A stretch of DNA of 64,000 bases. It comes from an uncultured Marinococcus sp. Lineage in GTDB: Bacteria; Bacillota; Bacilli; Bacillales; Marinococcaceae. The stretch is taken from contig NZ_CANLSU010000006.1 of NCBI RefSeq assembly GCF_947493875.1, positions 1 to 64,000 of the forward strand. Direction: 5' to 3'. The notes beneath the pieces were generated by a model. That model saw nothing but the letters and a program-made list of their open reading frames with translations, did not search any database and was not told the origin of the DNA. A program made the translations under genes and the position numbers. The stretch's first letter is position 1. Each line of letters opens with the position of its first letter. This document shows positions 1 to 64,000 of the stretch, piece after piece.

Positions 1-91
1 GAAGATATGTTTCAACGGCAGGGTTAACTTCAAGGCTGGAAGAGGACAGCCGTTTACACAAAATTATTGACGGTCCCTATTCTATACCAGG

Positions 92-121
92 TTTACATTT
101 TCTCAATTACTGTGATAGGAT
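92..121 (+). promoter_or_regulatory. Candidate promoter of antisense RNA (par RNA II-like)
   Basis: TTTACA at 92-97 and TAGGAT at 116-121 are separated by 18 bases. Initiation about 7 bases downstream would place the RNA start just before the direct repeat at 128-151 and give a transcript of about 70 nt ending at the hairpin at 161-193. The promoter match is only fair. Confidence 0.4.
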
Positions 122-125
122 TGGT

Positions 126-198
126 GTATAAAAGTTCAACATTTTGTCACCATAAAAAGGGAGCACCCAGATGTCGTAACCATCTGAGTGCTCTTTTT
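126..198 (+). ncRNA. Candidate antisense antitoxin RNA of a par/Fst-like type I toxin-antitoxin locus
   Basis: Seen: a plus-strand segment holding a 24-base copy (128-151) of the sequence that lies antisense across the toxin start codon (308-332), followed by the hairpin 161-193 that the toxin message shares on the other strand. Known: in the enterococcal par locus RNA II (about 65 nt) and RNA I (about 210 nt) converge on one bidirectional terminator and pair through direct repeats and the terminator loop. Inferred: this RNA, about 70 nt, binds the toxin message at the terminator and at the repeat over the start codon and blocks translation. Its 5' end is estimated. Confidence 0.6.
128..151 (+). 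repeat. Direct repeat a, antitoxin side
   Basis: Positions 128-151 match 308-332 with the shared core ATAAAAGTTCAA and the shared end TTTGTCACC. The second copy covers the toxin start region, so the antitoxin RNA carries a segment complementary to the toxin translation-initiation region. Confidence 0.75.
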
Positions 199-199
199 T
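161..199 (+). terminator. Bidirectional terminator shared by toxin and antitoxin RNAs
   Basis: GAGCACCCAGATG (161-173) pairs with CATCTGAGTGCTC (181-193), one G-T mismatch, 7-base loop. A T-run follows on the plus strand and an A-run (154-158) precedes it, so it can terminate both convergent transcripts, as in par loci. Confidence 0.8.
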
Positions 200-206
200 G
201 TTGCTA

Positions 207-323
207 TCATCGCCTGTTCTTGCTTTTCTTACGCATTCGCCTTAGCAACAAGTCAGCAAATACTATTCCAATCACGGTCGAAGCGAGTGGAAAAAGAAAG
301 TCCATCAATAAAAGTTCAAACAC
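207..323 (-). CDS. Fst-like type I toxin, 38 aa
   Basis: A 38-codon gene with GTG start at 323, too short for most ORF callers. The Shine-Dalgarno GGGAGGTGAC sits 5-10 bases upstream. The peptide opens MFELLLMDFLF, has a hydrophobic membrane segment at about residues 9-27 (ending VIGIVFADLLL) and a basic tail of ten charged residues (RRMRKKSKNRR). This is the plan of Fst/Ldr-type membrane toxins (Fst is 33 aa). Upstream, CTTCTG-type arms (336-341 with 353-358) fold the Shine-Dalgarno into a 5' hairpin, another par hallmark. A TATAAT at 379-384 (minus) gives an RNA of about 210 nt to the shared terminator. Toxicity is inferred from architecture; residue identity to known Fst proteins is not established here. 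Confidence 0.6.
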   Translation of the reverse strand: MFELLLMDFLFPLASTVIGIVFADLLLRRMRKKSKNRR

Positions 324-332
324 TTTGTCACC
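308..332 (-). repeat. Direct repeat b over the toxin start
   Basis: Second copy of the repeat at 128-151. It covers the GTG start and the first five toxin codons, and is therefore the target of the complementary antisense RNA. Confidence 0.7.
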
Positions 333-361
333 TCCCTTCTGACACATTTCGCCAGAAGGTG
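329..361 (-). promoter_or_regulatory. 5' hairpin sequestering the toxin ribosome site
   Basis: In the toxin message the segment at 353-361 (CACCTTCTG) pairs with the segment at 329-341 (CAGAAG, three-base bulge, GTG), which holds the GGGAGG ribosome site. In par RNA I a comparable 5' stem-loop lowers toxin translation and slows pairing with the antitoxin. Confidence 0.55.
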
Positions 362-378
362 AACAGGCGATAAATCCC

Positions 379-384
379 ATTATA
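379..384 (-). promoter_or_regulatory. -10 box of the toxin promoter
   Basis: A perfect TATAAT on the minus strand, 56 bases upstream of the toxin start. The -35 region about 17 bases upstream is AT-rich with no clear TTGACA. Confidence 0.5.
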
Positions 385-435
385 TCAAGCTTGAAATGTT
401 AATAAAATATGGATACCAGTTCCTTAAGCTATTTT

Positions 436-651
436 TTAGCCGAAGAAAAACGAAGCAACTATGAACCCCGCTATAATTACAAGAATAAGTATGCCTGTTC
501 CTTTCCAGCCCAAACCGGTAACGAGATCCACAAGGCCTCCGCTTCCTGCGCGGTGAAAGGAATCATTCATATTACCAGTGGGGTTTCGTTTTAATTCTTC
601 TTGTCTCAGCCTTTCTCTTCTTCTTTCTTCCTCTTCTTTATTTTCATTCAT
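436..651 (-). CDS. DUF6366-type small membrane protein
   Basis: 71 aa from the ATG at 651, chosen because GGAGG lies 7 bases upstream; an in-frame start further upstream has no such site. The first 30 residues are highly charged (runs of E and R), the middle has the segment GSGGLVDLVTGLGWKG, and one transmembrane helix (about residues 53-69) ends in SFFFG. This matches the Bacillaceae DUF6366 family, whose function is unknown. It is the last gene before the toxin-antitoxin locus and is transcribed alone. Confidence 0.7.
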   Translation of the reverse strand: MNENKEEEERRRERLRQEELKRNPTGNMNDSFHRAGSGGLVDLVTGLGWKGTGILILVIIAGFIVASFFFG

Positions 652-759
652 TTGAATTCCTCCGCTATTGTTACATCTAATAAATGACATGGCTTTTCCT
701 GTTCCACTGATGAATATCGAGTACGTCTTTTCCTTGAACCATATTTAAGCTTTACGCAT

Positions 760-951
760 TCATACATAAAACGCTACATACCCGGACAGGATCATCAATG
801 CAAAAATCAGGAGGGTCATGCCATACGTTTTCGCTTCAACAGCCCGGGCGGATTGCTACTGAAGCCAATATGGATAAACGAAGAACGCTACCGGAAGCAG
901 ACCAAGAAAAATTGAAAATAAAACAACCGCGATCACACCAAAGGTATCTAT
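760..951 (-). pseudogene. Two-helix small membrane protein split by an in-frame TAG
   Basis: One open frame from 951 to a TGA at 760-762 encodes two hydrophobic helices: first half IDTFGVIAVVLFSIFLG onward, second half from QSARAVEAKTYGM to SGYVAFYV. It is interrupted by TAG at 856-858, and its first codon after a good GGAGGG ribosome site is ATA, not ATG. Both halves look like genuine membrane-protein sequence in the same frame, so this is probably a decayed gene of about 63 aa. It lies 48 bp downstream of the 66-aa membrane protein and may have been in its operon. Function unknown. Confidence 0.4.
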
Positions 952-999
952 TGGATTCCCTCCTCTTTCGCTCCCTATTTTCTCCATCCCTTCATGATG

Positions 1000-1200
1000 T
1001 CAGGAGCGTTCTTTATGGCGATGCTTTTTGCTCCATGTGAAGTCCAGGAAGAGAAAAAAGCAGACCACTGTAACCGAACCAATAAATCCCCACACCCATT
1101 TAAGTCCGGGTAATTGAATAACTCCCAAAAGTGCAATGATAGTCACCGGCAGCAACGAAATCCACATCCACCGAAACAAATAGACAGGCGACTGCTGCAC
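1000..1200 (-). CDS. Small two-helix membrane protein, unknown function
   Basis: 66 aa, GTG start at 1200 with GGGAG upstream. Two predicted membrane segments (about residues 12-30 and 35-52, containing LLPVTIIALLGVIQ and VTVVCFFLFL) are followed by a basic tail SKKHRHKERS. It begins 21 bp after the PNPOx-like gene and is probably cotranscribed with it. Not recognised as a named family. Confidence 0.6.
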   Translation of the reverse strand: MQQSPVYLFRWMWISLLPVTIIALLGVIQLPGLKWVWGFIGSVTVVCFFLFLDFTWSKKHRHKERS

Positions 1201-1221
1201 TATAGCAACTCCCTTCCCATT

Positions 1222-1680
1222 TTAAATACGATCATACGATTGATCACGTACAACGACCGTCTCAGGACTTATGCGAACCAGAACCCAAGCCGGGTCGCCC
1301 AAAACGTTTGTAAATCGTGAATCCCAATGCTCCGGAGCCCCCATGTATTTGCAGAACAACCGGGAAACCCGTTTACGATCATGAGCAAGAAGGCTGCCCC
1401 AGCCCCGGATACCTGCGTGCTGAACGAGACCGGTTGCAGGGTTGAAATCCACGATACCAAGCGCACATCGGGGTTCGCTTTCAATCCGTGCAGGAAACGA
1501 ATCGGTTCGCGTATTCCCAAGAATCCAAATCTCCTTGTTCTCCCATAAAAACCATACGGGAGACTCCCGGGGGCCCTCTTCATGAACCGTAGATAAATGA
1601 GCAAATAACGGTCGCTGCAAAAGGGTATCCAAAAATTTTTCCGGATCATCGGGGGTGGAGGCATCACGTAAGATTTTCAT
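1222..1680 (-). CDS. Pyridoxamine 5'-phosphate oxidase-like protein
   Basis: 152 aa. The segment FLDTLLQRPLFAHLSTVHE, then ESPVWFLWENKEIWILG, is the characteristic opening strand pair of the split-barrel FMN/F420/heme-binding PNPOx-like fold, and FPARIESEPRCALGIVDF continues the barrel. The family includes flavin reductases and general-stress proteins as well as true PdxH; this short single-domain form lacks features that would fix the substrate. Start ATG with AAAGGA about 10 bases upstream. It heads the small operon running toward 760. Confidence 0.7.
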   Translation of the reverse strand: MKILRDASTPDDPEKFLDTLLQRPLFAHLSTVHEEGPRESPVWFLWENKEIWILGNTRTDSFPARIESEPRCALGIVDFNPATGLVQHAGIRGWGSLLAHDRKRVSRLFCKYMGAPEHWDSRFTNVLGDPAWVLVRISPETVVVRDQSYDRI

Positions 1681-1741
1681 CAGATCGTTCCTTTCTTTTT
1701 CAGGTTATTCTTCACAAGAAAAAACATATGTTTCGGCCTTC

Positions 1742-2314
1742 TTATTTGTTCCTTTGGCCATCAATGCTTTGCAGGCTTTCCCATTCTTTTCTTAATATGC
1801 CCATTTTAATCGAGTCATAGTAGCTTCCCTGCCAGTATCTCGCCTCCCGAATACGTGCCTCTTCCTTCATTCCTAATTTTTTAGCGACCTGCATCATGCG
1901 TTCGTTCGCTGACCAGGTTGTCATGCCTAAGCGGTGAAGATCTGTGTAGTGAAATAAATAATCAATCCATAAGCGATATGCCTCTGTTCCATAACCCCCG
2001 TTCCAATAGGCAGAATCGTAAATAACAATACCTGTTTCCATCCAGTATGTATTGGCATCCACCCAGTAAGCTCCTGTATAACCGATCGCCTGGCGGTCAG
2101 CGATAATAGCCAATGCAGCAGGGATACCGGGAAAAATTTCTGCCAGCCACTGCTCTTGATAGGAGGAAAAGGAAATGAAATTTTCCTCGATATACGGCGC
2201 ATTCCATTTTTTTGATTTCTGCTGTTCATCGAGGTACTTCCATTCGTACAGCTGCTTTATGTCGGTCTCGTTGGCTTGCCTTAAAAATACTTTATTACCA
2301 TCCAGTTCACTCAT
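1742..2314 (-). CDS. GNAT family N-acetyltransferase (RimJ/RimL type)
   Basis: 190 aa. N-terminal VFLRQANETDIKQLYEW is the usual opening of Acetyltransf_3 proteins; GIVIYDSAYWNGGYGTEA is strand beta4 plus the acetyl-CoA pyrophosphate loop (G-x-G-T); WSANERMMQVAKKLGMKEEARIRE is the conserved alpha4 region. These enzymes acetylate ribosomal N-termini, amino-sugars or drugs, and the substrate here is open. Single gene, upstream of PhzF in the same direction with a 37-bp gap. Confidence 0.8.
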   Translation of the reverse strand: MSELDGNKVFLRQANETDIKQLYEWKYLDEQQKSKKWNAPYIEENFISFSSYQEQWLAEIFPGIPAALAIIADRQAIGYTGAYWVDANTYWMETGIVIYDSAYWNGGYGTEAYRLWIDYLFHYTDLHRLGMTTWSANERMMQVAKKLGMKEEARIREARYWQGSYYDSIKMGILRKEWESLQSIDGQRNK

Positions 2315-2350
2315 TCTCTGCTCCTTTTGATCTTCCGAAAAATTCTTCTA

Positions 2351-3244
2351 TTATAAAGCTACATCAAAGCTAGTCACATAAACTGCACGGCCGGTAATAC
2401 TCACATCAACATTATCCTGGTGCTTTGTGACCTGCACGTGAACCCGTCCATCTTTATTCATCTCCTGTCCCTGCTCTATAATAAGCTGCAAAGGCGAGCG
2501 AAAGCTTTCATTAATATAGGCCGCCCAATAAGCGCCCATAACCCCGGATGCAGTCCCTGTGACAGGATCTTCCACGGTCCCCGAATACGGGGAGGAAAAA
2601 TGCCTTGCATGGATATCAGCTGCTTCATCATACGTCTCCAGACAAAACGGATGAATGGAAGCTTTAGGCATTTTCGTAAGCACATCTGGAAACGATGAAT
2701 TATCAGGCCTCATCCTTTCAAAGCTGTCTATGTGAGCAATCGGCACCAGCAGCGTCCACGTTCCGGTGTTTCCATACACAATGGGCAGATCAGTGTGAAT
2801 ATCATTTTCTCCTATCCCCATCGAAGCAGCCAGAGAAGCCCGGGAGCCATGAAACATTTCAAATTTAGGCGGGGCCTGAGTCATCGTAATTGTGTGCTGT
2901 TGATGGGCAGACGTTTGTATCCTGACCGTTAAGATGCCAGCCCTCGTTTCTACCGTGATACGTTCTTTATCATCAAGCAGCCCTTCACTTTTTAATGAAT
3001 AAACGGAAGCCAGCGCAGCGTGACCGCATAAATCCATTTCGTGACCCGGTGTAAAAAAGCGCAGACGTAGATCTGCTGATTCAGATGATAATACAAAGGC
3101 CGTTTCATTAAATCCAACCTGGTACGCTGCATGCTGCATTTCTGCTTCTGTCAGATGGTCTCCGTCAAAAACGACACCTGCTGGATTCCCTTTATGAGGT
3201 ATTTCACTAAACGCATCATAATGATGAACACGGATTTTCTGCAT
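2351..3244 (-). CDS. PhzF family isomerase/epimerase
   Basis: 297 aa, full length for the family. Visible hallmarks: HHYDAFSEIPHKGNPAGVV at the N-terminus, catalytic glutamate in GFNETAF (about E47), GHAALA near residue 75 and the C-terminal EDPVTGTASG loop. PhzF proteins have the diaminopimelate-epimerase fold and isomerise small acids such as dihydro-hydroxyanthranilate; most Bacillus members have no proven substrate. No phenazine genes are nearby, so a phenazine role is not supported. Confidence 0.88.
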   Translation of the reverse strand: MQKIRVHHYDAFSEIPHKGNPAGVVFDGDHLTEAEMQHAAYQVGFNETAFVLSSESADLRLRFFTPGHEMDLCGHAALASVYSLKSEGLLDDKERITVETRAGILTVRIQTSAHQQHTITMTQAPPKFEMFHGSRASLAASMGIGENDIHTDLPIVYGNTGTWTLLVPIAHIDSFERMRPDNSSFPDVLTKMPKASIHPFCLETYDEAADIHARHFSSPYSGTVEDPVTGTASGVMGAYWAAYINESFRSPLQLIIEQGQEMNKDGRVHVQVTKHQDNVDVSITGRAVYVTSFDVAL

Positions 3245-3309
3245 TATTCTCTATTCCTCCCGCCTGGTATCAGGTGCCTCAATAACGTTTCAAAAGCTGT
3301 AAGTATGCT

Positions 3310-3795
3310 TTAAGAAATCTTTACTTTAATTGCGTACGTAACCTCTCCCTCATAATCTGAACCGGACCACTGAGTATCCATTTCATACATATACGTTCCG
3401 GGTTTTTCCGGCAATTTCAAAGAAATGTCATCTTCAAGTGTTGCAGCTTTTTTCTGCTCTTCCCCGCGCCGCCAATAGCCTACAATTTGGTCCGGGGGCC
3501 GGCCATTCTCAAAACGGATTTCTGCCGGCTTCTCCCTTTCCACTTCCATTGCTGGAGGATCATCAGCAACCGATTGAAGCCCCGTTCCATCGGTTTGAAT
3601 TGTCTGCCGCTCTCCTTCCGGCAATTCAACGTTCCATGTACTTGTAACGAAGGAGAGATCATATTCATGATCACCAGCAATAACTACTCCGTCCGGAGCA
3701 GAAAGAGACACGTCTCCACTTGTTTTCTCCCCATCTGCTGCACACCCCGCAATAAACATTACCCCAAGCAGCAGAATACTTTTCCATGGCTTCAT
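3310..3795 (-). CDS. Predicted lipoprotein, unknown function
   Basis: 161 aa. Signal peptide MKPWKSILLLGVMF followed by lipobox I-A-G-C with Cys18, so lipid-anchored on the outer face of the membrane. The mature part is acidic and beta-rich, ending PEKPGTYMYEMDTQW and EVTYAIKVKI, reminiscent of small Ig-like extracellular domains. Own gene, 65 bp upstream of PhzF. No named family recognised. Confidence 0.7.
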   Translation of the reverse strand: MKPWKSILLLGVMFIAGCAADGEKTSGDVSLSAPDGVVIAGDHEYDLSFVTSTWNVELPEGERQTIQTDGTGLQSVADDPPAMEVEREKPAEIRFENGRPPDQIVGYWRRGEEQKKAATLEDDISLKLPEKPGTYMYEMDTQWSGSDYEGEVTYAIKVKIS

Positions 3796-3938
3796 GTATG
3801 CCCCCTTCCAGGAAAGAATGTCTCCAGGTATTTATTTTACTTTATCTTCCCTCTATGATACTTTTTTACAATAAATAGGGAAAGAGAGGATTCCTTGTCT
3901 TTCTGTCAGGAAAATCGAATTTCACAGGAGGTTTTCCC

Positions 3939-4604
3939 TTGGCCATCGAAGTTGTTTTATTTGATTTGGACCAAACACTGCTCGACAAACAACAAACACT
4001 AACTCTTTTTGCCGAATATCAGCATGAACATTTTGCGTTGCACCGTTATGCAGACCTAAAGGCGTTTAAAAATATCTTTATATCCCTCAATAATCAGCTA
4101 TTGCCTAAAACTGTCGTTTATCAGAAGATTGGCCGCCAATGTGCTATTCCGGAAAAACTTCTCGAGGATTTATTACAAAATTTAAATGAGTACTTCCCCG
4201 AATTCAGCAAAGGCTTTCCAGGATTACACCACATGCTTGCAGCTTTACATAAAAAGAATTATAAAATAGGAATTGTCACTAACGGCCGTGATTTTTACCA
4301 GCGTAACAAGATAAATTCTTTAGCCATTCAACAGTATCTGAATCTCATCGTCACCTCGGATCAGCTCAATATTCGCAAGCCCGATCCACAAATATTCCAA
4401 TATGCACTGGATTATTTTCGAGTACAGGCTGCGAATACAGTATTTATCGGAGATCATCCCGAAGCGGATATTTCTCCTGCTAAAGAACTGGGTATGCTTA
4501 CGATTCAAAAAACGAAAGACACCTCTTCCAGTTCTCACGTCAGTACAGATCGTTTAGAGAGCATTCCCCGGATAATTGGAAAACTGAACGAATATGAAGC
4601 ATAA
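3939..4604 (+). CDS. HAD family hydrolase
   Basis: 221 aa from TTG with AGGAGG 7 bases upstream. HAD motif I is FDLDQT (D9, D11), motif II is IGIVTNG, motif III lysine lies in IRKPDPQIF and motif IV is FIGDHPEADI. The helical cap between motifs I and II (about residues 18-90) makes it subfamily I, the same class as PpaX, Gph and YjjG-type nucleotide or phosphoglycolate phosphatases. The substrate cannot be told. It is followed after 29 bp by a small gene in the same direction. Confidence 0.85.
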   Translation: MAIEVVLFDLDQTLLDKQQTLTLFAEYQHEHFALHRYADLKAFKNIFISLNNQLLPKTVVYQKIGRQCAIPEKLLEDLLQNLNEYFPEFSKGFPGLHHMLAALHKKNYKIGIVTNGRDFYQRNKINSLAIQQYLNLIVTSDQLNIRKPDPQIFQYALDYFRVQAANTVFIGDHPEADISPAKELGMLTIQKTKDTSSSSHVSTDRLESIPRIIGKLNEYEA

Positions 4605-4633
4605 AAATATAGTTGGCTAAAGGAGCACCGCCT

Positions 4634-5008
4634 ATGAATCTAAAATGCATTATTGATGAGCATCATTATTCATCAGTTCGTCGCTGGGCCAACGGTTCTC
4701 AGCAATGGATTCCGTATAAAATCTCTCCCAACGTATCATTAGTTGTATTCCTGACGCCGCCACCGTATTCTTTTATTGTGGGCTGCGGTGTTTACAATTC
4801 TGACTATGAAGCCGTGCGCCCTCTGCTTCTGCTTAAAGATCCGGTGCCCTCCTACTATCTTTCGTTTCCATTACATGCAGGGGAACTAAAGCTATTGGAA
4901 TGGGAGGGTCTCTGCAAGGAAATTTTAGTACATAATCCTGGTTTGACTGGTGCTTTACAACGTATCACCTTCGATTATTTCACGCATGAAAAGGAGAACC
5001 TCCCATGA
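4634..5008 (+). CDS. Conserved hypothetical protein coupled to a VOC protein
   Basis: 124 aa from ATG at 4634, preferred because AAAGGAG lies 9 bases upstream (an upstream in-frame start at 4613 has no site). Mixed alpha/beta, with proline-rich turn VFLTPPPYSF; no signal or membrane helix. The last codons overlap the next start (ATGA), so it is translationally coupled to the VOC gene. Family not recognised. Confidence 0.65.
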   Translation: MNLKCIIDEHHYSSVRRWANGSQQWIPYKISPNVSLVVFLTPPPYSFIVGCGVYNSDYEAVRPLLLLKDPVPSYYLSFPLHAGELKLLEWEGLCKEILVHNPGLTGALQRITFDYFTHEKENLP

Positions 5009-5403
5009 ACGGACTCATTCACCATATCGAGCTTTATGTATCCAATCTCGAACGGTCGAGGGTCTTCTGGCAGTGGCTGCTGGAGGACCTTGGCTATCAT
5101 ATCCATCAGCAGTGGCCGGAAGGGATCAGTTTTAAATTAGAGGCCTCCTATATCGTATTTGTACAGACGGAGGATCGTTTTTTAGATATTCCTTATCACC
5201 GGTGCCGGACAGGGTTGAACCATATTGCTTTCCATGCCCGGTCGAAATCTCATGTGGATCAAATGACCGGGAAGCTGCGGGCAGCGGATGTCCCCATTCT
5301 TTATGAAGACCTGCACCCCTTTGCCGGCGGAAACGAGCACTACGCGGTCTATTTTGAAGACCCTGACCGTATTAAAGTAGAGCTCGTGGCTCCTTCGGAA
5401 TAG
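5005..5403 (+). CDS. VOC family (glyoxalase/dioxygenase-like) protein
   Basis: 132 aa, one glyoxalase/bleomycin-resistance fold. HHIELYVSNLERSRVFWQWL is the first beta-alpha-beta unit with the first metal-ligand His, GLNHIAFHA supplies the second, and YFEDPDRIKVELV holds the C-terminal Glu. This layout fits a metal-dependent lyase, isomerase or thiol transferase; substrate unknown. Overlaps the preceding gene by 4 bases. Confidence 0.8.
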   Translation: MNGLIHHIELYVSNLERSRVFWQWLLEDLGYHIHQQWPEGISFKLEASYIVFVQTEDRFLDIPYHRCRTGLNHIAFHARSKSHVDQMTGKLRAADVPILYEDLHPFAGGNEHYAVYFEDPDRIKVELVAPSE

Positions 5404-5531
5404 ATAGCTCAGGCAGACACATTTCAAAAATGATAAACACATCTGGGAAAACGATATTGTGATCGGCATCCTAAGTGTCTTTTTTCTTATCCAAGCTCTT
5501 GATAACACCATCTATTACAGTTCAAATTATA

Positions 5532-5564
5532 CAAAAAAGTCCCTATGTTTATGGAAACATAGGG
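5532..5564 (-). terminator. Terminator of the PfpI-like gene
   Basis: CCCTATGTTT and AAACATAGGG (5541-5564) form a 10-bp stem with a 4-base loop, followed on the minus strand by CTTTTTTGT. Confidence 0.75.
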
Positions 5565-5626
5565 GCCGGGAGCAGGTGCTGCATAATTTTTCAGAAGCGA
5601 TCATTGTTACTTTCTTAATGCATTGT

Positions 5627-6214
5627 CTATAAATATGGATTCCCGTATTTTTCAACGTATTCGTAAAAGCCGTACCGATACATATACATTGTCTTTTCAA
5701 TCTCTTCTGCTGTGTCAAAATTAACCATTTGCAGAACCAGCTCGGTAAATTCTATAGGTGCCGTTCCATTTGCGGTCACCAGGTTTTTATCCTTCACAGC
5801 CTGCTCTTCCATAAATTCTACTTCCGGATTATAGTTTTCGTAGTTCTGCCAGAGGTAAGCCGAATTGCCCGTATGCCTGAAATGATTTAAAAATCCATTC
5901 TTTGCTAAATAATCCACCGCTCCGCATATGGCACCGACCGGAGTATTTTTACTGAACGCTTCGTCCACTAAATTAAAAATATCATCGCTTTCAATATCCC
6001 ATGTGTTGCCGCCAATTAGTACCAGCAAATCGAAAGACGGATGACCGCTGATTCTATAATTCATCTCTGTTTTAAAGCCTCCGATGGATGTAACGTGATC
6101 ATGCAGAGAAATTGTACTAACAGTCCACTCCCTGCCTTCGTTCAGCGTTGCTGACAAATAAGCGGCTTCCCAATCAGCGTACTCATCTAAAAGCAGAAAT
6201 ATTGCTTGCTTCAC
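5627..6214 (-). CDS. DJ-1/PfpI family protein
   Basis: 195 aa from GTG at 6214, which has GGAGGGG 6 bases upstream; the frame stays open further upstream but overlaps the VOC gene. Starts with AIFLLLDEYADWE, typical of the family, and has the nucleophile elbow GAICGAVDYLA (Cys about residue 102). Members are glyoxalase III, deglycase-like or protease-like enzymes; the mid-length form resembles Bacillus YoaZ/YdeA-type stress proteins. Exact activity open. Confidence 0.8.
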   Translation of the reverse strand: MKQAIFLLLDEYADWEAAYLSATLNEGREWTVSTISLHDHVTSIGGFKTEMNYRISGHPSFDLLVLIGGNTWDIESDDIFNLVDEAFSKNTPVGAICGAVDYLAKNGFLNHFRHTGNSAYLWQNYENYNPEVEFMEEQAVKDKNLVTANGTAPIEFTELVLQMVNFDTAEEIEKTMYMYRYGFYEYVEKYGNPYL

Positions 6215-6278
6215 AGCAATCCCCTCCAAACTGATTTTTAGAACGTTACATATAACGCTAAAGTCAAAATGAGAACGC

Positions 6279-6701
6279 TTAACCCGTTTCCATCCATGCC
6301 GGATTCCATACAATTTCCCACAGATGGCCGTCCGGGTCCTGGAAATGTCCGGAGTACCCTCCCCAGAACGCATCATGTGCCGGATCTGTGATAAAAGCCC
6401 CTGCACGTTCCGCTTTATCCATAATCGCGTCCACCTCCGCTTTACTGTTTACGTTGTGGCCTAGCGTGAATTCCGCAGGATTGGGCCGGCCAGCCGTTAT
6501 GCCGGCTTCATGAGCAATACTTTCACGCTTCCAAACGGCAAGCTTCAGACCTGCCTGCAGATCAAAAAAAGCTACTGCTCCATGCTCGAATTCCTCTCCG
6601 ACAATCCCCTCCGTAGGGAAGCCCAGCCCGTCACGATAAAAATGCAGCGATTGTTGCAAGTCCTCTACTCCAATCGTAATGACAGACACATTGGGTCTCA
6701 T
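6279..6701 (-). CDS. VOC family protein
   Basis: 140 aa from ATG at 6701 (AAGGAG 9 bases upstream; the ATG at 6710 sits too close to that site). Two paired beta-alpha-beta-beta-beta modules: SVITIGVEDLQQSLHFYRDGLG and the C-terminal GHFQDPDGHLWEIVWNP, which carries the family's last metal ligand. The alternation with the PfpI gene just downstream hints at shared aldehyde or reactive-carbonyl stress, which is inference only. Confidence 0.8.
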   Translation of the reverse strand: MRPNVSVITIGVEDLQQSLHFYRDGLGFPTEGIVGEEFEHGAVAFFDLQAGLKLAVWKRESIAHEAGITAGRPNPAEFTLGHNVNSKAEVDAIMDKAERAGAFITDPAHDAFWGGYSGHFQDPDGHLWEIVWNPAWMETG

Positions 6702-6752
6702 TAAAATCATCTCCTTATAAAGGTCTACCCTTATTGCGGTAGAAAAGCTTTA

Positions 6753-7310
6753 CTAATCCAACTGTTTAATAAGTTTTGCCGGATTTCCTCCTACCAGCGT
6801 GCGTGCGGAAACGTCCTTCGTAACGACTGCTCCCGAAGCAATCACCGCGCCGTCTTCGATGTGGATGCCAGGATTAATAATGGCTCCTCCCCCGACCCAT
6901 ACATTGTGCCCGATCGTCACAGGCGATCCGTACTCCTGGAGCGTCGCGCGGGCTGCTTCCTCCATCGGATGATTAACGGTATATATGTGCACTCCCGGAC
7001 CCAGCATTACCCCATCACCAAACTTAATTGGTGCTTCATCGAGCATGACGCAGTTGACGTTGGCGAAAAAATGGTCTCCAAGGTGAATATTATAGCCATA
7101 GTCACACCAGAACGGCGACCCGATGCGGGCTTTTTCTCCCATCGTTCCTACGAGGTCCTGTAACAGTTGATTGCTTCTTTCCTTTTCCCGGACGCTGATC
7201 GAGTTATATTCTTCGAGCAGGAGCTTCGTCTGCAGCCGCTCTGCCGCAAGCTCAGGGTCATGCGGCAGAAACAGCTCCCCGTTCATCATTTTTTCCTTCT
7301 CGCTTTTCAT
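6753..7310 (-). CDS. Maltose/galactoside O-acetyltransferase family
   Basis: 185 aa. N-terminal Mac domain (MMNGELFLPHDPELAAERLQ) followed by left-handed beta-helix hexapeptide repeats (LGPGVHIYTVNHP with the catalytic His, then VTIGHNVWVGGGAIINPGI). Length and order match Maa/NodL/LacA enzymes that transfer acetyl from acetyl-CoA to sugar 6-OH groups. Monocistronic and divergent from the TetR gene at 7493. Confidence 0.88.
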   Translation of the reverse strand: MKSEKEKMMNGELFLPHDPELAAERLQTKLLLEEYNSISVREKERSNQLLQDLVGTMGEKARIGSPFWCDYGYNIHLGDHFFANVNCVMLDEAPIKFGDGVMLGPGVHIYTVNHPMEEAARATLQEYGSPVTIGHNVWVGGGAIINPGIHIEDGAVIASGAVVTKDVSARTLVGGNPAKLIKQLD

Positions 7311-7433
7311 TCGAACACCTCTTTTGTTTTCACTTTTTAAGCATGCAATGCTGCTATAAGCCCACTATACCACTGTTAATCCACGCCGGAATATTTGTTT
7401 TGCGGAATGCTCCAGAAATTGCTTTTCTTTTTT

Positions 7434-7462
7434 AACACAGTTGTATTAAAAAGTGTTATACT
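7434..7462 (+). promoter_or_regulatory. Candidate promoter/operator of the TetR gene
   Basis: AACAC (7434-7438) and GTGTT (7453-7457) form an inverted repeat that runs into TATACT (7457-7462), 31 bases before the TetR start. Position suits autorepression by the TetR protein; the -35 box is weak. Confidence 0.35.
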
Positions 7463-7492
7463 TGCTTTAATTTCTAAATCCTGAGGTGTATT

Positions 7493-8086
7493 ATGCCAAA
7501 ACTCATTGACCATGAGAAGAAAAAAGAGCAGATTGTTGAATACACGTGGCAGTCCATCGTAAACAGCGGTGCCAAAGGCGCGACGGTTAGAAGCATCGCA
7601 AAGCTCGCGGAAATGACGTCCGGGCAGATCCGCTACTACTTTCCCACTCACAGTGCACTTCTCGATGCAGTCATGGAAAAAGTAAATCATAAAGTGGCAC
7701 AAAGAATCCAGGTGATTTTCGGGAAGGAAAATTTAACCGAAAAGGAGCGGGTCATCCAGGCAATACTCACAGTTCTCCCTTTAGACGATGACCGCTACGC
7801 AGATATGGAAGTGTGGATGGCTTTTCAGTATGAAATCCATGAAGCAGGAACGAATACCATGGGAGACGAGATCCGTCTGCTCATTCAAAAATCCTTACAG
7901 TACCTAAATGAAAAACAGATGCTTCAGGAGGAGCTGCCTGTGGAGCTGACTGTAATGCGTGCCCACGCCCTCGTTGACGGTCTGGCCCTGCATAAATGGT
8001 TAACCCCTGACCGCATAGATAATGAACATGCCACTAAACTGATTCGTGACGAAGTTCATTCCTGGCTGAAGGAGGAATATAGATGA
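7493..8086 (+). CDS. TetR family regulator (BetI-like)
   Basis: 197 aa. Helix-turn-helix at about residues 24-56: GAKGATVRSIAKLAEMTSGQ then IRYYF, the standard TetR recognition helix. The C-terminal ligand domain is BetI-like (BetI_C type, LVDGLALHKWLTPDRI). It is translationally coupled (ATGA) to an integral membrane protein, so the two are one operon and the membrane protein may be its regulatory target. Probably autoregulated through the repeat upstream. Confidence 0.82.
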   Translation: MPKLIDHEKKKEQIVEYTWQSIVNSGAKGATVRSIAKLAEMTSGQIRYYFPTHSALLDAVMEKVNHKVAQRIQVIFGKENLTEKERVIQAILTVLPLDDDRYADMEVWMAFQYEIHEAGTNTMGDEIRLLIQKSLQYLNEKQMLQEELPVELTVMRAHALVDGLALHKWLTPDRIDNEHATKLIRDEVHSWLKEEYR

Positions 8087-8640
8087 ATTTCATACTGCTG
8101 CTGATTATTACGGTCGAAATAGCCTTCTGGATTGTTATTGCCGCAGGGTTAATTGTTCGCTACGTGTTTCAAATGCCAAAACTGGGATTATTTTTTCTCG
8201 CCTTAACACCAGTACTGGATCTGGTTCTGCTGACTGCGGCCTCCATAGATCTTATGCGCGGTGCAATTGCTACCACGGCTCATGACATTGCTGCCATTTA
8301 TATTGCAGTCTCCATTGTCTTTGGAAAGCAGATGATCCGCTGGGCCGACGAACGGTTCAGGTACTATATTATGAGGCAGGGCGACAGGCCGTCCCGACTT
8401 TACGGCTATGCCTACTCCCGAAAATATTTTAAGGACTGGCTCAGGCACGTCCTGGCGTATATCCTGGGGACGGGACTATTGTGGATAGTTATTTTACTCG
8501 TAAATAACGCAGCCAGAACAGAAGCTTTGAGCGGCACTATTAAACTATGGTCTCTCGTCGTAGTGATTGATTTAGTTATCTCCATCACGTACTTTATATG
8601 GCCGCGTGAGGCAAAATATAAAGAAGAAATCCATGAATGA
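8083..8640 (+). CDS. Integral membrane protein, YmcC-like
   Basis: 185 aa with about five hydrophobic segments (residues 2-24, 32-52, 64-80, 124-142, 150-168) and a basic cytoplasmic loop containing RWADERFRYYIMRQGDRPSRLYG. The size and central loop resemble B. subtilis YmcC, of unknown function, recalled from memory. The start overlaps the TetR stop by 4 bases. Confidence 0.65.
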   Translation: MNFILLLIITVEIAFWIVIAAGLIVRYVFQMPKLGLFFLALTPVLDLVLLTAASIDLMRGAIATTAHDIAAIYIAVSIVFGKQMIRWADERFRYYIMRQGDRPSRLYGYAYSRKYFKDWLRHVLAYILGTGLLWIVILLVNNAARTEALSGTIKLWSLVVVIDLVISITYFIWPREAKYKEEIHE

Positions 8641-8657
8641 CTCTCCCGGAAAATTTT

Positions 8658-9782
8658 TCATGAAGATTTATACTTAAATATTATCGTGACATACCCGATC
8701 GCAGAAGCGATAAGAAACAGCGCATGATAGCCAAACGAACCAGCAATGACCCCGGAAAAAATGGAGCCTGCAGCCTGGCCAAAGGCAAGCATCAAAAACG
8801 GGAGACCCAGTCCAATGGAAGGATTCGTCCGGAACACCGAAACGCCCCAAACAATCAGGACGCCTGTGATGAAGACATACGAGCTCCCGAAAAGAAACGG
8901 GGACAAAACCCCTACTACAGGACTGCCAGGCCAGCTTCCGAGAAGCAGGGATGCAGTAGACAGCGTTACTGTGGAAAGCCTGAATGCATTCATAATGCCA
9001 AACCGGTTAATAACGATTCCGGCAGTCCCGCCCAATAAGCCTGCCAGACCAATGATCACCCAGAGCCAGTCCCCCAGATAGGCAGGTACGCTGTCCAGGT
9101 TTACAATAAAATCTCTCGAAAAGGTCCAGTATGCCGCCGAAGAGATGCCTAATAACAGCGAGGCCAAAATCAATTGCACGGACTGCTTCCACTCCTCCTT
9201 TACAAATCCCACCGAGCTCTTTTCTTCAAATGTATGTGTACGTGGCAGCACTTTATAGTTGGCAGCCAGCACGATAACAGCGATAACCATAAAGATTATA
9301 TACGTCTCTCTCCAGCTGTCCACCATCATAATCGCAACGGCTCCGGTGAATGCCGTCCCTATGCTTGTACCGGAGTTGATCCAGGCATTCGTCTGGTTCT
9401 GCGCCCCTGATTGGACATTTGTATTTACAATGCTGGCGTATGGCGGAGAGGATAGGCCTGTACTCATTCCTGCTAAAAATATCCCTGCCCCAAGCCCCAC
9501 TGGAGTTAAGGAAACGGAGATGACGCCAAGACCAACAATCGACAGGAGCCCCGCTGCCACCAGAATGAATCTGGATGCCGCCCTCCGGGAAAACATCATC
9601 GCTGCTACTATCGCTATACAATACGCCACGTAGGATAACGAGGAAATGATTCCACTCGTGGACTGGGTCATATGGAGCGCTTCATTAATATACGGAAGCA
9701 TCAGCCCATAGCTGAACCGGGACAGCCCGTAGGTCACCGCAATCATAGGCAGACCGGCAAGGATTAGTTTATTCGCATTCAT
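8658..9782 (-). CDS. MFS transporter (YbfB/YjiJ-like)
   Basis: 374 aa, twelve hydrophobic helices. Opens with VTYGLSRFSYGLMLPYI, and contains STGLSSPPYASI and TNAWINSGTSIG, which are conserved in the paralogue at 30681. MFS members of this subgroup are putative drug or metabolite exporters. Preceded by an operator like that of the neighbouring TetR gene and transcribed downstream of it, so repression by that TetR is likely. Confidence 0.85.
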   Translation of the reverse strand: MNANKLILAGLPMIAVTYGLSRFSYGLMLPYINEALHMTQSTSGIISSLSYVAYCIAIVAAMMFSRRAASRFILVAAGLLSIVGLGVISVSLTPVGLGAGIFLAGMSTGLSSPPYASIVNTNVQSGAQNQTNAWINSGTSIGTAFTGAVAIMMVDSWRETYIIFMVIAVIVLAANYKVLPRTHTFEEKSSVGFVKEEWKQSVQLILASLLLGISSAAYWTFSRDFIVNLDSVPAYLGDWLWVIIGLAGLLGGTAGIVINRFGIMNAFRLSTVTLSTASLLLGSWPGSPVVGVLSPFLFGSSYVFITGVLIVWGVSVFRTNPSIGLGLPFLMLAFGQAAGSIFSGVIAGSFGYHALFLIASAIGYVTIIFKYKSS

Positions 9783-9805
9783 GTTCGTTCACTCCTTTTA
9801 TTTAT

Positions 9806-9815
9806 TGATCGTTCA
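9806..9815. promoter_or_regulatory. Candidate TetR operator before the MFS gene
   Basis: TGATCGTTCA, one mismatch from the perfect palindrome TGAACGTTCA at 10452-10461 in front of the TetR gene. It lies 24 bases upstream of the MFS start. Confidence 0.5.
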
Positions 9816-9835
9816 TTCAATAGATAGTTAAAAAA

Positions 9836-9869
9836 TAAGAGCCATCAGCATTAATAACGATGCTCTTTT
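9836..9869 (-). terminator. Terminator after the TetR gene
   Basis: AGAGCCATC (9838-9846) and GATGCTCT (9859-9866) form a stem with A and T runs on both sides, so it may work in both directions. It ends the TetR transcript upstream of the separate MFS promoter. Confidence 0.6.
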
Positions 9870-9875
9870 TCCTAT

Positions 9876-10430
9876 CTATTCGCTGTCCGCCTGCATACTT
9901 TTTTCCAAATCAAATGCCGATGCTTCTACTTCGTCCATCTCCAGAATCTGAGCCATGGACGTAATTCCTTCCATGATCAGAACCAGCTGCGTTCCGAGCG
10001 TTTTGGGAGCATTAAAAAACTTGATGTCACGCTCAATTTTATTTAACAGGGTTGTTTTATGGTCTCTACTCATGGCAGTAATCTCTTCGTTGACTCCCTC
10101 ATATTCCTGCTTCGCTCTTAAAAACAGACATCCGTTAAAGCCGTCCGTTTTCATCCAGTCCACGTGGGCCTTAATCAGTGACCTTGCATAATGATTGAAA
10201 TCACTCTTTTTATCAATCACCTCTTCCATAAAGTCAAAATACCGTATTTCCCGGCGCTTTAATATTTCTATAATCAACACTTCTTTGGATTTAAAATGAT
10301 AGTACATCGTCATCGGAGCCACTCCGACTTCATTCAAAATACTTTTGACCCCGACAGCATGAAACCCGTGCTGATAAAAGAGATTCTCCGCGGTTTTCAA
10401 TATAACCTCTTTTTTTGATGCAGCTTTCAT
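9876..10430 (-). CDS. TetR/AcrR family regulator
   Basis: 184 aa from ATG at 10430 with AAAGGAGG 8 bases upstream. HTH region VKSILNEVGVAPMTMYYHFKSKE is textbook TetR; the C-terminal half with GFNGCLFLRAKQEY matches the paralogous regulator at 30072 (GDMFLRAIEDY at the same place). A perfect TGAACGTTCA palindrome overlaps the transcription start, with TATAAT at 10461-10466 directly beside it, so it is almost surely autoregulated and controls the MFS exporter. Confidence 0.85.
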   Translation of the reverse strand: MKAASKKEVILKTAENLFYQHGFHAVGVKSILNEVGVAPMTMYYHFKSKEVLIIEILKRREIRYFDFMEEVIDKKSDFNHYARSLIKAHVDWMKTDGFNGCLFLRAKQEYEGVNEEITAMSRDHKTTLLNKIERDIKFFNAPKTLGTQLVLIMEGITSMAQILEMDEVEASAFDLEKSMQADSE

Positions 10431-10451
10431 AGGAGCCCTCCTTTTGTTTAT

Positions 10452-10466
10452 TGAACGTTCATTATA
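10452..10466 (-). promoter_or_regulatory. TetR operator palindrome and -10 box
   Basis: TGAACGTTCA (10452-10461) is a perfect 10-bp palindrome adjoining TATAAT (10461-10466, minus strand). A repressor bound here would block its own gene. Confidence 0.65.
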
Positions 10467-10501
10467 ATAAACCATAACACATTCTACCCCGGAATGCTGC
10501 T

Positions 10502-10753
10502 TTATTGTTTTTTCTTTCTGATTTTTTCTGCCGTGTCATTTAAAAATTCGTCTATATTATATTCTTTATAATCGTCACGAATTTCAGCAATAACCACGCT
10601 TTTCGCTTCCTGTTCTGTTTTTCCTTCCTTCATTAAATCCAGTAACTTAACATTATAAGCGCTCATGTACTCTTCTTTACCTTCGGAAATATTTTCAGCA
10701 TCCCCGCCCCAGATAATACCGACAATTTCTTCTAAAAACTCCCGATATTCCAT
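10502..10753 (-). CDS. Small soluble protein, unknown function
   Basis: 83 aa, GGGGAAG upstream of ATG. Acidic N-terminal half (EEIVGIIWGGDAENISEG), helical, lysine-rich end (AEKIRKKKQ). No signal or membrane segment. No family recognised; sole gene of its transcript. Confidence 0.6.
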   Translation of the reverse strand: MEYREFLEEIVGIIWGGDAENISEGKEEYMSAYNVKLLDLMKEGKTEQEAKSVVIAEIRDDYKEYNIDEFLNDTAEKIRKKKQ

Positions 10754-10851
10754 CTCGCTTCCCCTTTTCGAATAATATTTTATAATTCAATTATACTTTA
10801 CCCTTTCGAATGTAAGTTGAAGAAATTTTTATACAAAAGTGAAACGTAGTA

Positions 10852-10890
10852 AAAAAAGACTGTCTCTTTATCCACATAGAGACAGTCCCT
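10852..10890 (-). terminator. Terminator of the 64-aa membrane protein gene
   Basis: GACTGTCTCT (10859-10868) and AGAGACAGTC (10879-10888) form a perfect 10-bp stem; the minus strand continues with seven T residues. Confidence 0.8.
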
Positions 10891-10897
10891 TTCGTAT

Positions 10898-11092
10898 TCA
10901 CGATTTAAAGAAGTGCTTTACCATAAGCACCCAAAACGGGATGACAATAATAAGAAGCAAAACAATAGCAGCCGCTGATAATAGATTGGAAATGAGAGAG
11001 TTTTGAACAATCAATAAATAGATATTAAAAAAAATAACGGCTGTGAGAAAAATTCCTCCAATAACTGATCCGGTATTCATCGTTTGTTTCAA
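10898..11092 (-). CDS. Small two-helix membrane protein
   Basis: 64 aa, TTG start at 11092 with GGAGG 7 bases upstream. Helices at about 8-28 (VIGGIFLTAVIFFNIYLLIV) and 36-58 (AAAIVLLLIIVIPFWVLMV), basic end KHFFKS. Followed by a strong terminator. Function unknown. Confidence 0.65.
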   Translation of the reverse strand: MKQTMNTGSVIGGIFLTAVIFFNIYLLIVQNSLISNLLSAAAIVLLLIIVIPFWVLMVKHFFKS

Positions 11093-11116
11093 GTAAACAC
11101 CTCCAACTATAGAAAA

Positions 11117-11143
11117 GAACGAACCCTCGCCAGGTTCGTTTTA
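11117..11143. terminator. Hairpin AACGAACC...GGTTCGTT
   Basis: An 8-bp stem with a 5-base loop at about 11118-11138, followed by TTTTATT on plus and by CTTTTC on minus. It lies between the small-protein gene and the divergent gene at 11434. Could end a weak minus-strand transcript from 11238 or act as an attenuator ahead of 11092. Confidence 0.5.
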
Positions 11144-11237
11144 TTCATTATGAAACATTCTAACAGTGGGACAACGATGCTATCGTCTATTCTTACTCAT
11201 TATAGCATTTGTCCAGCCTTTGATTAAGAAATAACCA

Positions 11238-11381
11238 TTAAGAATGCAAACGGTTTGACCTGGAAGGATAAATCTGTATTAACATAATGAGAGCGCCAAA
11301 CATTGTGTAGGCGAAAAGCCTTAGTCCTTTAAAAAACATTGTATTATATTCTATAATTGGTCCTAATATGTAATTTTTCAT
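11238..11381 (-). CDS. Possible 47-aa membrane peptide
   Basis: A frame from ATG at 11381 gives one hydrophobic helix (LFAYTMFGALIMLIQIY) and a basic tail. The ribosome site is poor (GTGA only), and the longer frame overlaps the gene on the other strand. Otherwise the 340-base gap from 11093 to 11433 holds only the hairpin at 11117-11143 and the promoter region of the next gene. Weakly supported. Confidence 0.25.
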   Translation of the reverse strand: MKNYILGPIIEYNTMFFKGLRLFAYTMFGALIMLIQIYPSRSNRLHS

Positions 11382-11433
11382 TTTTATCACAAACCCGCTT
11401 CCAAAAGCATCCGCCAGCAGAAGGAGTGATACC

Positions 11434-11997
11434 GTGACCTCGATCAAACATAACAACAGTTCATTATCACAAACATACCACAAAATCGAAAATGCTCTCA
11501 GCCGCCGGGAAGCGGTCATCCACCATTCGATGTACTGCCACTATCAGGAAGCCTTCGCAAGCCGGAAACTGGTAAACAACCAATGGTTTACCTGCCACCT
11601 TGCCACTATTGCTGAGGAGACGGGATACTCCAACAGGAAAGTCAAGCGTGCGACCCGTAAACTCTGGCGGAAAAAATGGCTGAAAATTATGGATTTAGAA
11701 GGATATCAGACACCATTATACCAATGGCTTGATGACTCGGTGGCCTCTTTACTGGAGCTGGTCAGCTACCCTTCCAAAAAGGTCTATCTTGCGATTCAAA
11801 GGGAATACACCTATCAAAACGGGTTTCACAACTATGTACTGGACGGATGGTTTGAGTATTCCATCAAACAAGCCGCTGCATCTGCCGGATTATTTCAGGT
11901 GGAAACCAGCTTTTCAATCAAGGAGCTGCAAAGAAGCGGGCTTTTAGAGCAGAAAAATATAGGCATTATTAATTATTTCCGGTTGCCCAAACGCTAA
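11434..11997 (+). CDS. Winged-helix protein resembling replication-initiator DNA-binding domains
   Basis: 187 aa, GTG start with AAGGAG 8 bases upstream. Two likely winged-helix units: residues about 52-90 (TCHLATIAEETGYSNRKVKR then KLWRKKWLKI) and about 145-187 (EYSIKQAAASAGLFQVETSF then LQRSGLLEQKN). Strongly basic. The first unit resembles the N-terminal DNA-binding domain of DnaD or plasmid replication proteins, but no full family match is recognised. Isolated gene; may be a remnant of a mobile element or an accessory regulator. Confidence 0.55.
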   Translation: MTSIKHNNSSLSQTYHKIENALSRREAVIHHSMYCHYQEAFASRKLVNNQWFTCHLATIAEETGYSNRKVKRATRKLWRKKWLKIMDLEGYQTPLYQWLDDSVASLLELVSYPSKKVYLAIQREYTYQNGFHNYVLDGWFEYSIKQAAASAGLFQVETSFSIKELQRSGLLEQKNIGIINYFRLPKR

Positions 11998-12051
11998 TCA
12001 GTTCGATTATTCGTTTTTCAATGGCTTGAATACCTGCGGCTTGCCTGTTAA

Positions 12052-12561
12052 TTATATTAATGATTTCCCAATAACGTGTTGAACGGGAGCAGCCGGTATA
12101 ACTGTTATTTCCTGTTTTATGAATTCCCAGTATTTATTTTCATAGAAGGTAATGGCTTCTTGATTGGAAGCTTCCACAGCAAGAATAACCTTTGGGAGGC
12201 TAACCTGCTCTAATAAAGCATCGTGGAGAATAGTGCCGACACCTAAAGATCTATATTCTTTTTTTACGGCAATTTCTACCAATTCATAAGCATCTGAAAG
12301 CCAGTAATCGATTTGATGAGATTCTAATACGCTTTTTAATTTCTCATGAAAAAATTGTCCAGGCTTAGTCCTGTATCCATAAATAAAACCGATCGGAGTA
12401 TTGAAATCATACGAGATCATTCCGAAAAATTGACCATATTGCATATGCTTTTCGATTCTGTTCTTAATATCCAGGTTTGTTTCCTTGGTTGGCAGAAATA
12501 TGTCCTTATACAATTGAACCACATGATCAATATTTCTTTCATTCATGGCAACCAATCGCAA
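12052..12561 (-). CDS. GNAT family N-acetyltransferase
   Basis: 169 aa, TTG start with GAAGGTG upstream. YELVEIAVKKEYRSLGVGTILHDAL is beta4, the Q/R-x-x-G-x-G/A-type acetyl-CoA loop (RSLGVGT) and helix alpha3; LAVEASNQEAITFYENKYWEF is the conserved C-terminal region. Substrate unknown. Sits next to Bsr-like and FosB genes, so drug acetylation is possible but unproven. Confidence 0.75.
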   Translation of the reverse strand: MRLVAMNERNIDHVVQLYKDIFLPTKETNLDIKNRIEKHMQYGQFFGMISYDFNTPIGFIYGYRTKPGQFFHEKLKSVLESHQIDYWLSDAYELVEIAVKKEYRSLGVGTILHDALLEQVSLPKVILAVEASNQEAITFYENKYWEFIKQEITVIPAAPVQHVIGKSLI

Positions 12562-12680
12562 TTATTACACCTTCTTTTATATTTAATTTTCATTTAATAA
12601 TACAGGCTAAAACTTTTTCTTTTATTACTTATTTTTATGGCGATTAAGTTCAACGAGAGAAAAATACTGTTTAAAATTTC

Positions 12681-13097
12681 TCAATATTTTTCCGGTAGAA
12701 GCTGTAAAATATTGCATTTTACTAATTCATTATTATAAGAGAGAATAATATCGATATGTTGTCCGTAGTCACTTATTAATTCACGGCACATACCGCAAGG
12801 AGCCACTACCCAACATTTGTTTATATTTTCATGAGGGTGTGGATGTGCTACAGCTACTATAGTTTCAAATTCATGATCACCTTCGGAAATAGATTTTCCC
12901 ATAGCCATCGCTTCTCCACATACGGTAATTCTACCTACATTTGCCTCCATGTGAACCGCAGCATAAACTTCTCCCGATTTGGTTCTTACAGCCGAACCAA
13001 TATGATGTCGCTCATATTGATAGTTTTGTTCAATGATTTTTTCTGCTTCCTTAATTAATTCATAATCTTTACTGTTTAATGCATGTACTTTTAACAA
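12681..13097 (-). CDS. Blasticidin-S deaminase (Bsr)-like cytidine deaminase
   Basis: 138 aa, TTG start with GGAGGG 6 bases upstream. The whole length reads like Bacillus cereus Bsr: RHHIGSAVRTKSGEVYAAVH, then EANVGRITVC, FETIVAVAHPH, APCGMCRELISDYG and a final LLPEKY. Zinc ligands would be C60, C101 and C104 with general-acid E62. Known: Bsr deaminates the cytosine of blasticidin S in the cytosol and gives resistance. Odd: the motif is C-G-E where Bsr and most cytidine deaminases have C-A-E. FosB lies 55 bp upstream in the same direction. Activity on blasticidin is inferred from memory of the Bsr sequence. Confidence 0.8.
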   Translation of the reverse strand: MLKVHALNSKDYELIKEAEKIIEQNYQYERHHIGSAVRTKSGEVYAAVHMEANVGRITVCGEAMAMGKSISEGDHEFETIVAVAHPHPHENINKCWVVAPCGMCRELISDYGQHIDIILSYNNELVKCNILQLLPEKY

Positions 13098-13152
13098 TAT
13101 CTACCCTCCGGTTGTTTTCTTAAATTAAAAGCGCCATTCATATTTTTACTTT

Positions 13153-13578
13153 TCATGAATCAAAAAACTTCATATGCTTCTTATCTTGTTTGTAGTAATT
13201 GAGCCTATCTTCCAAAGTACCTGTATGAAATTCAAATTTATGGCCGTCTGGGTCTGTAAAATAAATCGACTTTTTATCCTTTTCATCTCTGGAACGGCCT
13301 GGCAAGATATTTACATTTAATGCGGTTAATCTATCATATGCTTTTTGAAAATCTGCTTCTTCAATAGAAAAAGCAACATGAGTATATGATTCTTCTATTT
13401 CATTACGAGGAATCTGCTCTTCCAGATTAAGAGCAAGCCACATTCCATTTAAATCAAAATAAGCAGTGCTTCTGCCTTTAACGAGTAATTTAGCTTCAAA
13501 CACTTCTTGATAAAAATCAATAGAAGCATCTAAATCAGACACAGAAAATAAAAAGTGATTCAATCCTTTAATCAGCAT
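13153..13578 (-). CDS. fosB: FosB metallothiol transferase
   Basis: 141 aa from ATG at 13578 (GGGGTGG 8 bases upstream; the GTG at 13590 overlaps that site). Near full-length agreement with Bacillus Fos[67 protein letters not shown]. Metal ligands H8, H67, E116. FosB adds bacillithiol or cysteine to fosfomycin, opening the epoxide, in the cytosol with Mg2+ or Mn2+. Neighbour of the Bsr-like gene. Confidence 0.92.
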
Positions 13579-13631
13579 TGTTAAAACCACCCCGGTTTAA
13601 TTATTCTCTTATAAAACTAAGTGCTGCCTTC

Positions 13632-14720
13632 TTAAATTGGTGTAAAGGAAAAGGAAGTTCCAATAACTATAGTCGAGGAAGGATATTTATTCAGTTTTTG
13701 ATAATAAGCTGCCAAAGCAGCTGTCGAGGATAGCTCGAGGTGTATGCCCAAACGGTGTAATTGCTCTTGAGCGTGTCTACTTTGTTTTTCATCCGCGACT
13801 ACAGCCTTTCCCCGGCTTTTCCTGACCGCCTGTTCAAGCTGTTTGGTAACCGTCTGGCCATTAATCGAAACTAAATTGGTCGCCCCCTCGAACCATCCTG
13901 TATATGACTCCCCCTCCAATACTCTTTTAAGTCTCGGAAACGGCTCTACAGCAATCATTTGAGGGATGCTGCTGGTTTTTCCGGTTTGGTTAAGCTCCTG
14001 GAAGCCTTCATAAATTCCCCAAAGCAGGTCTCCTCTTGAACTTGGCACAATTACCTGCGAAGGTATCTGTCCGCTGAAATCTTCATATATTTCCCTTGCA
14101 ATCATTTTATATGCCTGAACACCGACAGGCATTGTACCAACCGGGGGATTTATATAATTGGAAGCGGGAAAATAACCATCATTAACGTAATCCTTCATCC
14201 GCTCCCATCGTTCCATAGAGGTATCAGTCCAGACAATGACAGCCCCCGTTGCTTGAATCACCTTAGCCAGTTCTTCATTTAATTGTGGCGTCGCAATAAG
14301 TACACAGGGCAGGCCTGCAAAAGCAGCGTAAGAGGCCACAGACAGCCCGGCATTTCCACTTGAAGCAATCACCATCCCTTTATACTTCCGGCTCCTAGCC
14401 ATCGAAACTACATAAGCGCTCATCCGGTCTTTATGAGAACCAGTGGGGTTCTGGGACTCTAGCTTTATGTAGACAGACCCATGCTCTATATTCAGGGGCA
14501 GCAGGGACGTGCCTCCCTCTCCCATCGTGATATGCTGACGAAATGGCAAAAGGTTATCTTTGCTCCAGGGTTCATGGTATACAGGCTTTACACTGGCCGG
14601 CTGATGATCAAGTGCACACGCCGGACAGCCTTCAAACATATCCTCTTCCAGTGAATACAACTGTGAACACTGAATACACTCGTAATGAGACATATTTGGA
14701 TTCCATATAATGTTTTGCAT
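13632..14720 (-). CDS. Threonine-synthase-like PLP-dependent enzyme
   Basis: 362 aa. N-terminal zinc-ribbon-like CIQCSQLYSLEEDMFEGCPAC is seen in threonine synthase ThrC homologues; IKLESQNPTGSHKDR carries the PLP lysine (in GSHKDR) and VIASSGNAGLSVASYAAF is the phosphate-contacting loop. Fold type II lyase. About 350 residues is right for ThrC-type enzymes, but divergence from ordinary ThrC and its place in an accessory block suggest another substrate. Followed by FosB in the same direction, gap 53 bp. Confidence 0.75.
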   Translation of the reverse strand: MQNIIWNPNMSHYECIQCSQLYSLEEDMFEGCPACALDHQPASVKPVYHEPWSKDNLLPFRQHITMGEGGTSLLPLNIEHGSVYIKLESQNPTGSHKDRMSAYVVSMARSRKYKGMVIASSGNAGLSVASYAAFAGLPCVLIATPQLNEELAKVIQATGAVIVWTDTSMERWERMKDYVNDGYFPASNYINPPVGTMPVGVQAYKMIAREIYEDFSGQIPSQVIVPSSRGDLLWGIYEGFQELNQTGKTSSIPQMIAVEPFPRLKRVLEGESYTGWFEGATNLVSINGQTVTKQLEQAVRKSRGKAVVADEKQSRHAQEQLHRLGIHLELSSTAALAAYYQKLNKYPSSTIVIGTSFSFTPI

Positions 14721-14778
14721 CTACTTACCCCTCCCGGAAAAAAGGGAATAAATACTCAAAATTCTGCTCAGGTAAAGA

Positions 14779-15228
14779 CTACAAATATTTTTCCATAATA
14801 ATTCGTTTTTCATTTTTGTGGTAGCCTTGTTTTTGAAAAAAAGCTTCCGGCCCTTCGTTTTCTTCCACTGTAGATAAATACATATGATGAATGTTTTCTG
14901 CTTTTAAACTTTCTTCTAGGTTTTGCATCAGTTCAGAGCCTATATGAGAGTGTTTATGGCCCGGACTCACGCATAATTCATTCAGATAATAAATTACACT
15001 CTGCTCCCAATATTCTAAATTGCCTATTGCGAAACCAGTCATTTTACCTTCTTTAAAGCATGCAAGCCCCCGAAAGCTGTTCGAATGATACATGTCATCA
15101 ATACGTGCTTTCGCGTACTCATAGGACCACTCCTCGTACCAGGGCGCACGTGAAAAGCTTTGAATTAATATCTCAATAGCTTCTTCGATGTGTGCTTCCT
15201 CAAACAAAGCAATATCATGTTCCTGCAA
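14779..15228 (-). CDS. GNAT family N-acetyltransferase
   Basis: About 149 aa; the TTG at 15228 is 8 bases from GGAG, better spaced than the TTG at 15234. LNELCVSPGHKHSHIGSELMQNL is beta4 plus acetyl-CoA loop and alpha3; the end EAFFQKQGYHKNEKRIIM resembles aminoglycoside 6'-acetyltransferases and other small GNATs. W-rich segment APWYEEWSYEYAKARIDDM. Substrate not assignable. Confidence 0.75.
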   Translation of the reverse strand: MQEHDIALFEEAHIEEAIEILIQSFSRAPWYEEWSYEYAKARIDDMYHSNSFRGLACFKEGKMTGFAIGNLEYWEQSVIYYLNELCVSPGHKHSHIGSELMQNLEESLKAENIHHMYLSTVEENEGPEAFFQKQGYHKNEKRIIMEKYL

Positions 15229-15242
15229 TTCCAACGCTCCTT

Positions 15243-15782
15243 TTAAATAGAAAATTTGATTTTCTTAATTTGTTTAGCCACATTAGTATGAATTGGTTTT
15301 CTTACAATTTTTATCTTTTCCTCCAGTGCACTGTAATCGTTAAAAAATTTAATCTTCTCCACGTTTTCAAAGTCACGGTTCCATTTAAACATGTTAAAAA
15401 ATATTCTCCATGACGGCTTGTAGTTTGATTTCTCCAACCCAAGCTTTTGTTTTAAAAATCTTTTTATCAGCCGATAAGTTCTTATTGGATATTTTGTATC
15501 CAGAAAAATAATCAGATCTGCATGATGAAAACTGCTGCTTACCCAATCCTCACTGTGAACCCCTTCAATGATCCAATAATCCGTTTGTACTATGCTGTTT
15601 AAAAACTCTTCTCTTTCCCATTCAGTTCTTTTTATATCCCCAGAGCTACGCCTTTTCCACATAACATTATCCAATTCGTAATGCGGTATATTCAGCTCTG
15701 ATGATAGCTTCCGGGCTAAAGTAGTTTTACCACTGCCGACAGATCCAATAATATGTATCTTTTTGTGCGCCATATTCTTCAA
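15243..15782 (-). CDS. P-loop nucleoside/adenylate-kinase-like protein
   Basis: 179 aa, TTG start with AGGTGATC upstream. Walker A IIGSVGSGKTTLARKL at about 10-25; HYELDNVMWKRR and the lid segment are like the FlaR/topology-modulation group (DNA topology modulation kinase FlaR-like). WIIEGVHSEDWV and LIIFLDTKYPIRTYRLIKR continue the kinase fold. Cytosolic; real substrate unknown. Confidence 0.7.
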   Translation of the reverse strand: MKNMAHKKIHIIGSVGSGKTTLARKLSSELNIPHYELDNVMWKRRSSGDIKRTEWEREEFLNSIVQTDYWIIEGVHSEDWVSSSFHHADLIIFLDTKYPIRTYRLIKRFLKQKLGLEKSNYKPSWRIFFNMFKWNRDFENVEKIKFFNDYSALEEKIKIVRKPIHTNVAKQIKKIKFSI

Positions 15783-15786
15783 AGGA

Positions 15787-16349
15787 TCACCTGATTTCGT
15801 TTATGCAGTCTGAATTCCATATTCGCTCCTGCGTAACTTTATGGTCCGTGATTTTAATATGATATACATCCGGATTGCTTAAACTAATTGATTGTTCAAA
15901 GCCAAAGCTATTATTGTAGTGTTGCAATAGTAATGACATTAAGTTTCCGTGCGTCACTATTATTGTATTTTTAAATTCATTGTTTATAACCTTTTTTATT
16001 ATTCCTAATATGCGCTTTTTCGCTTCGTTGCTTGATTCACCACCCTTGAACTTTAAATCAAAATCCCCGAATGTCATCTTAAGCATATCCTTCCAGTCAG
16101 AAAAAGCTTCTACACTTAATATACGCTCTTTCAATGCGTCCTCTACTTTTATTCCAATTCCCATTTCCTTTGCCAAAGGCTCTACCGTTTGTACAGCACG
16201 TTTATACGGACTTGAAATAATTTTTCTACCCTTAAATCTTTGAAAAAGGCTGCCAGGTCATTTGCTTGTTTTAAGCCTTCATCAGTTAAAGGCGCATCAG
16301 ATTCCTGTCCCAGTGCTTCACAATGTCTGACAATATAAAGATTTTTCAA
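15787..16349 (-). pseudogene. Histidine phosphatase family gene with a frameshift
   Basis: The N-terminal part (TTG at 16349 with GGGAG upstream) has the phosphohistidine motif YIVRHCEA and runs to about 16226. From there the matching sequence continues in another frame as KIISSPYKRAVQTVEPLAKE and ends with the second catalytic His in IVTHGNLMSLLL. Adding one A to the five-A tract (16221-16225, minus strand) restores one frame of about 188 aa. So this is a single-base indel, either a decayed gene or a sequencing error. Intact members are phosphoglycerate-mutase-like phosphatases. Confidence 0.75.
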
Positions 16350-16492
16350 TTTAGGCACTCCCAATAGTATATATTCAGTTGCATATTTACGTTGTTTATT
16401 TTAACGTCAAAATACGAAATATACTCGTTCATTTCCTCTATTCCTATACTGCGCTTAAAGCTATCGCAATACACATCTTTATTTTGGACAAA

Positions 16493-16717
16493 TTATCTTC
16501 TTTTTTTACGCTTTTTTGCTTCTTCCACAAGCGTATGAGTAACATAAAATAATCCAATACCAACAAAGATAATAATGAATAGATTTACTACAATACTCCA
16601 TAAACCATGCACGGGGAGGTATGAAAACAGCCAGGCCATTGGGAGCAAAAAGATAAGATCATATGTATTAATTTGAGCAAAAGTGTGTTCAAGAGTTTCC
16701 TGTTCCTTATCTCTCAT
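16493..16717 (-). CDS. Small two-helix membrane protein
   Basis: 74 aa, GGAGG upstream. Helices at about 20-36 (YDLIFLLPMAWLFSYL) and 40-62 (LWSIVVNLFIIIFVGIGLFYV), basic tail EEAKKRKKRR. Function unknown; a lone gene. Confidence 0.65.
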   Translation of the reverse strand: MRDKEQETLEHTFAQINTYDLIFLLPMAWLFSYLPVHGLWSIVVNLFIIIFVGIGLFYVTHTLVEEAKKRKKRR

Positions 16718-16828
16718 ATTTGCCCACCTCCTGCTTTAGCCTAATTGTTTTTAACTATGAAGCACGTCTGCTGACTTCTGGTATTTCTGCGTATATACAA
16801 TTGAAATGATGACGAACAAATTTTATTA

Positions 16829-17716
16829 TCATTCATTGATCTTATCGCCGCGGATAGGATGGCAGCCGTTGGCAAATTTCATACTGATGGATTTTCCATG
16901 AATAAAATCCGCCCGGTTCGAAAGCTGCATGTGCAGATGTGGCTCTGAGGAATTGCCTGAGTTACCGCATTTTCCTATAACCTTTCCCATCGAGACACGC
17001 TCGCCCTTCCGCACCAGAATCGAACCAGGCTGCAGATGAGCCAGAACGCTGTACTCCTCAGGAGCATGATAAATAACCACCACATTACCCGCCAGTTTCT
17101 CTTCATTCATGACTCCCGGCTCGTTGTCCGGAATCCCATCCACTACTTCAGCTATAGTACCCTCTGCCGGTGCATAAATTAGTTGCCCGTAGGCTGCATA
17201 ATGTTCGTTATATGTCGGCGATTTTTCATAGGTTTTTCCCTCTGTTTGAATCACCAGATCATACGCATAGCGTTGGCTGGATAAGGGGTGATGCGCGTTG
17301 GCCAGAGGATGATTTCCACCCCAGACGATTGTCCATCCGAGTCCCGGCTGTACCGGCCAGCGATACTGTTGCCTGGACTCCTCTTTTTCGCCAACCGGAT
17401 CAATAGCTGCGGGTTGCATAACTAAGCCATGAATGAAGTGTTGACGGTCCATATATACCTCAAGCGCCCGTTCATTCCTGTCGTCGTTCCAAACGTACTG
17501 AACTAAATGTTCGTCTATTTGATATGAAAACAGAAGATTATATGCTGTTACACCTTCATTGAAGCCAGCAGCCATTTCCTGAAATTCATCGCTCGCAGCG
17601 AGCTGCTTAAAATCATTCGTGGTTTGTTCATAAATGTGAACAAACTCGCCACGCAGAAATGATTTTCCAAATTCCTCGGGCGGTATTGGATGATCCGGGA
17701 ATGTAGATGTCATCAT
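16829..17716 (-). CDS. M23 (LytM-type) peptidase family protein
   Basis: 295 aa from ATG at 17716 with AGGAGG 5 bases upstream. The C-terminal third holds the LytM/M23 signature: HHPLSSQRYAYDL (first His and Asp zinc ligands), VVVIYHAPEEYSVLAHLQPG and SSEPHLHMQL (H-x-H). There is no signal peptide, and the N-terminal 120 residues (DFKQLAASDEFQEMAAGFNEG, a DUF3887-like or NTF2-like region) are unlike a secreted endopeptidase. This suggests a cytosolic or non-classical member. Upstream is a small membrane protein in the same direction. Confidence 0.75.
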   Translation of the reverse strand: MMTSTFPDHPIPPEEFGKSFLRGEFVHIYEQTTNDFKQLAASDEFQEMAAGFNEGVTAYNLLFSYQIDEHLVQYVWNDDRNERALEVYMDRQHFIHGLVMQPAAIDPVGEKEESRQQYRWPVQPGLGWTIVWGGNHPLANAHHPLSSQRYAYDLVIQTEGKTYEKSPTYNEHYAAYGQLIYAPAEGTIAEVVDGIPDNEPGVMNEEKLAGNVVVIYHAPEEYSVLAHLQPGSILVRKGERVSMGKVIGKCGNSGNSSEPHLHMQLSNRADFIHGKSISMKFANGCHPIRGDKINE

Positions 17717-17778
17717 AGCTTCCTCCTGACAGGTCAATCTGACAGGTCAATTTGCGTTTCGTATTATTAACCATCCGG

Positions 17779-17952
17779 CTATTTTTTCGCGGTGCCTATC
17801 CAGGAAGTGCCCCAGGCAGCCGTAAGAATAAAGATTACTATTAATCCAACAGATACTACTGGCATCCCTAAATCGTAGCCAAGCCCCAAACCTCCAGCTA
17901 TAAGTGCTGCCAATAGCAGTGAAACCGGAGTTATCATTTGTTTTCCCTTCAC
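17779..17952 (-). CDS. Small membrane protein
   Basis: 57 aa from GTG at 17952, preferred because GGAGGG lies 7 bases upstream. Two membrane helices around GG and G-x-G motifs (LLLAALIAGGLGLGYDLGM and VVSVGLIVIFILTAAWG). It ends 62 bp before the M23 gene, possibly in its operon. Unknown function. Confidence 0.55.
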   Translation of the reverse strand: MKGKQMITPVSLLLAALIAGGLGLGYDLGMPVVSVGLIVIFILTAAWGTSWIGTAKK

Positions 17953-18085
17953 AGTTGGTCCCTCCAATCACCAGCAACTTCTACTCTTTATTCTTTTATA
18001 ATATCAGGAGTCAGTAACAGAAGGAATATTATGGATAATATTCACCCTATAACATTAAGCTAAAAACATGTTTAAGCATTTAGCA

Positions 18086-18123
18086 AAAGCGAGTACAACG
18101 TAAACACGTCTTTACTCGCTTAA
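18086..18123 (-). terminator. Terminator after the MurR gene
   Basis: AGCGAGTA (18088-18095) pairs with TACTCGCT (18113-18120), extended by an inner pairing; it ends the murR transcript before the following AT-rich gap. Confidence 0.5.
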
Positions 18124-18129
18124 TAATTT

Positions 18130-18984
18130 CTAATCATTATCATTTTCTACTAATTTTTTAGATTTATCTATACTGTCTATGGTTTCTTGAAAGTTTTTAG
18201 AGACATAGCTCATAAATAAAATATCAATAATATGAAGCTGGGCTATTCTTGTTGAAGTTGCGGCGCTGCGACTGATAGCTTCCTTTTTAGGCGAAGAATA
18301 TATCGCACAGTCCACCAGATCTGACATTGGACTCTTTCCGTATTTAGTAATGCCCAACGTGCGTACTTTTAACTTTTTCGCCTGTTTTAAAATATTTATC
18401 GTTTCCTTCGTTTCCCCCGAAAAAGATATAAAAATGGCTAAATCGTCTGGACCGCAGTGAGCTAATGTAGTTAGTGTTAAATGAGGGTCTTCAAAATAAT
18501 AACTGTTTAACCCAACACGAAGAAATTTTTGCTGACAATCATACGCGATTATGCCTGAAGCGCCGATCCCGTAAATAATTATTTTAGAGCTGCTCTCTAG
18601 CCACTCCAATGCTGTTTCTATTTTTTCTTTTTGAATGTAATCTTTAGTTTCGCTGATCATACTAACTGTATTATATGTCATTTGATCAATGATATTAACA
18701 ACAGGCTCATTTACTTGTATATCTCTATACTCAAATGAATCATTTTGCTGAAGATCACCAGCTATTCTCATTTTCAAATCTTGAAAACTGGATAATTTCA
18801 TTGATTTACATAAACGTACCACAGCTGCTGAGCTGGAATTACTGCTTTCACCTAATTCCTGTGCTGTCATTGTTACAGCTGCGTCAGGATGGTTTTGAAT
18901 ATATTGAGCAATTTTTTTCTCAGAAAGCGGCAGTCTACTCTCAATAACCTTAAGCATTGATAATCCACCTGATATTTGTGCCAT
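18130..18984 (-). CDS. MurR/RpiR family regulator
   Basis: 284 aa. N-terminal HTH_6 domain (LPLSEKKIAQYIQNHPDAAV, then SAAVVRLCKSMKLSSFQDLK) and C-terminal SIS sugar-phosphate domain (GIGASGIIAYDCQQKFLRVG and IFISFSGETKETINILKQAK). RpiR proteins of this kind sense MurNAc-6-P or another sugar phosphate and repress muropeptide or sugar genes. Neighbours (EIIBC, EIIA, MupG, MurQ, AnmK) make MurR the natural assignment. Last gene on the minus arm of the divergent locus, probably with its own or read-through promoter. Confidence 0.85.
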   Translation of the reverse strand: MAQISGGLSMLKVIESRLPLSEKKIAQYIQNHPDAAVTMTAQELGESSNSSSAAVVRLCKSMKLSSFQDLKMRIAGDLQQNDSFEYRDIQVNEPVVNIIDQMTYNTVSMISETKDYIQKEKIETALEWLESSSKIIIYGIGASGIIAYDCQQKFLRVGLNSYYFEDPHLTLTTLAHCGPDDLAIFISFSGETKETINILKQAKKLKVRTLGITKYGKSPMSDLVDCAIYSSPKKEAISRSAATSTRIAQLHIIDILFMSYVSKNFQETIDSIDKSKKLVENDND

Positions 18985-18998
18985 AAACCTACTCCCTA

Positions 18999-19283
18999 CT
19001 AAAAAATAATAATAACAACGTAATTACATACAATACTACCTATTAAAGAAAAACTAATCCAACTTAATTTAGAAAAAGAGTAGTTTTGCAACTTTATAAT
19101 TTTTACCGTTAAAATACTGAAAAAAGTAAACAAACTTATACTCATAGCCAAAAACATGCTCAAGCTGTCAGATATAAATACAGACTGAAAAAAAGGATAA
19201 ATGAAAAATAAACCCGCACTTAATATTAAAATTAACAGTCCAACAACTTTAAAATTTCTATCCGGAAAAGACATAGGCAGCAT
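18999..19283 (-). CDS. Small membrane protein within the MurNAc locus
   Basis: 94 aa, AGGAGG before ATG. Three hydrophobic helices (VVGLLILILSAGLFFIYPFF, LSMFLAMSISLFTFFSI, SWISFSLIGSIVCNYVVIII). No family recognised. It lies between the EIIC gene and murR, just beyond a terminator-like hairpin that follows EIIC, so its expression may be partly uncoupled from the transporter. Confidence 0.6.
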   Translation of the reverse strand: MLPMSFPDRNFKVVGLLILILSAGLFFIYPFFQSVFISDSLSMFLAMSISLFTFFSILTVKIIKLQNYSFSKLSWISFSLIGSIVCNYVVIIIF

Positions 19284-19297
19284 ATTAAACCTCCTAT

Positions 19298-19328
19298 AAA
19301 AAGGCTAAAAATTATTTTAGCCTTTTTT
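19298..19328 (-). terminator. Hairpin after the EIIC gene
   Basis: AAAAGGCTAAAA and TTTTAGCCTTTT arms, A+T rich with runs on both sides, between EIIC (ending 19335) and the 94-aa gene. Probably partial termination. Confidence 0.65.
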
Positions 19329-19334
19329 ACTTTA

Positions 19335-20645
19335 TTATGATGTTCTTTCTTTTTGCTTTTTTTCGTTATCCATTTCTTCATTTTCTTCATTTTGTTCCTG
19401 CTTTAACAACTGATTGTCGTAAATCTTGAAAAATGGATAATAAATTACGCAGGACAAAAAGATGTTCACAAATACTAGTACAATTGCCCGCCAGTCTCCT
19501 CCAGTTGCCAAGTACGCTCCAATAGGTGCTGGCAGCGTCCATGGAGGCATTACATATGTTTCCGAAACCAATCCGAGTACTGTAGCAATATAAGAAAGAG
19601 TAGCCAAAATAAGCGGAATAGAAACAAATGGAATGATGAGAATAGGATTCAACACGATAGGGGCGCCAAAAATAATTGGCTCATTAATGTTAAACAATCC
19701 TGGCACTGCTGTAGTACGTCCAAGTGTTTTCGAATATTTTGATTTTGCAAAAAGGAGCATGACAATTATGAGTCCCAGCGTAGAACCCGCGCCCCCAATC
19801 CAGATAAACCATTGGAAAAACGTTTCAGGAGCTACGTGAGGCAGGCTGTTTCGGCCATCTGCCACTGCAGCTGAGTTTTCCACCAAATACACTTCCCAAA
19901 ACGGACGGGCAACAGTACCAACGATAGAGACCCCGTGAATCCCAAAAGACCAAAAAAATGTTATCAAAAATACTGGAATAATTACCCCGACAAAGCTGTC
20001 ACCTACAGCAACAATTGGAGCTACGGCTTGTTCTACTAGATGATGAATATCCAATCCAATTAATATAGTTACTATCGAAATGCCCACAATAACAATTGCT
20101 ACAGGGATTAAAGCTTCAAATGAACGTGAAACAGAGGTTGGTACCTGTGGTGGCATTTTAATTGTTACATTTTTTTCTTTGCATAAACGCATAACTTCCA
20201 CCGCGAAAATAGAACAAAGCATAGAGACGAATAAACCAGCTGGGCCTAGCGGCTCCATTGGCAGTACATATTCGGTTTCATTTATAACTTGCGGCGTGAT
20301 AGTAAGTAATAACGCTGCTACAGCAATTTGTGCACCAGACAACGCATCTATCCCGTAGCTTCTGGACAGGTTATATCCTATACCAAAAGCTACGTAGAGG
20401 GACATTATAAACATCGTGAGCCGATAAGGGATTAATATATCTGCTGCATTGTTACTTGCCCATTCTGTAATTCCCCAATTTTGAGGTAACGGAGGTGAAG
20501 CTACAATTAGAAAAAAGGAACCGATTATAATAAAAGGAAGCGCTGAAATAACACCATCTCTGATTGCCTGCAAGTGTCGCTGTTCGGCTAATCTTGCCAT
20601 AGGTCCAGATAACTTTTGATCCATCCAGTTTGCAAAATTATTCAT
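19335..20645 (-). CDS. PTS EIIC, lactose/cellobiose family
   Basis: 436 aa, about ten membrane helices. Opens LSGPMARLAEQRHLQAIRDG, a CelB/LicC-type start, with GIHGVSIVGTVARPFWEVYL and ...FNINEPIIFGAPIVLNPIL, the conserved substrate-site region of the Lac/cellobiose EIIC family. Charged end with QEQNEENEEMDNEKKQKE. The only PTS permease in the muropeptide cluster. Inferred substrate: an aminosugar such as MurNAc or MurNAc-GlcNAc disaccharide; bacilli usually use Glc-family MurP for this. Downstream of EIIB with 15 bp gap. Confidence 0.9.
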   Translation of the reverse strand: MNNFANWMDQKLSGPMARLAEQRHLQAIRDGVISALPFIIIGSFFLIVASPPLPQNWGITEWASNNAADILIPYRLTMFIMSLYVAFGIGYNLSRSYGIDALSGAQIAVAALLLTITPQVINETEYVLPMEPLGPAGLFVSMLCSIFAVEVMRLCKEKNVTIKMPPQVPTSVSRSFEALIPVAIVIVGISIVTILIGLDIHHLVEQAVAPIVAVGDSFVGVIIPVFLITFFWSFGIHGVSIVGTVARPFWEVYLVENSAAVADGRNSLPHVAPETFFQWFIWIGGAGSTLGLIIVMLLFAKSKYSKTLGRTTAVPGLFNINEPIIFGAPIVLNPILIIPFVSIPLILATLSYIATVLGLVSETYVMPPWTLPAPIGAYLATGGDWRAIVLVFVNIFLSCVIYYPFFKIYDNQLLKQEQNEENEEMDNEKKQKERTS

Positions 20646-20660
20646 TATACCCGCCTCCCT

Positions 20661-20969
20661 TTATTGGTCCACTGTATTATTCATGGTTTCAAGCATTCGT
20701 TTACCTCCCATAGGATTGTAGGCATTTGGGGGAATTTGTCCACACGGAATATTTTCAGTTTGCGCAATTCCTTCGATTTTTTTGAATTGATGGCGTATTT
20801 GTGGAGCTACCATACAAACATTCCATCCATTTTTTATTTCATCCTCTACCTCGCTGCTCCCAATTGCTTTTACGTGGAGCTCCTGCCCATTTTTTTCTGC
20901 CTCTTTCTTTAATGCATCCACAGCGATAGCACTCGACATTCCACCCGAACAAATAAATAATACGTTCAT
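20661..20969 (-). CDS. PTS EIIB, lactose/cellobiose family
   Basis: 102 aa from the second of two ATGs, 6 bases from GGGGG. LFICSGGMSSAIAVDALKKE carries the phosphocysteine (C7) in the IIB loop C-x-x-x-x-S-S, and VMVAPQIRHQF-like MVAPQIRHQFKKI follows. Takes phosphate from the EIIA encoded on the other strand. Promoter TTGAAA-18-TATAAT at 21013-21042. Confidence 0.9.
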   Translation of the reverse strand: MNVLFICSGGMSSAIAVDALKKEAEKNGQELHVKAIGSSEVEDEIKNGWNVCMVAPQIRHQFKKIEGIAQTENIPCGQIPPNAYNPMGGKRMLETMNNTVDQ

Positions 20970-21012
20970 CATAAACCCCCTGAATTTTAAAATTTTATTT
21001 TAACCTGAGTAC

Positions 21013-21057
21013 ATTATATGCTAATATAAAATTAAATTTCAACAATTTACTGAAATT
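21013..21057. promoter_or_regulatory. Divergent promoters and MurR operator of the muropeptide locus
   Basis: Minus: TTGAAA (21037-21042) and TATAAT (21013-21018), 18 bases apart. Plus: a weaker TTAACC (21000-21005) and TAATAT (21022-21027). An inverted repeat AATTTCA (21035-21041) and TGAAATT (21051-21057) covers the minus -35 box. The arms match those of the palindrome at 21429-21449, so both are candidate sites for the MurR/RpiR protein. Confidence 0.6.
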
Positions 21058-21089
21058 TTTCAAAATTTTGGTTTGAAAGGGGTTTTTCT

Positions 21090-21419
21090 ATGGATAAAAC
21101 ATACGAACAGGACATTTTTGAAATCATTTCTAATGCAGGTGATGCTAAGAGCCTGGCTTATGAAAGCCTGGAAATGGTCGAGAATAAAGATTACAAAGAA
21201 GCTGATGAAAATCTACAATTGGCGGATGATCAATTGAAACGAGCGCACAATACACAAACAAAATTAATTCAGAATGAAATTAATGGCGATAAAGTCACTA
21301 TGTCCTTACTGATGGTTCATGCCCAGGATCACCTTATGGGCGCTGAATCAGAAATCACCTTGATTAAGCATTTAATTTCTTTACAAAAGCAAATTCATGG
21401 CGAAAAAACCAGTTCTTAA
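21090..21419 (+). CDS. PTS EIIA, lactose/cellobiose family
   Basis: 109 aa, helical. LMVHAQDHLMGAESEIT is the conserved EIIA-Lac segment whose His is phosphorylated by HPr. Length is standard. It is the first gene of the plus-strand arm, opposite EIIB and EIIC, an unusual separation of one PTS over a divergent promoter. Strong GAAAGGGG site before the ATG. Confidence 0.9.
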   Translation: MDKTYEQDIFEIISNAGDAKSLAYESLEMVENKDYKEADENLQLADDQLKRAHNTQTKLIQNEINGDKVTMSLLMVHAQDHLMGAESEITLIKHLISLQKQIHGEKTSS

Positions 21420-21428
21420 GTTATTTTA

Positions 21429-21449
21429 TTTTGAAATTTTATTTCAAAA
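21429..21449. promoter_or_regulatory. Perfect palindrome between EIIA and MupG genes
   Basis: TTTTGAAAT (21429-21437) and ATTTCAAAA (21441-21449) are 9-base arms around TTT. It is probably an internal operator for the MurR protein; it could also fold in the message. Confidence 0.55.
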
Positions 21450-21457
21450 AAGAAAGG

Positions 21458-22546
21458 ATGATTATAATTAAAAGGCTAGGCATTTCTATTTACCCAAATC
21501 ACGCTTCTTATGAAGACAATATTAATTACATCCGCCAGGCTCATGAGTACGGTTTTTCGAAAATATTTATGTGCCTTCTCTCCGTTGAAGGTTCAAAATC
21601 TGCTATTTTAAGCGATTTCAAAAAGACGATAACGGAAGCAAAACATTTAGGCTTTGAAATTATAGTGGATGTCAGCCCAAAAACTTTTACCGCATTGGAT
21701 ATCGATTACAATGATTTGTCTTTTTTTAACGATTTAGGCGCTGATGGCCTCCGATTAGATCTCGGTTTTACTGGACTTGAAGAAGCAAAGATGACTCATA
21801 ATAAATTCGACTTAAAAATCGAAATTAATATGAGCAACGCCACCCACTACATCGATAATATTCTTTCTTATCAGCCCAACCGTGAAAATCTAATTGGCAG
21901 CCACAACTTTTACCCACAGCGCTACACTGGTTTATCCTATGACTTCTTTGAAGAATGCAGCCTGAAATTCCTTAAGTACGGCCTCCATACCAGTGCATTC
22001 ATTACCTCTCCTGAAAGTTCTTTCGGTCCCTGGCCTATTATGGAAGGCATGCCTACCCTGGAGGAACACCGAAATCTTTCATTAAAAACGCAGGCAAAAC
22101 ACCTCTTTGCGACTCAATTAATCGATGACGTTATTATTAGCAACTGTTTTGCCTCAAATGAAGAGATGAGCATTCTTTCAAATTTATCTAAAAGCATGAT
22201 CACTTTTAAGATTCATTTGTCCGACGACGTTACTGAGTTGGAAAAAACAATACTTTTTCAAGAACCCCACTTTTATCGCGGGGATGTTTCTGACTATGTT
22301 ATCCGGTCTACACAAAGCCGTGTAAAGTACAAAGAATATTCTTTTCCGTTTCATGACTGCAACAATATTCAACGCGGAGACATTGTCATAGGTAATGATA
22401 ATTACGGTCAATACAAAGGAGAACTCCAAATCGCTCTAAAAGAAATGCAGAACGATGGTAATAAGAACATCATTGCCCGAATTGATGATGAAGAAAATAT
22501 TTTAATGAACTATTTGAAGCCGTGGGAGATGTTCGCCTTTGAATAA
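21458..22546 (+). CDS. mupG: MupG-type 6-phospho-N-acetylmuramidase (DUF871)
   Basis: About 362 aa. Opening RLGISIYPNHASYEDNINY and a TIM barrel with FSKIFMCLLS, GADGLRLDLGFTG and IGSHNFYPQRYTGLSY are typical of DUF871/MupG. Known: S. aureus MupG cleaves MurNAc-6-P-GlcNAc taken up by a PTS, giving MurNAc-6-P and GlcNAc. Start is uncertain: ATG 21458 lies 1 base from AAGG, whereas ATT at 21467 has ideal spacing; homologues begin near RRLGISIYP. Overlaps the kinase gene by 8 bases. Confidence 0.9.
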   Translation: MIIIKRLGISIYPNHASYEDNINYIRQAHEYGFSKIFMCLLSVEGSKSAILSDFKKTITEAKHLGFEIIVDVSPKTFTALDIDYNDLSFFNDLGADGLRLDLGFTGLEEAKMTHNKFDLKIEINMSNATHYIDNILSYQPNRENLIGSHNFYPQRYTGLSYDFFEECSLKFLKYGLHTSAFITSPESSFGPWPIMEGMPTLEEHRNLSLKTQAKHLFATQLIDDVIISNCFASNEEMSILSNLSKSMITFKIHLSDDVTELEKTILFQEPHFYRGDVSDYVIRSTQSRVKYKEYSFPFHDCNNIQRGDIVIGNDNYGQYKGELQIALKEMQNDGNKNIIARIDDEENILMNYLKPWEMFAFE

Positions 22547-23456
22547 ATCTTTTTACGGGCAATACATCGTAGTAATAGATGCTGGTGGCACAAAAACTGT
22601 AGGGACTCTTGTAGAAATGCAGTCGAAAAAGATTTTATTTCAAATTCAGACCGGGCCGGGCAACATTGTCAGTAATAATGATTACGCTGAACAAAATATT
22701 GAAGATGCCTTAATACAATGTGCTGAACAAATACAAATAAAACCACTCCGGGCCATTATAGGAATTGCTGGGTTTAACACATATAAACACCGATGGCATA
22801 CCCCTCTGCATTGGTACAACTATATAAACGAAAACATTGCAGTTACCAGTGATATTGAATTGGGTTATCGGGCAGAATTCCCTAAAGGAGAAGGTATGCT
22901 TGTAATTTCCGGCACCGGGGCTATTATTTGCTTGGAGCATCAAAACAAATTGAAGACTCTTGGAGGTTGGGGGCATCTATTAGGTGATGAAGAAAGTGCA
23001 TATGGAATTGGCAAAAAGGCTATACAGCAGGTTTTAGAAAGTATGGAATACTGCTACAGATCCATACTTAAAGACCAATGGATAAAAGATGATTATCCCG
23101 CCTCAAGCAATAAACTTAAAGAATGGTTTTACTGTCAGGATAAAGAAGCCATTGCCCAACTCTCTCTCTGGGTGGAATCAACAGCTAAAAACGGTAATTC
23201 AGAGGCACAGAGCATTATAAGTGATGCCTCACGAAAAATGGCCGGCAGTGTTTATAAAGCTATTACATCTCTCGGCTTGTCTTCCAGTATTCCCTTGATC
23301 GTTAAGGGAGGAATGTTTGAAAACAATGACAGATACTTTAGCGAATTCCAAAAGCATATAAGCAATTTTCAATTAACAAATACGGTATCAAAATCGAATA
23401 AAAACATTTTTGTTGAAGCCGCCTGCTTCAATTATTACAAGGGAGTGAGGAAATGA
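22539..23456 (+). CDS. BadF/BcrA-type amino-sugar kinase (MurK/NagK-like)
   Basis: 305 aa, TTG start overlapping mupG. VVIDAGGTKTVGTLVEM is the ASKHA phosphate-1 loop, VISGTGAIICLE the phosphate-2 loop, GGWGHLLGDEESAYGIG the signature of BadF-type N-acetylglucosamine and N-acetylmuramic acid kinases (MurK of Clostridium, GlcNAc kinase). Inference: phosphorylates the GlcNAc (or MurNAc) released by MupG. 4-base overlap with murQ (ATGA). Confidence 0.85.
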   Translation: MNKSFYGQYIVVIDAGGTKTVGTLVEMQSKKILFQIQTGPGNIVSNNDYAEQNIEDALIQCAEQIQIKPLRAIIGIAGFNTYKHRWHTPLHWYNYINENIAVTSDIELGYRAEFPKGEGMLVISGTGAIICLEHQNKLKTLGGWGHLLGDEESAYGIGKKAIQQVLESMEYCYRSILKDQWIKDDYPASSNKLKEWFYCQDKEAIAQLSLWVESTAKNGNSEAQSIISDASRKMAGSVYKAITSLGLSSSIPLIVKGGMFENNDRYFSEFQKHISNFQLTNTVSKSNKNIFVEAACFNYYKGVRK

Positions 23457-24367
23457 AAAATATAGATACAGAAAAGCGAAATCCGAAAACTACAAACATT
23501 GACAATTTACCAACCGATAAGATGCTGGAGTTGATTAACAAGGAGGATCAAACGGTTCCTTTAGCTATTGCAGACATCATCCCAATTATCGCTGAATCGG
23601 TTGATCGTATAACTTCTTCCATGAATAAAGGAGGCCGTTTATTATATGTAGGTGCCGGCACAAGCGGGCGATTAGGCGTACTTGACGCTGTCGAATGCCC
23701 ACCGACATTTAACGCAGAACCTTCTAATGTATTAGGTGTAATTGCCGGGGGCGAAAAAGCAATTTTCCAGGCGGCAGAAGGTGCAGAAGATGATATAGAA
23801 GCAGGCAGAAAAGATATTCAAAATCTTAATGTAAATAAAAACGACACAGTTGTTGGTATCGCCGCAAGCGGCCGGACCCCATATACTATAGGAGCCTTAG
23901 AAGCTGCTAATGAAAACAGTGCTTATACCATTGCATTAGTCTGTTCCTACGGATCTCCACTGGCTGAAACCGCCGACACCGCTTTGGAAGTAAACACAGG
24001 ACCAGAAGCCATCACGGGGTCAACACGCATGAAAGCCGGAACTGCTCAAAAATTAATACTAAACATGCTATCAACAGGCACTATGATTCGCCAGGGAAAA
24101 GTTTATGGAAATCTGATGGTGGACCTTCAGCCGTCAAATATTAAACTTCGTGAAAGGGCTCTTAGTATTATTATCGAGGCCACAGGATGCTCGGAATCTG
24201 AAGCCATTGATGCACTGGAAAATTATAAAGAAGTTAAACCCGCTATAGTCTCGCTTTTAACTTCACTTCAAGGTAACGAAGTAGCTAATGCCCTTCTTCG
24301 TCATCGCGGTCGCATTCAGGATATATTAAATGGATATCCTTCTGCTGATACTTTAAATAAAAGCTGA
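23453..24367 (+). CDS. murQ: N-acetylmuramic acid 6-phosphate etherase MurQ
   Basis: 304 aa, full length. N-terminal EKRNPKTTNIDNLPTDKMLELI, the SIS core YVGAGTSGRLGVLDAVECPP with the catalytic Glu, then GIAASGRTPYTIGALEAA and GPEAITGSTRMKAGTAQKLI. Removes D-lactate from MurNAc-6-P, giving GlcNAc-6-P. Together with MupG and the kinase this completes conversion of the imported disaccharide. GTG-free start ATG overlapping the kinase stop. Confidence 0.96.
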   Translation: MKNIDTEKRNPKTTNIDNLPTDKMLELINKEDQTVPLAIADIIPIIAESVDRITSSMNKGGRLLYVGAGTSGRLGVLDAVECPPTFNAEPSNVLGVIAGGEKAIFQAAEGAEDDIEAGRKDIQNLNVNKNDTVVGIAASGRTPYTIGALEAANENSAYTIALVCSYGSPLAETADTALEVNTGPEAITGSTRMKAGTAQKLILNMLSTGTMIRQGKVYGNLMVDLQPSNIKLRERALSIIIEATGCSESEAIDALENYKEVKPAIVSLLTSLQGNEVANALLRHRGRIQDILNGYPSADTLNKS

Positions 24368-24392
24368 ACCAAGAATTCAGGGGGTGATTATT

Positions 24393-25946
24393 TTGAAAAA
24401 AAGATTAGCATTTTTAGCAATGGCTTTGATAATGATAATTCCTTATACAGGCACCGCTACCGCTAAAGCAGAGAGTGATTCTTACCAGCCTAAAAGAGAG
24501 ATGAGAGCAGCCTGGATAGCCAGTGTTGAAAATATTGATATGCCGTCAGGAAAAAATAAAGAAGAATTTAAAGACTGGGCTGCTAACACTATGTCCCAGA
24601 TTGAAAATCAAAATTTTAATTCTGCTGTGTTTCAGGTTAAACCCGCAGGCGATGCCCTCTACCCTTCTGACATAGAGCCCTGGTCCTCTTATATCACAGG
24701 AGAAAATCAAGGGACTGATCCAGGGTATGACCCTTTACAAATAATGCTCGATGCTGCACATCAGCGTGGTATTGAATTACATGCCTGGGTTAATCCATAT
24801 CGATTGACGATGCCAGGAGAAGAGCTTTCGGATTTGTCTGAAACAAATGTGGCTGTTAAACATCCTGAGTGGGTAGTAAATTACGGAGATCAATATTACT
24901 TGGATCCTGGTATTCCAGAAACGCAGGAGTATGTGATAAAAACGATCGAAGAATTAGTGAACAACTACAATATAGATGCAGTGCACATGGACGACTATTT
25001 CTACCCTTACAGAATTGCAGGTGAAGATTTTCCGGATAGTGACTCTTTCGATCAGTTCGGAGAAAATTATGAGAATAAAGAAGACTGGAGAAGAAATAAT
25101 GTAAATACTCTCGTGGACGATATCAATACTGCGATTAAAAGTATAGACCCTTCTGTGGAGTACGGTATATCCCCATTCGGAGTATGGAGAAATGACTCCG
25201 TAGATCCAAGTGGCAGTGATACTACAGCCGCTCAAACCAACTATGACGATTTATATGCAGATACTCGTCAGTGGATTAAAAATGGCTCTTTAGACTACAT
25301 TACTCCGCAAATTTATTGGTCAAGAGATTTCCAGCCAGCAAATTATACAATATTGCAGAAATGGTGGGAAAACGAAGTAGACCAATACTCACAAGTTCAC
25401 CCTACTAATTTATACATTGGTTTGGCTGATTATAAAGTAGGGACAGATACTATTGACGATACATGGAATAACCCTGCCGAATTGACCGAACAAATTAAAG
25501 ATAATCGCAACCACTCCGGTGTTGAAGGACAAATGCATTTTTCATGGTCTAAAATCTTACAAAATAAACTTAGCTACATGGACCTCGTTCAGGACGAAGT
25601 TTACTATACAAAAGCTTTAGTGCCCGAGGCCCCATGGAACGGAGAACAAAAGCCCAAAAAACCGAATAGAATAAAAGTTGAACATAATAATAATAATATT
25701 TATATTTATGACAACAAAGAAGCAGAAAAATTCGTAGTCTATCGGTTTGAAGGAAATAAAGAAGGCGATTACTCCAATCCCGAAAATATCGCCGGCGTTG
25801 TTTATAGTGAAGGCAAGGAAACCCTTTTTGTAGATGAAGAGGCTGAAAAAGATCAAGACTACACGTATGGAGTCAAATCATTATCTTCTACAAATATTGA
25901 AAGCAAAGATGCTAAAAAGGCTAAAACTAAAAATCATAATTCCTAA
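24393..25946 (+). CDS. Secreted glycosyl-hydrolase-like (GHL10/DUF187) protein
   Basis: About 517 aa from TTG at 24393 with GGGGGTG 6 bases upstream (a GTG at 24384 overlaps that site). Signal peptide MKKRLAFLAMALIMII to about ATAKAES, then the TIM barrel domain of PF02638: REMRAAWIASVENIDMPS, ELHAWVNPYRLTMPGEEL, DAVHMDDYFYPYRI, EYGISPFGVWRND, LDYITPQIYWSRDF. C-terminal FN3-like part (RIKVEHNNNNIYIYD). Likely cell-surface or secreted, trimming wall sugars to feed the PTS; B. subtilis YngK is the same family. Expressed with murQ and anmK. Confidence 0.88.
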   Translation: MKKRLAFLAMALIMIIPYTGTATAKAESDSYQPKREMRAAWIASVENIDMPSGKNKEEFKDWAANTMSQIENQNFNSAVFQVKPAGDALYPSDIEPWSSYITGENQGTDPGYDPLQIMLDAAHQRGIELHAWVNPYRLTMPGEELSDLSETNVAVKHPEWVVNYGDQYYLDPGIPETQEYVIKTIEELVNNYNIDAVHMDDYFYPYRIAGEDFPDSDSFDQFGENYENKEDWRRNNVNTLVDDINTAIKSIDPSVEYGISPFGVWRNDSVDPSGSDTTAAQTNYDDLYADTRQWIKNGSLDYITPQIYWSRDFQPANYTILQKWWENEVDQYSQVHPTNLYIGLADYKVGTDTIDDTWNNPAELTEQIKDNRNHSGVEGQMHFSWSKILQNKLSYMDLVQDEVYYTKALVPEAPWNGEQKPKKPNRIKVEHNNNNIYIYDNKEAEKFVVYRFEGNKEGDYSNPENIAGVVYSEGKETLFVDEEAEKDQDYTYGVKSLSSTNIESKDAKKAKTKNHNS

Positions 25947-25960
25947 AGTGAGGAGAAACG

Positions 25961-27166
25961 ATGACTATTTTAGGTATAGGTTTAATGTCCGGAACTTCTT
26001 TAGATGGGGTTGATGCTGCTCTTATTGAAATAAGTGAGACTGATTCACAAACAAACTATAAAATTGCAGGCCAGTATAGCGAACCTTTCTCTGCAAAAAT
26101 TAAAGCGGTGTTGCATCAATTATGTGAACCTTCTTCTGCCCGAATTGAAAAAATTTCTTCGATGAATGCCTATCTGGGAAATATGTATGCAGATATAGTG
26201 AACAAAACATTAAAAAAATATCATCGAAGCAGTGATGATCTCTCTTTTATCAGCTCTCACGGCCAAACTATTTTTCACCAGCCAACTATGAATCAAACTG
26301 ACGAGCTCGATATCCCAAACACTTTGCAAATTGGTGATATTTCAGCATTATCTTACCAAACAGACACTCCGGTTGTTGGAAATTTTCGTGTTGCTGATAT
26401 TGCAGCTGGTGGTCAGGGTGCCCCCCTCGTATCTTATGTTGATCATCTGCTTTTTCGAGAAGATAAAAAAGACGTAGCTGTCCAAAACATCGGTGGTATA
26501 GGAAACGTAACGTATTTACCCACAAAGCAGAGCCAATCTGAACCTGTGTCCTTTGATACTGGTCCTGGAAATATACTGATTGATCAGCTGGTAAGCAGGT
26601 TCACTAACGGTAAATTGGCCTACGATTCTGAAGGTGAGATAGCTTCAACAGGGTCAACTAGTCAGCAGTTGCTTAAATGGCTCATGCAGGAGCCTTATCT
26701 GTACCGACAGTACCCGAAAACCACTGGCCGCGAATTATTTGGACATACCTATGTTAATCATATACTGGCAACAGGTGAAAAGTTAGGTTTAAAGATGCCG
26801 GATATTATTCGAACAGTAACGGAATGGACAGCTGAAACCATCGCTTTTCATTATCGTCAGTTAAACCCCGCCTCTCCTGTTTCCAAAGTGATTATTGGCG
26901 GTGGTGGAAGTCGTAATCCCGTGCTTATGAATGATTTACGCCAAAAACTCACCGGATCTCAATTTCTCTCCCACGATGATTTTGGAATTGACAATCAAAT
27001 GAAAGAAGCTATGGCTTTTGCGATTTTAGGGTATAAACGTTTAACGGGTGATTATAATCAGCTTCCTGTTTTTACCGGAGCCAAATCTTCAGTAATCATG
27101 GGAGAGGTAGCCTGTAACACTAAAAATGCATTCAAAAAAGTTCATCGTTTCTATGATTTAAAGTAA
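25961..27166 (+). CDS. anmK: Anhydro-N-acetylmuramic acid kinase AnmK
   Basis: 401 aa, GAGGAG before ATG. MSGTSLDGVDAALIE, SSHGQTIFHQP, GNFRVADIAAGGQGAPLVSY, NIGGIGNVTYLP and KVIIGGGGSRNPVL are diagnostic. It hydrates and phosphorylates 1,6-anhydroMurNAc to MurNAc-6-P, feeding MurQ. Last gene of the plus operon. Common as murQ partner in Gram-negatives and present in some bacilli. Confidence 0.95.
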   Translation: MTILGIGLMSGTSLDGVDAALIEISETDSQTNYKIAGQYSEPFSAKIKAVLHQLCEPSSARIEKISSMNAYLGNMYADIVNKTLKKYHRSSDDLSFISSHGQTIFHQPTMNQTDELDIPNTLQIGDISALSYQTDTPVVGNFRVADIAAGGQGAPLVSYVDHLLFREDKKDVAVQNIGGIGNVTYLPTKQSQSEPVSFDTGPGNILIDQLVSRFTNGKLAYDSEGEIASTGSTSQQLLKWLMQEPYLYRQYPKTTGRELFGHTYVNHILATGEKLGLKMPDIIRTVTEWTAETIAFHYRQLNPASPVSKVIIGGGGSRNPVLMNDLRQKLTGSQFLSHDDFGIDNQMKEAMAFAILGYKRLTGDYNQLPVFTGAKSSVIMGEVACNTKNAFKKVHRFYDLK

Positions 27167-27364
27167 ATTTATTGATTCGATAAATGTTGCATTACTACCA
27201 AAGGGTTATGCTATAGATCATGTACTCTGAAGATAAATTTAAAATACCTTTATTTAATGTGTTTTAACTGAAAGCATAAGCTGCAAGCACTCTTTTCCTT
27301 CATCACTAACTATAGTAAAAGACTGGCGGTAACCTCAAAAATTAAAAATATTTTTAGCAGACTG

Positions 27365-27396
27365 AAGGGTTCTTAGACATTTATCTAAGAACCCTT
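27365..27396. terminator. 13-bp inverted repeat between convergent genes
   Basis: AAGGGTTCTTAGA (27365-27377) and TCTAAGAACCCTT (27384-27396) pair perfectly with a 6-base loop. No T-run follows on either strand. Its position between AnmK and the GH51 gene suggests termination on both sides. Confidence 0.55.
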
Positions 27397-27411
27397 GTTA
27401 ATCACTTCAAG

Positions 27412-27519
27412 TTATTTTTTTATACGCAGTCTCACCATATTCCAGGACATGCGTGGCAGCTCTGCCTTCAGCTGCTTGTCCTCCATCACAGCATTCCCTC
27501 TGCTGTGCGGTGCTACTTC
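27412..27519 (-). other. In-frame remainder of the GH51 gene past the premature stop
   Basis: After the TAA at 27520-27522 the same frame stays open for 35 codons, ending at TAA 27412-27414. It reads EVAPHSRGNAVMED, LKAELPRMSWNMVRLRIKK, which is the usual carboxyl end of GH51 arabinofuranosidases. Total with the ORF is 505 codons, the family's normal length. Confidence 0.75.
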
Positions 27520-28968
<1,449 letters not shown>

Positions 28969-29057
28969 TTAACAATTGGTTGGTTATGACTCTTCAGTAC
29001 TTCCAGTTTTACAAGTGTTAAAATTGGTTCATTAAGATAAAACTTTGGGAAAATAAA

Positions 29058-29071
29058 TAATAACGCTTTCA
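29058..29071 (-). promoter_or_regulatory. cre-like site upstream of the GH51 gene
   Basis: TGAAAGCGTTATTA on the minus strand differs from TGWAANCGNTNWCA at one position. About 130 bases before the GH51 start, a position that fits carbon catabolite control by CcpA. Confidence 0.45.
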
Positions 29072-29120
29072 AATTTCTGTATGCAGCCCATATTCAGTAG
29101 ATTCTACACACATGACCCAA

Positions 29121-29864
29121 TTACTTCCTATACCATTCCAACGCATTCGAGTACAAAATTTTGTCGGCTGCTTGAACGTCAAATAAAGTTTGAACCAGCT
29201 GGACATCCTCATATTTGAAAGGTCTCGGGGCTCTTGTCGACGGCAGGTCGGTGCCGAACATCAAAGCATCCGGATTCGCGTCATAAATAGACGTTAAAGC
29301 ATTTGCGACATTTAGTTCCACGCGCCCAAAGCCGGTAGCTTTCACTCTGAGGCCTTTATCTACTAATTTCAAAAGATGAGGAAGACCTTCCTCCGACAGC
29401 CCTAAATGATCCATTGATACAGCAGGTAAATTTTCAATAACAGAGGCTATTTCCGGCAGCCCTTTGGCATCCATATAAAGCTCGCTGTGCCACCCGGCTA
29501 TTTCATGCACTCTCCGGGCCAGGTAATCGAGTCTGGAAAGGTCTTCGGACCCGCCCCGCCGGATATTAAACCGCAGCGCCCTCACACCGTGGTCGTGCAG
29601 CCGTAAAATTTCTTCATCACTGACACTGGACGGCAGCTGCGTTACCCCACAGAATGAGGGTCCCAGTTGTTGAAGGGCTTTAATTAAGTAGCCCTGGTCA
29701 AACCCCTGAAATGAACCTGAAACTACTGCACCGCCCTGAAGGTCGTACTCGGCTGTATCTTTCTGGTAATCGGCTGCAATGTATTCCGGAGGCGTGTAGT
29801 CCTGATTTTTGGTAATGGGAAAGTTAAAATCAATAATGTGGAAGTGCGCATCAAATATTCTCAT
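29121..29864 (-). CDS. Amidohydrolase (amidohydro_2-type metal hydrolase)
   Basis: 247 aa. IFDAHFHIIDF (H-x-H metal site), SMDHLGLSEE and MFGTDLPSTRAPRPFKYEDV near the end (metal Asp) are the marks of the TIM-barrel amidohydrolase-2 family (2-pyrone-4,6-dicarboxylate lactonase, ACMSD relatives). Divergent from a TetR gene (30072), which with its MFS exporter may respond to the same compound. Confidence 0.82.
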   Translation of the reverse strand: MRIFDAHFHIIDFNFPITKNQDYTPPEYIAADYQKDTAEYDLQGGAVVSGSFQGFDQGYLIKALQQLGPSFCGVTQLPSSVSDEEILRLHDHGVRALRFNIRRGGSEDLSRLDYLARRVHEIAGWHSELYMDAKGLPEIASVIENLPAVSMDHLGLSEEGLPHLLKLVDKGLRVKATGFGRVELNVANALTSIYDANPDALMFGTDLPSTRAPRPFKYEDVQLVQTLFDVQAADKILYSNALEWYRK

Positions 29865-30036
29865 AAACTCACCTCTCTATCGTTAGAAACATACCCTGGC
29901 AAAGCTTTTTTGATTTACTATCTGCTTTTCCTAATTCTTTATTTATATTTTATCATTTCATGGGAATTGTCTTTCGATTTCCCCTGTAAACAATTAAAAA
30001 GAATGACAGATTAACGCTTCGGATGGTATCCTAAAT

Positions 30037-30060
30037 TATAATAAACGTTCTATCTAATAA
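30037..30060 (+). promoter_or_regulatory. Promoter -10 and operator-like sequence of the second TetR gene
   Basis: TATAAT (30037-30042) followed by AAACGTTCTATCTAATA. The core CGTTCTATCTA recurs before the MFS gene (30652-30662), so one regulator likely binds both. Confidence 0.55.
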
Positions 30061-30071
30061 AGGAGCATTCA

Positions 30072-30617
30072 ATGGCTATTTCTGCGAAAAAAAAGGCACT
30101 TTTAACAGTATCGGAAAGACTTTTTTATGAACACGGCTTTCGCGGCGTCGGCCTGAAGCAAATTATTCAGGAGGCGGACGTTGCAACGATGACACTGTAT
30201 AATCATTTTTCGTCCAAGGAGCATTTAGTTGAAGAAGTGTTGAAGCAGCGGGAAGAAAGATACTGGTCTTATCTGGACAATTTCGTTCGTGACGAGAATG
30301 ATCACCCCTTTATCACTGTCGTCAAAGCACACGGAACCTGGCTGAAGGAAGAATCCTATAAGGGGGACATGTTTCTGCGGGCTATTGAAGACTACGCCGG
30401 CACCGATAACAGCATTGAAAGTATTGCACGTTCACATAAAGAAAAATTACTGCAATATTTACAGCAGGCAGCGGTTCGTCTTGGTGAAGAAAATCACAAT
30501 GATTTTGCCCATTACTTTACCCTGCTGCTCGAAGGCACAACATCGATGACAACGCTCATAGGCGCTGAACAGGCGACCGAATATTCACTAGCTATGGCAA
30601 AAAAAATAGTTACCTAG
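30072..30617 (+). CDS. TetR family regulator, paralogue of the 9876 gene
   Basis: 181 aa. N-terminal HTH with VGLKQIIQEADVATMTLYNHF and C-terminal YKGDMFLRAIEDYAGTDNSI matching the regulator at 9876 in layout. The upstream box AACGTTC is related to TGAACGTTCA. Followed after 63 bp by the MFS gene, with the same box again, hence regulator-exporter pair. Confidence 0.85.
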   Translation: MAISAKKKALLTVSERLFYEHGFRGVGLKQIIQEADVATMTLYNHFSSKEHLVEEVLKQREERYWSYLDNFVRDENDHPFITVVKAHGTWLKEESYKGDMFLRAIEDYAGTDNSIESIARSHKEKLLQYLQQAAVRLGEENHNDFAHYFTLLLEGTTSMTTLIGAEQATEYSLAMAKKIVT

Positions 30618-30642
30618 CAGCCTTATTTTTTTATCATTTTAT

Positions 30643-30663
30643 TATAAAGGTCGTTCTATCTAA
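30643..30663 (+). promoter_or_regulatory. Promoter/operator of the MFS gene
   Basis: TATAAA (30643-30648) then GGTCGTTCTATCTAAAAGG. Shares CGTTCTATCTA with the TetR upstream region. Confidence 0.45.
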
Positions 30664-30680
30664 AAGGAGATTTATGGAAA

Positions 30681-31859
30681 TTGCGCTTTTCTGCACTAGT
30701 CGCCCCGGGAATTATTATGATTGCTGTCGCTTACGGCCTGGCCCGGTTCAGTTATGGACTGCTTCTGCCAGGTATTAGTGAAGACCTGGGCATGAGCCCT
30801 TCTACTTCCGGTTTTATTTCGTCACTATTTTATTTTTCCTATTGCTTTGCCATTGTCGCTGCCACGGTATTTACCACGGAAAAAGGCCCGCGGGGGATGG
30901 TACTCGCTGCCGGCGCTTCTGCTTTTCTCGGCCTGGTGATGATGAGTGTAAGCCCAAACGTTTGGTTTCTTGGAGGTGGCGTTTTGCTTGCCGGAGCCAG
31001 CACAGGATTTGTTTCGCCTCCATACGGAGCTGCAATTTCTCTCTGGCTTAAGGAAAAGCAGCAGGGCAAAGCTAACACGTGGATTAATTCCGGCACGAGT
31101 ATGGGCCTTGCGCTTTCAGGGGCCGGAGCTCTCTTCCTCGCATCCGAATGGCGGCTGACGTATATGATCTATGCGGGTATTGCTCTGATAGCATTTATAT
31201 GGAATGCGAAAATGATTCCTTCCCTTGGTCCAAAGCCGAAAGTAATGTTCGAGCGGGGGAAGTTCTCTTTTCGGGGCGTAGAAGGAGCAATTCCTTTAGT
31301 CGTCTGTTCCACCATTTTAGGAATTTCCACCGCTGCTTTCTGGACATTTTCTGTCGACTTTTTATCCTCCACCAATCAGTACAGTGGCAGCGAAACCTCC
31401 CTTTTTTGGATTATTATCGGGGCTTCAGGGGTGCTGGGCGGGTTTTCCGGTGCTTTAATCGAAAAACTGGGTCTCCCCTTTGCTTACAAATGGGCGAGTC
31501 TGGTTATCGGTACCTCCTCCTTACTGCTTGCCCTGTTTCCTGAACAATGGGCGCTGGTTTACCTGTCAGCTGCATGCTTTGGTTCCTCCTACATTTTTAT
31601 TACCGGCGTCTTAATGGTCTGGGGGATCCGGGTATTTATCAACAATGCTTCTCTTGGGATCGGCACTCCTTTTTTACTCCTTGCACTCGGGCAGGTGCTT
31701 GGCTCTTTCTTTGCTGGTGCGTTAATCGGAGCATTTAATTATTCCTGGGCCTTCGCTTTCTACGGAGCCGTCGGAGTGTTTGCGATGGCTCTTGGGCCGA
31801 GAAAAATTAAAAAGAACCCACGACGGGCTTATCAGCAGGCTGATCAATATTATCTTTAA
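30681..31859 (+). CDS. MFS transporter, paralogue of the 8658 gene
   Basis: 392 aa, TTG start with AAAGGAG 11 bases upstream; the ATG at 30674 is out of frame. AVAYGLARFSYGLLLPGI, STGFVSPPYGAAISLW and NTWINSGTSMG align with the first MFS gene. Twelve helices. Possible drug or metabolite exporter under the TetR at 30072. Confidence 0.85.
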   Translation: MRFSALVAPGIIMIAVAYGLARFSYGLLLPGISEDLGMSPSTSGFISSLFYFSYCFAIVAATVFTTEKGPRGMVLAAGASAFLGLVMMSVSPNVWFLGGGVLLAGASTGFVSPPYGAAISLWLKEKQQGKANTWINSGTSMGLALSGAGALFLASEWRLTYMIYAGIALIAFIWNAKMIPSLGPKPKVMFERGKFSFRGVEGAIPLVVCSTILGISTAAFWTFSVDFLSSTNQYSGSETSLFWIIIGASGVLGGFSGALIEKLGLPFAYKWASLVIGTSSLLLALFPEQWALVYLSAACFGSSYIFITGVLMVWGIRVFINNASLGIGTPFLLLALGQVLGSFFAGALIGAFNYSWAFAFYGAVGVFAMALGPRKIKKNPRRAYQQADQYYL

Positions 31860-31873
31860 ACTTCAGAATACAA

Positions 31874-31912
31874 CTAAGAGCAAAGGTGAAATACACCTCT
31901 GCTCTTGATTTA
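31874..31912. terminator. Bidirectional hairpin between MFS and SMR genes
   Basis: AAGAGCA-AAGGTG and CACCT-C-TGCTCTT (31876-31907) form a long stem; T-rich on the plus side. Confidence 0.55.
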
Positions 31913-31913
31913 T

Positions 31914-32228
31914 TTAACTTTGGAGATGCAGCATCAAAACGCCAGCAACGATCAATGTTAAGGATACAAGTTTTTTTCTCGTGAGCGGCTCCTGAAAATA
32001 AAGAACACCAAGTGTTGCCGTCGCGGCGACCATTACCCCCGACCAGATCGCATACGCGATACTTATCTCCATATATTGAATACTTAAGGTAAGAAAATAA
32101 ATGCATCCCAGAAAAAACAAATAGGCAGCAGCGCTTGGCAGCTTTTTCTGAAACCCCTTCGATAATTTCACCGCCAGGTTTGCAATAACAGCAAACACTA
32201 AGCTTGTAGTTAACAATAAGGCTCCCAT
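31914..32228 (-). CDS. SMR family small multidrug transporter subunit
   Basis: 104 aa, ATG 32228 overlapping the stop of the partner gene (TGATG), with AAAGGAG 8 bases upstream. Four helices: LLLTTSLVFAVIANLAVKLS; IYFLTLSIQYMEISIAYAIW, YAIWSGVMVAATATLGVLYF. Length is typical of the EmrE/Sug family. Odd: the first helix lacks the conserved proton-binding Glu; the position aligns with Ala. Likely forms a heterodimer with the other subunit (as EbrAB, YkkCD). Confidence 0.85.
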   Translation of the reverse strand: MGALLLTTSLVFAVIANLAVKLSKGFQKKLPSAAAYLFFLGCIYFLTLSIQYMEISIAYAIWSGVMVAATATLGVLYFQEPLTRKKLVSLTLIVAGVLMLHLQS

Positions 32229-32575
32229 CACCAAGCTCCTTTATCATCATGCTGCCGTTCGGGAATGTTCAGTCCTATCATTCCTACGACAACACATAAC
32301 ACCCCGGCGACTTTTATAATAGACATACTTTCCTGAAAGAAAACGGAGCCGATCAAAACGACCAGAACCGTTCCACCTCCTGCCCATAAGGCATTCACAA
32401 TTCCTAACTCGTAGTTATTAGTAAGAATAATGTAGCAGCTGAGTGCTACAATGTAACAAAAGGCTACCATAAGAGTACCCTCCAGGTTGTTAAAACCATT
32501 CGCCACCTTCATATAAGCAGCGCCTATCACTTCTAAAACAATAGCAAAGCTCAGTAAAGTGTAGTATTTTAGCAT
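32228..32575 (-). CDS. SMR family small multidrug transporter subunit
   Basis: 115 aa. Helix 1 FAIVLEVIGAAYMKVANGF keeps the essential Glu (about E15); later YELGIVNALWAGGGTVLVVL and MSIIKVAGVLCVVVGMIGLN. Typical partner of the neighbouring subunit, translation-coupled. Together probably a cation-drug antiporter in the membrane. Divergent from a LysR gene that may regulate it. Confidence 0.88.
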   Translation of the reverse strand: MLKYYTLLSFAIVLEVIGAAYMKVANGFNNLEGTLMVAFCYIVALSCYIILTNNYELGIVNALWAGGGTVLVVLIGSVFFQESMSIIKVAGVLCVVVGMIGLNIPERQHDDKGAW

Positions 32576-32611
32576 AGAAACTCCTTTTATTTTCAGAATG
32601 GATGTGAACAG

Positions 32612-33445
32612 ATGAATATGCGCATGCTGGATTATTTCCTGGCTGTCGCCCAGGAAAAAAACATATCCAGAGCTTCCAAAAAATTATTTATTTCCCAGCC
32701 GGCTTTAAGCAAACAAATCAAACAATTAGAAGGCGTACTTGGTTTTTCACTTTTCGTTCGTTCTGCGCAGGGGATGATGCTTACTCAAAAAGGAGAAAAG
32801 CTGTATGATGATATCGAACCTCTTGTAAACCAGCTGCACTCCCGTCTGAAAAAGCATATGGAAAGCAGAATTATTCACATAGGAGCTGACCCTTTACTGG
32901 CTTCGTATTATTTTCCGCAGCGTATGGAGAGCTTCAGCCCTTTCCAGCTTCAGCTCACTCATATTAAAGACGATACCATCGATTTATTGCCGCTGATCCG
33001 TTCAGGAGACATCGATGCAGCTATTGTCCAGGATCAATCCTTGTACCACGGCCTGGCTTCCGCTTTTTTATTTCACGACGAGTTTTTTGCGGCAGTTCCT
33101 GCCGGTCATCCATTAGCACAGTATGAACGTCTTTCCATGACCCAATGCTTCCAATACCCACAAATACTCAGTCCACCCACCCCTTTATATCAGCGAATCA
33201 TCAGGCTTATAGATGACTACAATGTTTCGGCTCCTTCCATTATGGAGGTTCCTTATAATGCTATTGTGGGGTTTGTAGCCCAGGGGTATGGCATTTCCTA
33301 TCTTCCTTCTATGATCGTCCAGAAGGTTGATTATAAAGGAGTGGTCTTTATCCCGTTGCAGGATGCCCCTCTTCACCGCGACATGTATTTGTTTGCCACA
33401 GATCAAATCTATCTGGAATTGCTTCGGAAAGGCTTTGATCTGTAA
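32612..33445 (+). CDS. LysR family regulator
   Basis: 277 aa. MRMLDYFLAVAQEKNISRASKKLF and SQPALSKQIKQLEGVLGF form the winged HTH; the LysR substrate-binding domain follows (IHIGADPLLASYYFPQRM). Divergent from the SMR pair with 36 bp between, a classical arrangement for regulating the neighbouring operon and itself. Confidence 0.88.
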   Translation: MNMRMLDYFLAVAQEKNISRASKKLFISQPALSKQIKQLEGVLGFSLFVRSAQGMMLTQKGEKLYDDIEPLVNQLHSRLKKHMESRIIHIGADPLLASYYFPQRMESFSPFQLQLTHIKDDTIDLLPLIRSGDIDAAIVQDQSLYHGLASAFLFHDEFFAAVPAGHPLAQYERLSMTQCFQYPQILSPPTPLYQRIIRLIDDYNVSAPSIMEVPYNAIVGFVAQGYGISYLPSMIVQKVDYKGVVFIPLQDAPLHRDMYLFATDQIYLELLRKGFDL

Positions 33446-33516
33446 ACACTATAACGCCCTATCCTGGATGCGCATAATACTTATCATGGATGAAGATATA
33501 ACCAAAAGTTATATGT

Positions 33517-33553
33517 AAAAACACTTTCTCCCAATAAAAGAGAAAGTGTTTTA
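33517..33553. terminator. Bidirectional terminator between LysR and ABC-F genes
   Basis: AAACACTTTCTC (33519-33530) and GAGAAAGTGTTT (33540-33551) form a perfect stem with A and T runs on both sides. Confidence 0.75.
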
Positions 33554-33579
33554 AAAACCCGGCATTGTTATTAAAGCAA

Positions 33580-35163
33580 TTAGTTTTCCTCTATCTGATT
33601 TATTAGCGCTTTTTTCCTGGCTAATAAACTCTGAAATTCTTCATCCAGCTCCGGAGCCGGCTTAATGCTGAGCCGGCTTAAAACTTCTGCAATGCTCGTT
33701 TCCACCTGCAGCAGCTCGTCTTCCAAATGCTCATGTTTTTGAGGCCCGGGAGTTTCTTCATGGGCTGATAAAGGGCCTTCAAACGGAATTAACTGCTGCT
33801 CTTTCAATATAAATAATTTTGTAGCGGCGTTTGCCAGCAGCCGACGGTCGTGAGTAATGAAAAGAACCGTTCCCGAATAATCAATTAATAAGGCCTCGAG
33901 GGCTTTCACGGCTGTAATATCCAGGAAGTTTGTCGGTTCATCGAGCACTAACACATTCGCACTGCTTACAAACAATTTAGCAAGAGCTGCTTTTACTCTC
34001 TCCCCACCGCTTAATACGTGCACTGGCTTAAACACCTCTTCACCAATAAAACCAAGACGGGCGAGCACAGTCCGCATAATTGTTTCATTCTGTACTGAGG
34101 AAGCCTTCATGTTTTCCATGACTGAATCCTTCGTGTTTAACACTTCGAGCATTTGACTAAAATAACCGAATGTTACTGCCGGAGAAACCGTAATGCCATC
34201 CTTCTGATTCAGAATTTTAAGAAGAAAAGTTGTTTTACCGCTGCCATTGGCCCCGGTGATACCTATTTTATCACCACTGGTTATAGAAAAATTCACCTTG
34301 CTCCAAAGTATTCGTTCTCCCATCTTCCCCTCTACTTGCTGACCGCGAATGATCACACGGTTCCGAAGCTTTTCTTCCTTAGCCACCTGCATTTTTACCG
34401 GTGCAACTGCCTTTGGCTTTTCTACTTTATTCAAATGCTTCAATCGCGACTGCATCGCAAGGGCCCCCTGATTCAGCTTTTTCTGCTTCTTGGCAAAATG
34501 CGGCTTGGCCCCGGTAATTCTGGCTTCAGAGCTGGACAAATTTTTCGGCTTTTTGGTTGCCTTCTGTGCTTTTTGTTCTTTAAGCTGTACAGCTTCTTCC
34601 AGCTGGGCTTTTTCCTGCACGTATTTTTCGTATTCTTTTGCATGGCGTTCTTCTGCCTCTTTTTTCTGCTGCTCATAATCAGAATAATTCCCGTTATATA
34701 CCCACACTTTTCCTTCATCTATTTCCCATATTTTTGTGCAGAGCGTATCCAAAAATGCCCGGTCGTGAGAGGTGATAATCATCGCTTCCGAACGCTTTTG
34801 CAGCTCCTGTTCGATTTTTTCTGTTATTTCAGTATCCAGATAGGTGGTGGGCTCATCCATTAAAAGCAGATCCTGCGCTTCAGCGAAGATTTTATCAATC
34901 AACATTTTTGATACTTCTCCCCCGCTTTTATGCTGTGATTGCGGTTTTAACTGTGGGAGAAGCGCCGGTTTCCCGTGAAGGACCGCGCTGCCATGAAACT
35001 GCTGCTCTTCTTTGGCAATGATTCTTAATAGAGAAGTTTTTCCCGAACCGTTTGCCCCGACAAGTCCGATACGGTCTTTGTGTTGAATGTCCAAATGTTT
35101 AATGGTAAACAGGGTCCGGTCTTTAACTTCGAAACAAATATCATTTAATTGTACTAACGCCAT
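33580..35163 (-). CDS. Vga-like ABC-F ribosomal protection protein
   Basis: 527 aa. Two ABC domains: Walker A GANGSGKT (36-43) and GANGSGKT (304-311); signatures SGGE (80-83) and SGGER (385-389); Walker B/DEP motifs LLLMDEPTTYLD and LVLDEPTNFLD. No membrane helices. The 100-residue arm between domains has QKAQKATKKPKNLSSSEARI, and the first signature is degenerate in the manner of Vga(A) (HKSGGEV). Known: Vga proteins bind the ribosomal E site and dislodge lincosamides, streptogramin A and pleuromutilins. Near-complete alignability to Vga(A) is from memory, not a search. Regulated by the 5' leader. Confidence 0.85.
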   Translation of the reverse strand: MALVQLNDICFEVKDRTLFTIKHLDIQHKDRIGLVGANGSGKTSLLRIIAKEEQQFHGSAVLHGKPALLPQLKPQSQHKSGGEVSKMLIDKIFAEAQDLLLMDEPTTYLDTEITEKIEQELQKRSEAMIITSHDRAFLDTLCTKIWEIDEGKVWVYNGNYSDYEQQKKEAEERHAKEYEKYVQEKAQLEEAVQLKEQKAQKATKKPKNLSSSEARITGAKPHFAKKQKKLNQGALAMQSRLKHLNKVEKPKAVAPVKMQVAKEEKLRNRVIIRGQQVEGKMGERILWSKVNFSITSGDKIGITGANGSGKTTFLLKILNQKDGITVSPAVTFGYFSQMLEVLNTKDSVMENMKASSVQNETIMRTVLARLGFIGEEVFKPVHVLSGGERVKAALAKLFVSSANVLVLDEPTNFLDITAVKALEALLIDYSGTVLFITHDRRLLANAATKLFILKEQQLIPFEGPLSAHEETPGPQKHEHLEDELLQVETSIAEVLSRLSIKPAPELDEEFQSLLARKKALINQIEEN

Positions 35164-35170
35164 GCTATCA

Positions 35171-35322
35171 TCTCCGCGTAATTATATTGGCGGAGGCTGG
35201 CTGCAGCGATTGCTCTTTCTATACAAACAGCCTCCTATGAACGATAGACGTCCCGAATAGGAGGCAGATGTATCCCGCAGGTGAAAAGAAACCAGGGAGC
35301 TTCACATACTAATCCTATTCGG
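35171..35322 (-). promoter_or_regulatory. Attenuator-like leader of the ABC-F gene
   Basis: Five segments in the message can pair in mutually exclusive ways. A (35313-35322) with B (35253-35262): 10 bp. B (35257-35265) with C (35230-35238): 9 bp. C (35228-35235) with D (35192-35199): 8 bp. D (35190-35195) with the Shine-Dalgarno (35172-35177, GCGGAG): 6 bp. A lies inside a 12-codon leader ORF. This looks like ribosome-stalling control, but the polarity (ON or OFF upon stalling) is not evident. Confidence 0.55.
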
Positions 35323-35340
35323 AACACTACCGAAACGCAT
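35302..35340 (-). CDS. Possible 12-aa leader peptide (MRFGSVPNRISM)
   Basis: Short frame upstream of the ABC-F gene, ending TGA at 35302. Its codons VPNR are where segment A of the hairpin system lies, which is what a regulatory leader needs. Ribosome site is weak (CAGGG, 9 bases upstream). Confidence 0.4.
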   Translation of the reverse strand: MRFGSVPNRISM

Positions 35341-35538
35341 GACAAAAAACCCTGAAACACGGGAGCTTTGTCTTACATTCTTCGTTCGTGTCCGCTTCAA
35401 AATAGAATTAGTACTTCATGTCCCTACCATTCACCCTCTTTATGTTAAATTCTTCATCATCATACCATACATACATGCATTAAAAAGCCTGAAAATATAT
35501 TTTGGTTTCCTTAAATTTCCTTAATGAACAATTCTTTT

Positions 35539-35760
35539 TTAATTTCCTGCATCCTCTTCTTCCCGGTACTCCAAAATATCTCCAGGCTGGCACTCCAGAG
35601 CCCTGCATATTGCTTCGAGAGTGGAAAAACGTATAGCTTTTGCCTTGCCATTTTTCAGTATCGAAAGATTCGCCATGGTAATACCCACCTTTTCCGAAAG
35701 CTCGGTTACACTCATTTTTCTTTTTGCAAGCATTACGTCAATGTTGACGATCACTGCCAT
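35539..35760 (-). CDS. XRE-type HTH regulator (YozG-like)
   Basis: 73 aa from ATG at 35760 with GAGGTG 7 bases upstream. MLAKRKMSVTELSEKVGITM, NLSILKNGKAKAIRFSTLEA are the HTH_26/Cro-like helices, and ALECQPGDILEY the end. Short single-domain regulators of this kind pair with DUF2975 membrane proteins in bacilli. Downstream of that gene, in its operon. Confidence 0.85.
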   Translation of the reverse strand: MAVIVNIDVMLAKRKMSVTELSEKVGITMANLSILKNGKAKAIRFSTLEAICRALECQPGDILEYREEEDAGN

Positions 35761-35770
35761 TGCTTTCACC

Positions 35771-36253
35771 TCAGACCGTTAAATCATTTTCAGATTTTAT
35801 ATCTATCGCATGCTGAAATAATTTTTGAAGAACAGCAGCAAAGACTGCCACTACTGCAGGAGCAAATACAAAGCCTGCTCCAATAAGGATGACGCCCGGG
35901 GCATCACCTAATTCCGCGAAGATGTAAAACAGGGGCATTCCTGCTACATACAAACCGCTGATGGCGACCGCACAGTACTTGATCACTTTTAAAGCCTTGA
36001 GAGCCAATTCTGAAAACGCTTTGTTTTTGTCAATGTAATTCAACAGTTTGAATGCCTGATACAGAGCGGCAAAAAAGGGTATTGCCGCTGCATACATTAC
36101 AGCCAAAATTCCGTACATAACATAAGCAAATCCCGTTTCACTGCCTCCAGCCTCTACCGCCATCACAGGCAGCCCGAACAAACATAAAGCAAGTACCGGC
36201 AGCCCGATACAAATCACCGCTATCTTTAAAAAGAGCGTAGAGCCTCTTTTCAT
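35771..36253 (-). CDS. DUF2975 membrane protein
   Basis: 160 aa from ATG 36253 (GGAGG 8 bases upstream). Four helices (FLKIAVICIGLPVLALCLFG, GFAYVMYGILAVMYAAAIPF, ALKVIKYCAVAISGLYVAGM, GFVFAPAVVAVFAAVLQKLF). DUF2975 proteins are paired with a small XRE regulator, as here, and may act as a membrane anti-regulator. Role inferred from synteny. Confidence 0.8.
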   Translation of the reverse strand: MKRGSTLFLKIAVICIGLPVLALCLFGLPVMAVEAGGSETGFAYVMYGILAVMYAAAIPFFAALYQAFKLLNYIDKNKAFSELALKALKVIKYCAVAISGLYVAGMPLFYIFAELGDAPGVILIGAGFVFAPAVVAVFAAVLQKLFQHAIDIKSENDLTV

Positions 36254-36391
36254 GACAAGCACCTCCTTATTGATGCTTTTATTTTATCATTAAATTTATT
36301 GAAATTCGATAAATTTTTATTCTTAATCGGAATTAAATGTACGTACTGTTTAAAACGATTAATAAAAAAGCTCTGAGCTTGTTTTTCATTA

Positions 36392-36432
36392 AAAATAAGA
36401 CAAGACTGGAAGTGATCCAGTCTTGTCTTACT
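36392..36432 (-). terminator. Terminator after the 92-aa gene
   Basis: TAAGACAAGACTGGA (36396-36410) and TCCAGTCTTGTCTTA (36416-36430), 15 bp, followed by T-rich sequence on the minus strand. Confidence 0.8.
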
Positions 36433-36471
36433 GAGCTAATCATTTGTTTTCAGGCAATTTTTATTCATCTA

Positions 36472-36750
36472 TTAAATATGCTCTTTAATCCTTTGGATGA
36501 CTTGGTTGGTAGCGTCTTCCCCGTCCTTTGCCCGGATGGGATCCACTTCAATGTAATTGCTCCGGTTGGTCAACTCTTCGGCCCAACCAATAAAAAGATC
36601 TTCTTCATCGTCCTTATCCACGATGGAAATCTCCCAGTGCACGTTCTTGTCCTGCCGTTTTAATTCAAAGTAATACTTTGCGATTGGCATTAATTCTGCT
36701 TCGGCCTGCCCATCAAACTGTTCTTCTAAGCTTTTCGGCTGGTTAGCCAT
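36472..36750 (-). CDS. Small acidic protein, unknown function
   Basis: 92 aa, AGGAGG before ATG. Acidic and soluble; begins MANQPKSLEEQFDGQAEAEL, central YYFELKRQDKNVHWEISIV, end VIQRIKEHI. No family recognised. Monocistronic between two terminators. Confidence 0.65.
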   Translation of the reverse strand: MANQPKSLEEQFDGQAEAELMPIAKYYFELKRQDKNVHWEISIVDKDDEEDLFIGWAEELTNRSNYIEVDPIRAKDGEDATNQVIQRIKEHI

Positions 36751-36946
36751 TAAAATACTCCTCCTGTTTAAACACTCGCGTGCAAAATGATTTGAAGCAG
36801 CAGAAACTTAACTGCCTCTCTTCATTTATTTCCGTTTAGGTTCTTCATTAATCATTGAATGTGAAAATTCGAACGGCAAATAAGCTGATTTAAATAAACC
36901 AGCCAGCTTTCTTACATTTTCCGCGCCTTAATATTCCACATCAATT

Positions 36947-37819
36947 CTATAGCTGATATGCTCTTTGCTGCTGAATTAAAAATAATCCAACACCGAGCAG
37001 CACGATGATACCGCCGATAATCTGCAGGGCGACAACTTCTTCTCCCAGAATAAAAAATGCCAGGATCGTAGCCCCAACCGGTTCTCCTAAAATCGTCATG
37101 GAAATGGTGGACGTGTTAATAAAGTTCAACAGGTGATTGTAAATAACGTGGGCAATCGTTGGAAGAAATGCCAGCAGCATAAATATCTGCCACTCTTCAG
37201 CCCCGTATCCACGCACCGGCACACCTGAGACTGCATTAAAAACATGCAGCGATATTCCTGCTACAAAGAACACGATAAAGCTGTACAGCCAGTGCGATAC
37301 CCGCTTCACGACACGCTGGCCGATTAATAAATAGACAACCACCGCTATCACACTTAAAAAGGAAAGCAGGTTGCCGATTAATGCAGAGCTGCTGCTGCGT
37401 CCCAGGTCTCCCAGACCAATAATGACTACCCCGAAAATCGACAGGCTGATCGTAATCAGCTGCGGCACGCTGACCCGTTCTTTATAAATTAAAAAGCCGC
37501 CAGCCAGCGCCACTACCGGCTGCAGAGCCAGAATAATGGTGGAGCTTGCCACTGTGGTCAGCTTTAATGAACCAAACCAGAGCGCAAAATGCATGCCTAG
37601 GAAAACACCTGAAAAGATGAAAAGCACCCATTCTTGTTTTTTGATATTTTTAAAGTCATGCCTTTTTAACCAGACAAACGGGAGTAAAAATAAACTGGCA
37701 ATATACATACGGTACATGCTGAGAATGGTGGCCGGGGCTTCAGACCATTTTACAAATATCGCCGCAAAAGAAATGGCGATAATAGAAATTATCAGTAAAA
37801 ACGCGGTTGATTTATTCAT
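36947..37819 (-). CDS. EamA (DMT) family transporter
   Basis: 290 aa, ten hydrophobic segments in two EamA repeats: FAAIFVKWSEAPATILSMYR opens the first, ASSTIILALQPVVALAGGFL ends it; TLAHVIYNH.. FINTSTISMTILGEPVGATIL the second. Carrier of unknown metabolites or drugs. Single gene. Confidence 0.85.
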   Translation of the reverse strand: MNKSTAFLLIISIIAISFAAIFVKWSEAPATILSMYRMYIASLFLLPFVWLKRHDFKNIKKQEWVLFIFSGVFLGMHFALWFGSLKLTTVASSTIILALQPVVALAGGFLIYKERVSVPQLITISLSIFGVVIIGLGDLGRSSSSALIGNLLSFLSVIAVVVYLLIGQRVVKRVSHWLYSFIVFFVAGISLHVFNAVSGVPVRGYGAEEWQIFMLLAFLPTIAHVIYNHLLNFINTSTISMTILGEPVGATILAFFILGEEVVALQIIGGIIVLLGVGLFLIQQQRAYQL

Positions 37820-38043
37820 CCTTTCTTCTCTCCATCCTTTATTATCATCTCTTTTTGTTTTGATATAAAGAATCGTACCAAATCAGCGTTTAAAATTCCG
37901 GTATATAATTTCCTATTTTAAGCTACTTTTTTCCGGTGCTTAAATACTTACAAATGCTTCACATAATATTTACAAAATTCAAATTTTTGTTTATTCTTAT
38001 AAAAAGTACCATGCTGAGCATAAATACCTAAGGGGTCCTTACA

Positions 38044-38370
38044 ATGAAGAAATCATTATCCGGTCTGATAACGCTGATAGCCATCACCTTTATCAATTGG
38101 CTCGCAGCCTTCCTTTTTACTGTGGCATATATTGAATTTTCGTTTCTAATCGGATTGGCTGCTGTGATTTTAATTGGCTGGTTCACGTCTTCCGGGGGCT
38201 TTTCCACAGATGCCGTTCGCATGCAGACTCAGGGGGATACTGGTATTAGAATGGAAACAGAAGCCCGCAGTGGTCTCCGTTCCTCGACACCCTTCTTCGT
38301 GGCACTGGCGTATACTGTTCTTGCTTTAATAATAACGATTTACTATTATCGGGATTACTTTTTCCAGTAG
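38044..38370 (+). CDS. Membrane protein, unknown function
   Basis: 108 aa. Two N-terminal helices (LITLIAITFINWLAAFLFTV, FSFLIGLAAVILIGWF), a polar loop with QTQGDTGIRMETEARSGLRS, and a C-terminal helix (FFVALAYTVLALIITIYYY). Same size and pattern as other uncharacterised bacillar membrane proteins (e.g. DUF3899-like); family not certain. Confidence 0.65.
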   Translation: MKKSLSGLITLIAITFINWLAAFLFTVAYIEFSFLIGLAAVILIGWFTSSGGFSTDAVRMQTQGDTGIRMETEARSGLRSSTPFFVALAYTVLALIITIYYYRDYFFQ

Positions 38371-38415
38371 CATTCAATCTTTCCTGAATCGATAATTATT
38401 TTTAAATCACATTAA

Positions 38416-38454
38416 AAAGCCTCTTTTCAGCTGTTTAAACTGAAAAGAGGCTTT
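38416..38454. terminator. Bidirectional terminator
   Basis: AAAGCCTCTTTTCAG (38416-38430) and CTGAAAAGAGGCTTT (38440-38454), 15 bp, between the convergent genes 38044 and mqo. Confidence 0.8.
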
Positions 38455-38473
38455 AAAATAGTTAACATCGCAT

Positions 38474-39976
38474 TTACGTCATTTGCGGTTGTTTATGGTT
38501 TTTCAACCCAAGCGTTTCCTCGGTGGACTTGTGAATTTCTTCGATTAGTTCTGGATGCTCGGACAGATTCACACCGTACGAAGGAATCATTTCTTTTAAT
38601 TTCGGCTCCCATTCGTCGAGGTGCTGCGGAAAGCATTTCTCGATAATTTCGAGCATGACTGATACCGCAGTAGATGCACCTGGAGATGCCCCAAGCAGCG
38701 CAGCTATAGAGCCGTCTTCCGCGCTGATCACTTCTGTCCCGAACTGAAGGATGCCTTTTCCTTCTTCAGTGTCCTTAATAACCTGGACCCGCTGGCCGGC
38801 TACAAGCGGCTCCCAGTCTTCTGTTTTGGCGCTTGGAATAAATTCTCTCAATTCTTCCATCCTTTGTTCCTTGGAAAGCATAACTTCTTTAATCAAATAC
38901 TTGGTTAACGGAATATTTTTGGCTCCCGCTGCCATCATTGTAATCAGGTTATCCGGCTTGACGGAGTTCAATAAGTCCATCAGGGAACCAGTTTTTAAAA
39001 ACTTTGGAGAAAAGCCGGCGAACGGGCCGAACAAAAGTGTCTCCTGATTATTAATATACCTCGTATCAAGATGCGGAACAGACATTGGCGGTGCTCCGAC
39101 AGGAGCTTTGCCGTACACTTTGCCGAAATGCCCTTTTACAACATCTGGATTCTGACAGACCATAAACTGGCCGCTTACTGGAAAACCACCGATGCCCTTA
39201 CCTTCTGGAATACCGGATTTTTGCAGCAGGTGCAGGCTTCCGCCGCCTCCGCCAATAAACACAAAATCCGCCTCGTGCAGTTCAAGCGTTTCTTTTTGAT
39301 GATTGCGCACCTTCACTTCCCAGGTGCCATCTTCGTTACGTGTAATATCATCCACGTCATGGTTATATTTCATTTCTACATTATTCTTTTCCAGATGACT
39401 AAACAGCTGACTCGTTAACGAGCCAAAATTCACATCCGTGCCGTCTGCAATTTTAGAAGCTGCTATCGGCTCTTCAATCTGACGGTCCTTCATCATTAAC
39501 GGCATCCACTTTTCAAGCACCTCCGGATCCTCCGAAAATTCCATTCCTGAAAATAACGGATGCGCAGACATTTTTTCGTAACGCGTCCGTAAGAATGAAA
39601 CGTTGTGATCGCCACGCACATAGCTGATATGCGGCAGAGGCATAATAAAGCCGCGTGGATTGTGGATCAAGTCACTTTTGACCAGATAGGACCAAAACTG
39701 CTTGGAGACCTGAAATTTTTCATTAATGCTGATGGCCTTACTGATGTCAACCGAGCCGTCCGGCTGCTCATTTGTATAATTTAATTCACATAAAGCCGCG
39801 TGTCCTGTCCCGGCATTATTCCATTCGTTCGAGCTTTCTTCTCCCGGTTTTTCAAGCTTTTCAAACACTTTGATATTCCAGTCCGGGGACAGCTCTTTTA
39901 GCAGTGCACCTAACGTTGCACTCATAATCCCGGCCCCGATTAAAATAATATCTTTTTCACCCTGTTGTTTTTTCAT
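38474..39976 (-). CDS. mqo: Malate:quinone oxidoreductase
   Basis: About 500 aa. ATG 39976 chosen (GGGAG, 10 bases). [20 protein letters not shown] is the FAD-binding N-terminus; [26 protein letters not shown] and [32 protein letters not shown] are Mqo-specific. Peripheral membrane enzyme oxidising malate to oxaloacetate and reducing quinone, bypassing NAD-dependent malate dehydrogenase. Single gene. Confidence 0.95.
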
Positions 39977-40210
39977 TTCTTTCATACTCCCTACATAATA
40001 GAAAAAGACGTCTCCTTTTGGCGGAAATTTCCCGGCCATATTTTGTTCACGTCAGGGAGGCATCTTTTCCAATAATTTTACACCAAATATAGATTATCAT
40101 TATTAGACGAAGATTAAAATCATTATTATTAATATAATAACCGTTTATGAGCGTAGAAAAACAATTAATACGATTCAAAAGTCGTTACAGCCTTTTTCGA
40201 TCTAAAAAAC

Positions 40211-40238
40211 CGAAGCCGGGAAATAATTCCCGGCTTCG
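40211..40238 (-). terminator. Terminator after the 3D-domain gene
   Basis: CGAAGCCGGGAA (40211-40222) and TTCCCGGCTTCG (40227-40238), then a T-run on the minus strand. Confidence 0.85.
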
Positions 40239-40258
40239 GCTCGCTTCTTTTATAGTAA

Positions 40259-40918
40259 TTAGTCGACTACTGTTACTTCAACGTCCTGACGACCAAACGC
40301 AAATGCGTCGGATTTCGTTGGTACGTGGATGTCAATGCGGTCGTCATTGATCGCTCCGCCAGTGTCTGCTGCTTCATACGTGCCCATGCCTTCGATTTTT
40401 ACTGTGGAACCGAGCGGGATGACGTCCGGGTCTACAGCAATGACGTTGGCGTCACGGTCGTTGTTCAGGTTAACGCCTGTTGCAGTGATGCCGCTGCAGC
40501 CAGCACATTCAGCGGTGTATGCGGTAGCTTCCATTGTCATGCTGTCGCCGCCTGTGCTTTCAGAGGACTCAGAAGTCGACGCGCCTGCTACTTCTTCATC
40601 AGAAGAATCAGAAGATCCGCCGAGTGCTGCCTGCGTTTGTGGGCCGGCTACGCCGAAGTAGTCGCCTGCTGGGGAAGAAATGTCGTTAGCTTCCTGAAAG
40701 TCTTTTACAGCGCTGAGCGTTCTAGGGCCGAATGTAGAACCAGTATAGCCGTGGAAGTATCCTTTTTCTTTCAGCGTGTCCTGAAGCTCTGCAACAGAAG
40801 AGTTAACGTCGCCGTAGGTCATAGAACCATGATCACCGATGGAAGCATCTGCTGCCTGTGGTGCTCCGAATACTACCCCTGCTGTAATTGCTGTACCGAA
40901 TAATGTTTTTTTCATCAT
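40259..40918 (-). CDS. Secreted peptidoglycan-binding and 3D-domain protein
   Basis: 219 aa from ATG 40918 with AAAGGATG 8 bases upstream. Signal peptide MMKKTLFGTAITAGVVFGAP to about AADA; PG_binding_1 repeat (SSVAELQDTLKEKGYFHGYT, GPRTLSAVKDFQEAN); Ser/Glu linker; 3D domain with MEATAYTAECAGCSGITATG, IAVDPDVIPLGSTV and ADTGGAINDDRIDIH (three Asp). Same architecture as YocH/SleB-like wall proteins; likely a lytic transglycosylase or wall-remodelling enzyme. Long 5' leader (160 bases). Confidence 0.85.
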   Translation of the reverse strand: MMKKTLFGTAITAGVVFGAPQAADASIGDHGSMTYGDVNSSVAELQDTLKEKGYFHGYTGSTFGPRTLSAVKDFQEANDISSPAGDYFGVAGPQTQAALGGSSDSSDEEVAGASTSESSESTGGDSMTMEATAYTAECAGCSGITATGVNLNNDRDANVIAVDPDVIPLGSTVKIEGMGTYEAADTGGAINDDRIDIHVPTKSDAFAFGRQDVEVTVVD

Positions 40919-41086
40919 AAATAATTCATCCTTTGTGATCATAATATTGTTAGTCGTCCTAATGACGAAGTCCATTGAAAAGTTTGCCTATATGTTTACT
41001 TGTCTTTATGACACCACTGCATGAATTGCCAGAGCGTCTTGCCGTCGATTGTTTTTCTGCGCTTTCTCTCAAACACAACGCTATCG

Positions 41087-41115
41087 ATTATGCCTTGAAA
41101 AAGAACAATTGGCAA
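41087..41115 (-). promoter_or_regulatory. Promoter of the 3D-domain gene
   Basis: TTGCCA and CATAAT separated by 17 bases on the minus strand. It predicts a 5' leader of about 160 bases. Apart from this, the promoter and the terminator at 41378-41417, the stretch 40919-41442 holds no gene that I can see. Confidence 0.6.
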
Positions 41116-41377
41116 TGACATTAATTTAGTTGTAATCTAACCTTAATAGTTTTTCATATTATGTAAAATTAACGGGCCTTCCTTCACAACTTTCATGCAA
41201 AACTGCCGTATTTTCACTTATTATTAAAGAGAATGCATTTAGAATATTACGCTATTATTACAACGAGACCATTTTTACGTAACATTACTACAAATAAATG
41301 AAAAATATGCTTTTGAATTTTGCCTTCACGGGGTAATTCCATTGATTTTTCCACTTTACTACAGCGTATCAATAACG

Positions 41378-41417
41378 AAAAACCTCTGCATCTCTTCTTT
41401 TAAGAAGTCTGCAGAGG
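41378..41417 (-). terminator. Terminator after the GvpO-like gene
   Basis: CCTCTGCA (41383-41390) and TGCAGAGG (41410-41417) with inner CTTCTT/AAGAAG pairing; AAAAA lies before it, read as T-run on the minus strand. Confidence 0.7.
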
Positions 41418-41442
41418 CCGTATTGAATCCTTGTAATACAAT

Positions 41443-42096
41443 TTATTTCACCTGTTTGTACGAGGTAATCTCCAGTTCTTCGTCTACAGTGGCTTCGTAC
41501 GTTTCTACCTTTGTTTTCCTCCCATCGTTGTTCAGCACATCAATCTTTACGTGCCACAGACCGTCCTTTTCCTCTGTAGAAGTAATACGCTTTGGTTCAG
41601 CTACATAGTTTTCGAAAAATGCATTGACGCTGTCCATTACTTCGGTAAGCCGTGGGCCATTCTGCTTGGATTTTTTCTTTTTGGAAGGCGCCGGCTTTCC
41701 TTTGGAAGCGTTGCCTGCCGTACCTCCCGCGTTTTTTAATTGCGGCCTGCTTTCTTTGTTAGAAACCATTCTTGCTTTTTTGGGCGCCTGCCCTTTACCT
41801 TTATTCTCTGAAGATGACTCTCCCATCCCCGGGAGCTTTGATTTCGACTTTTCTGCAGTCTGCTTTACGCTCTCTTTGGCTTCGCCAGCTTTTTTTAGAG
41901 GCTTCTTCAAAATGGAAGCTGTGGCCCCTCCTTCATTTTCTTTTTCTGAAGTATTAGTTTCTTCCCTGGAATCTTCAGAAGATTCTTCCCCACTGTCTTT
42001 CTTTTTCATTCCCTTTGTAATCATCGGAAGTGCTCCTCCGATCAAGCTTCCGGCTGCCATCAGCCCATAGGTAACTTTATCTTTTTTATCACTCAT
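41443..42096 (-). CDS. GvpO-like gas vesicle accessory protein with disordered N-terminal region
   Basis: 217 aa from ATG 42096 (AAAGGGG upstream). N-terminal helix KVTYGLMAAGSLIGGALPMI, then 110 residues rich in Lys, Ser, Glu (disordered), then a GvpO-type domain: TEVMDSVNAFFENYVAEPKRI, LWHVKIDVLNNDGRKTKVET and YEATVDEELEITSYKQVK. GvpO is a gas vesicle accessory protein in other bacteria. No gvpA or other gvp genes are in the window, so the assignment is by the C-terminal domain only. The 260-aa gene lies 51 bp upstream. Confidence 0.5.
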   Translation of the reverse strand: MSDKKDKVTYGLMAAGSLIGGALPMITKGMKKKDSGEESSEDSREETNTSEKENEGGATASILKKPLKKAGEAKESVKQTAEKSKSKLPGMGESSSENKGKGQAPKKARMVSNKESRPQLKNAGGTAGNASKGKPAPSKKKKSKQNGPRLTEVMDSVNAFFENYVAEPKRITSTEEKDGLWHVKIDVLNNDGRKTKVETYEATVDEELEITSYKQVK

Positions 42097-42147
42097 TATG
42101 TTTTCCCCTTTCTTTACTGCCCGAACCTGCATGACCCTGCCGGCCCT

Positions 42148-42930
42148 TTATTCGTCGGCACGGGCCTTAATCGAAGAGGCTTTTTTTCTGCCTCGGCTGT
42201 TCTTTTCGGTCTCTGATTTAATTTCTTTCACCAGATCGTCCCATGAGTTTTCCATAAAGTCGTTTTTTATCTGCTGCCTGAGCTCTTCTTTTAACTTTTC
42301 ATGCATGTCCTCCTTCCATTCTGCAGCCAGGGCATGTGTAATATCACGGACGAGGCTTTCATGTGCGGCCTTCGATAGGAAAGAGGAGGACGTTGGAGCT
42401 GATTTTTCTTCGCTGCTCTGCTCCGTTTCATTTTCAGACTCGTTTTCGTCATTATTCTCAGCAGGATTTTCTTCTGTTGCTTGATACGCTTCGTTTACCT
42501 GCTTCATGATCTCCTGAATCATATCGTCTTTATCTTCCTTCGTTATTTGCAGCCCACTGTCTGCCGCCAGCTTTTTAACAGCCTGTTTTTCCATGGAATA
42601 AAGATTAATTTCTTCTTCATTTCCGTCTTTATTAGTAATAATGACCCCGGCGTAATTCTCTTCATTTTTTTGACTGCCGGAAGCGTTTTCTGCATTTTCT
42701 GCTTCCTCATTATCAATCGTTAGTTTGGCCCCGGCTGCCTGATTCATAATTTCATCAATCATATCCTGTTTTCTCGTTGATTTAATTTTTAAGCCACTGT
42801 CTTTTGCCAATGCTTTAATAGCTTTATTGCTTAACACCCGAAGATTTACCTTTTCTTTTATTTCCCCATTATCGACGATGACTACTGCCGATTGCCGGGA
42901 TTCATCGGAGGTCGATTCCCTGACAGCCAT
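42148..42930 (-). CDS. Acidic protein with two SAP/HeH-like repeats
   Basis: 260 aa, GAGGGAT before ATG. Two 40-residue repeats: VNLRVLSNKAIKALAKDSGL with MIDEIMNQ, and INLYSMEKQAVKKLAADSGL with MIQEIMKQ. Each is a small helix-extended-helix unit as in SAP/HeH/Rho-N domains that bind nucleic acid or protein. A very acidic linker (EENPAENNDENESENETEQS) and a charged coiled helix (AAEWKEDMHEKLKEELRQQI) follow, and a basic end RGRKKASSIKARA. Cotranscribed with the GvpO-like gene. Function unknown. Confidence 0.6.
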   Translation of the reverse strand: MAVRESTSDESRQSAVVIVDNGEIKEKVNLRVLSNKAIKALAKDSGLKIKSTRKQDMIDEIMNQAAGAKLTIDNEEAENAENASGSQKNEENYAGVIITNKDGNEEEINLYSMEKQAVKKLAADSGLQITKEDKDDMIQEIMKQVNEAYQATEENPAENNDENESENETEQSSEEKSAPTSSSFLSKAAHESLVRDITHALAAEWKEDMHEKLKEELRQQIKNDFMENSWDDLVKEIKSETEKNSRGRKKASSIKARADE

Positions 42931-43447
42931 CGGTTATCCCTCATTTCCCACCCGTTTCCGGAGATTTTTCATAAAATTTTTATTCTTTGGGATTGTTAAT
43001 TTCCATAAATTTCATCGTATTTTAAGAGTCTTTACTGTATATACCCCGAAATCAAAATTAATAATTACAAAACTTTCTTTCATTCCTATTTTTCGAAAAA
43101 TACTACTAAAAATAAATCTAAAACCCTTTAAGAGTTAAAAATTCTCGAAGGGGTTATTACACTTATTGGTGCTTTAATAAACAGCGCTTATACATGAACC
43201 CAAATACAACGAACGGTATGTTTTATTACGTTCGGCCTATTTTGATTACTAAACTAAAGCATTGCAGAAAAACTTTTCATCAATTTAATTTTCACTCGTG
43301 CGACCACATCAAAGACAAAGGCCTGAAGTATAACCGGCGTTAAAAGCCAGATTTCTTCGTTAATACTTTTATTTTTGCTTCTCGCCGGGAACATGAAGCT
43401 TAGATTTCATTCAATAAATTAATTGTACAGAAAGAAGGCCAACTACT
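42931..43447. other. 517-base AT-rich stretch without a gene
   Basis: No credible coding frame was found. It holds a possible hairpin (AACCCTTTAAGAG at 43122-43134 with CTCGAAGGGGTT at 43144-43155) and an inverted repeat CGAACG (43210-43215) and CGTTCG (43229-43234) that could be an operator. It also provides upstream promoter DNA for the divergent neighbours. Confidence 0.5.
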
Positions 43448-43783
43448 ATGGAAGAAACAAAATACCGGGCAGTGATGCTTCAAAAGGACGGCACGTTAGT
43501 GGAGCGGCACTACACCCGCGGGCAGCTGTTTGGTGACGGAAAAAGCGTAAACCTTGCAAACAGCCACTACCACGTCCTTCCGGACGTATGGGCCGTAGGC
43601 TTTTATGAACTGCCTGAAGAAATAGAAGAGGTCTGGGCTGAAACAAAAGAAGCTGCTTTTCCTCTCCCAGCCATTTTCTTCAGCTATAACTCTCACACCC
43701 AGGCTATGGCTAATATGAGTGACAAACTGATTGAACAAACGAAATCCGAAATCCGGCAGGCAGAGATCCGTAAAACCAATTAA
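43448..43783 (+). CDS. Hypothetical protein, 111 aa
   Basis: AAGAAGG upstream of ATG at 43448. Soluble; opens EETKYRAVMLQKDGTLVERH, then VLPDVWAVGFYELPEE. No recognised family. Followed by a strong terminator. Confidence 0.6.
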   Translation: MEETKYRAVMLQKDGTLVERHYTRGQLFGDGKSVNLANSHYHVLPDVWAVGFYELPEEIEEVWAETKEAAFPLPAIFFSYNSHTQAMANMSDKLIEQTKSEIRQAEIRKTN

Positions 43784-43787
43784 CTGC

Positions 43788-43836
43788 AAAAAAAGTAATG
43801 CCTTTACTGTAAACGGGATGGCATTACTTTTTTTGC
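43788..43836 (+). terminator. Terminator after the 111-aa gene
   Basis: AAAAGTAATGCC (43791-43802) and GGCATTACTTTT (43820-43831), followed by more T residues. Confidence 0.8.
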
Positions 43837-43944
43837 CACGCAGACTATTTCCGCCTGCAGCATACCCTCCACTAATTTCTCGGGTTATTAGCTAAACCGC
43901 ATCGGAAAGAAAGATAATTAAACACAAGTGGAGGAAACTTTAAT

Positions 43945-43974
43945 ATGTCGAAATCTGCTTTATTAATTATATAA
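43945..43974 (+). pseudogene. Start fragment MSKSALLII of an isochorismatase-like gene
   Basis: GGAGG sits 9 bases before ATG, and the nine residues read as the start of an isochorismatase family protein (usually followed by D-x-Q). The frame then stops at TAA. It could be a leader peptide or a fragment left by deletion. Confidence 0.3.
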
Positions 43975-44162
43975 ACGAAATTTTCACCCTACTCTCTTCC
44001 GCTGAAAAACTCGAATTATTTTTCTTGACTGTTTTCCTCCCCTCTACCTTTACAAAATCTTAACAATTCCTTTATTTACACCACGGGTCTTCATGCTTTA
44101 AAAATGTAGAGGGTATTGCAGTAGCCTGTTTTAGATAGACTTCAAGGGGAGGAATCATTGTT

Positions 44163-45806
44163 TTGGATATTCAATCGCTTTTGTTTACGTTTTTCGGTGG
44201 TTTGGGCATTTTTTTATTCGGCATTAAATTCATGGGAGACGGACTCCAGAAAATTGCTGGGGACGGTCTGCGTAACCTTTTAGATAAATTTACAACCAAT
44301 CCGTTTCTTGGCGTCCTTACTGGGATGGTTGTCACGATACTTATTCAGTCGAGCTCCAGCACTACTGTCTTAACCGTTGGGCTTGTGAGTGCAGGATTTA
44401 TGACTCTGAGGCAGGCCATCGGCGTTATCATGGGAGCAAATATAGGAACCACTGTTACAGCTTTTATTATCGGTATCGATCTGGAAGCTTATGCACTGCC
44501 AATTTTATTTATTGGAACGGTACTGATCTTTTTCTTTAAAAACAAAAAAACCAACAATATTGGGCAGACCTTTTTCGGCTTCGGTGCCTTATTTTACGGT
44601 TTAACATTGATGGGCGAAGGCGTTGCGCCTTTAGAGAACCTTCCTGCCTTTAACGATTTAACGATCAGTATGAGCACTAATCCACTTCTTGGCGTCCTCG
44701 TCGGAGTATTATTTACAGTAGGCCTGCAGAGCTCATCGGCGACAATCGGGCTGCTTCAGGAATTGTTCAGCCAGGGAGCTATTCCCCTTGATGCCGCGCT
44801 GCCAATTCTATTTGGAGACAATATCGGTACGACAATCACGGCTGTGATTGCTGCCATCGGTGCCTCTGTCGCGGCCAAACGGGCAGCAATGATTCACGTA
44901 ATCTTTAACGTTCTCGGTGCGGTCATTGTGTTGATACTGCTTGTTCCCTACACTGCATTTATCAGCTATCTGCAGGATACCCTGCAGCTTAATCCGCCGA
45001 TGACAATTGCGTTCGCACACGGTATTTTTAACGTTACCAACATGCTGATTCAGCTGCCATTTATCGGCGTGCTTGCCTATATCGTAACCAGGATGATTCC
45101 GAGTAGCGAAGAGGAGATTGACTATCAGGCAAAGCACCTCGATCCATTGTTTATACAGCAGTCTCCTTCCATCGCGCTCGATCAGGCAAAACTGGAAACT
45201 CTGCGGATGGCAGCTTACGCAGAAAAGGGACTGAAACAGAGCGAAACGTATTTAGAAACCAAAAATAAAAAAAATGCGGAAAATATTACCCGTTATGAAG
45301 AAGCCGTCAATAACCTGGACAAAAATATCACCAATTATTTAACCGGCATTTCTTCAAGATCACTTTCATCCGAAAGCTCACGCCAGCATTCGGTTCTGAT
45401 GGATACTACGAGAGATATTGAACGCGTAAGCGACCATGTTGAAAACCTGATGGAGCTTGTTGATTATCAGGTGTCCAACAAAGTGACACTGTCTCCGGAA
45501 GCCTATAAGGATTTAAATCAGATGTACGAATTAACGATGAGCACATTTTCCCGATCAATTGAAGCACTTGAACAGGATAACCATGAAATTGCCGGACAAG
45601 TACTGACGCAGGAAGAAGAGATTGACCGACTTGAACGGCAGCTGCGCAAAAAGCATATTCTGCGTCTGAATGAAGGCCAGTGCTCCGGTTCTGCGGGTAT
45701 TGTGTTTGTTGACATGCTGAGTAACTTAGAGCGTATCGGAGATCATGCGGTAAATATTGCGGAAACCGTTCTCGATGATGATCATAAAATAAAACAAAGC
45801 AATTGA
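44163..45806 (+). CDS. Na/Pi cotransporter family protein with PhoU-like domain
   Basis: 547 aa, TTG start (GGGGAGGAA upstream). Na/Pi symporter repeats: FGGLGIFLFGIKFMGDGLQKI, VTILIQSSSSTTVLTVGLVS, and second half TVGLQSSSATIGLLQELF. Eight or nine helices, then from about residue 340 a PhoU-like three-helix bundle (MDTTRDIERVSDHVENLMEL; ...GDHAVNIAETVLDD). It imports phosphate with sodium. Single gene with terminator. Confidence 0.88.
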   Translation: MDIQSLLFTFFGGLGIFLFGIKFMGDGLQKIAGDGLRNLLDKFTTNPFLGVLTGMVVTILIQSSSSTTVLTVGLVSAGFMTLRQAIGVIMGANIGTTVTAFIIGIDLEAYALPILFIGTVLIFFFKNKKTNNIGQTFFGFGALFYGLTLMGEGVAPLENLPAFNDLTISMSTNPLLGVLVGVLFTVGLQSSSATIGLLQELFSQGAIPLDAALPILFGDNIGTTITAVIAAIGASVAAKRAAMIHVIFNVLGAVIVLILLVPYTAFISYLQDTLQLNPPMTIAFAHGIFNVTNMLIQLPFIGVLAYIVTRMIPSSEEEIDYQAKHLDPLFIQQSPSIALDQAKLETLRMAAYAEKGLKQSETYLETKNKKNAENITRYEEAVNNLDKNITNYLTGISSRSLSSESSRQHSVLMDTTRDIERVSDHVENLMELVDYQVSNKVTLSPEAYKDLNQMYELTMSTFSRSIEALEQDNHEIAGQVLTQEEEIDRLERQLRKKHILRLNEGQCSGSAGIVFVDMLSNLERIGDHAVNIAETVLDDDHKIKQSN

Positions 45807-45813
45807 TGAACAG

Positions 45814-45848
45814 GCAGCGCCCTTACAGTTTGGGCGCTGCTTTTTTGT
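45814..45848 (+). terminator. Terminator of the Na/Pi transporter gene
   Basis: GCAGCGCCC (45814-45822) and GGGCGCTGC (45832-45840), then six T. Confidence 0.9.
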
Positions 45849-45985
45849 CCAGATTGCCAATCTTCATCATGCTTATTTACCATTTTTAAACATATGATCC
45901 ATTTATCATCTATATACCTATTGTAAAAGCAGTGCAAATCCAACATACTGATCTTAGTGATAATTATTAGAAAGAGGGGCTTGAA

Positions 45986-46147
45986 ATGAAAAAGAAAAAT
46001 AGTACAGACTGTCCAAAAGTATTGGCCGAGCTGGATGAAAAACAAGCGCGTCTCGATAAGTATCGGAAAGAAATACGGGAAGGCAACAATAAAGATGTGA
46101 AAGACCTTGAAGATTTAAACAAACCTCTTGAAAACAAAAAGAGTTGA
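45986..46147 (+). CDS. 53-aa charged protein
   Basis: ATG with AGAGGGG 8 bases upstream, ending TGA at 46145. Sequence begins MKKKNSTDCPKVLAELDEKQ and is a highly charged probable coiled coil (ARLDKYRKEIREGNNKDVKD). It is followed by a good terminator. Probably a real small gene; function unknown. Confidence 0.55.
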   Translation: MKKKNSTDCPKVLAELDEKQARLDKYRKEIREGNNKDVKDLEDLNKPLENKKS

Positions 46148-46220
46148 ACTAAATTTTATATACTACTCTGATTCAGCATCCTACAATATAGAAGCATTTA
46201 ATTGATACAGCTTTTCATTA

Positions 46221-46265
46221 AAAAGAGCAGGTCTGCTTTTTCTGGGCAGAGCCTGCTCTTTTTGG
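46221..46265 (+). terminator. Terminator after the 53-aa gene
   Basis: AAAAGAGCAGG (46221-46231) and CCTGCTCTTTT (46252-46262), with further pairing CTGC/GCAG inside. Confidence 0.8.
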
Positions 46266-46373
46266 TATTATTATTTTTATATGCCCTGCCTGGGTGCCCG
46301 TTGTTGGTTATTTATCACCACCGTTTTAAAACAGCAATATCCACCTTTCCTGTCGAAAGGAGCGATCAAAGCT

Positions 46374-46466
46374 ATGTGGCATTTTATCAAGTTGTATTTT
46401 GGACTCGCAGTCGGGCTGGCCGTCTTTTTTGCCCTTGTGCTGTTAGCTGCCGGCGCCTACGGATAA
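46374..46466 (+). CDS. 30-aa membrane peptide
   Basis: ATG with AAAGGAGC about 12 bases upstream. The peptide is one membrane helix (LYFGLAVGLAVFFALVLLAA). Ends at 46466 before a terminator-like hairpin. Plausible small membrane protein; weak support. Confidence 0.35.
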   Translation: MWHFIKLYFGLAVGLAVFFALVLLAAGAYG

Positions 46467-46515
46467 CTCCTGCCCTTACTATCATTACATCGGCAGAAGA
46501 TGATTTCTCACAGGA

Positions 46516-46563
46516 AAAAAGCCTTTTAGAAATCTCCCCAGGAGCTCTAAAAGGCCTTTATTT
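46516..46563. terminator. Bidirectional terminator
   Basis: AAAGCCTTTTAGA (46518-46530) and TCTAAAAGGCCTTT (46546-46559), between the small peptide and the convergent YceI gene. Confidence 0.7.
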
Positions 46564-46586
46564 TCATAATACATGTACTTTATGCT

Positions 46587-47123
46587 TTAGTCCTGCTTAT
46601 GCAGCTCCAGCTCGATATTAATTTTCACATCTTCGCCCACCAGTACTCCGCCTGTTTCCAGCGTGGCATTCCATGTTAAACCAAATTCCTTCCGGTTGAT
46701 CGTGGTCTGTCCACTGAAGCCGGCTACTATATTTCCGCTCATCGGGTCTTTGCTTTGGCCTTCAAATGTAACATCAACGGTAACTTCCTTCGTTGTGCCT
46801 TTAATCGTAAGATCTCCGGTTACATCATATTCACTCTCGCCCGTTTTTTTAATTTCTTTGCCTACGAACGTCATCTTCGGATAGTTTTCGGCATCAAAGA
46901 AGTCCCCAGACCGTAAATGACCATCGCGGTTTTCGTCACTGGTATTAATACTCGCTACATCAATCTCCACTTCGATTTCTGCATCTGTCAAGTCCTCGAC
47001 GTCCACCTTTAACGTCGCATCAAACTGGTCAAACGTGCCTTTCGCTCTTGAGATCATCATGTGCTTTACCGAAAATCCAATTTCACTGTGTACAGGGTCA
47101 ACGGACCAAACTGTTTTTGCCAT
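46587..47123 (-). CDS. YceI family protein
   Basis: 178 aa. WSVDPVHSEIGFSVKHMMIS, IEVEIDVASINTSDENRDGHLRSGDFFDAENYPKM and the final KEFGLTWNATLETGGVLVGE are typical of YceI lipocalin-like barrels that bind long isoprenoids. No signal peptide, so it is a cytosolic type, as in many Gram-positives. Might bind polyprenoid or amide lipids; no direct link to the carotenoid genes. Confidence 0.93.
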   Translation of the reverse strand: MAKTVWSVDPVHSEIGFSVKHMMISRAKGTFDQFDATLKVDVEDLTDAEIEVEIDVASINTSDENRDGHLRSGDFFDAENYPKMTFVGKEIKKTGESEYDVTGDLTIKGTTKEVTVDVTFEGQSKDPMSGNIVAGFSGQTTINRKEFGLTWNATLETGGVLVGEDVKINIELELHKQD

Positions 47124-47401
47124 AAGTAACTCCTCCTAAAAATTCATTCAGTTAAATCAATGAAACTACAACTAGTATAAAGGTATCAAGTCTTTAAATC
47201 TACTCTTCTGTCTTGAAAATAACAAATATTCCGTCATCTCCAAATAATTTTTCTTTATTTATTAAGCCCTTTTTTGTTTTTTATTATAATTATGTTTTAC
47301 AATAGCTGTGAAGTCAGTGATATATTTCTTCCCAGCAGCGGTGTCCTCCGCAATTTTTTCGTCTGAAACACCTTATAACAATATCGAAAGGAGACTTCAC
47401 T

Positions 47402-47770
47402 TTGAAATTCTCTGTGTCAGCACTTTTTCTTGCTTTATTTGTTTTTCTGTCTGGATGCGGCGGTAATGATGGAGGCAATGGATCCGAAAGCACCAGTGAA
47501 AACGCGGAGGCTCAAACAATGGATGTCACCGCAACTGACTTTGAATTCGACCAGGAAGAGTATACAGTTAATGCCGGAGAGCCTGTAAATGTCAGCTTAA
47601 CGAGCCAGGAGGGCGGACATGGTCTTGCTATCGATGGCTTCGACGTAGACATTCAGGGAAAAGGAGAAGCAACGTTCACCCCGGAAGAGCCTGGGGAGTA
47701 TAATATCTACTGCAGTGTTCCCTGCGGTGAAGGACATGCAGATATGACCGCTACCCTAATTGTTCAGTAA
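47402..47770 (+). CDS. Lipoprotein with a CuA-type cupredoxin domain
   Basis: 122 aa, TTG start with AAAGGAG 8 bases upstream. Signal peptide with lipobox LSGC (C19). Cupredoxin domain with H73 in GGHGL and the loop CSVPCGEGHADM: C104, C108, H112, M115, the spacing of the cytochrome oxidase subunit II CuA site. It lacks membrane helices. Probably a surface copper protein for electron transfer or copper delivery to oxidase; not part of an oxidase operon here. Followed by a terminator. Confidence 0.8.
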   Translation: MKFSVSALFLALFVFLSGCGGNDGGNGSESTSENAEAQTMDVTATDFEFDQEEYTVNAGEPVNVSLTSQEGGHGLAIDGFDVDIQGKGEATFTPEEPGEYNIYCSVPCGEGHADMTATLIVQ

Positions 47771-47807
47771 GGCTGGAGTTTCCCGGCCTATTTTTGCGCC
47801 GATAAAA

Positions 47808-47840
47808 AAGCCGCCGTGCCTAATACAGGCACGGCGGCTA
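47808..47840. terminator. Bidirectional terminator
   Basis: AGCCGCCGTGCCT (47809-47821) and AGGCACGGCGGCT (47827-47839), 13-bp stem between convergent genes; A and T runs on both sides. Confidence 0.85.
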
Positions 47841-47855
47841 AAATTTTAACCCTGT

Positions 47856-48842
47856 TTACTCTTTAATTGGAAGCGGCGCTTCGGGGGAAACCAGCTTTTC
47901 TTTACGCAGCTCCTGCCAAAAGGCTGCAGGAATATCGGCGTTTAATGCTTCGAGGTTGTCCTGGATGCGCTGCGGACGACTTGCTCCCGGTATAACAGCT
48001 GCTACTGCCGGATGGGCGGCTGAAAACTGCAGGGATGCTGCAATCAGGCTTACTCCGTGACGTTCAGCGATCGAGTTCATCTGCTCGACACGGGAAGCAA
48101 TTTCCGGTGGAATATCCGAGTATTCATACGAAGATCCGCCGGCGAGTACCCCTGAGCCAAACGGTGCGCCAACAACGATGCTGACATTTTGTTCTTCAGC
48201 TTTTGGCATTAGACGCTGCAGAGCATGTTCATGGTCCAACAGCGTGTAGCGGGTTGCCTGCAGGCTGATGTCCGGATTGGAATTTTCAAGATCGAGGGCC
48301 AGCTCTATCGGCTCCGTCCGGTTCACTCCAATGCCCCAGGATTGAATAACACCTTCATCCCGGAGTTTGGTCAGCTCACGGAAGGCTCCTGTTCTTGCCT
48401 CTTCAAACTTGGCGAGCCATTCGTCTCCCTGAAAATCCGGAGAAATGTCATGCACATACACAAAGTCAATCCGATCCATCTGCAGGCGCTCCAGGCTCTG
48501 CTCAATCGACCGGCGTGTGCCTTCTGCAGTATAATCATCAATCACTTTATTTTTACGGCCGTTGGCAAACAATCCCTCTTTTTCTTCCGTTTCTTCGGAA
48601 ATATAACGGCCTACTTTCGTACTTAATACAAATTCGTCGCGATTATGACTGGCGAGCGCTTTGCCCAGGCGCTGCTCCGCAAGCCCTGCTCCGTAGAAGG
48701 GTGCGGTATCAAAGTAACGGATACCGTGCTCCCAAGCTGTCTCAATTGTTTTCAAAGCTTCATCTTCCGGGATATCGCGGTACATATTCCCAAGTGGTGC
48801 GGTACCAAAGCCGAGCTTCCCTTCCTGCTTCAAGTTAATCAT
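47856..48842 (-). CDS. Aldo/keto reductase
   Basis: 328 aa. LGFGTAPLGNMYRDIPEDEA, RYFDTAPFYGAGLAEQRLGKAL (catalytic Asp and Tyr), LSTKVGRYI (Lys), and FVYVHDISPDF (His). Resembles L-fucose dehydrogenase/ D-threo-aldose dehydrogenase-like AKRs. NADPH-dependent, substrate unknown. Monocistronic. Confidence 0.9.
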   Translation of the reverse strand: MINLKQEGKLGFGTAPLGNMYRDIPEDEALKTIETAWEHGIRYFDTAPFYGAGLAEQRLGKALASHNRDEFVLSTKVGRYISEETEEKEGLFANGRKNKVIDDYTAEGTRRSIEQSLERLQMDRIDFVYVHDISPDFQGDEWLAKFEEARTGAFRELTKLRDEGVIQSWGIGVNRTEPIELALDLENSNPDISLQATRYTLLDHEHALQRLMPKAEEQNVSIVVGAPFGSGVLAGGSSYEYSDIPPEIASRVEQMNSIAERHGVSLIAASLQFSAAHPAVAAVIPGASRPQRIQDNLEALNADIPAAFWQELRKEKLVSPEAPLPIKE

Positions 48843-49106
48843 AATCTTTTTCCTCCTTTATAAACATGTTCCCGTTTTTACAAATAATTGGATCATCTGA
48901 TGCATCTCACCGATAACGGATGCAGACTTTTAGTAATGAACACTTTATTTTAGTTACCTTTCACACTAAAATTTAAACACCCTGTCCAAACGGATATTGT
49001 TTTTATCCCATTACCGCTCTTTTAGGTAAAATTTCTTATTCAGCACTTGAATACATCGTTCTTTAGCCGATATTATTATTAAAACGACATCATTTGGAGG
49101 TCACCT

Positions 49107-50159
49107 ATGAAGAACGGTTGCGACGTTTGCATGCCCGGGCACCAGGGCTTTACTTTCATTTTTGAAAACGATCAGTCTCCCGCCCTGCTCCGCCCTTATT
49201 TTAGTGAATACAGCGAAAACCAATGGCAGGAAGTAAACAACCGTATGGTATGGATGAATGAAACCATCGCTTTCGGTTTACTGGATTACCTGGAGGTTCA
49301 TTATAATTCTGAAGAAATTTTTATTTTTCCGGCAAAAAAGAATAACCCTTTAGAAAACAAATCTGACAGAAAGCCCCTCCGCTCCCTCCACGCCTATAAA
49401 GAAGCAGGGTGGATCGATGACATTATTGATCAGGAGAAAATTCAGTCACACTACCAGCCTATCGTCCGGCCGGAAAACGGGAGCTATAATATTATTGGAC
49501 ACGAGCTGCTTTCCCGCGGAAAAGCAGCAGATGGCAAAACGATTGCCCCGTTTTTCCTGCTTGAGGCAGCACGTATCCGCCACCGGCTGTTTGCGTTTGA
49601 CCGCGCCTGCCGGATGGCTTCTGTCAGAAATGCAGCCGTCATTAAAGATAAACTCATTTTTATCAATTTTATTCCAACCGCTATTTACGTGCCTGAACAC
49701 TGTTTATCGACCACTATTCGTCTGATTAATGAAATGGGGATTCCGCCGGAAAACGTCGTTTTTGAAGTTGTCGAAAGCGATGAAGTCCAGGATATCGATC
49801 ATTTAAAGGGCATTCTCAACTACTACCGGGAGCACGGTTTTAAATATGCTTTAGACGACGTAGGCACCGGGGCCAATGACCTTAAAAAGCTATCCTACCT
49901 TGAGCCGGATATTGTTAAACTGGCCAGAGAGTATTCTGACGGCGTAAGCCGGGATCCCGAAAAACGAAAAGTCGCGGCGTCGCTGCTGCAGGTCGCTGCC
50001 CACACCGGCTCTCAGCCGCTTGCTGAAGGAGTCGAACATAAAGAAGATGCCGATTACTTAGCTGACATGGGCTACGAGCTGTTTCAGGGGTATTATTTCG
50101 CCAGGCCGCAGGAGCAGCCCCTCGATTCTCTCCCCCATACTGTTAACACGAATCATTAA
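49107..50159 (+). CDS. EAL-domain c-di-GMP phosphodiesterase-like protein
   Basis: 350 aa, GGAGG before ATG. N-terminal region of about 100 residues with a C-x-x-C (CDVCMPGHQG), then an EAL domain: HYQPIVRPENGS, HELLSRG (EAL read as ELL, E133), FINFIPTAIY, FEVVESDEV, ALDDVGTGANDL (DDFGTG variant), KLAREYSDGV and PLAEGVEHKED. Metal and substrate residues look conserved, so activity is likely. The N-terminus is not a known sensor; its two Cys might bind metal or respond to redox. A PilZ gene lies 1.3 kb downstream. Confidence 0.88.
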   Translation: MKNGCDVCMPGHQGFTFIFENDQSPALLRPYFSEYSENQWQEVNNRMVWMNETIAFGLLDYLEVHYNSEEIFIFPAKKNNPLENKSDRKPLRSLHAYKEAGWIDDIIDQEKIQSHYQPIVRPENGSYNIIGHELLSRGKAADGKTIAPFFLLEAARIRHRLFAFDRACRMASVRNAAVIKDKLIFINFIPTAIYVPEHCLSTTIRLINEMGIPPENVVFEVVESDEVQDIDHLKGILNYYREHGFKYALDDVGTGANDLKKLSYLEPDIVKLAREYSDGVSRDPEKRKVAASLLQVAAHTGSQPLAEGVEHKEDADYLADMGYELFQGYYFARPQEQPLDSLPHTVNTNH

Positions 50160-50164
50160 GCTTT

Positions 50165-50200
50165 AAAAGCATGTGCCGTGCGGGCACGTGCTTTTTTGTT
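50165..50200 (+). terminator. Terminator of the EAL gene
   Basis: AGCATGTGCC (50168-50177) and GGGCACGTGCT (50182-50192), then six T. Confidence 0.85.
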
Positions 50201-50336
50201 TATAGGAATGCAGGTCTTTAGATGCATAAACAGCTGACAAAGGTTTCCCACCGTTTTAATTCTTTAGACGGGAGGAACAACAATGGACGAATCATTTTTA
50301 TAAAATAAACCCTCATATGGAAGGAGTGCTTTTCTC

Positions 50337-51107
50337 ATGAAAAGACTGGAAGGGTATACGTCGATAATCACTGGCGGAGCAGGAGGTATTGGCAAGGCTG
50401 CTGCTAAGAAATTCCTTCAGGAAGGCGCCAATGTGATGCTCGTTGATATGAATCAGGAGGCATTGGACAATGTTAAAGCTGAACTCGATGAGTACGGCCC
50501 TGTAGAAACAACGACGGCCGATGTGACCAATGAAGATGATGTTAAAAATTATGTCGATCAGACTGTGCGGCAGTTTGGCACGGTAGATGTGTTTTTTAAT
50601 AACGCGGGAATCGAGGGCAAGGTAGCTCCTATTCCAGAACAGAGCGCGGAGGATTTTATGAAGGTGATGAACGTCAACGTATTGGGAAGCTTTCTCGGTT
50701 TAAAATATGTAATGCCTGTCATGACGAAACAAAACAGCGGCAGCATTATTAACACTTCCTCTGTTGCCGGTTTAATGGGCTCTCCGGGGGTTAGTCCATA
50801 CACTACCTCTAAACATGGGGTGGTCGGACTGACCAAAACAGCAGCTCTTGAAGTCGCAGACTCCAATGTGCGTGTGAACTCTATTCACCCATCACCGGTA
50901 AATACACGCATGATGCGTTCGCTTGAAAAAGGGTTTAATCCCGATGATGCCGAATCCGCTCGCACCGAGCAGGAGCAGGCCATCCCCATGAACCGCTACG
51001 GAGAGTCTGAAGACATTGCAAATCTTGCTTTATTCCTTGCTTCTGACGAATCAAGCTTTATCAGCGGTTCCCAGTACCGTATTGACGGTGGTATGGCAGC
51101 CCAGTAA
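50337..51107 (+). CDS. Short-chain dehydrogenase/reductase
   Basis: 256 aa. Rossmann TGxxxGxG at SIITGGAGGIGKAAAKKFLQ, NNAGIEGK, catalytic Ser in GSIINTSSVAGLMGSPGVSP, Y-x-x-x-K at YTTSKHGV, and the C-terminal SDESSFISGSQYRIDGG. Classical SDR; NAD(P)-dependent oxidoreductase of unknown substrate (Bacillus YxbG/YoxD-like). Confidence 0.92.
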   Translation: MKRLEGYTSIITGGAGGIGKAAAKKFLQEGANVMLVDMNQEALDNVKAELDEYGPVETTTADVTNEDDVKNYVDQTVRQFGTVDVFFNNAGIEGKVAPIPEQSAEDFMKVMNVNVLGSFLGLKYVMPVMTKQNSGSIINTSSVAGLMGSPGVSPYTTSKHGVVGLTKTAALEVADSNVRVNSIHPSPVNTRMMRSLEKGFNPDDAESARTEQEQAIPMNRYGESEDIANLALFLASDESSFISGSQYRIDGGMAAQ

Positions 51108-51125
51108 AAATGGGTCCTCCTTTAC

Positions 51126-51163
51126 AGCAGGCTCTCCAGCTTCAGTGCTGGAGAGCCTGTTTA
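51126..51163 (+). terminator. Terminator of the SDR gene
   Basis: CAGGCTCTCCAGC (51128-51140) and GCTGGAGAGCCTG (51147-51159), 13-bp stem followed by TTTATATT. Confidence 0.8.
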
Positions 51164-51209
51164 TATTACTGTCATTCCGATAAATTTTCACGCCTCATGA
51201 CAGCTAAAA

Positions 51210-51428
51210 TTATACATCAATAAAGCGGCTGCCTTTTTCTGTTACCGCCGGGTCCACATATTCGACTTTTTCTTCTTCATCTGTTACTTTTTCTGCTTCG
51301 AGCATCTCTTCTTTGATCAAGTAATCAAAATGAGCCTCTTCATTGGAATCATCCGGAGTAATACTTCCTTCTTCCTTGGCAGCAATACGCGCAATCAGCA
51401 GCAGCTCCCTCAGTAAATCGTTATCCAT
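51210..51428 (-). CDS. Small acidic protein, unknown function
   Basis: 72 aa, GGAGGAG before ATG. Helical and acidic (AKEEGSITPDDSNEEAHFDY, KVTDEEEKVEYVDPA). No family recognised. Follows the PilZ gene with a 56-bp gap in the same direction. Confidence 0.6.
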   Translation of the reverse strand: MDNDLLRELLLIARIAAKEEGSITPDDSNEEAHFDYLIKEEMLEAEKVTDEEEKVEYVDPAVTEKGSRFIDV

Positions 51429-51484
51429 ACTGCTCCTCCTCTTTTATTTTTCGTTTTTGATGAACAAAAATTTTCAGTGCCCTT

Positions 51485-51859
51485 TCAACTCTGCCGTTCT
51501 TTATCTTCAATGTTCAATTGGTGCACTGTGCGCACCAGGTCATTTTTTTGATCGTTGACTTCATCCGGAAAAAAGACGCCGTACATGCAGCCATCTCCTT
51601 GTTTTTCCTTTCGTTTTATATGTCCGTGCAGGATAAAGTTTTTATGGAGCGAGCGAAAGGAAAAAGTCAACAGCACCCTGTCTGTGACCGGCAGATTTAA
51701 CCGGGAAAAGAACCGCATGCCCCCGCCGGAAAGATCATGGATAGTAATGTCTCCTGCCGCGCTGTTCACAATAGTGCTGTCCATCCGGTAAATGAAGAAG
51801 GTTCCGTGCAGTGGTTGGTTTTCGAAATAGTAGCGTAGGTTTTTTCTTGAATCCGGCAT
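51485..51859 (-). CDS. PilZ-domain protein
   Basis: 124 aa. The c-di-GMP site R-x-x-x-R (RKNLRY at 5-10) and D-x-S-x-x-G (DLSGGGM) are both present, followed by the barrel strands VLLTFSF and MYGVFFPD. Single-domain c-di-GMP effector. The EAL gene on the opposite strand would lower its ligand. Begins just before an intergenic segment with the riboswitch. Confidence 0.88.
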   Translation of the reverse strand: MPDSRKNLRYYFENQPLHGTFFIYRMDSTIVNSAAGDITIHDLSGGGMRFFSRLNLPVTDRVLLTFSFRSLHKNFILHGHIKRKEKQGDGCMYGVFFPDEVNDQKNDLVRTVHQLNIEDKERQS

Positions 51860-52040
51860 ATCCTTCTCCTTTGTCTTCCCTGGAATGAGTGCTTCATTAA
51901 TAGTATATAGCCTCTGCCTTTGGATTTCAAAAGCGTTTACATGCCAGGCCCCGGGTATTTTATTGCTTATAGCTTCGTCATGATATTCAGCAAATAAAGA
52001 TTGACTTTATATGCGCTCTGGAATATGATTAACATAGAAT

Positions 52041-52132
52041 AAAAGGGGAGTAGCTTTTCTGCATCTGCATCGTCATGACGGGCTTTGAGGCCCCGGTGCT
52101 GATGATAGTTATCCGACTATAAGCGAGACCTT
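52041..52132 (+). promoter_or_regulatory. yybP-ykoY (Mn2+) riboswitch aptamer
   Basis: The conserved 5' segment AAAGGGGAGTAGC (52042-52054) opens it, and the 3' end is AGCGAGACCTTTTC. Between are paired arms typical of the family. Upstream of a TerC gene, the usual target. Known: Mn2+ binding turns expression on by blocking the terminator. Confidence 0.85.
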
Positions 52133-52172
52133 TTCTTCTTCGTAGCAGCTACGGGGAGGAAAAGGTTTTTTT
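52128..52172 (+). terminator. Riboswitch terminator 1
   Basis: ACCTTTTC (52128-52135) and GAAAAGGT (52159-52166), inner CGTAG/CTACG, followed by seven T. The left arm overlaps the aptamer end, as an expression platform should. Confidence 0.8.
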
Positions 52173-52224
52173 GATGCCTTTTCCTTCGAATCATTCAGGG
52201 AAAAGGTTTTTTTCATGCCTTTTC
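52157..52224 (+). repeat. Tandem 42-bp-spaced duplication at the terminators
   Basis: GGAAAAGGTTTTTTTGATGC (52158-52177) recurs as GGAAAAGGTTTTTTTCATGC with one change, with the period of about 42 bases. It makes the second terminator. Confidence 0.65.
52177..52213 (+). terminator. Riboswitch terminator 2, from a tandem duplication
   Basis: CCTTTTCC (52177-52184) and GGGAAAAGG (52198-52206), then seven T. Its right arm plus T-run and ATGCCTTTTC (52199-52224) repeats 52157-52182. Confidence 0.7.
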
Positions 52225-52244
52225 TTAAAAGGAGAGAAGAAGGA

Positions 52245-53027
52245 ATGGATGTAGGTTTATTAATGGAGTACAGCTGGGTGCTGGTTATACTTGTCCTGCT
52301 TGAGGGTGTGTTAGCAGCTGATAACGCAATGGTTTTAGCGGTAATGGTTAAGGACCTGCCCGAAAAACAACGGAAAAAAGCTCTTTTTTACGGGTTATTT
52401 GGCGCTTTTCTCTTCCGCTTTGGATCGCTGTTTATCATCAGTTTTCTGGCGGGTGTTTGGCAGGTCCAGGCTATTGGGGCAGCTTATCTTCTCTACATCG
52501 CCATTAATCATATTATCAGGCACTTCGTCCGCCATCGCCAGCAGCAAAGCGAGGTTGCTGTAACTAAAGAAAATAAATCGCCCGGCTTTTGGAAAACTGT
52601 GCTGAAGGTAGAGGTTGCAGATATTGCTTTTGCCGTTGATTCAATTCTCGCAGGTGTCGCTCTTGCTATTACCCTTCCGGCCTCCGGGCTCCCGGCTATT
52701 GGCGGGCTTGATGGTGGAATTTTTGCTGTGATTTTACTCGGGGGGTTAATCGGGGTTGTTATTATGCGTTTTGCTGCCAGTAAATTTGTTATTCTGCTGG
52801 AAAAACGTCCAGGTCTTGAGATCACAGCCTTTGTGATCGTGGGCTGGGTCGGTGTGAAGCTAGCCGTTTATGCTTTGAGTCACCCGGCGCTGCATATTAT
52901 TCCGGAAGCATTTTCCCATTCACCGCTTTGGAAGGCTTCCTTCTATATTGTCCTCGTTGTGATTGCGGTCAGCGGCTGGTTTTTATCCACCCCAAAAGCT
53001 GCAGATGAAACAGCGAAAGAACGTTAA
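52245..53027 (+). CDS. TerC family membrane protein (YkoY-like)
   Basis: 260 aa from ATG at 52245 (AAGGAG 11 bases upstream); the in-frame ATG at 52215 sits on the terminator's T-run. Hydrophobic with acidic membrane residues: LEGVLAADNAMVLAVMVKDL (the TerC DN motif) and VEVADIAFAVDSILAGVALA (second DS motif). These residues bind metal; TerC proteins export or load Mn2+. Controlled by the riboswitch. Confidence 0.92.
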   Translation: MDVGLLMEYSWVLVILVLLEGVLAADNAMVLAVMVKDLPEKQRKKALFYGLFGAFLFRFGSLFIISFLAGVWQVQAIGAAYLLYIAINHIIRHFVRHRQQQSEVAVTKENKSPGFWKTVLKVEVADIAFAVDSILAGVALAITLPASGLPAIGGLDGGIFAVILLGGLIGVVIMRFAASKFVILLEKRPGLEITAFVIVGWVGVKLAVYALSHPALHIIPEAFSHSPLWKASFYIVLVVIAVSGWFLSTPKAADETAKER

Positions 53028-53061
53028 TCGTTAATGCAGACTTCGTTTTGTATATAAAACC

Positions 53062-53101
53062 AGGCGTCTTTAAGCAGGTGAAAGCTTAAGGGCGCTTTTT
53101 T
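53062..53101 (+). terminator. Terminator of the TerC gene
   Basis: GCGTCTTTAAGC (53064-53075) and GCTTAAGGGCGC (53084-53095), then T6. Confidence 0.8.
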
Positions 53102-53204
53102 GCACCGTTTTCAAGCCTGGACGTTTATTTATACAGATTGAAGGTAAAAAAGAATTAGATAAAAATTTAATTTCACGGCTGACGAAAGCCGAAGGAGCTT
53201 GCTT

Positions 53205-53978
53205 ATGCCATTTTTCACTTCAAAAAGTACATCACTCTATTATGAACAGCGGGGCCAGGGGCCTGTGCTTTTATTTATTTCCCCTCCCGGCCTTGGCTGT
53301 GCGGCCTTTGAGCAGCAGCATCCGCTTGAAGATCAGTTTAAAGTCGTTACCTTCGATCCACGCGGAAATGGAAAAAGCGAATGCGGGGACACTGTTGACG
53401 GCACCATCAGCCAGTGGACAGAGGATATTTACGCCCTGGTATCTCATCTTGAGACTTCCCAGGTTATTCTTTGCGGCTATTCCTTTGGTGGACTCCCCGC
53501 CCAGGAATTTGCTTACAGATATCCCGAAAAGACAAAAGCACTCGTATTAATCAGCAGCTTTCCAAAAGTACGAACGTATATGCTGGCCGGGAAATTCCGT
53601 CTTGGCATTTGGAGCACATACGAAAATCTGCTGGGAACGCTTGGCAAAGGACTCGCCTTTTCTCATACCAAAAAGCAGGACCAGCAGGCGCGCATCGAAA
53701 AAAATATTGAAAACAGTGACCCCGGTGTTTTGGAGCAGATGTATTTGAACGGCAGGCACTATGACAGCACCGGCCTTCTCCCTTATATCAGTTGCCCCGT
53801 GCTTACGATATTTGGCAGCAATGACGTGTTCGTAAAAAAACATCAGCATGATTTTAAAGCCCGGCTTCCCAACATGCACAATGTTCATATTCAGGGTAAA
53901 GTACACCAGCTTCCCACCAGAGCCGCCAACGAGGTGAACGCTATTATCAGAAATTTTGTTAACAACGATGTTTACTGA
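53205..53978 (+). CDS. Alpha/beta hydrolase
   Basis: 257 aa from ATG 53205 (GAAGGAG 9 bases upstream). VTFDPRGNGKSEC, nucleophile elbow CGYSFGGLPAQ (Ser), acid Asp in FGSNDVFV, His in GKVHQLP. Likely an esterase or peptidase of the abhydrolase_1 type; substrate unknown. Confidence 0.85.
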   Translation: MPFFTSKSTSLYYEQRGQGPVLLFISPPGLGCAAFEQQHPLEDQFKVVTFDPRGNGKSECGDTVDGTISQWTEDIYALVSHLETSQVILCGYSFGGLPAQEFAYRYPEKTKALVLISSFPKVRTYMLAGKFRLGIWSTYENLLGTLGKGLAFSHTKKQDQQARIEKNIENSDPGVLEQMYLNGRHYDSTGLLPYISCPVLTIFGSNDVFVKKHQHDFKARLPNMHNVHIQGKVHQLPTRAANEVNAIIRNFVNNDVY

Positions 53979-54062
53979 AGAAGCATAAAGGATATATGCT
54001 TATAGTTCATTCTTACTTTGCATATCAGACACGGCGGTAATGGTTGGATAATAAGCTAACCC

Positions 54063-54108
54063 ATGAGCCAGCAAAAGAAATCTTTTTTCTTGCTGACTCT
54101 TTTTTTAA
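54063..54108 (+). terminator. Terminator of the hydrolase gene
   Basis: GAGCCAGCAA (54065-54074) and TTGCTGACTC (54090-54099), one mismatch, followed by seven T. Confidence 0.75.
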
Positions 54109-54155
54109 TTTCCTGAACCATTTATTTTATATTTTAACAAAAAGGAGTAGATATA

Positions 54156-54740
54156 ATGAGTAACACATCAACCGGCAAAACACTGCCAATTGTTGCGCTT
54201 TCAGCTGCGGCTATCGGGGGAGGCGTATACTGGTATGCGAAAAGATCCGGTAGTACCAGCGAGAGCGGCAGCAGCGAAGGCATCAAGGATAAAGTAAACA
54301 AAGCGAATCAGGAAGTCGATACTGACGAACTGAAAAGCCGTTTCCAACGAACAGTAGAGCTCGCCAAGCAGGCAACGACCCAGCTGCAGGAAATTTACAA
54401 TGATTACGGCAAAGACATTATTGAGCAGATCCAACAGGTGAAAAAAGACTCCGAAGGCGTAGTATCCACGGCAAAAGAAGCCGGTGATGAGCTCAAGGAT
54501 GTAGCTGAGACAGCCAAGGAAGCTGAACAGGAGCTCGAAGGGGTCAAGGACCAGGCAAAACAGGGCGCAGAGCAGGTTTCTTCCTCTGATCATTCCGGCT
54601 CTTCTGCTGAAAGCAGTGCCAATCAAAATATCCAGGAGTCTCCGGAAGAAGAGATAAAAAGAAAAGACGATCAGGCGGACATTGAGCCGCAGGAGGAAGG
54701 AAAAAATCAGCGGGACCCAAACAGCAGGGGCAATAACTAA
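54156..54740 (+). CDS. YtxH/GvpQ-like helical protein
   Basis: 194 aa, AAAGGAG before ATG. Begins with one helix (IVALSAAAIGGGVYWYAKR) then a long charged coiled-coil-like stretch (VELAKQATTQLQEIYNDYG; AKEAGDELKDVAETAKEAEQ) and a disordered charged end. Resembles YtxH or gas-vesicle GvpQ/GvpP-type envelope proteins in layout only. No direct evidence of function. Confidence 0.55.
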   Translation: MSNTSTGKTLPIVALSAAAIGGGVYWYAKRSGSTSESGSSEGIKDKVNKANQEVDTDELKSRFQRTVELAKQATTQLQEIYNDYGKDIIEQIQQVKKDSEGVVSTAKEAGDELKDVAETAKEAEQELEGVKDQAKQGAEQVSSSDHSGSSAESSANQNIQESPEEEIKRKDDQADIEPQEEGKNQRDPNSRGNN

Positions 54741-54774
54741 GCCTCCCTCTGTGATAAAAATCTTCTAAAACGTG

Positions 54775-54810
54775 TTAAACCACCAGGGACGGATCCTGGT
54801 GGTTTGTTTT
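54775..54810 (+). terminator. Terminator of the 194-aa gene
   Basis: AAACCACCAGG (54777-54787) and CCTGGTGGTTT (54795-54805), followed by GTTTT. Confidence 0.8.
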
Positions 54811-54819
54811 ATGTCCCTC

Positions 54820-55041
54820 TCATATGTCAGTCTTTTCCGCATGCTCTCCGCCATCCACGCAAGTTCTTTGTATAAGCAGACGAAAACCGCCGGATATAAT
54901 AACATCCCGCGGTTCCAGCTGTATATATTCATAACCACTATAACATACATAAAATTCCATTTTTAAGGTTTCGTTTTCCGCATTAGAAAAAGAACAGAGT
55001 TTCTGTTTTTTGGCTGGTCTCCTCCCGCTCCTGCTTAACAT
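54820..55041 (-). CDS. Possible 73-aa protein after the crtM gene
   Basis: Frame starting ATG 3 bases after the crtM stop and running to a TGA at 54820. Reads as a normal mixed protein (EFYVCYSGYEYIQLEPRDVI), but there is no ribosome site. A terminator for plus transcripts overlaps. Otherwise the gap 54741-55044 holds a hairpin only. Weak. Confidence 0.2.
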   Translation of the reverse strand: MLSRSGRRPAKKQKLCSFSNAENETLKMEFYVCYSGYEYIQLEPRDVIISGGFRLLIQRTCVDGGEHAEKTDI

Positions 55042-55044
55042 CTT

Positions 55045-55887
55045 TTAGGAGGAGAGTCTTTTTAAGATACTCCATTTATCCCGTTTAGAAACGTAGGCCC
55101 GCTCTTTAAACACCTGGTAATCGTTTTTCCGTACCGATTCCAAAATTGCCTGATACATATAAGCAGCGCCTTTGACGGGATACCTCGCATCCTTTGGATA
55201 CTGTTCAATAGATTCAAGCGCCTCTGTATACAGCTCCTCTGCGCGTGCGGCAGTCTCCTCCCACGCACGGACAAATGACGGGTTCAGGCGGTGCGCGTAA
55301 AGATCTCTGGTGGTATAGCCGTGCTTTTCAAGTATTTCAACAGGGAAATAAATGCGCCCACGCTCCAGATCTTCGCCTACATCGCGCAGAATATTTGTCA
55401 GCTGCATCGCCTTTCCAAGGGCGATTGCGCCCGGCTTCAGGTGTTCAAAACGCTCCGGGGAAAGGATAGGCAGAAGCATCAGCCCTACAGTTCCTGCTAC
55501 ATAATAGGAATATCCTTCAACTTCTTCCAGTGTGTAATAAAAAATTTTTTCTAAATCCATATACTGCCCCTGGATCATATCCAAAAAAGGCTGTACTTCC
55601 ATATCGAATCGTTCGAAAGTATCTCTCAGTGCAATCCATTGCAGGGACGGCTGATAAAATGGATCGCGGACAAACTGGTTGAACATGGTTTCAAATTCCT
55701 TTAATTCCTCTTCCGGGTTTTCCCCCTCGTCCACAATATCATCGACCGTGCGGCAAAAAGCATAGACGGCCCAGACACCCCGCCTTTTTTCAAGCGGCAG
55801 AATATCAAATGCCTTCGAAAAAGTTTTGCTGTGCATTGTAATAATACGATGACATTCTTCGTATGCTTCTTCTAACGTTGATTTCAT
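55045..55887 (-). CDS. crtM: Phytoene/squalene synthase family (dehydrosqualene synthase CrtM-like)
   Basis: 280 aa from ATG 55887 (GAGGGG about 9 bases upstream). Two Asp-rich metal sites: TVDDIVDE (about 50-57) and NILRDVGEDLERG. AYEECHRIITMHSKTFS and the VAGTVGLMLLPIL segment are typical. In Bacillaceae this enzyme condenses two farnesyl diphosphates to C30 dehydrosqualene; C30 is inferred from the partner genes. Third gene of a cluster with two desaturases. Confidence 0.9.
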   Translation of the reverse strand: MKSTLEEAYEECHRIITMHSKTFSKAFDILPLEKRRGVWAVYAFCRTVDDIVDEGENPEEELKEFETMFNQFVRDPFYQPSLQWIALRDTFERFDMEVQPFLDMIQGQYMDLEKIFYYTLEEVEGYSYYVAGTVGLMLLPILSPERFEHLKPGAIALGKAMQLTNILRDVGEDLERGRIYFPVEILEKHGYTTRDLYAHRLNPSFVRAWEETAARAEELYTEALESIEQYPKDARYPVKGAAYMYQAILESVRKNDYQVFKERAYVSKRDKWSILKRLSS

Positions 55888-55951
55888 ACTTCTCATCCCC
55901 TCTCCCGCGTGTCAGAAGCCAAGTGATGGTTGGTCCCCTGCCGGGTGTTTA

Positions 55952-57400
55952 TCAGAACATATCCTGCTTTATCCCTGTCTCGAGATGCTCTGCTAACAGT
56001 TTTGCTCCCTGCATGACAATTGGGACACCGCCACCGGGATGCGTAGAAGCGCCTACCGCGTATACGTTGCTGTAAGAGAACGGCTTAAGCTGCGGACGGA
56101 AAGCGCCTGATTGGGCAAAGCTCGGAGCGATGCCAAAGCTGCCCCCTTCATACAGCCCATATCTGCCGGCATCCTGGGGCGTACGGATCTGCATCCACTG
56201 AATCGAAGAACGCAGGTGCGGGAACCCTTTTTTTTCGACCGTCTCCAAAATAGACTGAATAAACTCTTCCTGCACCTCCCAGTCGACGTTGTCTCCTGAT
56301 GGCACGGGAACGAGCAGATACAGTACACTCTTACCTTCCGGGGCGAGGGTAGAGTCTATTAATGACGGGTGGAATGCATAAATACTCGGCTCTTCCGGTA
56401 ACTCCTTCTTGTCAAAAATCTGCTTCATTTGATGATCAAAATTGCTGCCCATAAAAAACTGGTGTATAGATGCCTTTGTATATATTTTGTCTAATCCCAA
56501 ATAAATTAGCAAGCATCCTGATGAAGAAGTGTATTTTTTTTGTGATTTATTTTCCACCAGCTGTTCTGCCACTGGGAGCTCACAGTTGCAGATCAGCCGG
56601 TCTGCCGGTTCTACCCTCTTATCCGTTTTCAGGGCAGTAAATACCTGTCCCTTCGCCTGGATGCTTAATGCCGTTTCTTCAAACCGAAATGTCACTCCGC
56701 GGCGATCCAGCTCTTCTTTAATTTTTTCGATCAGCATCGCATAGCCTCCGTGGATATACCAGATGCCGTGATACTGTTCACTGAAGGAGACCAGGGAGTA
56801 AATACCGGGGGTAGTGGCAGGATTGCCGCCAATGTAAAGCGTCTGCAGGGAATATGCGTCCCGGAGCCGGGGGTCTGTAAAATAATCAGCCACCTGCGCT
56901 CTCACCGACTGATAGGCCTTCATCTGCCATAGGGAACGGATATTAGCTGCAGTGAAAAACTCCCGTTTGCGCATAAATGAACGGGATAAAAAATCCTTTT
57001 CCCCCTGCAGGAAATTTTTCTTCATATCACGCATAAATCTTTCAAAATGCTCTTCTTCTCCCGGAAAGGTCCGTGCCATTTCGTCTTTCTGTTTTTCCTG
57101 ATCACTCCATTTGTAAAATTCTGTTCCGTCGGAAAAAACCATACGGTACAAAGGATCGATCCGTTCCATATCAAGCACTTCCGGATCCATCCCCGCTTCC
57201 GCAAGTATGGCTTTAATTGTTTCGGGCAACAGGACGATCGTTGGTCCCTCATCGACTTTAAACCCATCCTGCTTCACCCATTTGATTCTTCCGCCTGCTT
57301 CTTTATCCTTTTCCACTATCGTTACTTTTTCGCCCGCCTGGGTTCTGTAGAGAGCTGTTACAAGTCCGCCGATACCGCTTCCCACGATAATATTTTTCAT
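55952..57400 (-). CDS. CrtN/CrtI-type carotenoid desaturase or oxidase
   Basis: 482 aa, ATG overlapping the previous stop (ATGA). FAD-binding GSGIGGLVTALYRTQAGEKV at the N-terminus; IHGGYAMLIEKI-type substrate region; C-terminal GASTHPGGGVPIVMQGAKL. Amine oxidase/phytoene desaturase family. Of the two homologues one probably desaturates dehydrosqualene and the other oxidises or desaturates further (CrtNb/CrtP types). Which is which is not told by sequence alone. Confidence 0.88.
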   Translation of the reverse strand: MKNIIVGSGIGGLVTALYRTQAGEKVTIVEKDKEAGGRIKWVKQDGFKVDEGPTIVLLPETIKAILAEAGMDPEVLDMERIDPLYRMVFSDGTEFYKWSDQEKQKDEMARTFPGEEEHFERFMRDMKKNFLQGEKDFLSRSFMRKREFFTAANIRSLWQMKAYQSVRAQVADYFTDPRLRDAYSLQTLYIGGNPATTPGIYSLVSFSEQYHGIWYIHGGYAMLIEKIKEELDRRGVTFRFEETALSIQAKGQVFTALKTDKRVEPADRLICNCELPVAEQLVENKSQKKYTSSSGCLLIYLGLDKIYTKASIHQFFMGSNFDHQMKQIFDKKELPEEPSIYAFHPSLIDSTLAPEGKSVLYLLVPVPSGDNVDWEVQEEFIQSILETVEKKGFPHLRSSIQWMQIRTPQDAGRYGLYEGGSFGIAPSFAQSGAFRPQLKPFSYSNVYAVGASTHPGGGVPIVMQGAKLLAEHLETGIKQDMF

Positions 57401-58893
57401 TGCGCCCGCTCCCTGGAATATTTAGCAGTCAGTGCCTGAGCAGTGATCCTGCCGGATACAATAATCGTCGGCAGGCCGCTGCCCGGATGCGTGCCTCCGC
57501 CAACCAGCCAGCAGTTCCCGACATCTTCGAATTTGTTATGCGGACGAAAATACATCATTTGATTTAAGCGGTGGGACAAATTAAACACGGCTCCTTCGTA
57601 CACATTACTGTCGATCTGCCAGTCTGTGGGCGTATAAATTTTTTCCACTTCAATATGATCCCGGAGTCCTTTAAAATGCGAACGACTTTCCACCTGGTCA
57701 AGCACCAGGTCCCGAAAGCTGTCCTTGTTGTTCTCCCAGTCGATGCCGCTCTGGTTGTTTGGAACCGGGGCAAGCATATAAATTGGCGATTTTCCTGCTG
57801 GCGCCAGTGTGTCGTCGGTCACGGCCGGATTATGAATATAGATCGACGGATCATCCGAAACAATTTTTTCATGAATCATTTCTTCTACATTCTTTTTATA
57901 ATCATTGGAAAAAACGATAGAATGATGTGCTGCTTCGGAATAGGTAGTGTCCACGCCGGCATAAAGCATAAACGCCGAACAGGAATAGTCTTTTTCAGCC
58001 ACTTTTTCTTTTTTCCATTTTTTCAGCGGTTCATCAAACAATTCGGTAGCAGCGTAGGCAAAATCCGCATTAACCACCACTTCATCTGCTCCAAACACTT
58101 CCCCGTTTTCAAGCTCCACCCCCACAGCCTGTTGTTTTTTTGTGCGGATGCTTTTAACCGGCGTATTCAGATAAAGATGTCCGCCGTCTTCTTCAAATGC
58201 TTTAGCCATTGCTTTTGGTATCTGATTCAATCCCCCCGTAGGGTGAACAATCCCGTACTCATGCTCCATGTAGGAAAGAATGCTGAACGCCCCCGGGCAA
58301 TCCCATGGTGACATTCCTAAATATTTGGACTGAAAGGTAAAAGAAAGCTTCAGCCGCTCATCGGAAAAATACTGGCTCAGCACGTCGTAGACAGACTTGC
58401 CGAGTGCCAGGTGCGGAAGGGCTTTAAGCGTACGGGGCTTCATATAGTCCAGGAGCGACCCGTGCTCATGCTCAAGCACCGGCAGAAGCGCATCCCAACG
58501 TTTTCCCAGATCATGCATAAAACGATCGTACCCCTTTTCGTCACCTGGAAAGGAAGCAGCGATCCGTCGTTTCATTTCCTGCTTATTGGAAGTCGGCCGA
58601 AAGCTTGAATCTTCGAAAAATAATTCATACATCGGGTCCAAGTAATTCCAGGAAATGTAGTGTGCCAGGTCCCTTCCGGTTGCTGAAAAAATTTCCTCAA
58701 CAATATGAGGCATGCTTAAAAATGTCGGACCTTTATCAAAGCGGTACCCGTCAACGTCCACGTGGGACGTGCGCCCGCCTGGCTTATCGTCCTTTTCGAA
58801 CACACTTACCTGAAAACCCTGACTTTGCAGCAGCATGGCAGCGGTAAGTCCTCCGGGGCCCGCCCCAATAACCGCAATTCGTGTCTCTCTCAC
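57397..58893 (-). CDS. CrtN-type carotenoid desaturase
   Basis: 498 aa, GTG start, GAGGGG about 10 bases upstream. IAVIGAGPGGLTAAMLLQSQ, GGLNQIPKAMAKAFEEDGGH and C-terminal CWLVGGGTHPGSGLPTIIVSG are diagnostic of phytoene desaturases. First gene of the operon: desaturase, second desaturase (4-base overlap), then crtM 55 bases on. Makes coloured C30 carotenoids in the membrane, typical of halophilic bacilli. Confidence 0.9.
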   Translation of the reverse strand: MRETRIAVIGAGPGGLTAAMLLQSQGFQVSVFEKDDKPGGRTSHVDVDGYRFDKGPTFLSMPHIVEEIFSATGRDLAHYISWNYLDPMYELFFEDSSFRPTSNKQEMKRRIAASFPGDEKGYDRFMHDLGKRWDALLPVLEHEHGSLLDYMKPRTLKALPHLALGKSVYDVLSQYFSDERLKLSFTFQSKYLGMSPWDCPGAFSILSYMEHEYGIVHPTGGLNQIPKAMAKAFEEDGGHLYLNTPVKSIRTKKQQAVGVELENGEVFGADEVVVNADFAYAATELFDEPLKKWKKEKVAEKDYSCSAFMLYAGVDTTYSEAAHHSIVFSNDYKKNVEEMIHEKIVSDDPSIYIHNPAVTDDTLAPAGKSPIYMLAPVPNNQSGIDWENNKDSFRDLVLDQVESRSHFKGLRDHIEVEKIYTPTDWQIDSNVYEGAVFNLSHRLNQMMYFRPHNKFEDVGNCWLVGGGTHPGSGLPTIIVSGRITAQALTAKYSRERAQ

Positions 58894-59004
58894 TCCAAAA
58901 AGCCCCTCTCTGTCAAAACCTTATGTTCATGTCCAAAGTTTTATTCCCGTTTTTTTGCATTCTCAACCTGCCCAAAAGCCCCGGAAAATAGACATTGTAA
59001 AAGC

Positions 59005-59034
59005 ATAAAAAAAGACCTTTCAGAAAGAAAGGTC
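59005..59034 (-). terminator. Terminator after the fructosamine kinase gene
   Basis: GACCTTTC (59014-59021) and GAAAGGTC (59027-59034), followed by seven T on the minus strand. Confidence 0.8.
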
Positions 59035-59038
59035 CCGT

Positions 59039-59893
59039 TCAGCTGGTTCTGCTGTATAATGCAAGCACCCGGTCCACCTGCGCCCCGTACATTTCCCCGA
59101 ACACGTTTAAATGAACGAGCAAATAATACAGCTGATAGAGAGGCATCCGCTCCTCAAATTCAGCTTCCACCGGCTGAATGGTTTCATAAGCCTCATACGT
59201 CCGTTCCGAAAAGCCTCCAAACAGACGGGTAAAGGCAAGATCAAATTCGTAGTCCCCATACCAGCAGGCAGGATCGATCAAATACGGACGTCCTTCTTCT
59301 CCTGTGAGCCAGTTGCCGGCCCAAAGGTCTCCGTGCAGCTTTACCGGCTGCCGGTCATCGGGTATCCACTCTCCGAGGTGGTCCAGAATGTAGCGAAGGC
59401 GGCGGGACCGTTCGTCAGTCAGTTTACCGAGGGACCTGGCGATTTCCATCTGCGGCCTCAGGCGGTGATCCCTCACAAAACGCACCCAGCTCGTTTCCCA
59501 TGAATTTTCCTGCGGCAGCTCCCCGATGAAGTTATCCTCCTCGAGGCCGAAATAATCCCCTGAAGACTGGTGGAGATTGGCCAGATCGATCCCAAGCCAC
59601 TCATCAGTGCGACTGTCTCCGCTTCCCTGAATAATGTCCATAATAATAAATTTCTTGGACCAGTGCAGTACGTCAGGCACATGCACCGCTTCCGATTCAC
59701 GCAGGAATTCGAGTCCGCGTTTTTCCTGGCGGAAAAAATCATACGGTGCCTCTTCATGCCATTTCAGAAAATAGGAGCGCCGGTTTGTATCCACCCGGTA
59801 GGCAGAGCTGATGCTTCCTCCGGAGAGGCTTGCTATATTGGTCACTTCTGCCTGTGGATCCACGTACCGTATCGCTTTTTGAATATGCTCCAT
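59039..59893 (-). CDS. Fructosamine kinase family protein
   Basis: 284 aa. Opens IQKAIRYVDPQAEV and has SLSGGSISSAYRVDT, FLKWHEEAPYDFF, catalytic PVKLHGDLWAGNW and LIDPACWYGDYEFDLAFT. Fructosamine-3-kinases phosphorylate glycated amines in the cytosol, starting deglycation (FN3K-RP group). ATG overlaps the LMW phosphatase stop (TAATG), so the two are coupled; this pairing is widespread in bacteria. Confidence 0.92.
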   Translation of the reverse strand: MEHIQKAIRYVDPQAEVTNIASLSGGSISSAYRVDTNRRSYFLKWHEEAPYDFFRQEKRGLEFLRESEAVHVPDVLHWSKKFIIMDIIQGSGDSRTDEWLGIDLANLHQSSGDYFGLEEDNFIGELPQENSWETSWVRFVRDHRLRPQMEIARSLGKLTDERSRRLRYILDHLGEWIPDDRQPVKLHGDLWAGNWLTGEEGRPYLIDPACWYGDYEFDLAFTRLFGGFSERTYEAYETIQPVEAEFEERMPLYQLYYLLVHLNVFGEMYGAQVDRVLALYSRTS

Positions 59894-60360
59894 TATACAT
59901 TCTCCTGCTCTCTAATCCATTGTAGTAAATGAAAGGTACTCGTATTAATCAGTTCAAACACATGGCCGAAATTATTATCAAAATAAGGGTCAGGCACGTC
60001 TTCCCTCCGGCGCTCAGGATGAAAGTCCAACAGTTTCCATACTCTGCCGTCTTTAGTGGAAACGTGAAAATCCTGAAGCATATCAAGGTTCTGATCATCC
60101 ATAGCCACAATATAATCGGCTTCTTCTCCGGCCTCCACTACCCGGGCTGTCCCCGGGCCGGCAGATACACCGTGTTGTTCGAGTACACCGATCGTTCCTT
60201 CGTGCGGAGAAGAGCCTGCATGCCAATCACCGAGTCCGGCCGAGTCCACGCTGATTTTATTTTCCACTCCCGCTTCCTGCAGATGCTTTTGAAAAAGCGC
60301 TTCTGCCATTGGCGAACGGCAGATGTTCCCTAAACAGATAAATAACACCTTTATACTCAT
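59893..60360 (-). CDS. Low-molecular-weight protein-tyrosine phosphatase family
   Basis: 155 aa. Active-site loop C-L-G-N-I-C-R-S (LFICLGNICRSPMAE) and the acid loop VPDPYFDNNFG are intact. Family of arsenate reductase-like and tyrosine phosphatases (YfkJ, PtpA); the coupling to fructosamine kinase suggests dephosphorylation of phosphofructosamine intermediates or signalling. 4-base overlap with the next gene. Confidence 0.93.
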   Translation of the reverse strand: MSIKVLFICLGNICRSPMAEALFQKHLQEAGVENKISVDSAGLGDWHAGSSPHEGTIGVLEQHGVSAGPGTARVVEAGEEADYIVAMDDQNLDMLQDFHVSTKDGRVWKLLDFHPERRREDVPDPYFDNNFGHVFELINTSTFHLLQWIREQENV

Positions 60361-60372
60361 AGCTTCTCTCCT

Positions 60373-60810
60373 TTACCCGTAGAGATGAATAATCATGCCT
60401 TTTATCTCCCCGGTCATATCGAGGAGGGAGAGCGGCTCCTGTTCCTGCTGCAGCATCTGGTCTGTCATTTCCACTAATTTTTTATCAATTTTTTCAATCA
60501 GCTGATGGGTTTTGAGCCTGCCATCACTGCCAAACGACCTTTCTTCATGCAGATTCAAGCCATGGTCTTTCAGTTCTGTAATAATTTCCCTTACAAGGCG
60601 TTTATACTCTTTTAATTCCGGAATGGTCTGGTGCTCCATCAGACGCCGGCCCTGCTGGTCAAGCTGTTCAAGCATGATACCCATCTGACGGTTGAATGTT
60701 TTGGCCTGTTCGGTCTGCATCATTTCTGAAAATGGATTTTTTTCGGCTTTTCTATCCTTTACGTTAGGCAGCGGTGATTTAATATTTCCCTGAAGGCGCT
60801 GAATATCCAC
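60373..60810 (-). CDS. yaaR: YaaR (DUF327) family protein
   Basis: 145 aa. Pattern DIQRLQGNIKSPLPNVK, FNRQMGIMLEQLDQQGRRLM, IPELKEYKRLVREII and IDKKLVEMTDQMLQQ identifies YaaR. Helical cytosolic protein of unknown role. Between the phosphatase and a peptidase gene. Confidence 0.88.
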   Translation of the reverse strand: MDIQRLQGNIKSPLPNVKDRKAEKNPFSEMMQTEQAKTFNRQMGIMLEQLDQQGRRLMEHQTIPELKEYKRLVREIITELKDHGLNLHEERSFGSDGRLKTHQLIEKIDKKLVEMTDQMLQQEQEPLSLLDMTGEIKGMIIHLYG

Positions 60811-60827
60811 GCGTATATTTTCCTCCT

Positions 60828-61955
60828 TTACGCATTTTCTGCCGGCCCGGTTACAATAGCCGCCATAAATGCTGGTACTTTCACAAATTCTTTAATGAGC
60901 AGCCGTTCTTCCGTAGTGTGGATGTTTTCATAGCCGACACCCAGATTGATGGTAGGAATGCCGTAGCCCGAAATTACGTTTGCATCGCTGCCGCCTCCGC
61001 TTTGTACAGTTCTCGGCTCCACATTGAGCCGATGGGCAGCCTGAACAGCACGCTGCACCACATCATCCGATTCAGCCAGCACATAACCTTCATACATTGG
61101 CTGTATATCAATAGAAGCCTGAGCCCCCATCTCCTCAGCTGCTTCTTCGAAGGCTTCTCTCATAGCTGCCACCTGTCTGCTCAGCTTATCCGGTTTAAAG
61201 GAGCGTGCTTCCGCAGAAATCACGACCTCATCACACACGACATTCGTCTGGGTGCCCCCGGCAAAGCTTCCAATATTGGCCGTTGTTTCTTCATCGATTC
61301 GTCCAAGCGGCATTTTGGTTACGGCTTTAGAAGCCACGCTGATGGCTGAAATGCCTTTTTCCGGCTCCACCCCTGCGTGTGCTTTTTTTCCGTAAATAGT
61401 CGCATGCATTTTTGTCTGATACGGCGCCGAGGTGACGAGAGTGCCTACCGGGCCGTCACTGTCAAGCGCATAGCCCATATCGGCATGCACCAAGCCGGTA
61501 TCCAGATGCTTTGCACCCACAAGCCCGGACTCTTCCCCGACCGTAATGATAAACTGAATGTCTCCGTAAGGCTCGTCTTCTTCCTGAAGCATTTTTACCA
61601 GCTCAAGCATGGACGCAATTCCCGCTTTGTCATCAGCACCGAGGATTGTTTCTCCCTTCGAAACAATATATTCATCCTGCACCTCAGGTTCAATACCTTT
61701 TCCCGGTTCAACTGTATCCATATGGGATGTGAAATAAATCACCGGCTTTGCGCTGTCTGTGCCTTTCAGCGTACAGACCAGATTCCCCGCCCCGTGGCCG
61801 GTGGTGGCTTTGGCGTTATCTTCTTTTGTTTCAAGTCCAAGCTCCTGGAATTTCCGTTTAATGACATCTGCAATTTTGGCTTCATGCTTTGTTTCCGAGT
61901 CAATTTTCACCAGTTCGATAAATTCCTGTATTAAACGTTCCTGATTTGCCATCAC
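60828..61955 (-). CDS. M20/peptidase T-like aminopeptidase (YqjE-like)
   Basis: 375 aa, GTG 61955 with AAAGGAG 8 bases upstream (ATG at 61952 is possible). FTSHMDTVEPG (zinc H-x-D), ILGADDKAGIASMLELVKML, FIITVGEESGLVGAKHL, and late GGGSDANVISGYGIPTINLGVG with ENIHTTEE. Typical of M20/M25/M40 family, PepT-like (B. subtilis YqjE). Cleaves tripeptides or similar; exact substrate unknown. Confidence 0.9.
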   Translation of the reverse strand: MMANQERLIQEFIELVKIDSETKHEAKIADVIKRKFQELGLETKEDNAKATTGHGAGNLVCTLKGTDSAKPVIYFTSHMDTVEPGKGIEPEVQDEYIVSKGETILGADDKAGIASMLELVKMLQEEDEPYGDIQFIITVGEESGLVGAKHLDTGLVHADMGYALDSDGPVGTLVTSAPYQTKMHATIYGKKAHAGVEPEKGISAISVASKAVTKMPLGRIDEETTANIGSFAGGTQTNVVCDEVVISAEARSFKPDKLSRQVAAMREAFEEAAEEMGAQASIDIQPMYEGYVLAESDDVVQRAVQAAHRLNVEPRTVQSGGGSDANVISGYGIPTINLGVGYENIHTTEERLLIKEFVKVPAFMAAIVTGPAENA

Positions 61956-62053
61956 TATTATAACTCCTTTACGGATTGCTTAGGTTTATTATATATTTTT
62001 CGCCTGCTGTGTTATAATTTGAGCATTAGTTTCCATTGAAAGCGGGGGTTAAA

Positions 62054-62134
62054 ATGCAGAAAGTCATTATTTACATTATGATCTTTGCGCTTGTCGGCAG
62101 CAGCCTGTTAATGGGCGGAGCGGTGATGTTTTAA
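62054..62134 (+). CDS. prli42: Stressosome-associated miniprotein Prli42
   Basis: 26 aa, GGGGGTT 5 bases before ATG, too short for the ORF cutoff. Sequence VIIYIMIFALVGSSLLMGGA is the one-helix core of Prli42 (Listeria) and its bacillar homologues, which anchor the stressosome at the membrane. It lies between yqjE-like and yqjA-like genes, the same neighbourhood as in B. subtilis. Confidence 0.75.
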   Translation: MQKVIIYIMIFALVGSSLLMGGAVMF

Positions 62135-62161
62135 ACGAACGCCAATTTTTGTATGTATTTG

Positions 62162-62208
62162 ATAAAGCAGAACTTACGGGTGTACATGCCCGCTCGTTCT
62201 GCTTTTTA
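62162..62208. terminator. Bidirectional terminator after Prli42
   Basis: AAGCAGAAC (62164-62172) pairs with GTTCTGCTT (62194-62202); TTTTT follows on plus. Confidence 0.75.
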
Positions 62209-63222
62209 TTTATTTCTGCGTGCCATCTGCCTGTGTAGTCTTTTGCCCGATATTGTATGGGTCCGCTTCGGATCGGGCTTAAACATTTTTTTAATGAGCA
62301 GGTATTCTTCAATTTCATACAAAATATAAAAGAGGGATGAGCGTATTTCGAATTCATGTCTTGTTTTTGGCAGCTCCATCTGCTGAATTTCATACTTCAT
62401 TTCGTCAAGACGGTATAAAAAATAGCCGGCAGTATTGCCCGGGGAGACGGCGTCGCTTAGTTCATCCATATAATCAGCCATTTTGTGGCCCTGGGGCACG
62501 GACTGGTCAATCGAAGAAATAAACGGCAGAATACTTTCGAGTACCGAAAACTGCTTTTCTCTCATACGAAAATAGTGGTAAAAGTAGTCATCATCCCGCA
62601 GAAAATGGTTGTCTATATCCCTTAGGGCCTTCCCTTTAGCTTCATCAATGATCTTCGCTGCATCCGAAAATTCTGCCCCGTCCCAGATGTTATCGCCAAA
62701 ACGAAGGTAGTTTGCGTACTCCTCCCATATTTTACGAAAAGCGTCTTCGAGGCTTAACTGGTCCTGGGCCAGGCTTTTTTCACTGCTCGGCATATAAAGA
62801 TTCATGATTAATGCTACCCCAATACCGACGAAAATAATCGCGAGCTCGTTCATCCAGATGCCTGCACTCACCTGTTCTTCTGTGTAAAGGTGCAGCACGA
62901 TAACGCTGCTTGTGACGATACCACGGGCAGCATTTGCTGCTACGCTTAGTGGAATGCTGATCAGAAAGAGTGCAGCTATAGCCACTGGATTATATCCTAT
63001 CAGTTCAAAGAATACACTCGCGACCCCGAGCCCAATCACGCAGGAAACGAGTCGTTCGATGCTGACAGTCAGGGAGCCCCTCTTAGTCGTTGTAATACAA
63101 AGAATGGTAATGACGCCTGCTGATATATAGTAATCCAGCTGCAGCAGCTGGGCAATGTATACGGATATAGCTGTGCCTACTGCTGTTTTCAGCGTCCGAT
63201 ATCCAATTCGGAATCTCCCCAT
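62206..63222 (-). CDS. Aromatic acid exporter family protein (YqjA/DUF939)
   Basis: 338 aa. N-terminal four to six helices (RIGYRTLKTAVGTAISVYIA, VSCVIGLGVASVFFELIGYN, AAIALFLISIPLSVAANAARG) then a cytosolic helical domain. Family ArAE_1; B. subtilis YqjA is the parallel. Probable exporter of aromatic acids; substrate unknown. Confidence 0.9.
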   Translation of the reverse strand: MGRFRIGYRTLKTAVGTAISVYIAQLLQLDYYISAGVITILCITTTKRGSLTVSIERLVSCVIGLGVASVFFELIGYNPVAIAALFLISIPLSVAANAARGIVTSSVIVLHLYTEEQVSAGIWMNELAIIFVGIGVALIMNLYMPSSEKSLAQDQLSLEDAFRKIWEEYANYLRFGDNIWDGAEFSDAAKIIDEAKGKALRDIDNHFLRDDDYFYHYFRMREKQFSVLESILPFISSIDQSVPQGHKMADYMDELSDAVSPGNTAGYFLYRLDEMKYEIQQMELPKTRHEFEIRSSLFYILYEIEEYLLIKKMFKPDPKRTHTISGKRLHRQMARRNK

Positions 63223-63350
63223 CTAAAAAAACCTCTCTGTTTGTTCATTCGTACTTATATTATATCGTAAACACCGGCAGAGGGAAACTGACTGGCGCTT
63301 TTCGGCCCTGGCACCTCTTCTGTGCTGATTTTAGCCCAAAAACCAAATAA

Positions 63351-63380
63351 AAAAGCAAAGGAGACAGCTCCTTTGCTTAC
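63351..63380 (-). terminator. Terminator after tRNA-Arg
   Basis: AAGCAAAGGAG (63353-63363) and CTCCTTTGCTT (63368-63378), then T-run on minus strand. Confidence 0.85.
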
Positions 63381-63392
63381 ACATTTATTCAT

Positions 63393-63467
63393 TGGTGCGC
63401 CTACCAGGACTCGAACCTGGAATGCGAGAACCGGAATCTCGAGTGATATCCCTTTCACCATAGGCGC
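63393..63467 (-). tRNA. tRNA-Arg(CCG)
   Basis: Folds as a cloverleaf: acceptor GCGCCTA/TAGGCGC with CCA encoded (ACCA), D-arm around GGTGAAAGGGATATCACT, anticodon stem CGAGA/TCTCG with loop TTCCGGT (anticodon CCG, 63432-63434), T-arm CCAGG-TTCGAGT-CCTGG. CCG reads the Arg codon CGG. Confidence 0.93.
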
Positions 63468-63540
63468 TTTTGTCATATGTTTTAACAAGACAATGAATAC
63501 TATACCAATGAACGAATATGAAAGTCAACCCATTTTTTAA

Positions 63541-63903
63541 TTACGCTTCCCCGGAAGATCCTTCGAGCATTTTTTCAAACTGTTCGTTGATATCCTCTTC
63601 ACTGTATCCTGCTTCCTTCAGGCGTTTGGTGAAATGCTGGGAATACACTTTGGAGCGTTCCTGCATTTTGCCGAATTTCTTTGACTCCTGCTTTTTTTTC
63701 GTCCGTTTCTCCCGGTCTTCCGCGTTGGACATGATGCTTTCGGTAATAAATAAGGCTTTCCACACCTGCTCTTCTCCGTAGCCGGAGGCGTTTGCGTCAA
63801 GTTCATCGATGACGTTTTGGTAGTAATCGCGGAACTCGTCGTACGAAATTTCTTCGTCCATGTTTAAGTATTCCTGTATTTTTTCATAGTACGTCTGAAT
63901 CAT
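63541..63903 (-). CDS. Hypothetical helical protein, 120 aa
   Basis: GGAGACAAATG start. Acidic, helical: MIQTYYEKIQEYLNMDEEI, DELDANASGYGEEQVWKALF, then a basic stretch DREKRTKKKQESKKFGKMQE. No named family recognised. Transcribed toward the tRNA. Confidence 0.65.
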   Translation of the reverse strand: MIQTYYEKIQEYLNMDEEISYDEFRDYYQNVIDELDANASGYGEEQVWKALFITESIMSNAEDREKRTKKKQESKKFGKMQERSKVYSQHFTKRLKEAGYSEEDINEQFEKMLEGSSGEA

Positions 63904-64000
63904 TTGTCTCCGCCCTTTTCATTTATGTATTCCGAAACAGTATACCATGAATATAAAGCGGAGCGTCAAGGTACTTCCCTGTCTTTTCTTATTTTTGCAA

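Follow-up and report, generated by a model that had tools for sequence, protein, structure and literature searches.

Attenuators of the erm type depend on a leader peptide of sufficient length for the nascent chain to be arrested in the exit tunnel, and in ermC the arrest is peptide-specific, takes place in a longer leader peptide, and belongs to a scheme without a terminator-like hairpin. Attenuation by the vga(A) leader in staphylococci was reportedly described by Vimberg in 2020. According to PMC9226507, the vmlR leader of Bacillus subtilis carries a tripeptide uORF, MIN, within an anti-antiterminator, and stalling there allows an antiterminator to form, by which termination is prevented and a hairpin sequestering the Shine-Dalgarno sequence (SD) is relieved. 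Pausing, termination, and induction of vmlR have been studied by experiment, and the decision was proposed to fall during transcription (PMC9226507). As well, PMC10201436 describes the clostridial cplR leader, in which a uORF encoding MR[I/M] is combined with transcriptional and translational attenuation together, and gives MK[L/Q] as the uORF consensus of VmlR2 leaders.

The window, i.e., the whole 64,000-nucleotide stretch of DNA from an uncultured Marinococcus sp. analysed here, contains an ABC-F gene whose leader is very probably a ribosome-mediated attenuator of the vmlR/vga(A) kind. Computed support for this reading comes from the elements of the leader and their conservation, in part from covariation, and from fold models that show the switch. 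No new mechanism is needed; attenuators of this kind have been published for vmlR, vga(A), and cplR, here with the uORF MKY. The likeness to vmlR-type ribosome-mediated attenuation, already noticed in the original prediction, is borne out by a switch scheme that is the same as in the published vmlR model (PMC9226507). Both leaders combine a tripeptide uORF in an anti-antiterminator, an antiterminator, a terminator hairpin (in the window leader a terminator-like one), an SD-sequestering hairpin, and a competing SD-freeing structure, although the uORF is MIN in vmlR and MKY in the window, and vmlR is known by experiment, the window leader from sequence and fold models. The cplR leader resembles the window leader in its three-codon uORF and in the two levels of attenuation proposed, but its terminator stem itself sequesters the SD, whereas the window would use a separate hairpin of segments 5 and 6 (PMC10201436); the uORF consensus of VmlR2 leaders does not fit MKY. 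With the ermC leader, the window leader would share a stalled ribosome that rearranges helices and exposes the SD. A long leader peptide of the erm type was not found in the window leader, where the conserved uORF has three codons and a 12-codon ORF is unconserved and of the wrong polarity in fold models.

Two staphylococcal plasmid leaders (L126 and L127, one of them that of vga(A)-LC) follow the same leader plan, with a three-codon uORF ahead of both vga genes, and share with the window the SD, the three-codon uORF, TAATCCTATT, segment 2, and the CTCCTATTC hairpin. Their uORFs encode MRN (L126) or MIN (L127) instead of MKY, and, compared with them, the window leader has more sequence ahead of the SD and its U-tail is weaker. 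Among the papers listed in literature searches, none names this leader in the relatives of the window in its title or abstract opening, and the leader may still have been published.

Table 1. Features of the ABC-F gene and its proposed leader in the window, in the order of transcription.
Feature	Sequence	Coordinates	Strand	Role or remark	Basis
Extended -10 promoter element (putative)	TGGTATGAT	35459..35467	-		read by eye
Shine-Dalgarno-like element of the uORF	AGAGGGTGA	35431..35439	-		sequence; such elements are common in relatives
Three-codon uORF (MKY)	ATG AAG TAC TAA	35408..35419	-	proposed sensor	conservation and fold models
Segment 1	CTAATTCTATTTTG	35398..35411	-	overlaps the uORF stop; partner is segment 2	
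12-codon ORF	MRFGSVPNRISM	35302..35340	-	contains segment 2; probably not the sensor	no conservation
Segment 2	TCCGAATAGGATTAG	35309..35323	-	partner is segment 1 (off) or 3 (on)	
Segment 3	GCCTCCTATTCGGGA	35251..35265	-	5' arm of terminator-like hairpin	
Segment 4	ATAGGAGGCTG	35228..35238	-	3' arm of terminator-like hairpin; alternative partner is segment 5	
Weak U-rich tail	TGTTTGTAT	35221..35229	-	3' of the hairpin	longest U run 3
Segment 5	CAGCCTCCGC	35190..35199	-	anti-Shine-Dalgarno	
Segment 6	GCGGAG	35172..35177	-	Shine-Dalgarno of the ABC-F gene	
ABC-F ribosomal protection gene, Vga-like		33580..35163	-	527 aa	ATG at 35163

The leader RNA probably starts near the extended -10 element, at about 35452. 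A consensus scan of the window for promoters and terminators listed neither the leader promoter nor the 3:4 hairpin (helices are named by the segments they join), the latter probably being passed over because its 9-bp stem encloses 18 bases while the scan takes loops of 3-8. At the gathering threshold, Rfam gave a single match in the window, a tRNA, and no Rfam family for the leader.

On the minus strand, the interval 35340-35171 contains exactly four Watson-Crick helices of 6 bp or longer, each sharing an arm with the next, namely an exact helix of 10 bp (35322-35313 with 35262-35253), one of 9 bp (35265-35257 with 35238-35230), one of 8 bp (35235-35228 with 35199-35192), and one of 6 bp (35195-35190 with 35177-35172, where the second arm is the Shine-Dalgarno region). 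In 1000 dinucleotide-preserving shuffles, no chain of four overlapping helices arose, not even at 6 bp per helix, and a single helix of at least 9 bp was present in 35. The four alternating helices on which the original prediction was built are therefore real, and they are mutually exclusive through their overlapping arms, with the last one covering the ribosome site. Folding of the leader at 35440-35164 is also much more favourable than that of shuffled sequence (z -4.66), with none of 200 shuffles matching it. The extent first proposed, 35171-35340, was about 80 bases too short, leaving the uORF and the first regulatory segment (35419-35398) outside. Simple reading of the four pairings had given an unclear polarity, which was taken as a hint of a new mechanism; the polarity becomes clear because segment 1, at the MKY stop, pairs with segment 2 in a fifth helix. 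The apparent new mechanism was thus a product of the interval, and some 80 bases more upstream restore the known polarity.

In a constrained fold of the free RNA, helices 1:2, 3:4, and 5:6 reach 0.985, 0.985, and 0.998, respectively, and the SD is unpaired at 0.001. Blocking the bases around the uORF AUG as a model of stalling brings 2:3 to 0.995 and 4:5 to 0.952, lowers 5:6 to 0.042, and leaves the SD unpaired at 0.73. As modelled, the off state would hide the SD and the on state would release it, and helices 1:2 and 2:3 would be mutually exclusive and swap when the uORF is occupied. When the region from the uORF to the SD was shuffled, the switch (SD closed <0.1, open >0.5) was seen in 0 of 200 sequences, a gain of at least 0.5 in SD opening in 2 of 200, and a closed SD in 44 of 200. 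We also slid a 28-base block along the leader and read out the opening of the SD. Blocks starting at 35434-35410, which cover segment 1, open the SD (0.73-0.77), and the block at 35440-35413, which spares segment 1, leaves it closed (0.02). Elsewhere, the SD is also opened by the block at 35446-35419 (0.52), near segment 3 by blocks with start positions of 35290-35266 (0.44-0.77), and over segment 5 by blocks with start positions of 35218-35206 (0.67).

In the proposed mechanism, MKY would be translated and cleared in the absence of drug, and three helices would form, 1:2 as the anti-antiterminator, 3:4 as the terminator-like hairpin, and 5:6 burying the SD, leaving the gene off. A drug that halts ribosomes at or just after initiation, expected to be a lincosamide, a pleuromutilin, or a streptogramin A, would park a ribosome on MKY and hide segment 1. 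The parked ribosome would be expected on ATGAAGTAC, and with lincomycin or retapamulin on ATGAAGTACTAA. Segment 2 would then take 3 and segment 4 would take 5, whereby transcription would read through and the SD would be free. Translation of the uORF, stalling of ribosomes on it by drugs, and induction of the gene are inferred. Because the U-tail of the window leader is weak, termination is uncertain there, and this tail together with the strong equilibrium switch suggests a large contribution of translational control, which may dominate in this leader.

For comparison, we used 80 leaders, comprising that of the window, that of Tenuibacillus multivorans (L009), and 78 from the same family and order found via the protein. 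L009 was the one useful relative among six loci of a genome-contig scan; the other five (L010-L014, at most 26% identity) were left out, and 16 more distant loci (L027-L042, 37-40% identity) were left out of the leader comparison. A total of 74 of the 80 leaders could be anchored at the uORF and segments 2, 3, and 4. The others were L009, L045, and L058 (two-codon uORFs), L100 (no motif), and L022 and L067, which have the uORF and in which another anchor was lost, the gene start being set 72 bases too early in L022 and segment 2 being different in L067. L080 was kept in the set although its segment 4 is evidently mis-anchored.

A three-codon uORF whose stop carries TAATCCTATT, allowing one substitution, was found in 76 of the 80 leaders and in none of the leaders of each of 20 shuffled sets of 80, and a GGRTGA or GGGTG element lies 5' of the uORF in 71 of 74. 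In the window's own genome, the exact pattern ATGNNNNNNTAATYCTATT has a single match, at the MKY uORF, which lies near the leader's 5' end and, given the SD-like element ahead of it, is a candidate for a short translated uORF. Among the 74 leaders, the uORF encodes MKY in 33, MWN in 11, MKN in 10, MKF in 8, MKL in 5, and MIN in 2, and MIF, MYN, MDC, MSN, and MIL occur once each. With these peptides in one conserved frame, the 80-leader set is a test bed for variation of codons 2 and 3; follow-up on how the uORF consensus relates to the spectrum of resistance and inducibility is asked for in PMC10201436.

Pairing across distinct rows was kept in 380 of 418 cells for helix 1:2, 329 of 352 for 2:3, and 375 of 400 for 3:4, and fell to 26-53%, 39-57%, and 48-62%, respectively, when one side was slid by 1-3 bases. 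At the fourth pair of 2:3, both sides were changed in 9 of 32 distinct rows, the window itself having C-G instead of A-T, and in 3:4 both sides were changed in 7 of 40 distinct rows at each of two pairs. Double changes are few in the nearly invariant helix 1:2, where two pairs each show them in 2 of 38 distinct rows. In 69 rows, base 3 of segment 4, base 4 of segment 5, and base 3 of segment 6 vary together (five of the 74 leaders, for which no anchor was found, were excluded from the 4:5 and 5:6 counts), and Fisher tests, which ignore relatedness, gave 4.6e-8 and 7.0e-10 for the linked bases of 4:5 and 5:6, respectively. When partners were dealt anew among distinct rows, pairing was at least as high in 351 of 500 rounds for 4:5 and 124 of 500 for 5:6. 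The evidence from relatives is weaker for 4:5 and 5:6 than for 2:3 and 3:4, where pairing is kept and double changes occur. Compared with the common motif, segment 1 of the window has CTAATTC, which leaves a G-U pair, and its segments 2 and 3 carry CCG/CGG in place of CAG/CTG, a paired change.

The reading frame of the ABC-F gene is uninterrupted for 527 codons. Its protein scored 461.3 bits against NF000355 (ribosomal protection-like ABC-F, NCBIfam), above the curated cut-off of 380, and 647.2 bits against NF000170 (Vga family, NCBIfam), below the curated cut-off of 725, and is therefore called Vga-like only. The closest solved structure is 7NHL, a lincosamide-streptogramin A resistance protein (520 bits), which we take to be VgaA-LC, and other solved relatives are Lmo0919 (327 bits), a macrolide protein (280), and a chain named ExpZ (254). 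In a second genome of the species, the match to the flanks ends at about 33546 and resumes at 35539, and some 200 unrelated bases separate the two parts; this places the gene, the leader, and the probable promoter within one strain-variable stretch. This arrangement is consistent with the gain of the whole unit, or with its loss elsewhere. The stretch from 33546 to 35539 forms a compact unit that this second genome lacks, and no repeat pair was listed at its ends.

The original prediction drew attention to the 12-codon ORF, which would act as the sensor if a ribosome stalled on it blocked segment 2, in an erm-like or a new way. This ORF is present as described, and segment 2 does lie inside it, but blocking segment 2, as a ribosome on the 12-codon ORF would, leaves 3:4 and 5:6 in place and the SD unpaired at 0.001 (about 0.73 when MKY is blocked), a predicted polarity that is wrong for a resistance gene. 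ATG ORFs over segment 2 or starting within it occur in 46 of the 74 anchored leaders, ranging from 6 to 65 codons with a median of 32, and none of the 73 leaders other than that of the window has an ORF of the 12-codon length or with that start position. Since it also lies downstream of a conserved three-codon uORF that is preceded by an SD-like element, we consider a sensing role for the 12-codon ORF very improbable. A decayed leader without function appears just as hard to believe. Neither the other genome of the species nor three further genomes of the genus contained a match to the gene at E 1e-140 or better, and the gene might have arrived recently and be weakly selected; against decay, the G-U pair of segment 1 and the changes in segments 2 and 3 preserve pairing, and the gene is open over its whole length.

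A switch that acts in translation only is possible, though somewhat unlikely; the elements would be as proposed, with 3:4 no longer terminating after its U-tail decayed to TGTTTGTAT. The longest U run in the window is 3, versus at least 5 in 67 of 74 leaders, its U-tail score is 2.54 (14th lowest of 74, median 3.84), and its gain in SD opening on stalling, 0.72 at full-length equilibrium, is the third highest of 72. However, at -19.8 kcal/mol the 3:4 hairpin that precedes this short U run is strong (the median is -18.3), some leaders have weaker tails, and terminators can generally work with imperfect tails. More doubtful still is the idea that the window leader and a few relatives, once transcription attenuators, have become thermodynamic translation switches, with the tail decayed and 4:5 and 5:6 strengthened; if true, one uORF would drive a reversible five-helix relay on the full-length mRNA.

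In the relatives, full-length equilibrium folding with the stall opens the SD by at least 0.2 in 14 of 72 leaders (two of 74 were skipped), none closing as much, and 3:4 falls by at least 0.5 in 23 of 72. Because few leaders switch at full-length equilibrium, which does not model co-transcriptional switching, the switch would have to be co-transcriptional in most relatives. Full-length folding having proved weak as a test for relatives, prefixes that end ahead of segment 4 were folded afterwards; here 1:2 forms in the free RNA and 2:3 with the uORF covered in 69 of 74 leaders, and five fail to do so.

Several minor observations were also made. An ATG at 35430 opens an ORF encoding MVGT, whose stop overlaps the MKY start (ATGA), and a GTG at 35434 is in frame with MKY; the MVGT ORF or the in-frame GTG could alter initiation on MKY. 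In L020 and L021, an in-frame ATG is found at a similar place (MNCRSMKY and MNCRLMKY). At 35281-35305, between segments 2 and 3, there is a possible small hairpin (GTGAA/TTCAC) carrying TTTCTTTT, which fits the TTNTTT pause motif of vmlR given in PMC9226507 and may match by chance. In the search rows, L020, L056, and L096, relatives of the ABC-F gene, have internal stop codons, and their leaders still carry the uORF motif. Finally, L009 (1303-1311), L045, and L058 have a two-codon uORF, ATG AAG TAA or ATG ATT TAA, encoding MK or MI, which is followed by a different helix set that is likewise alternating in L009.
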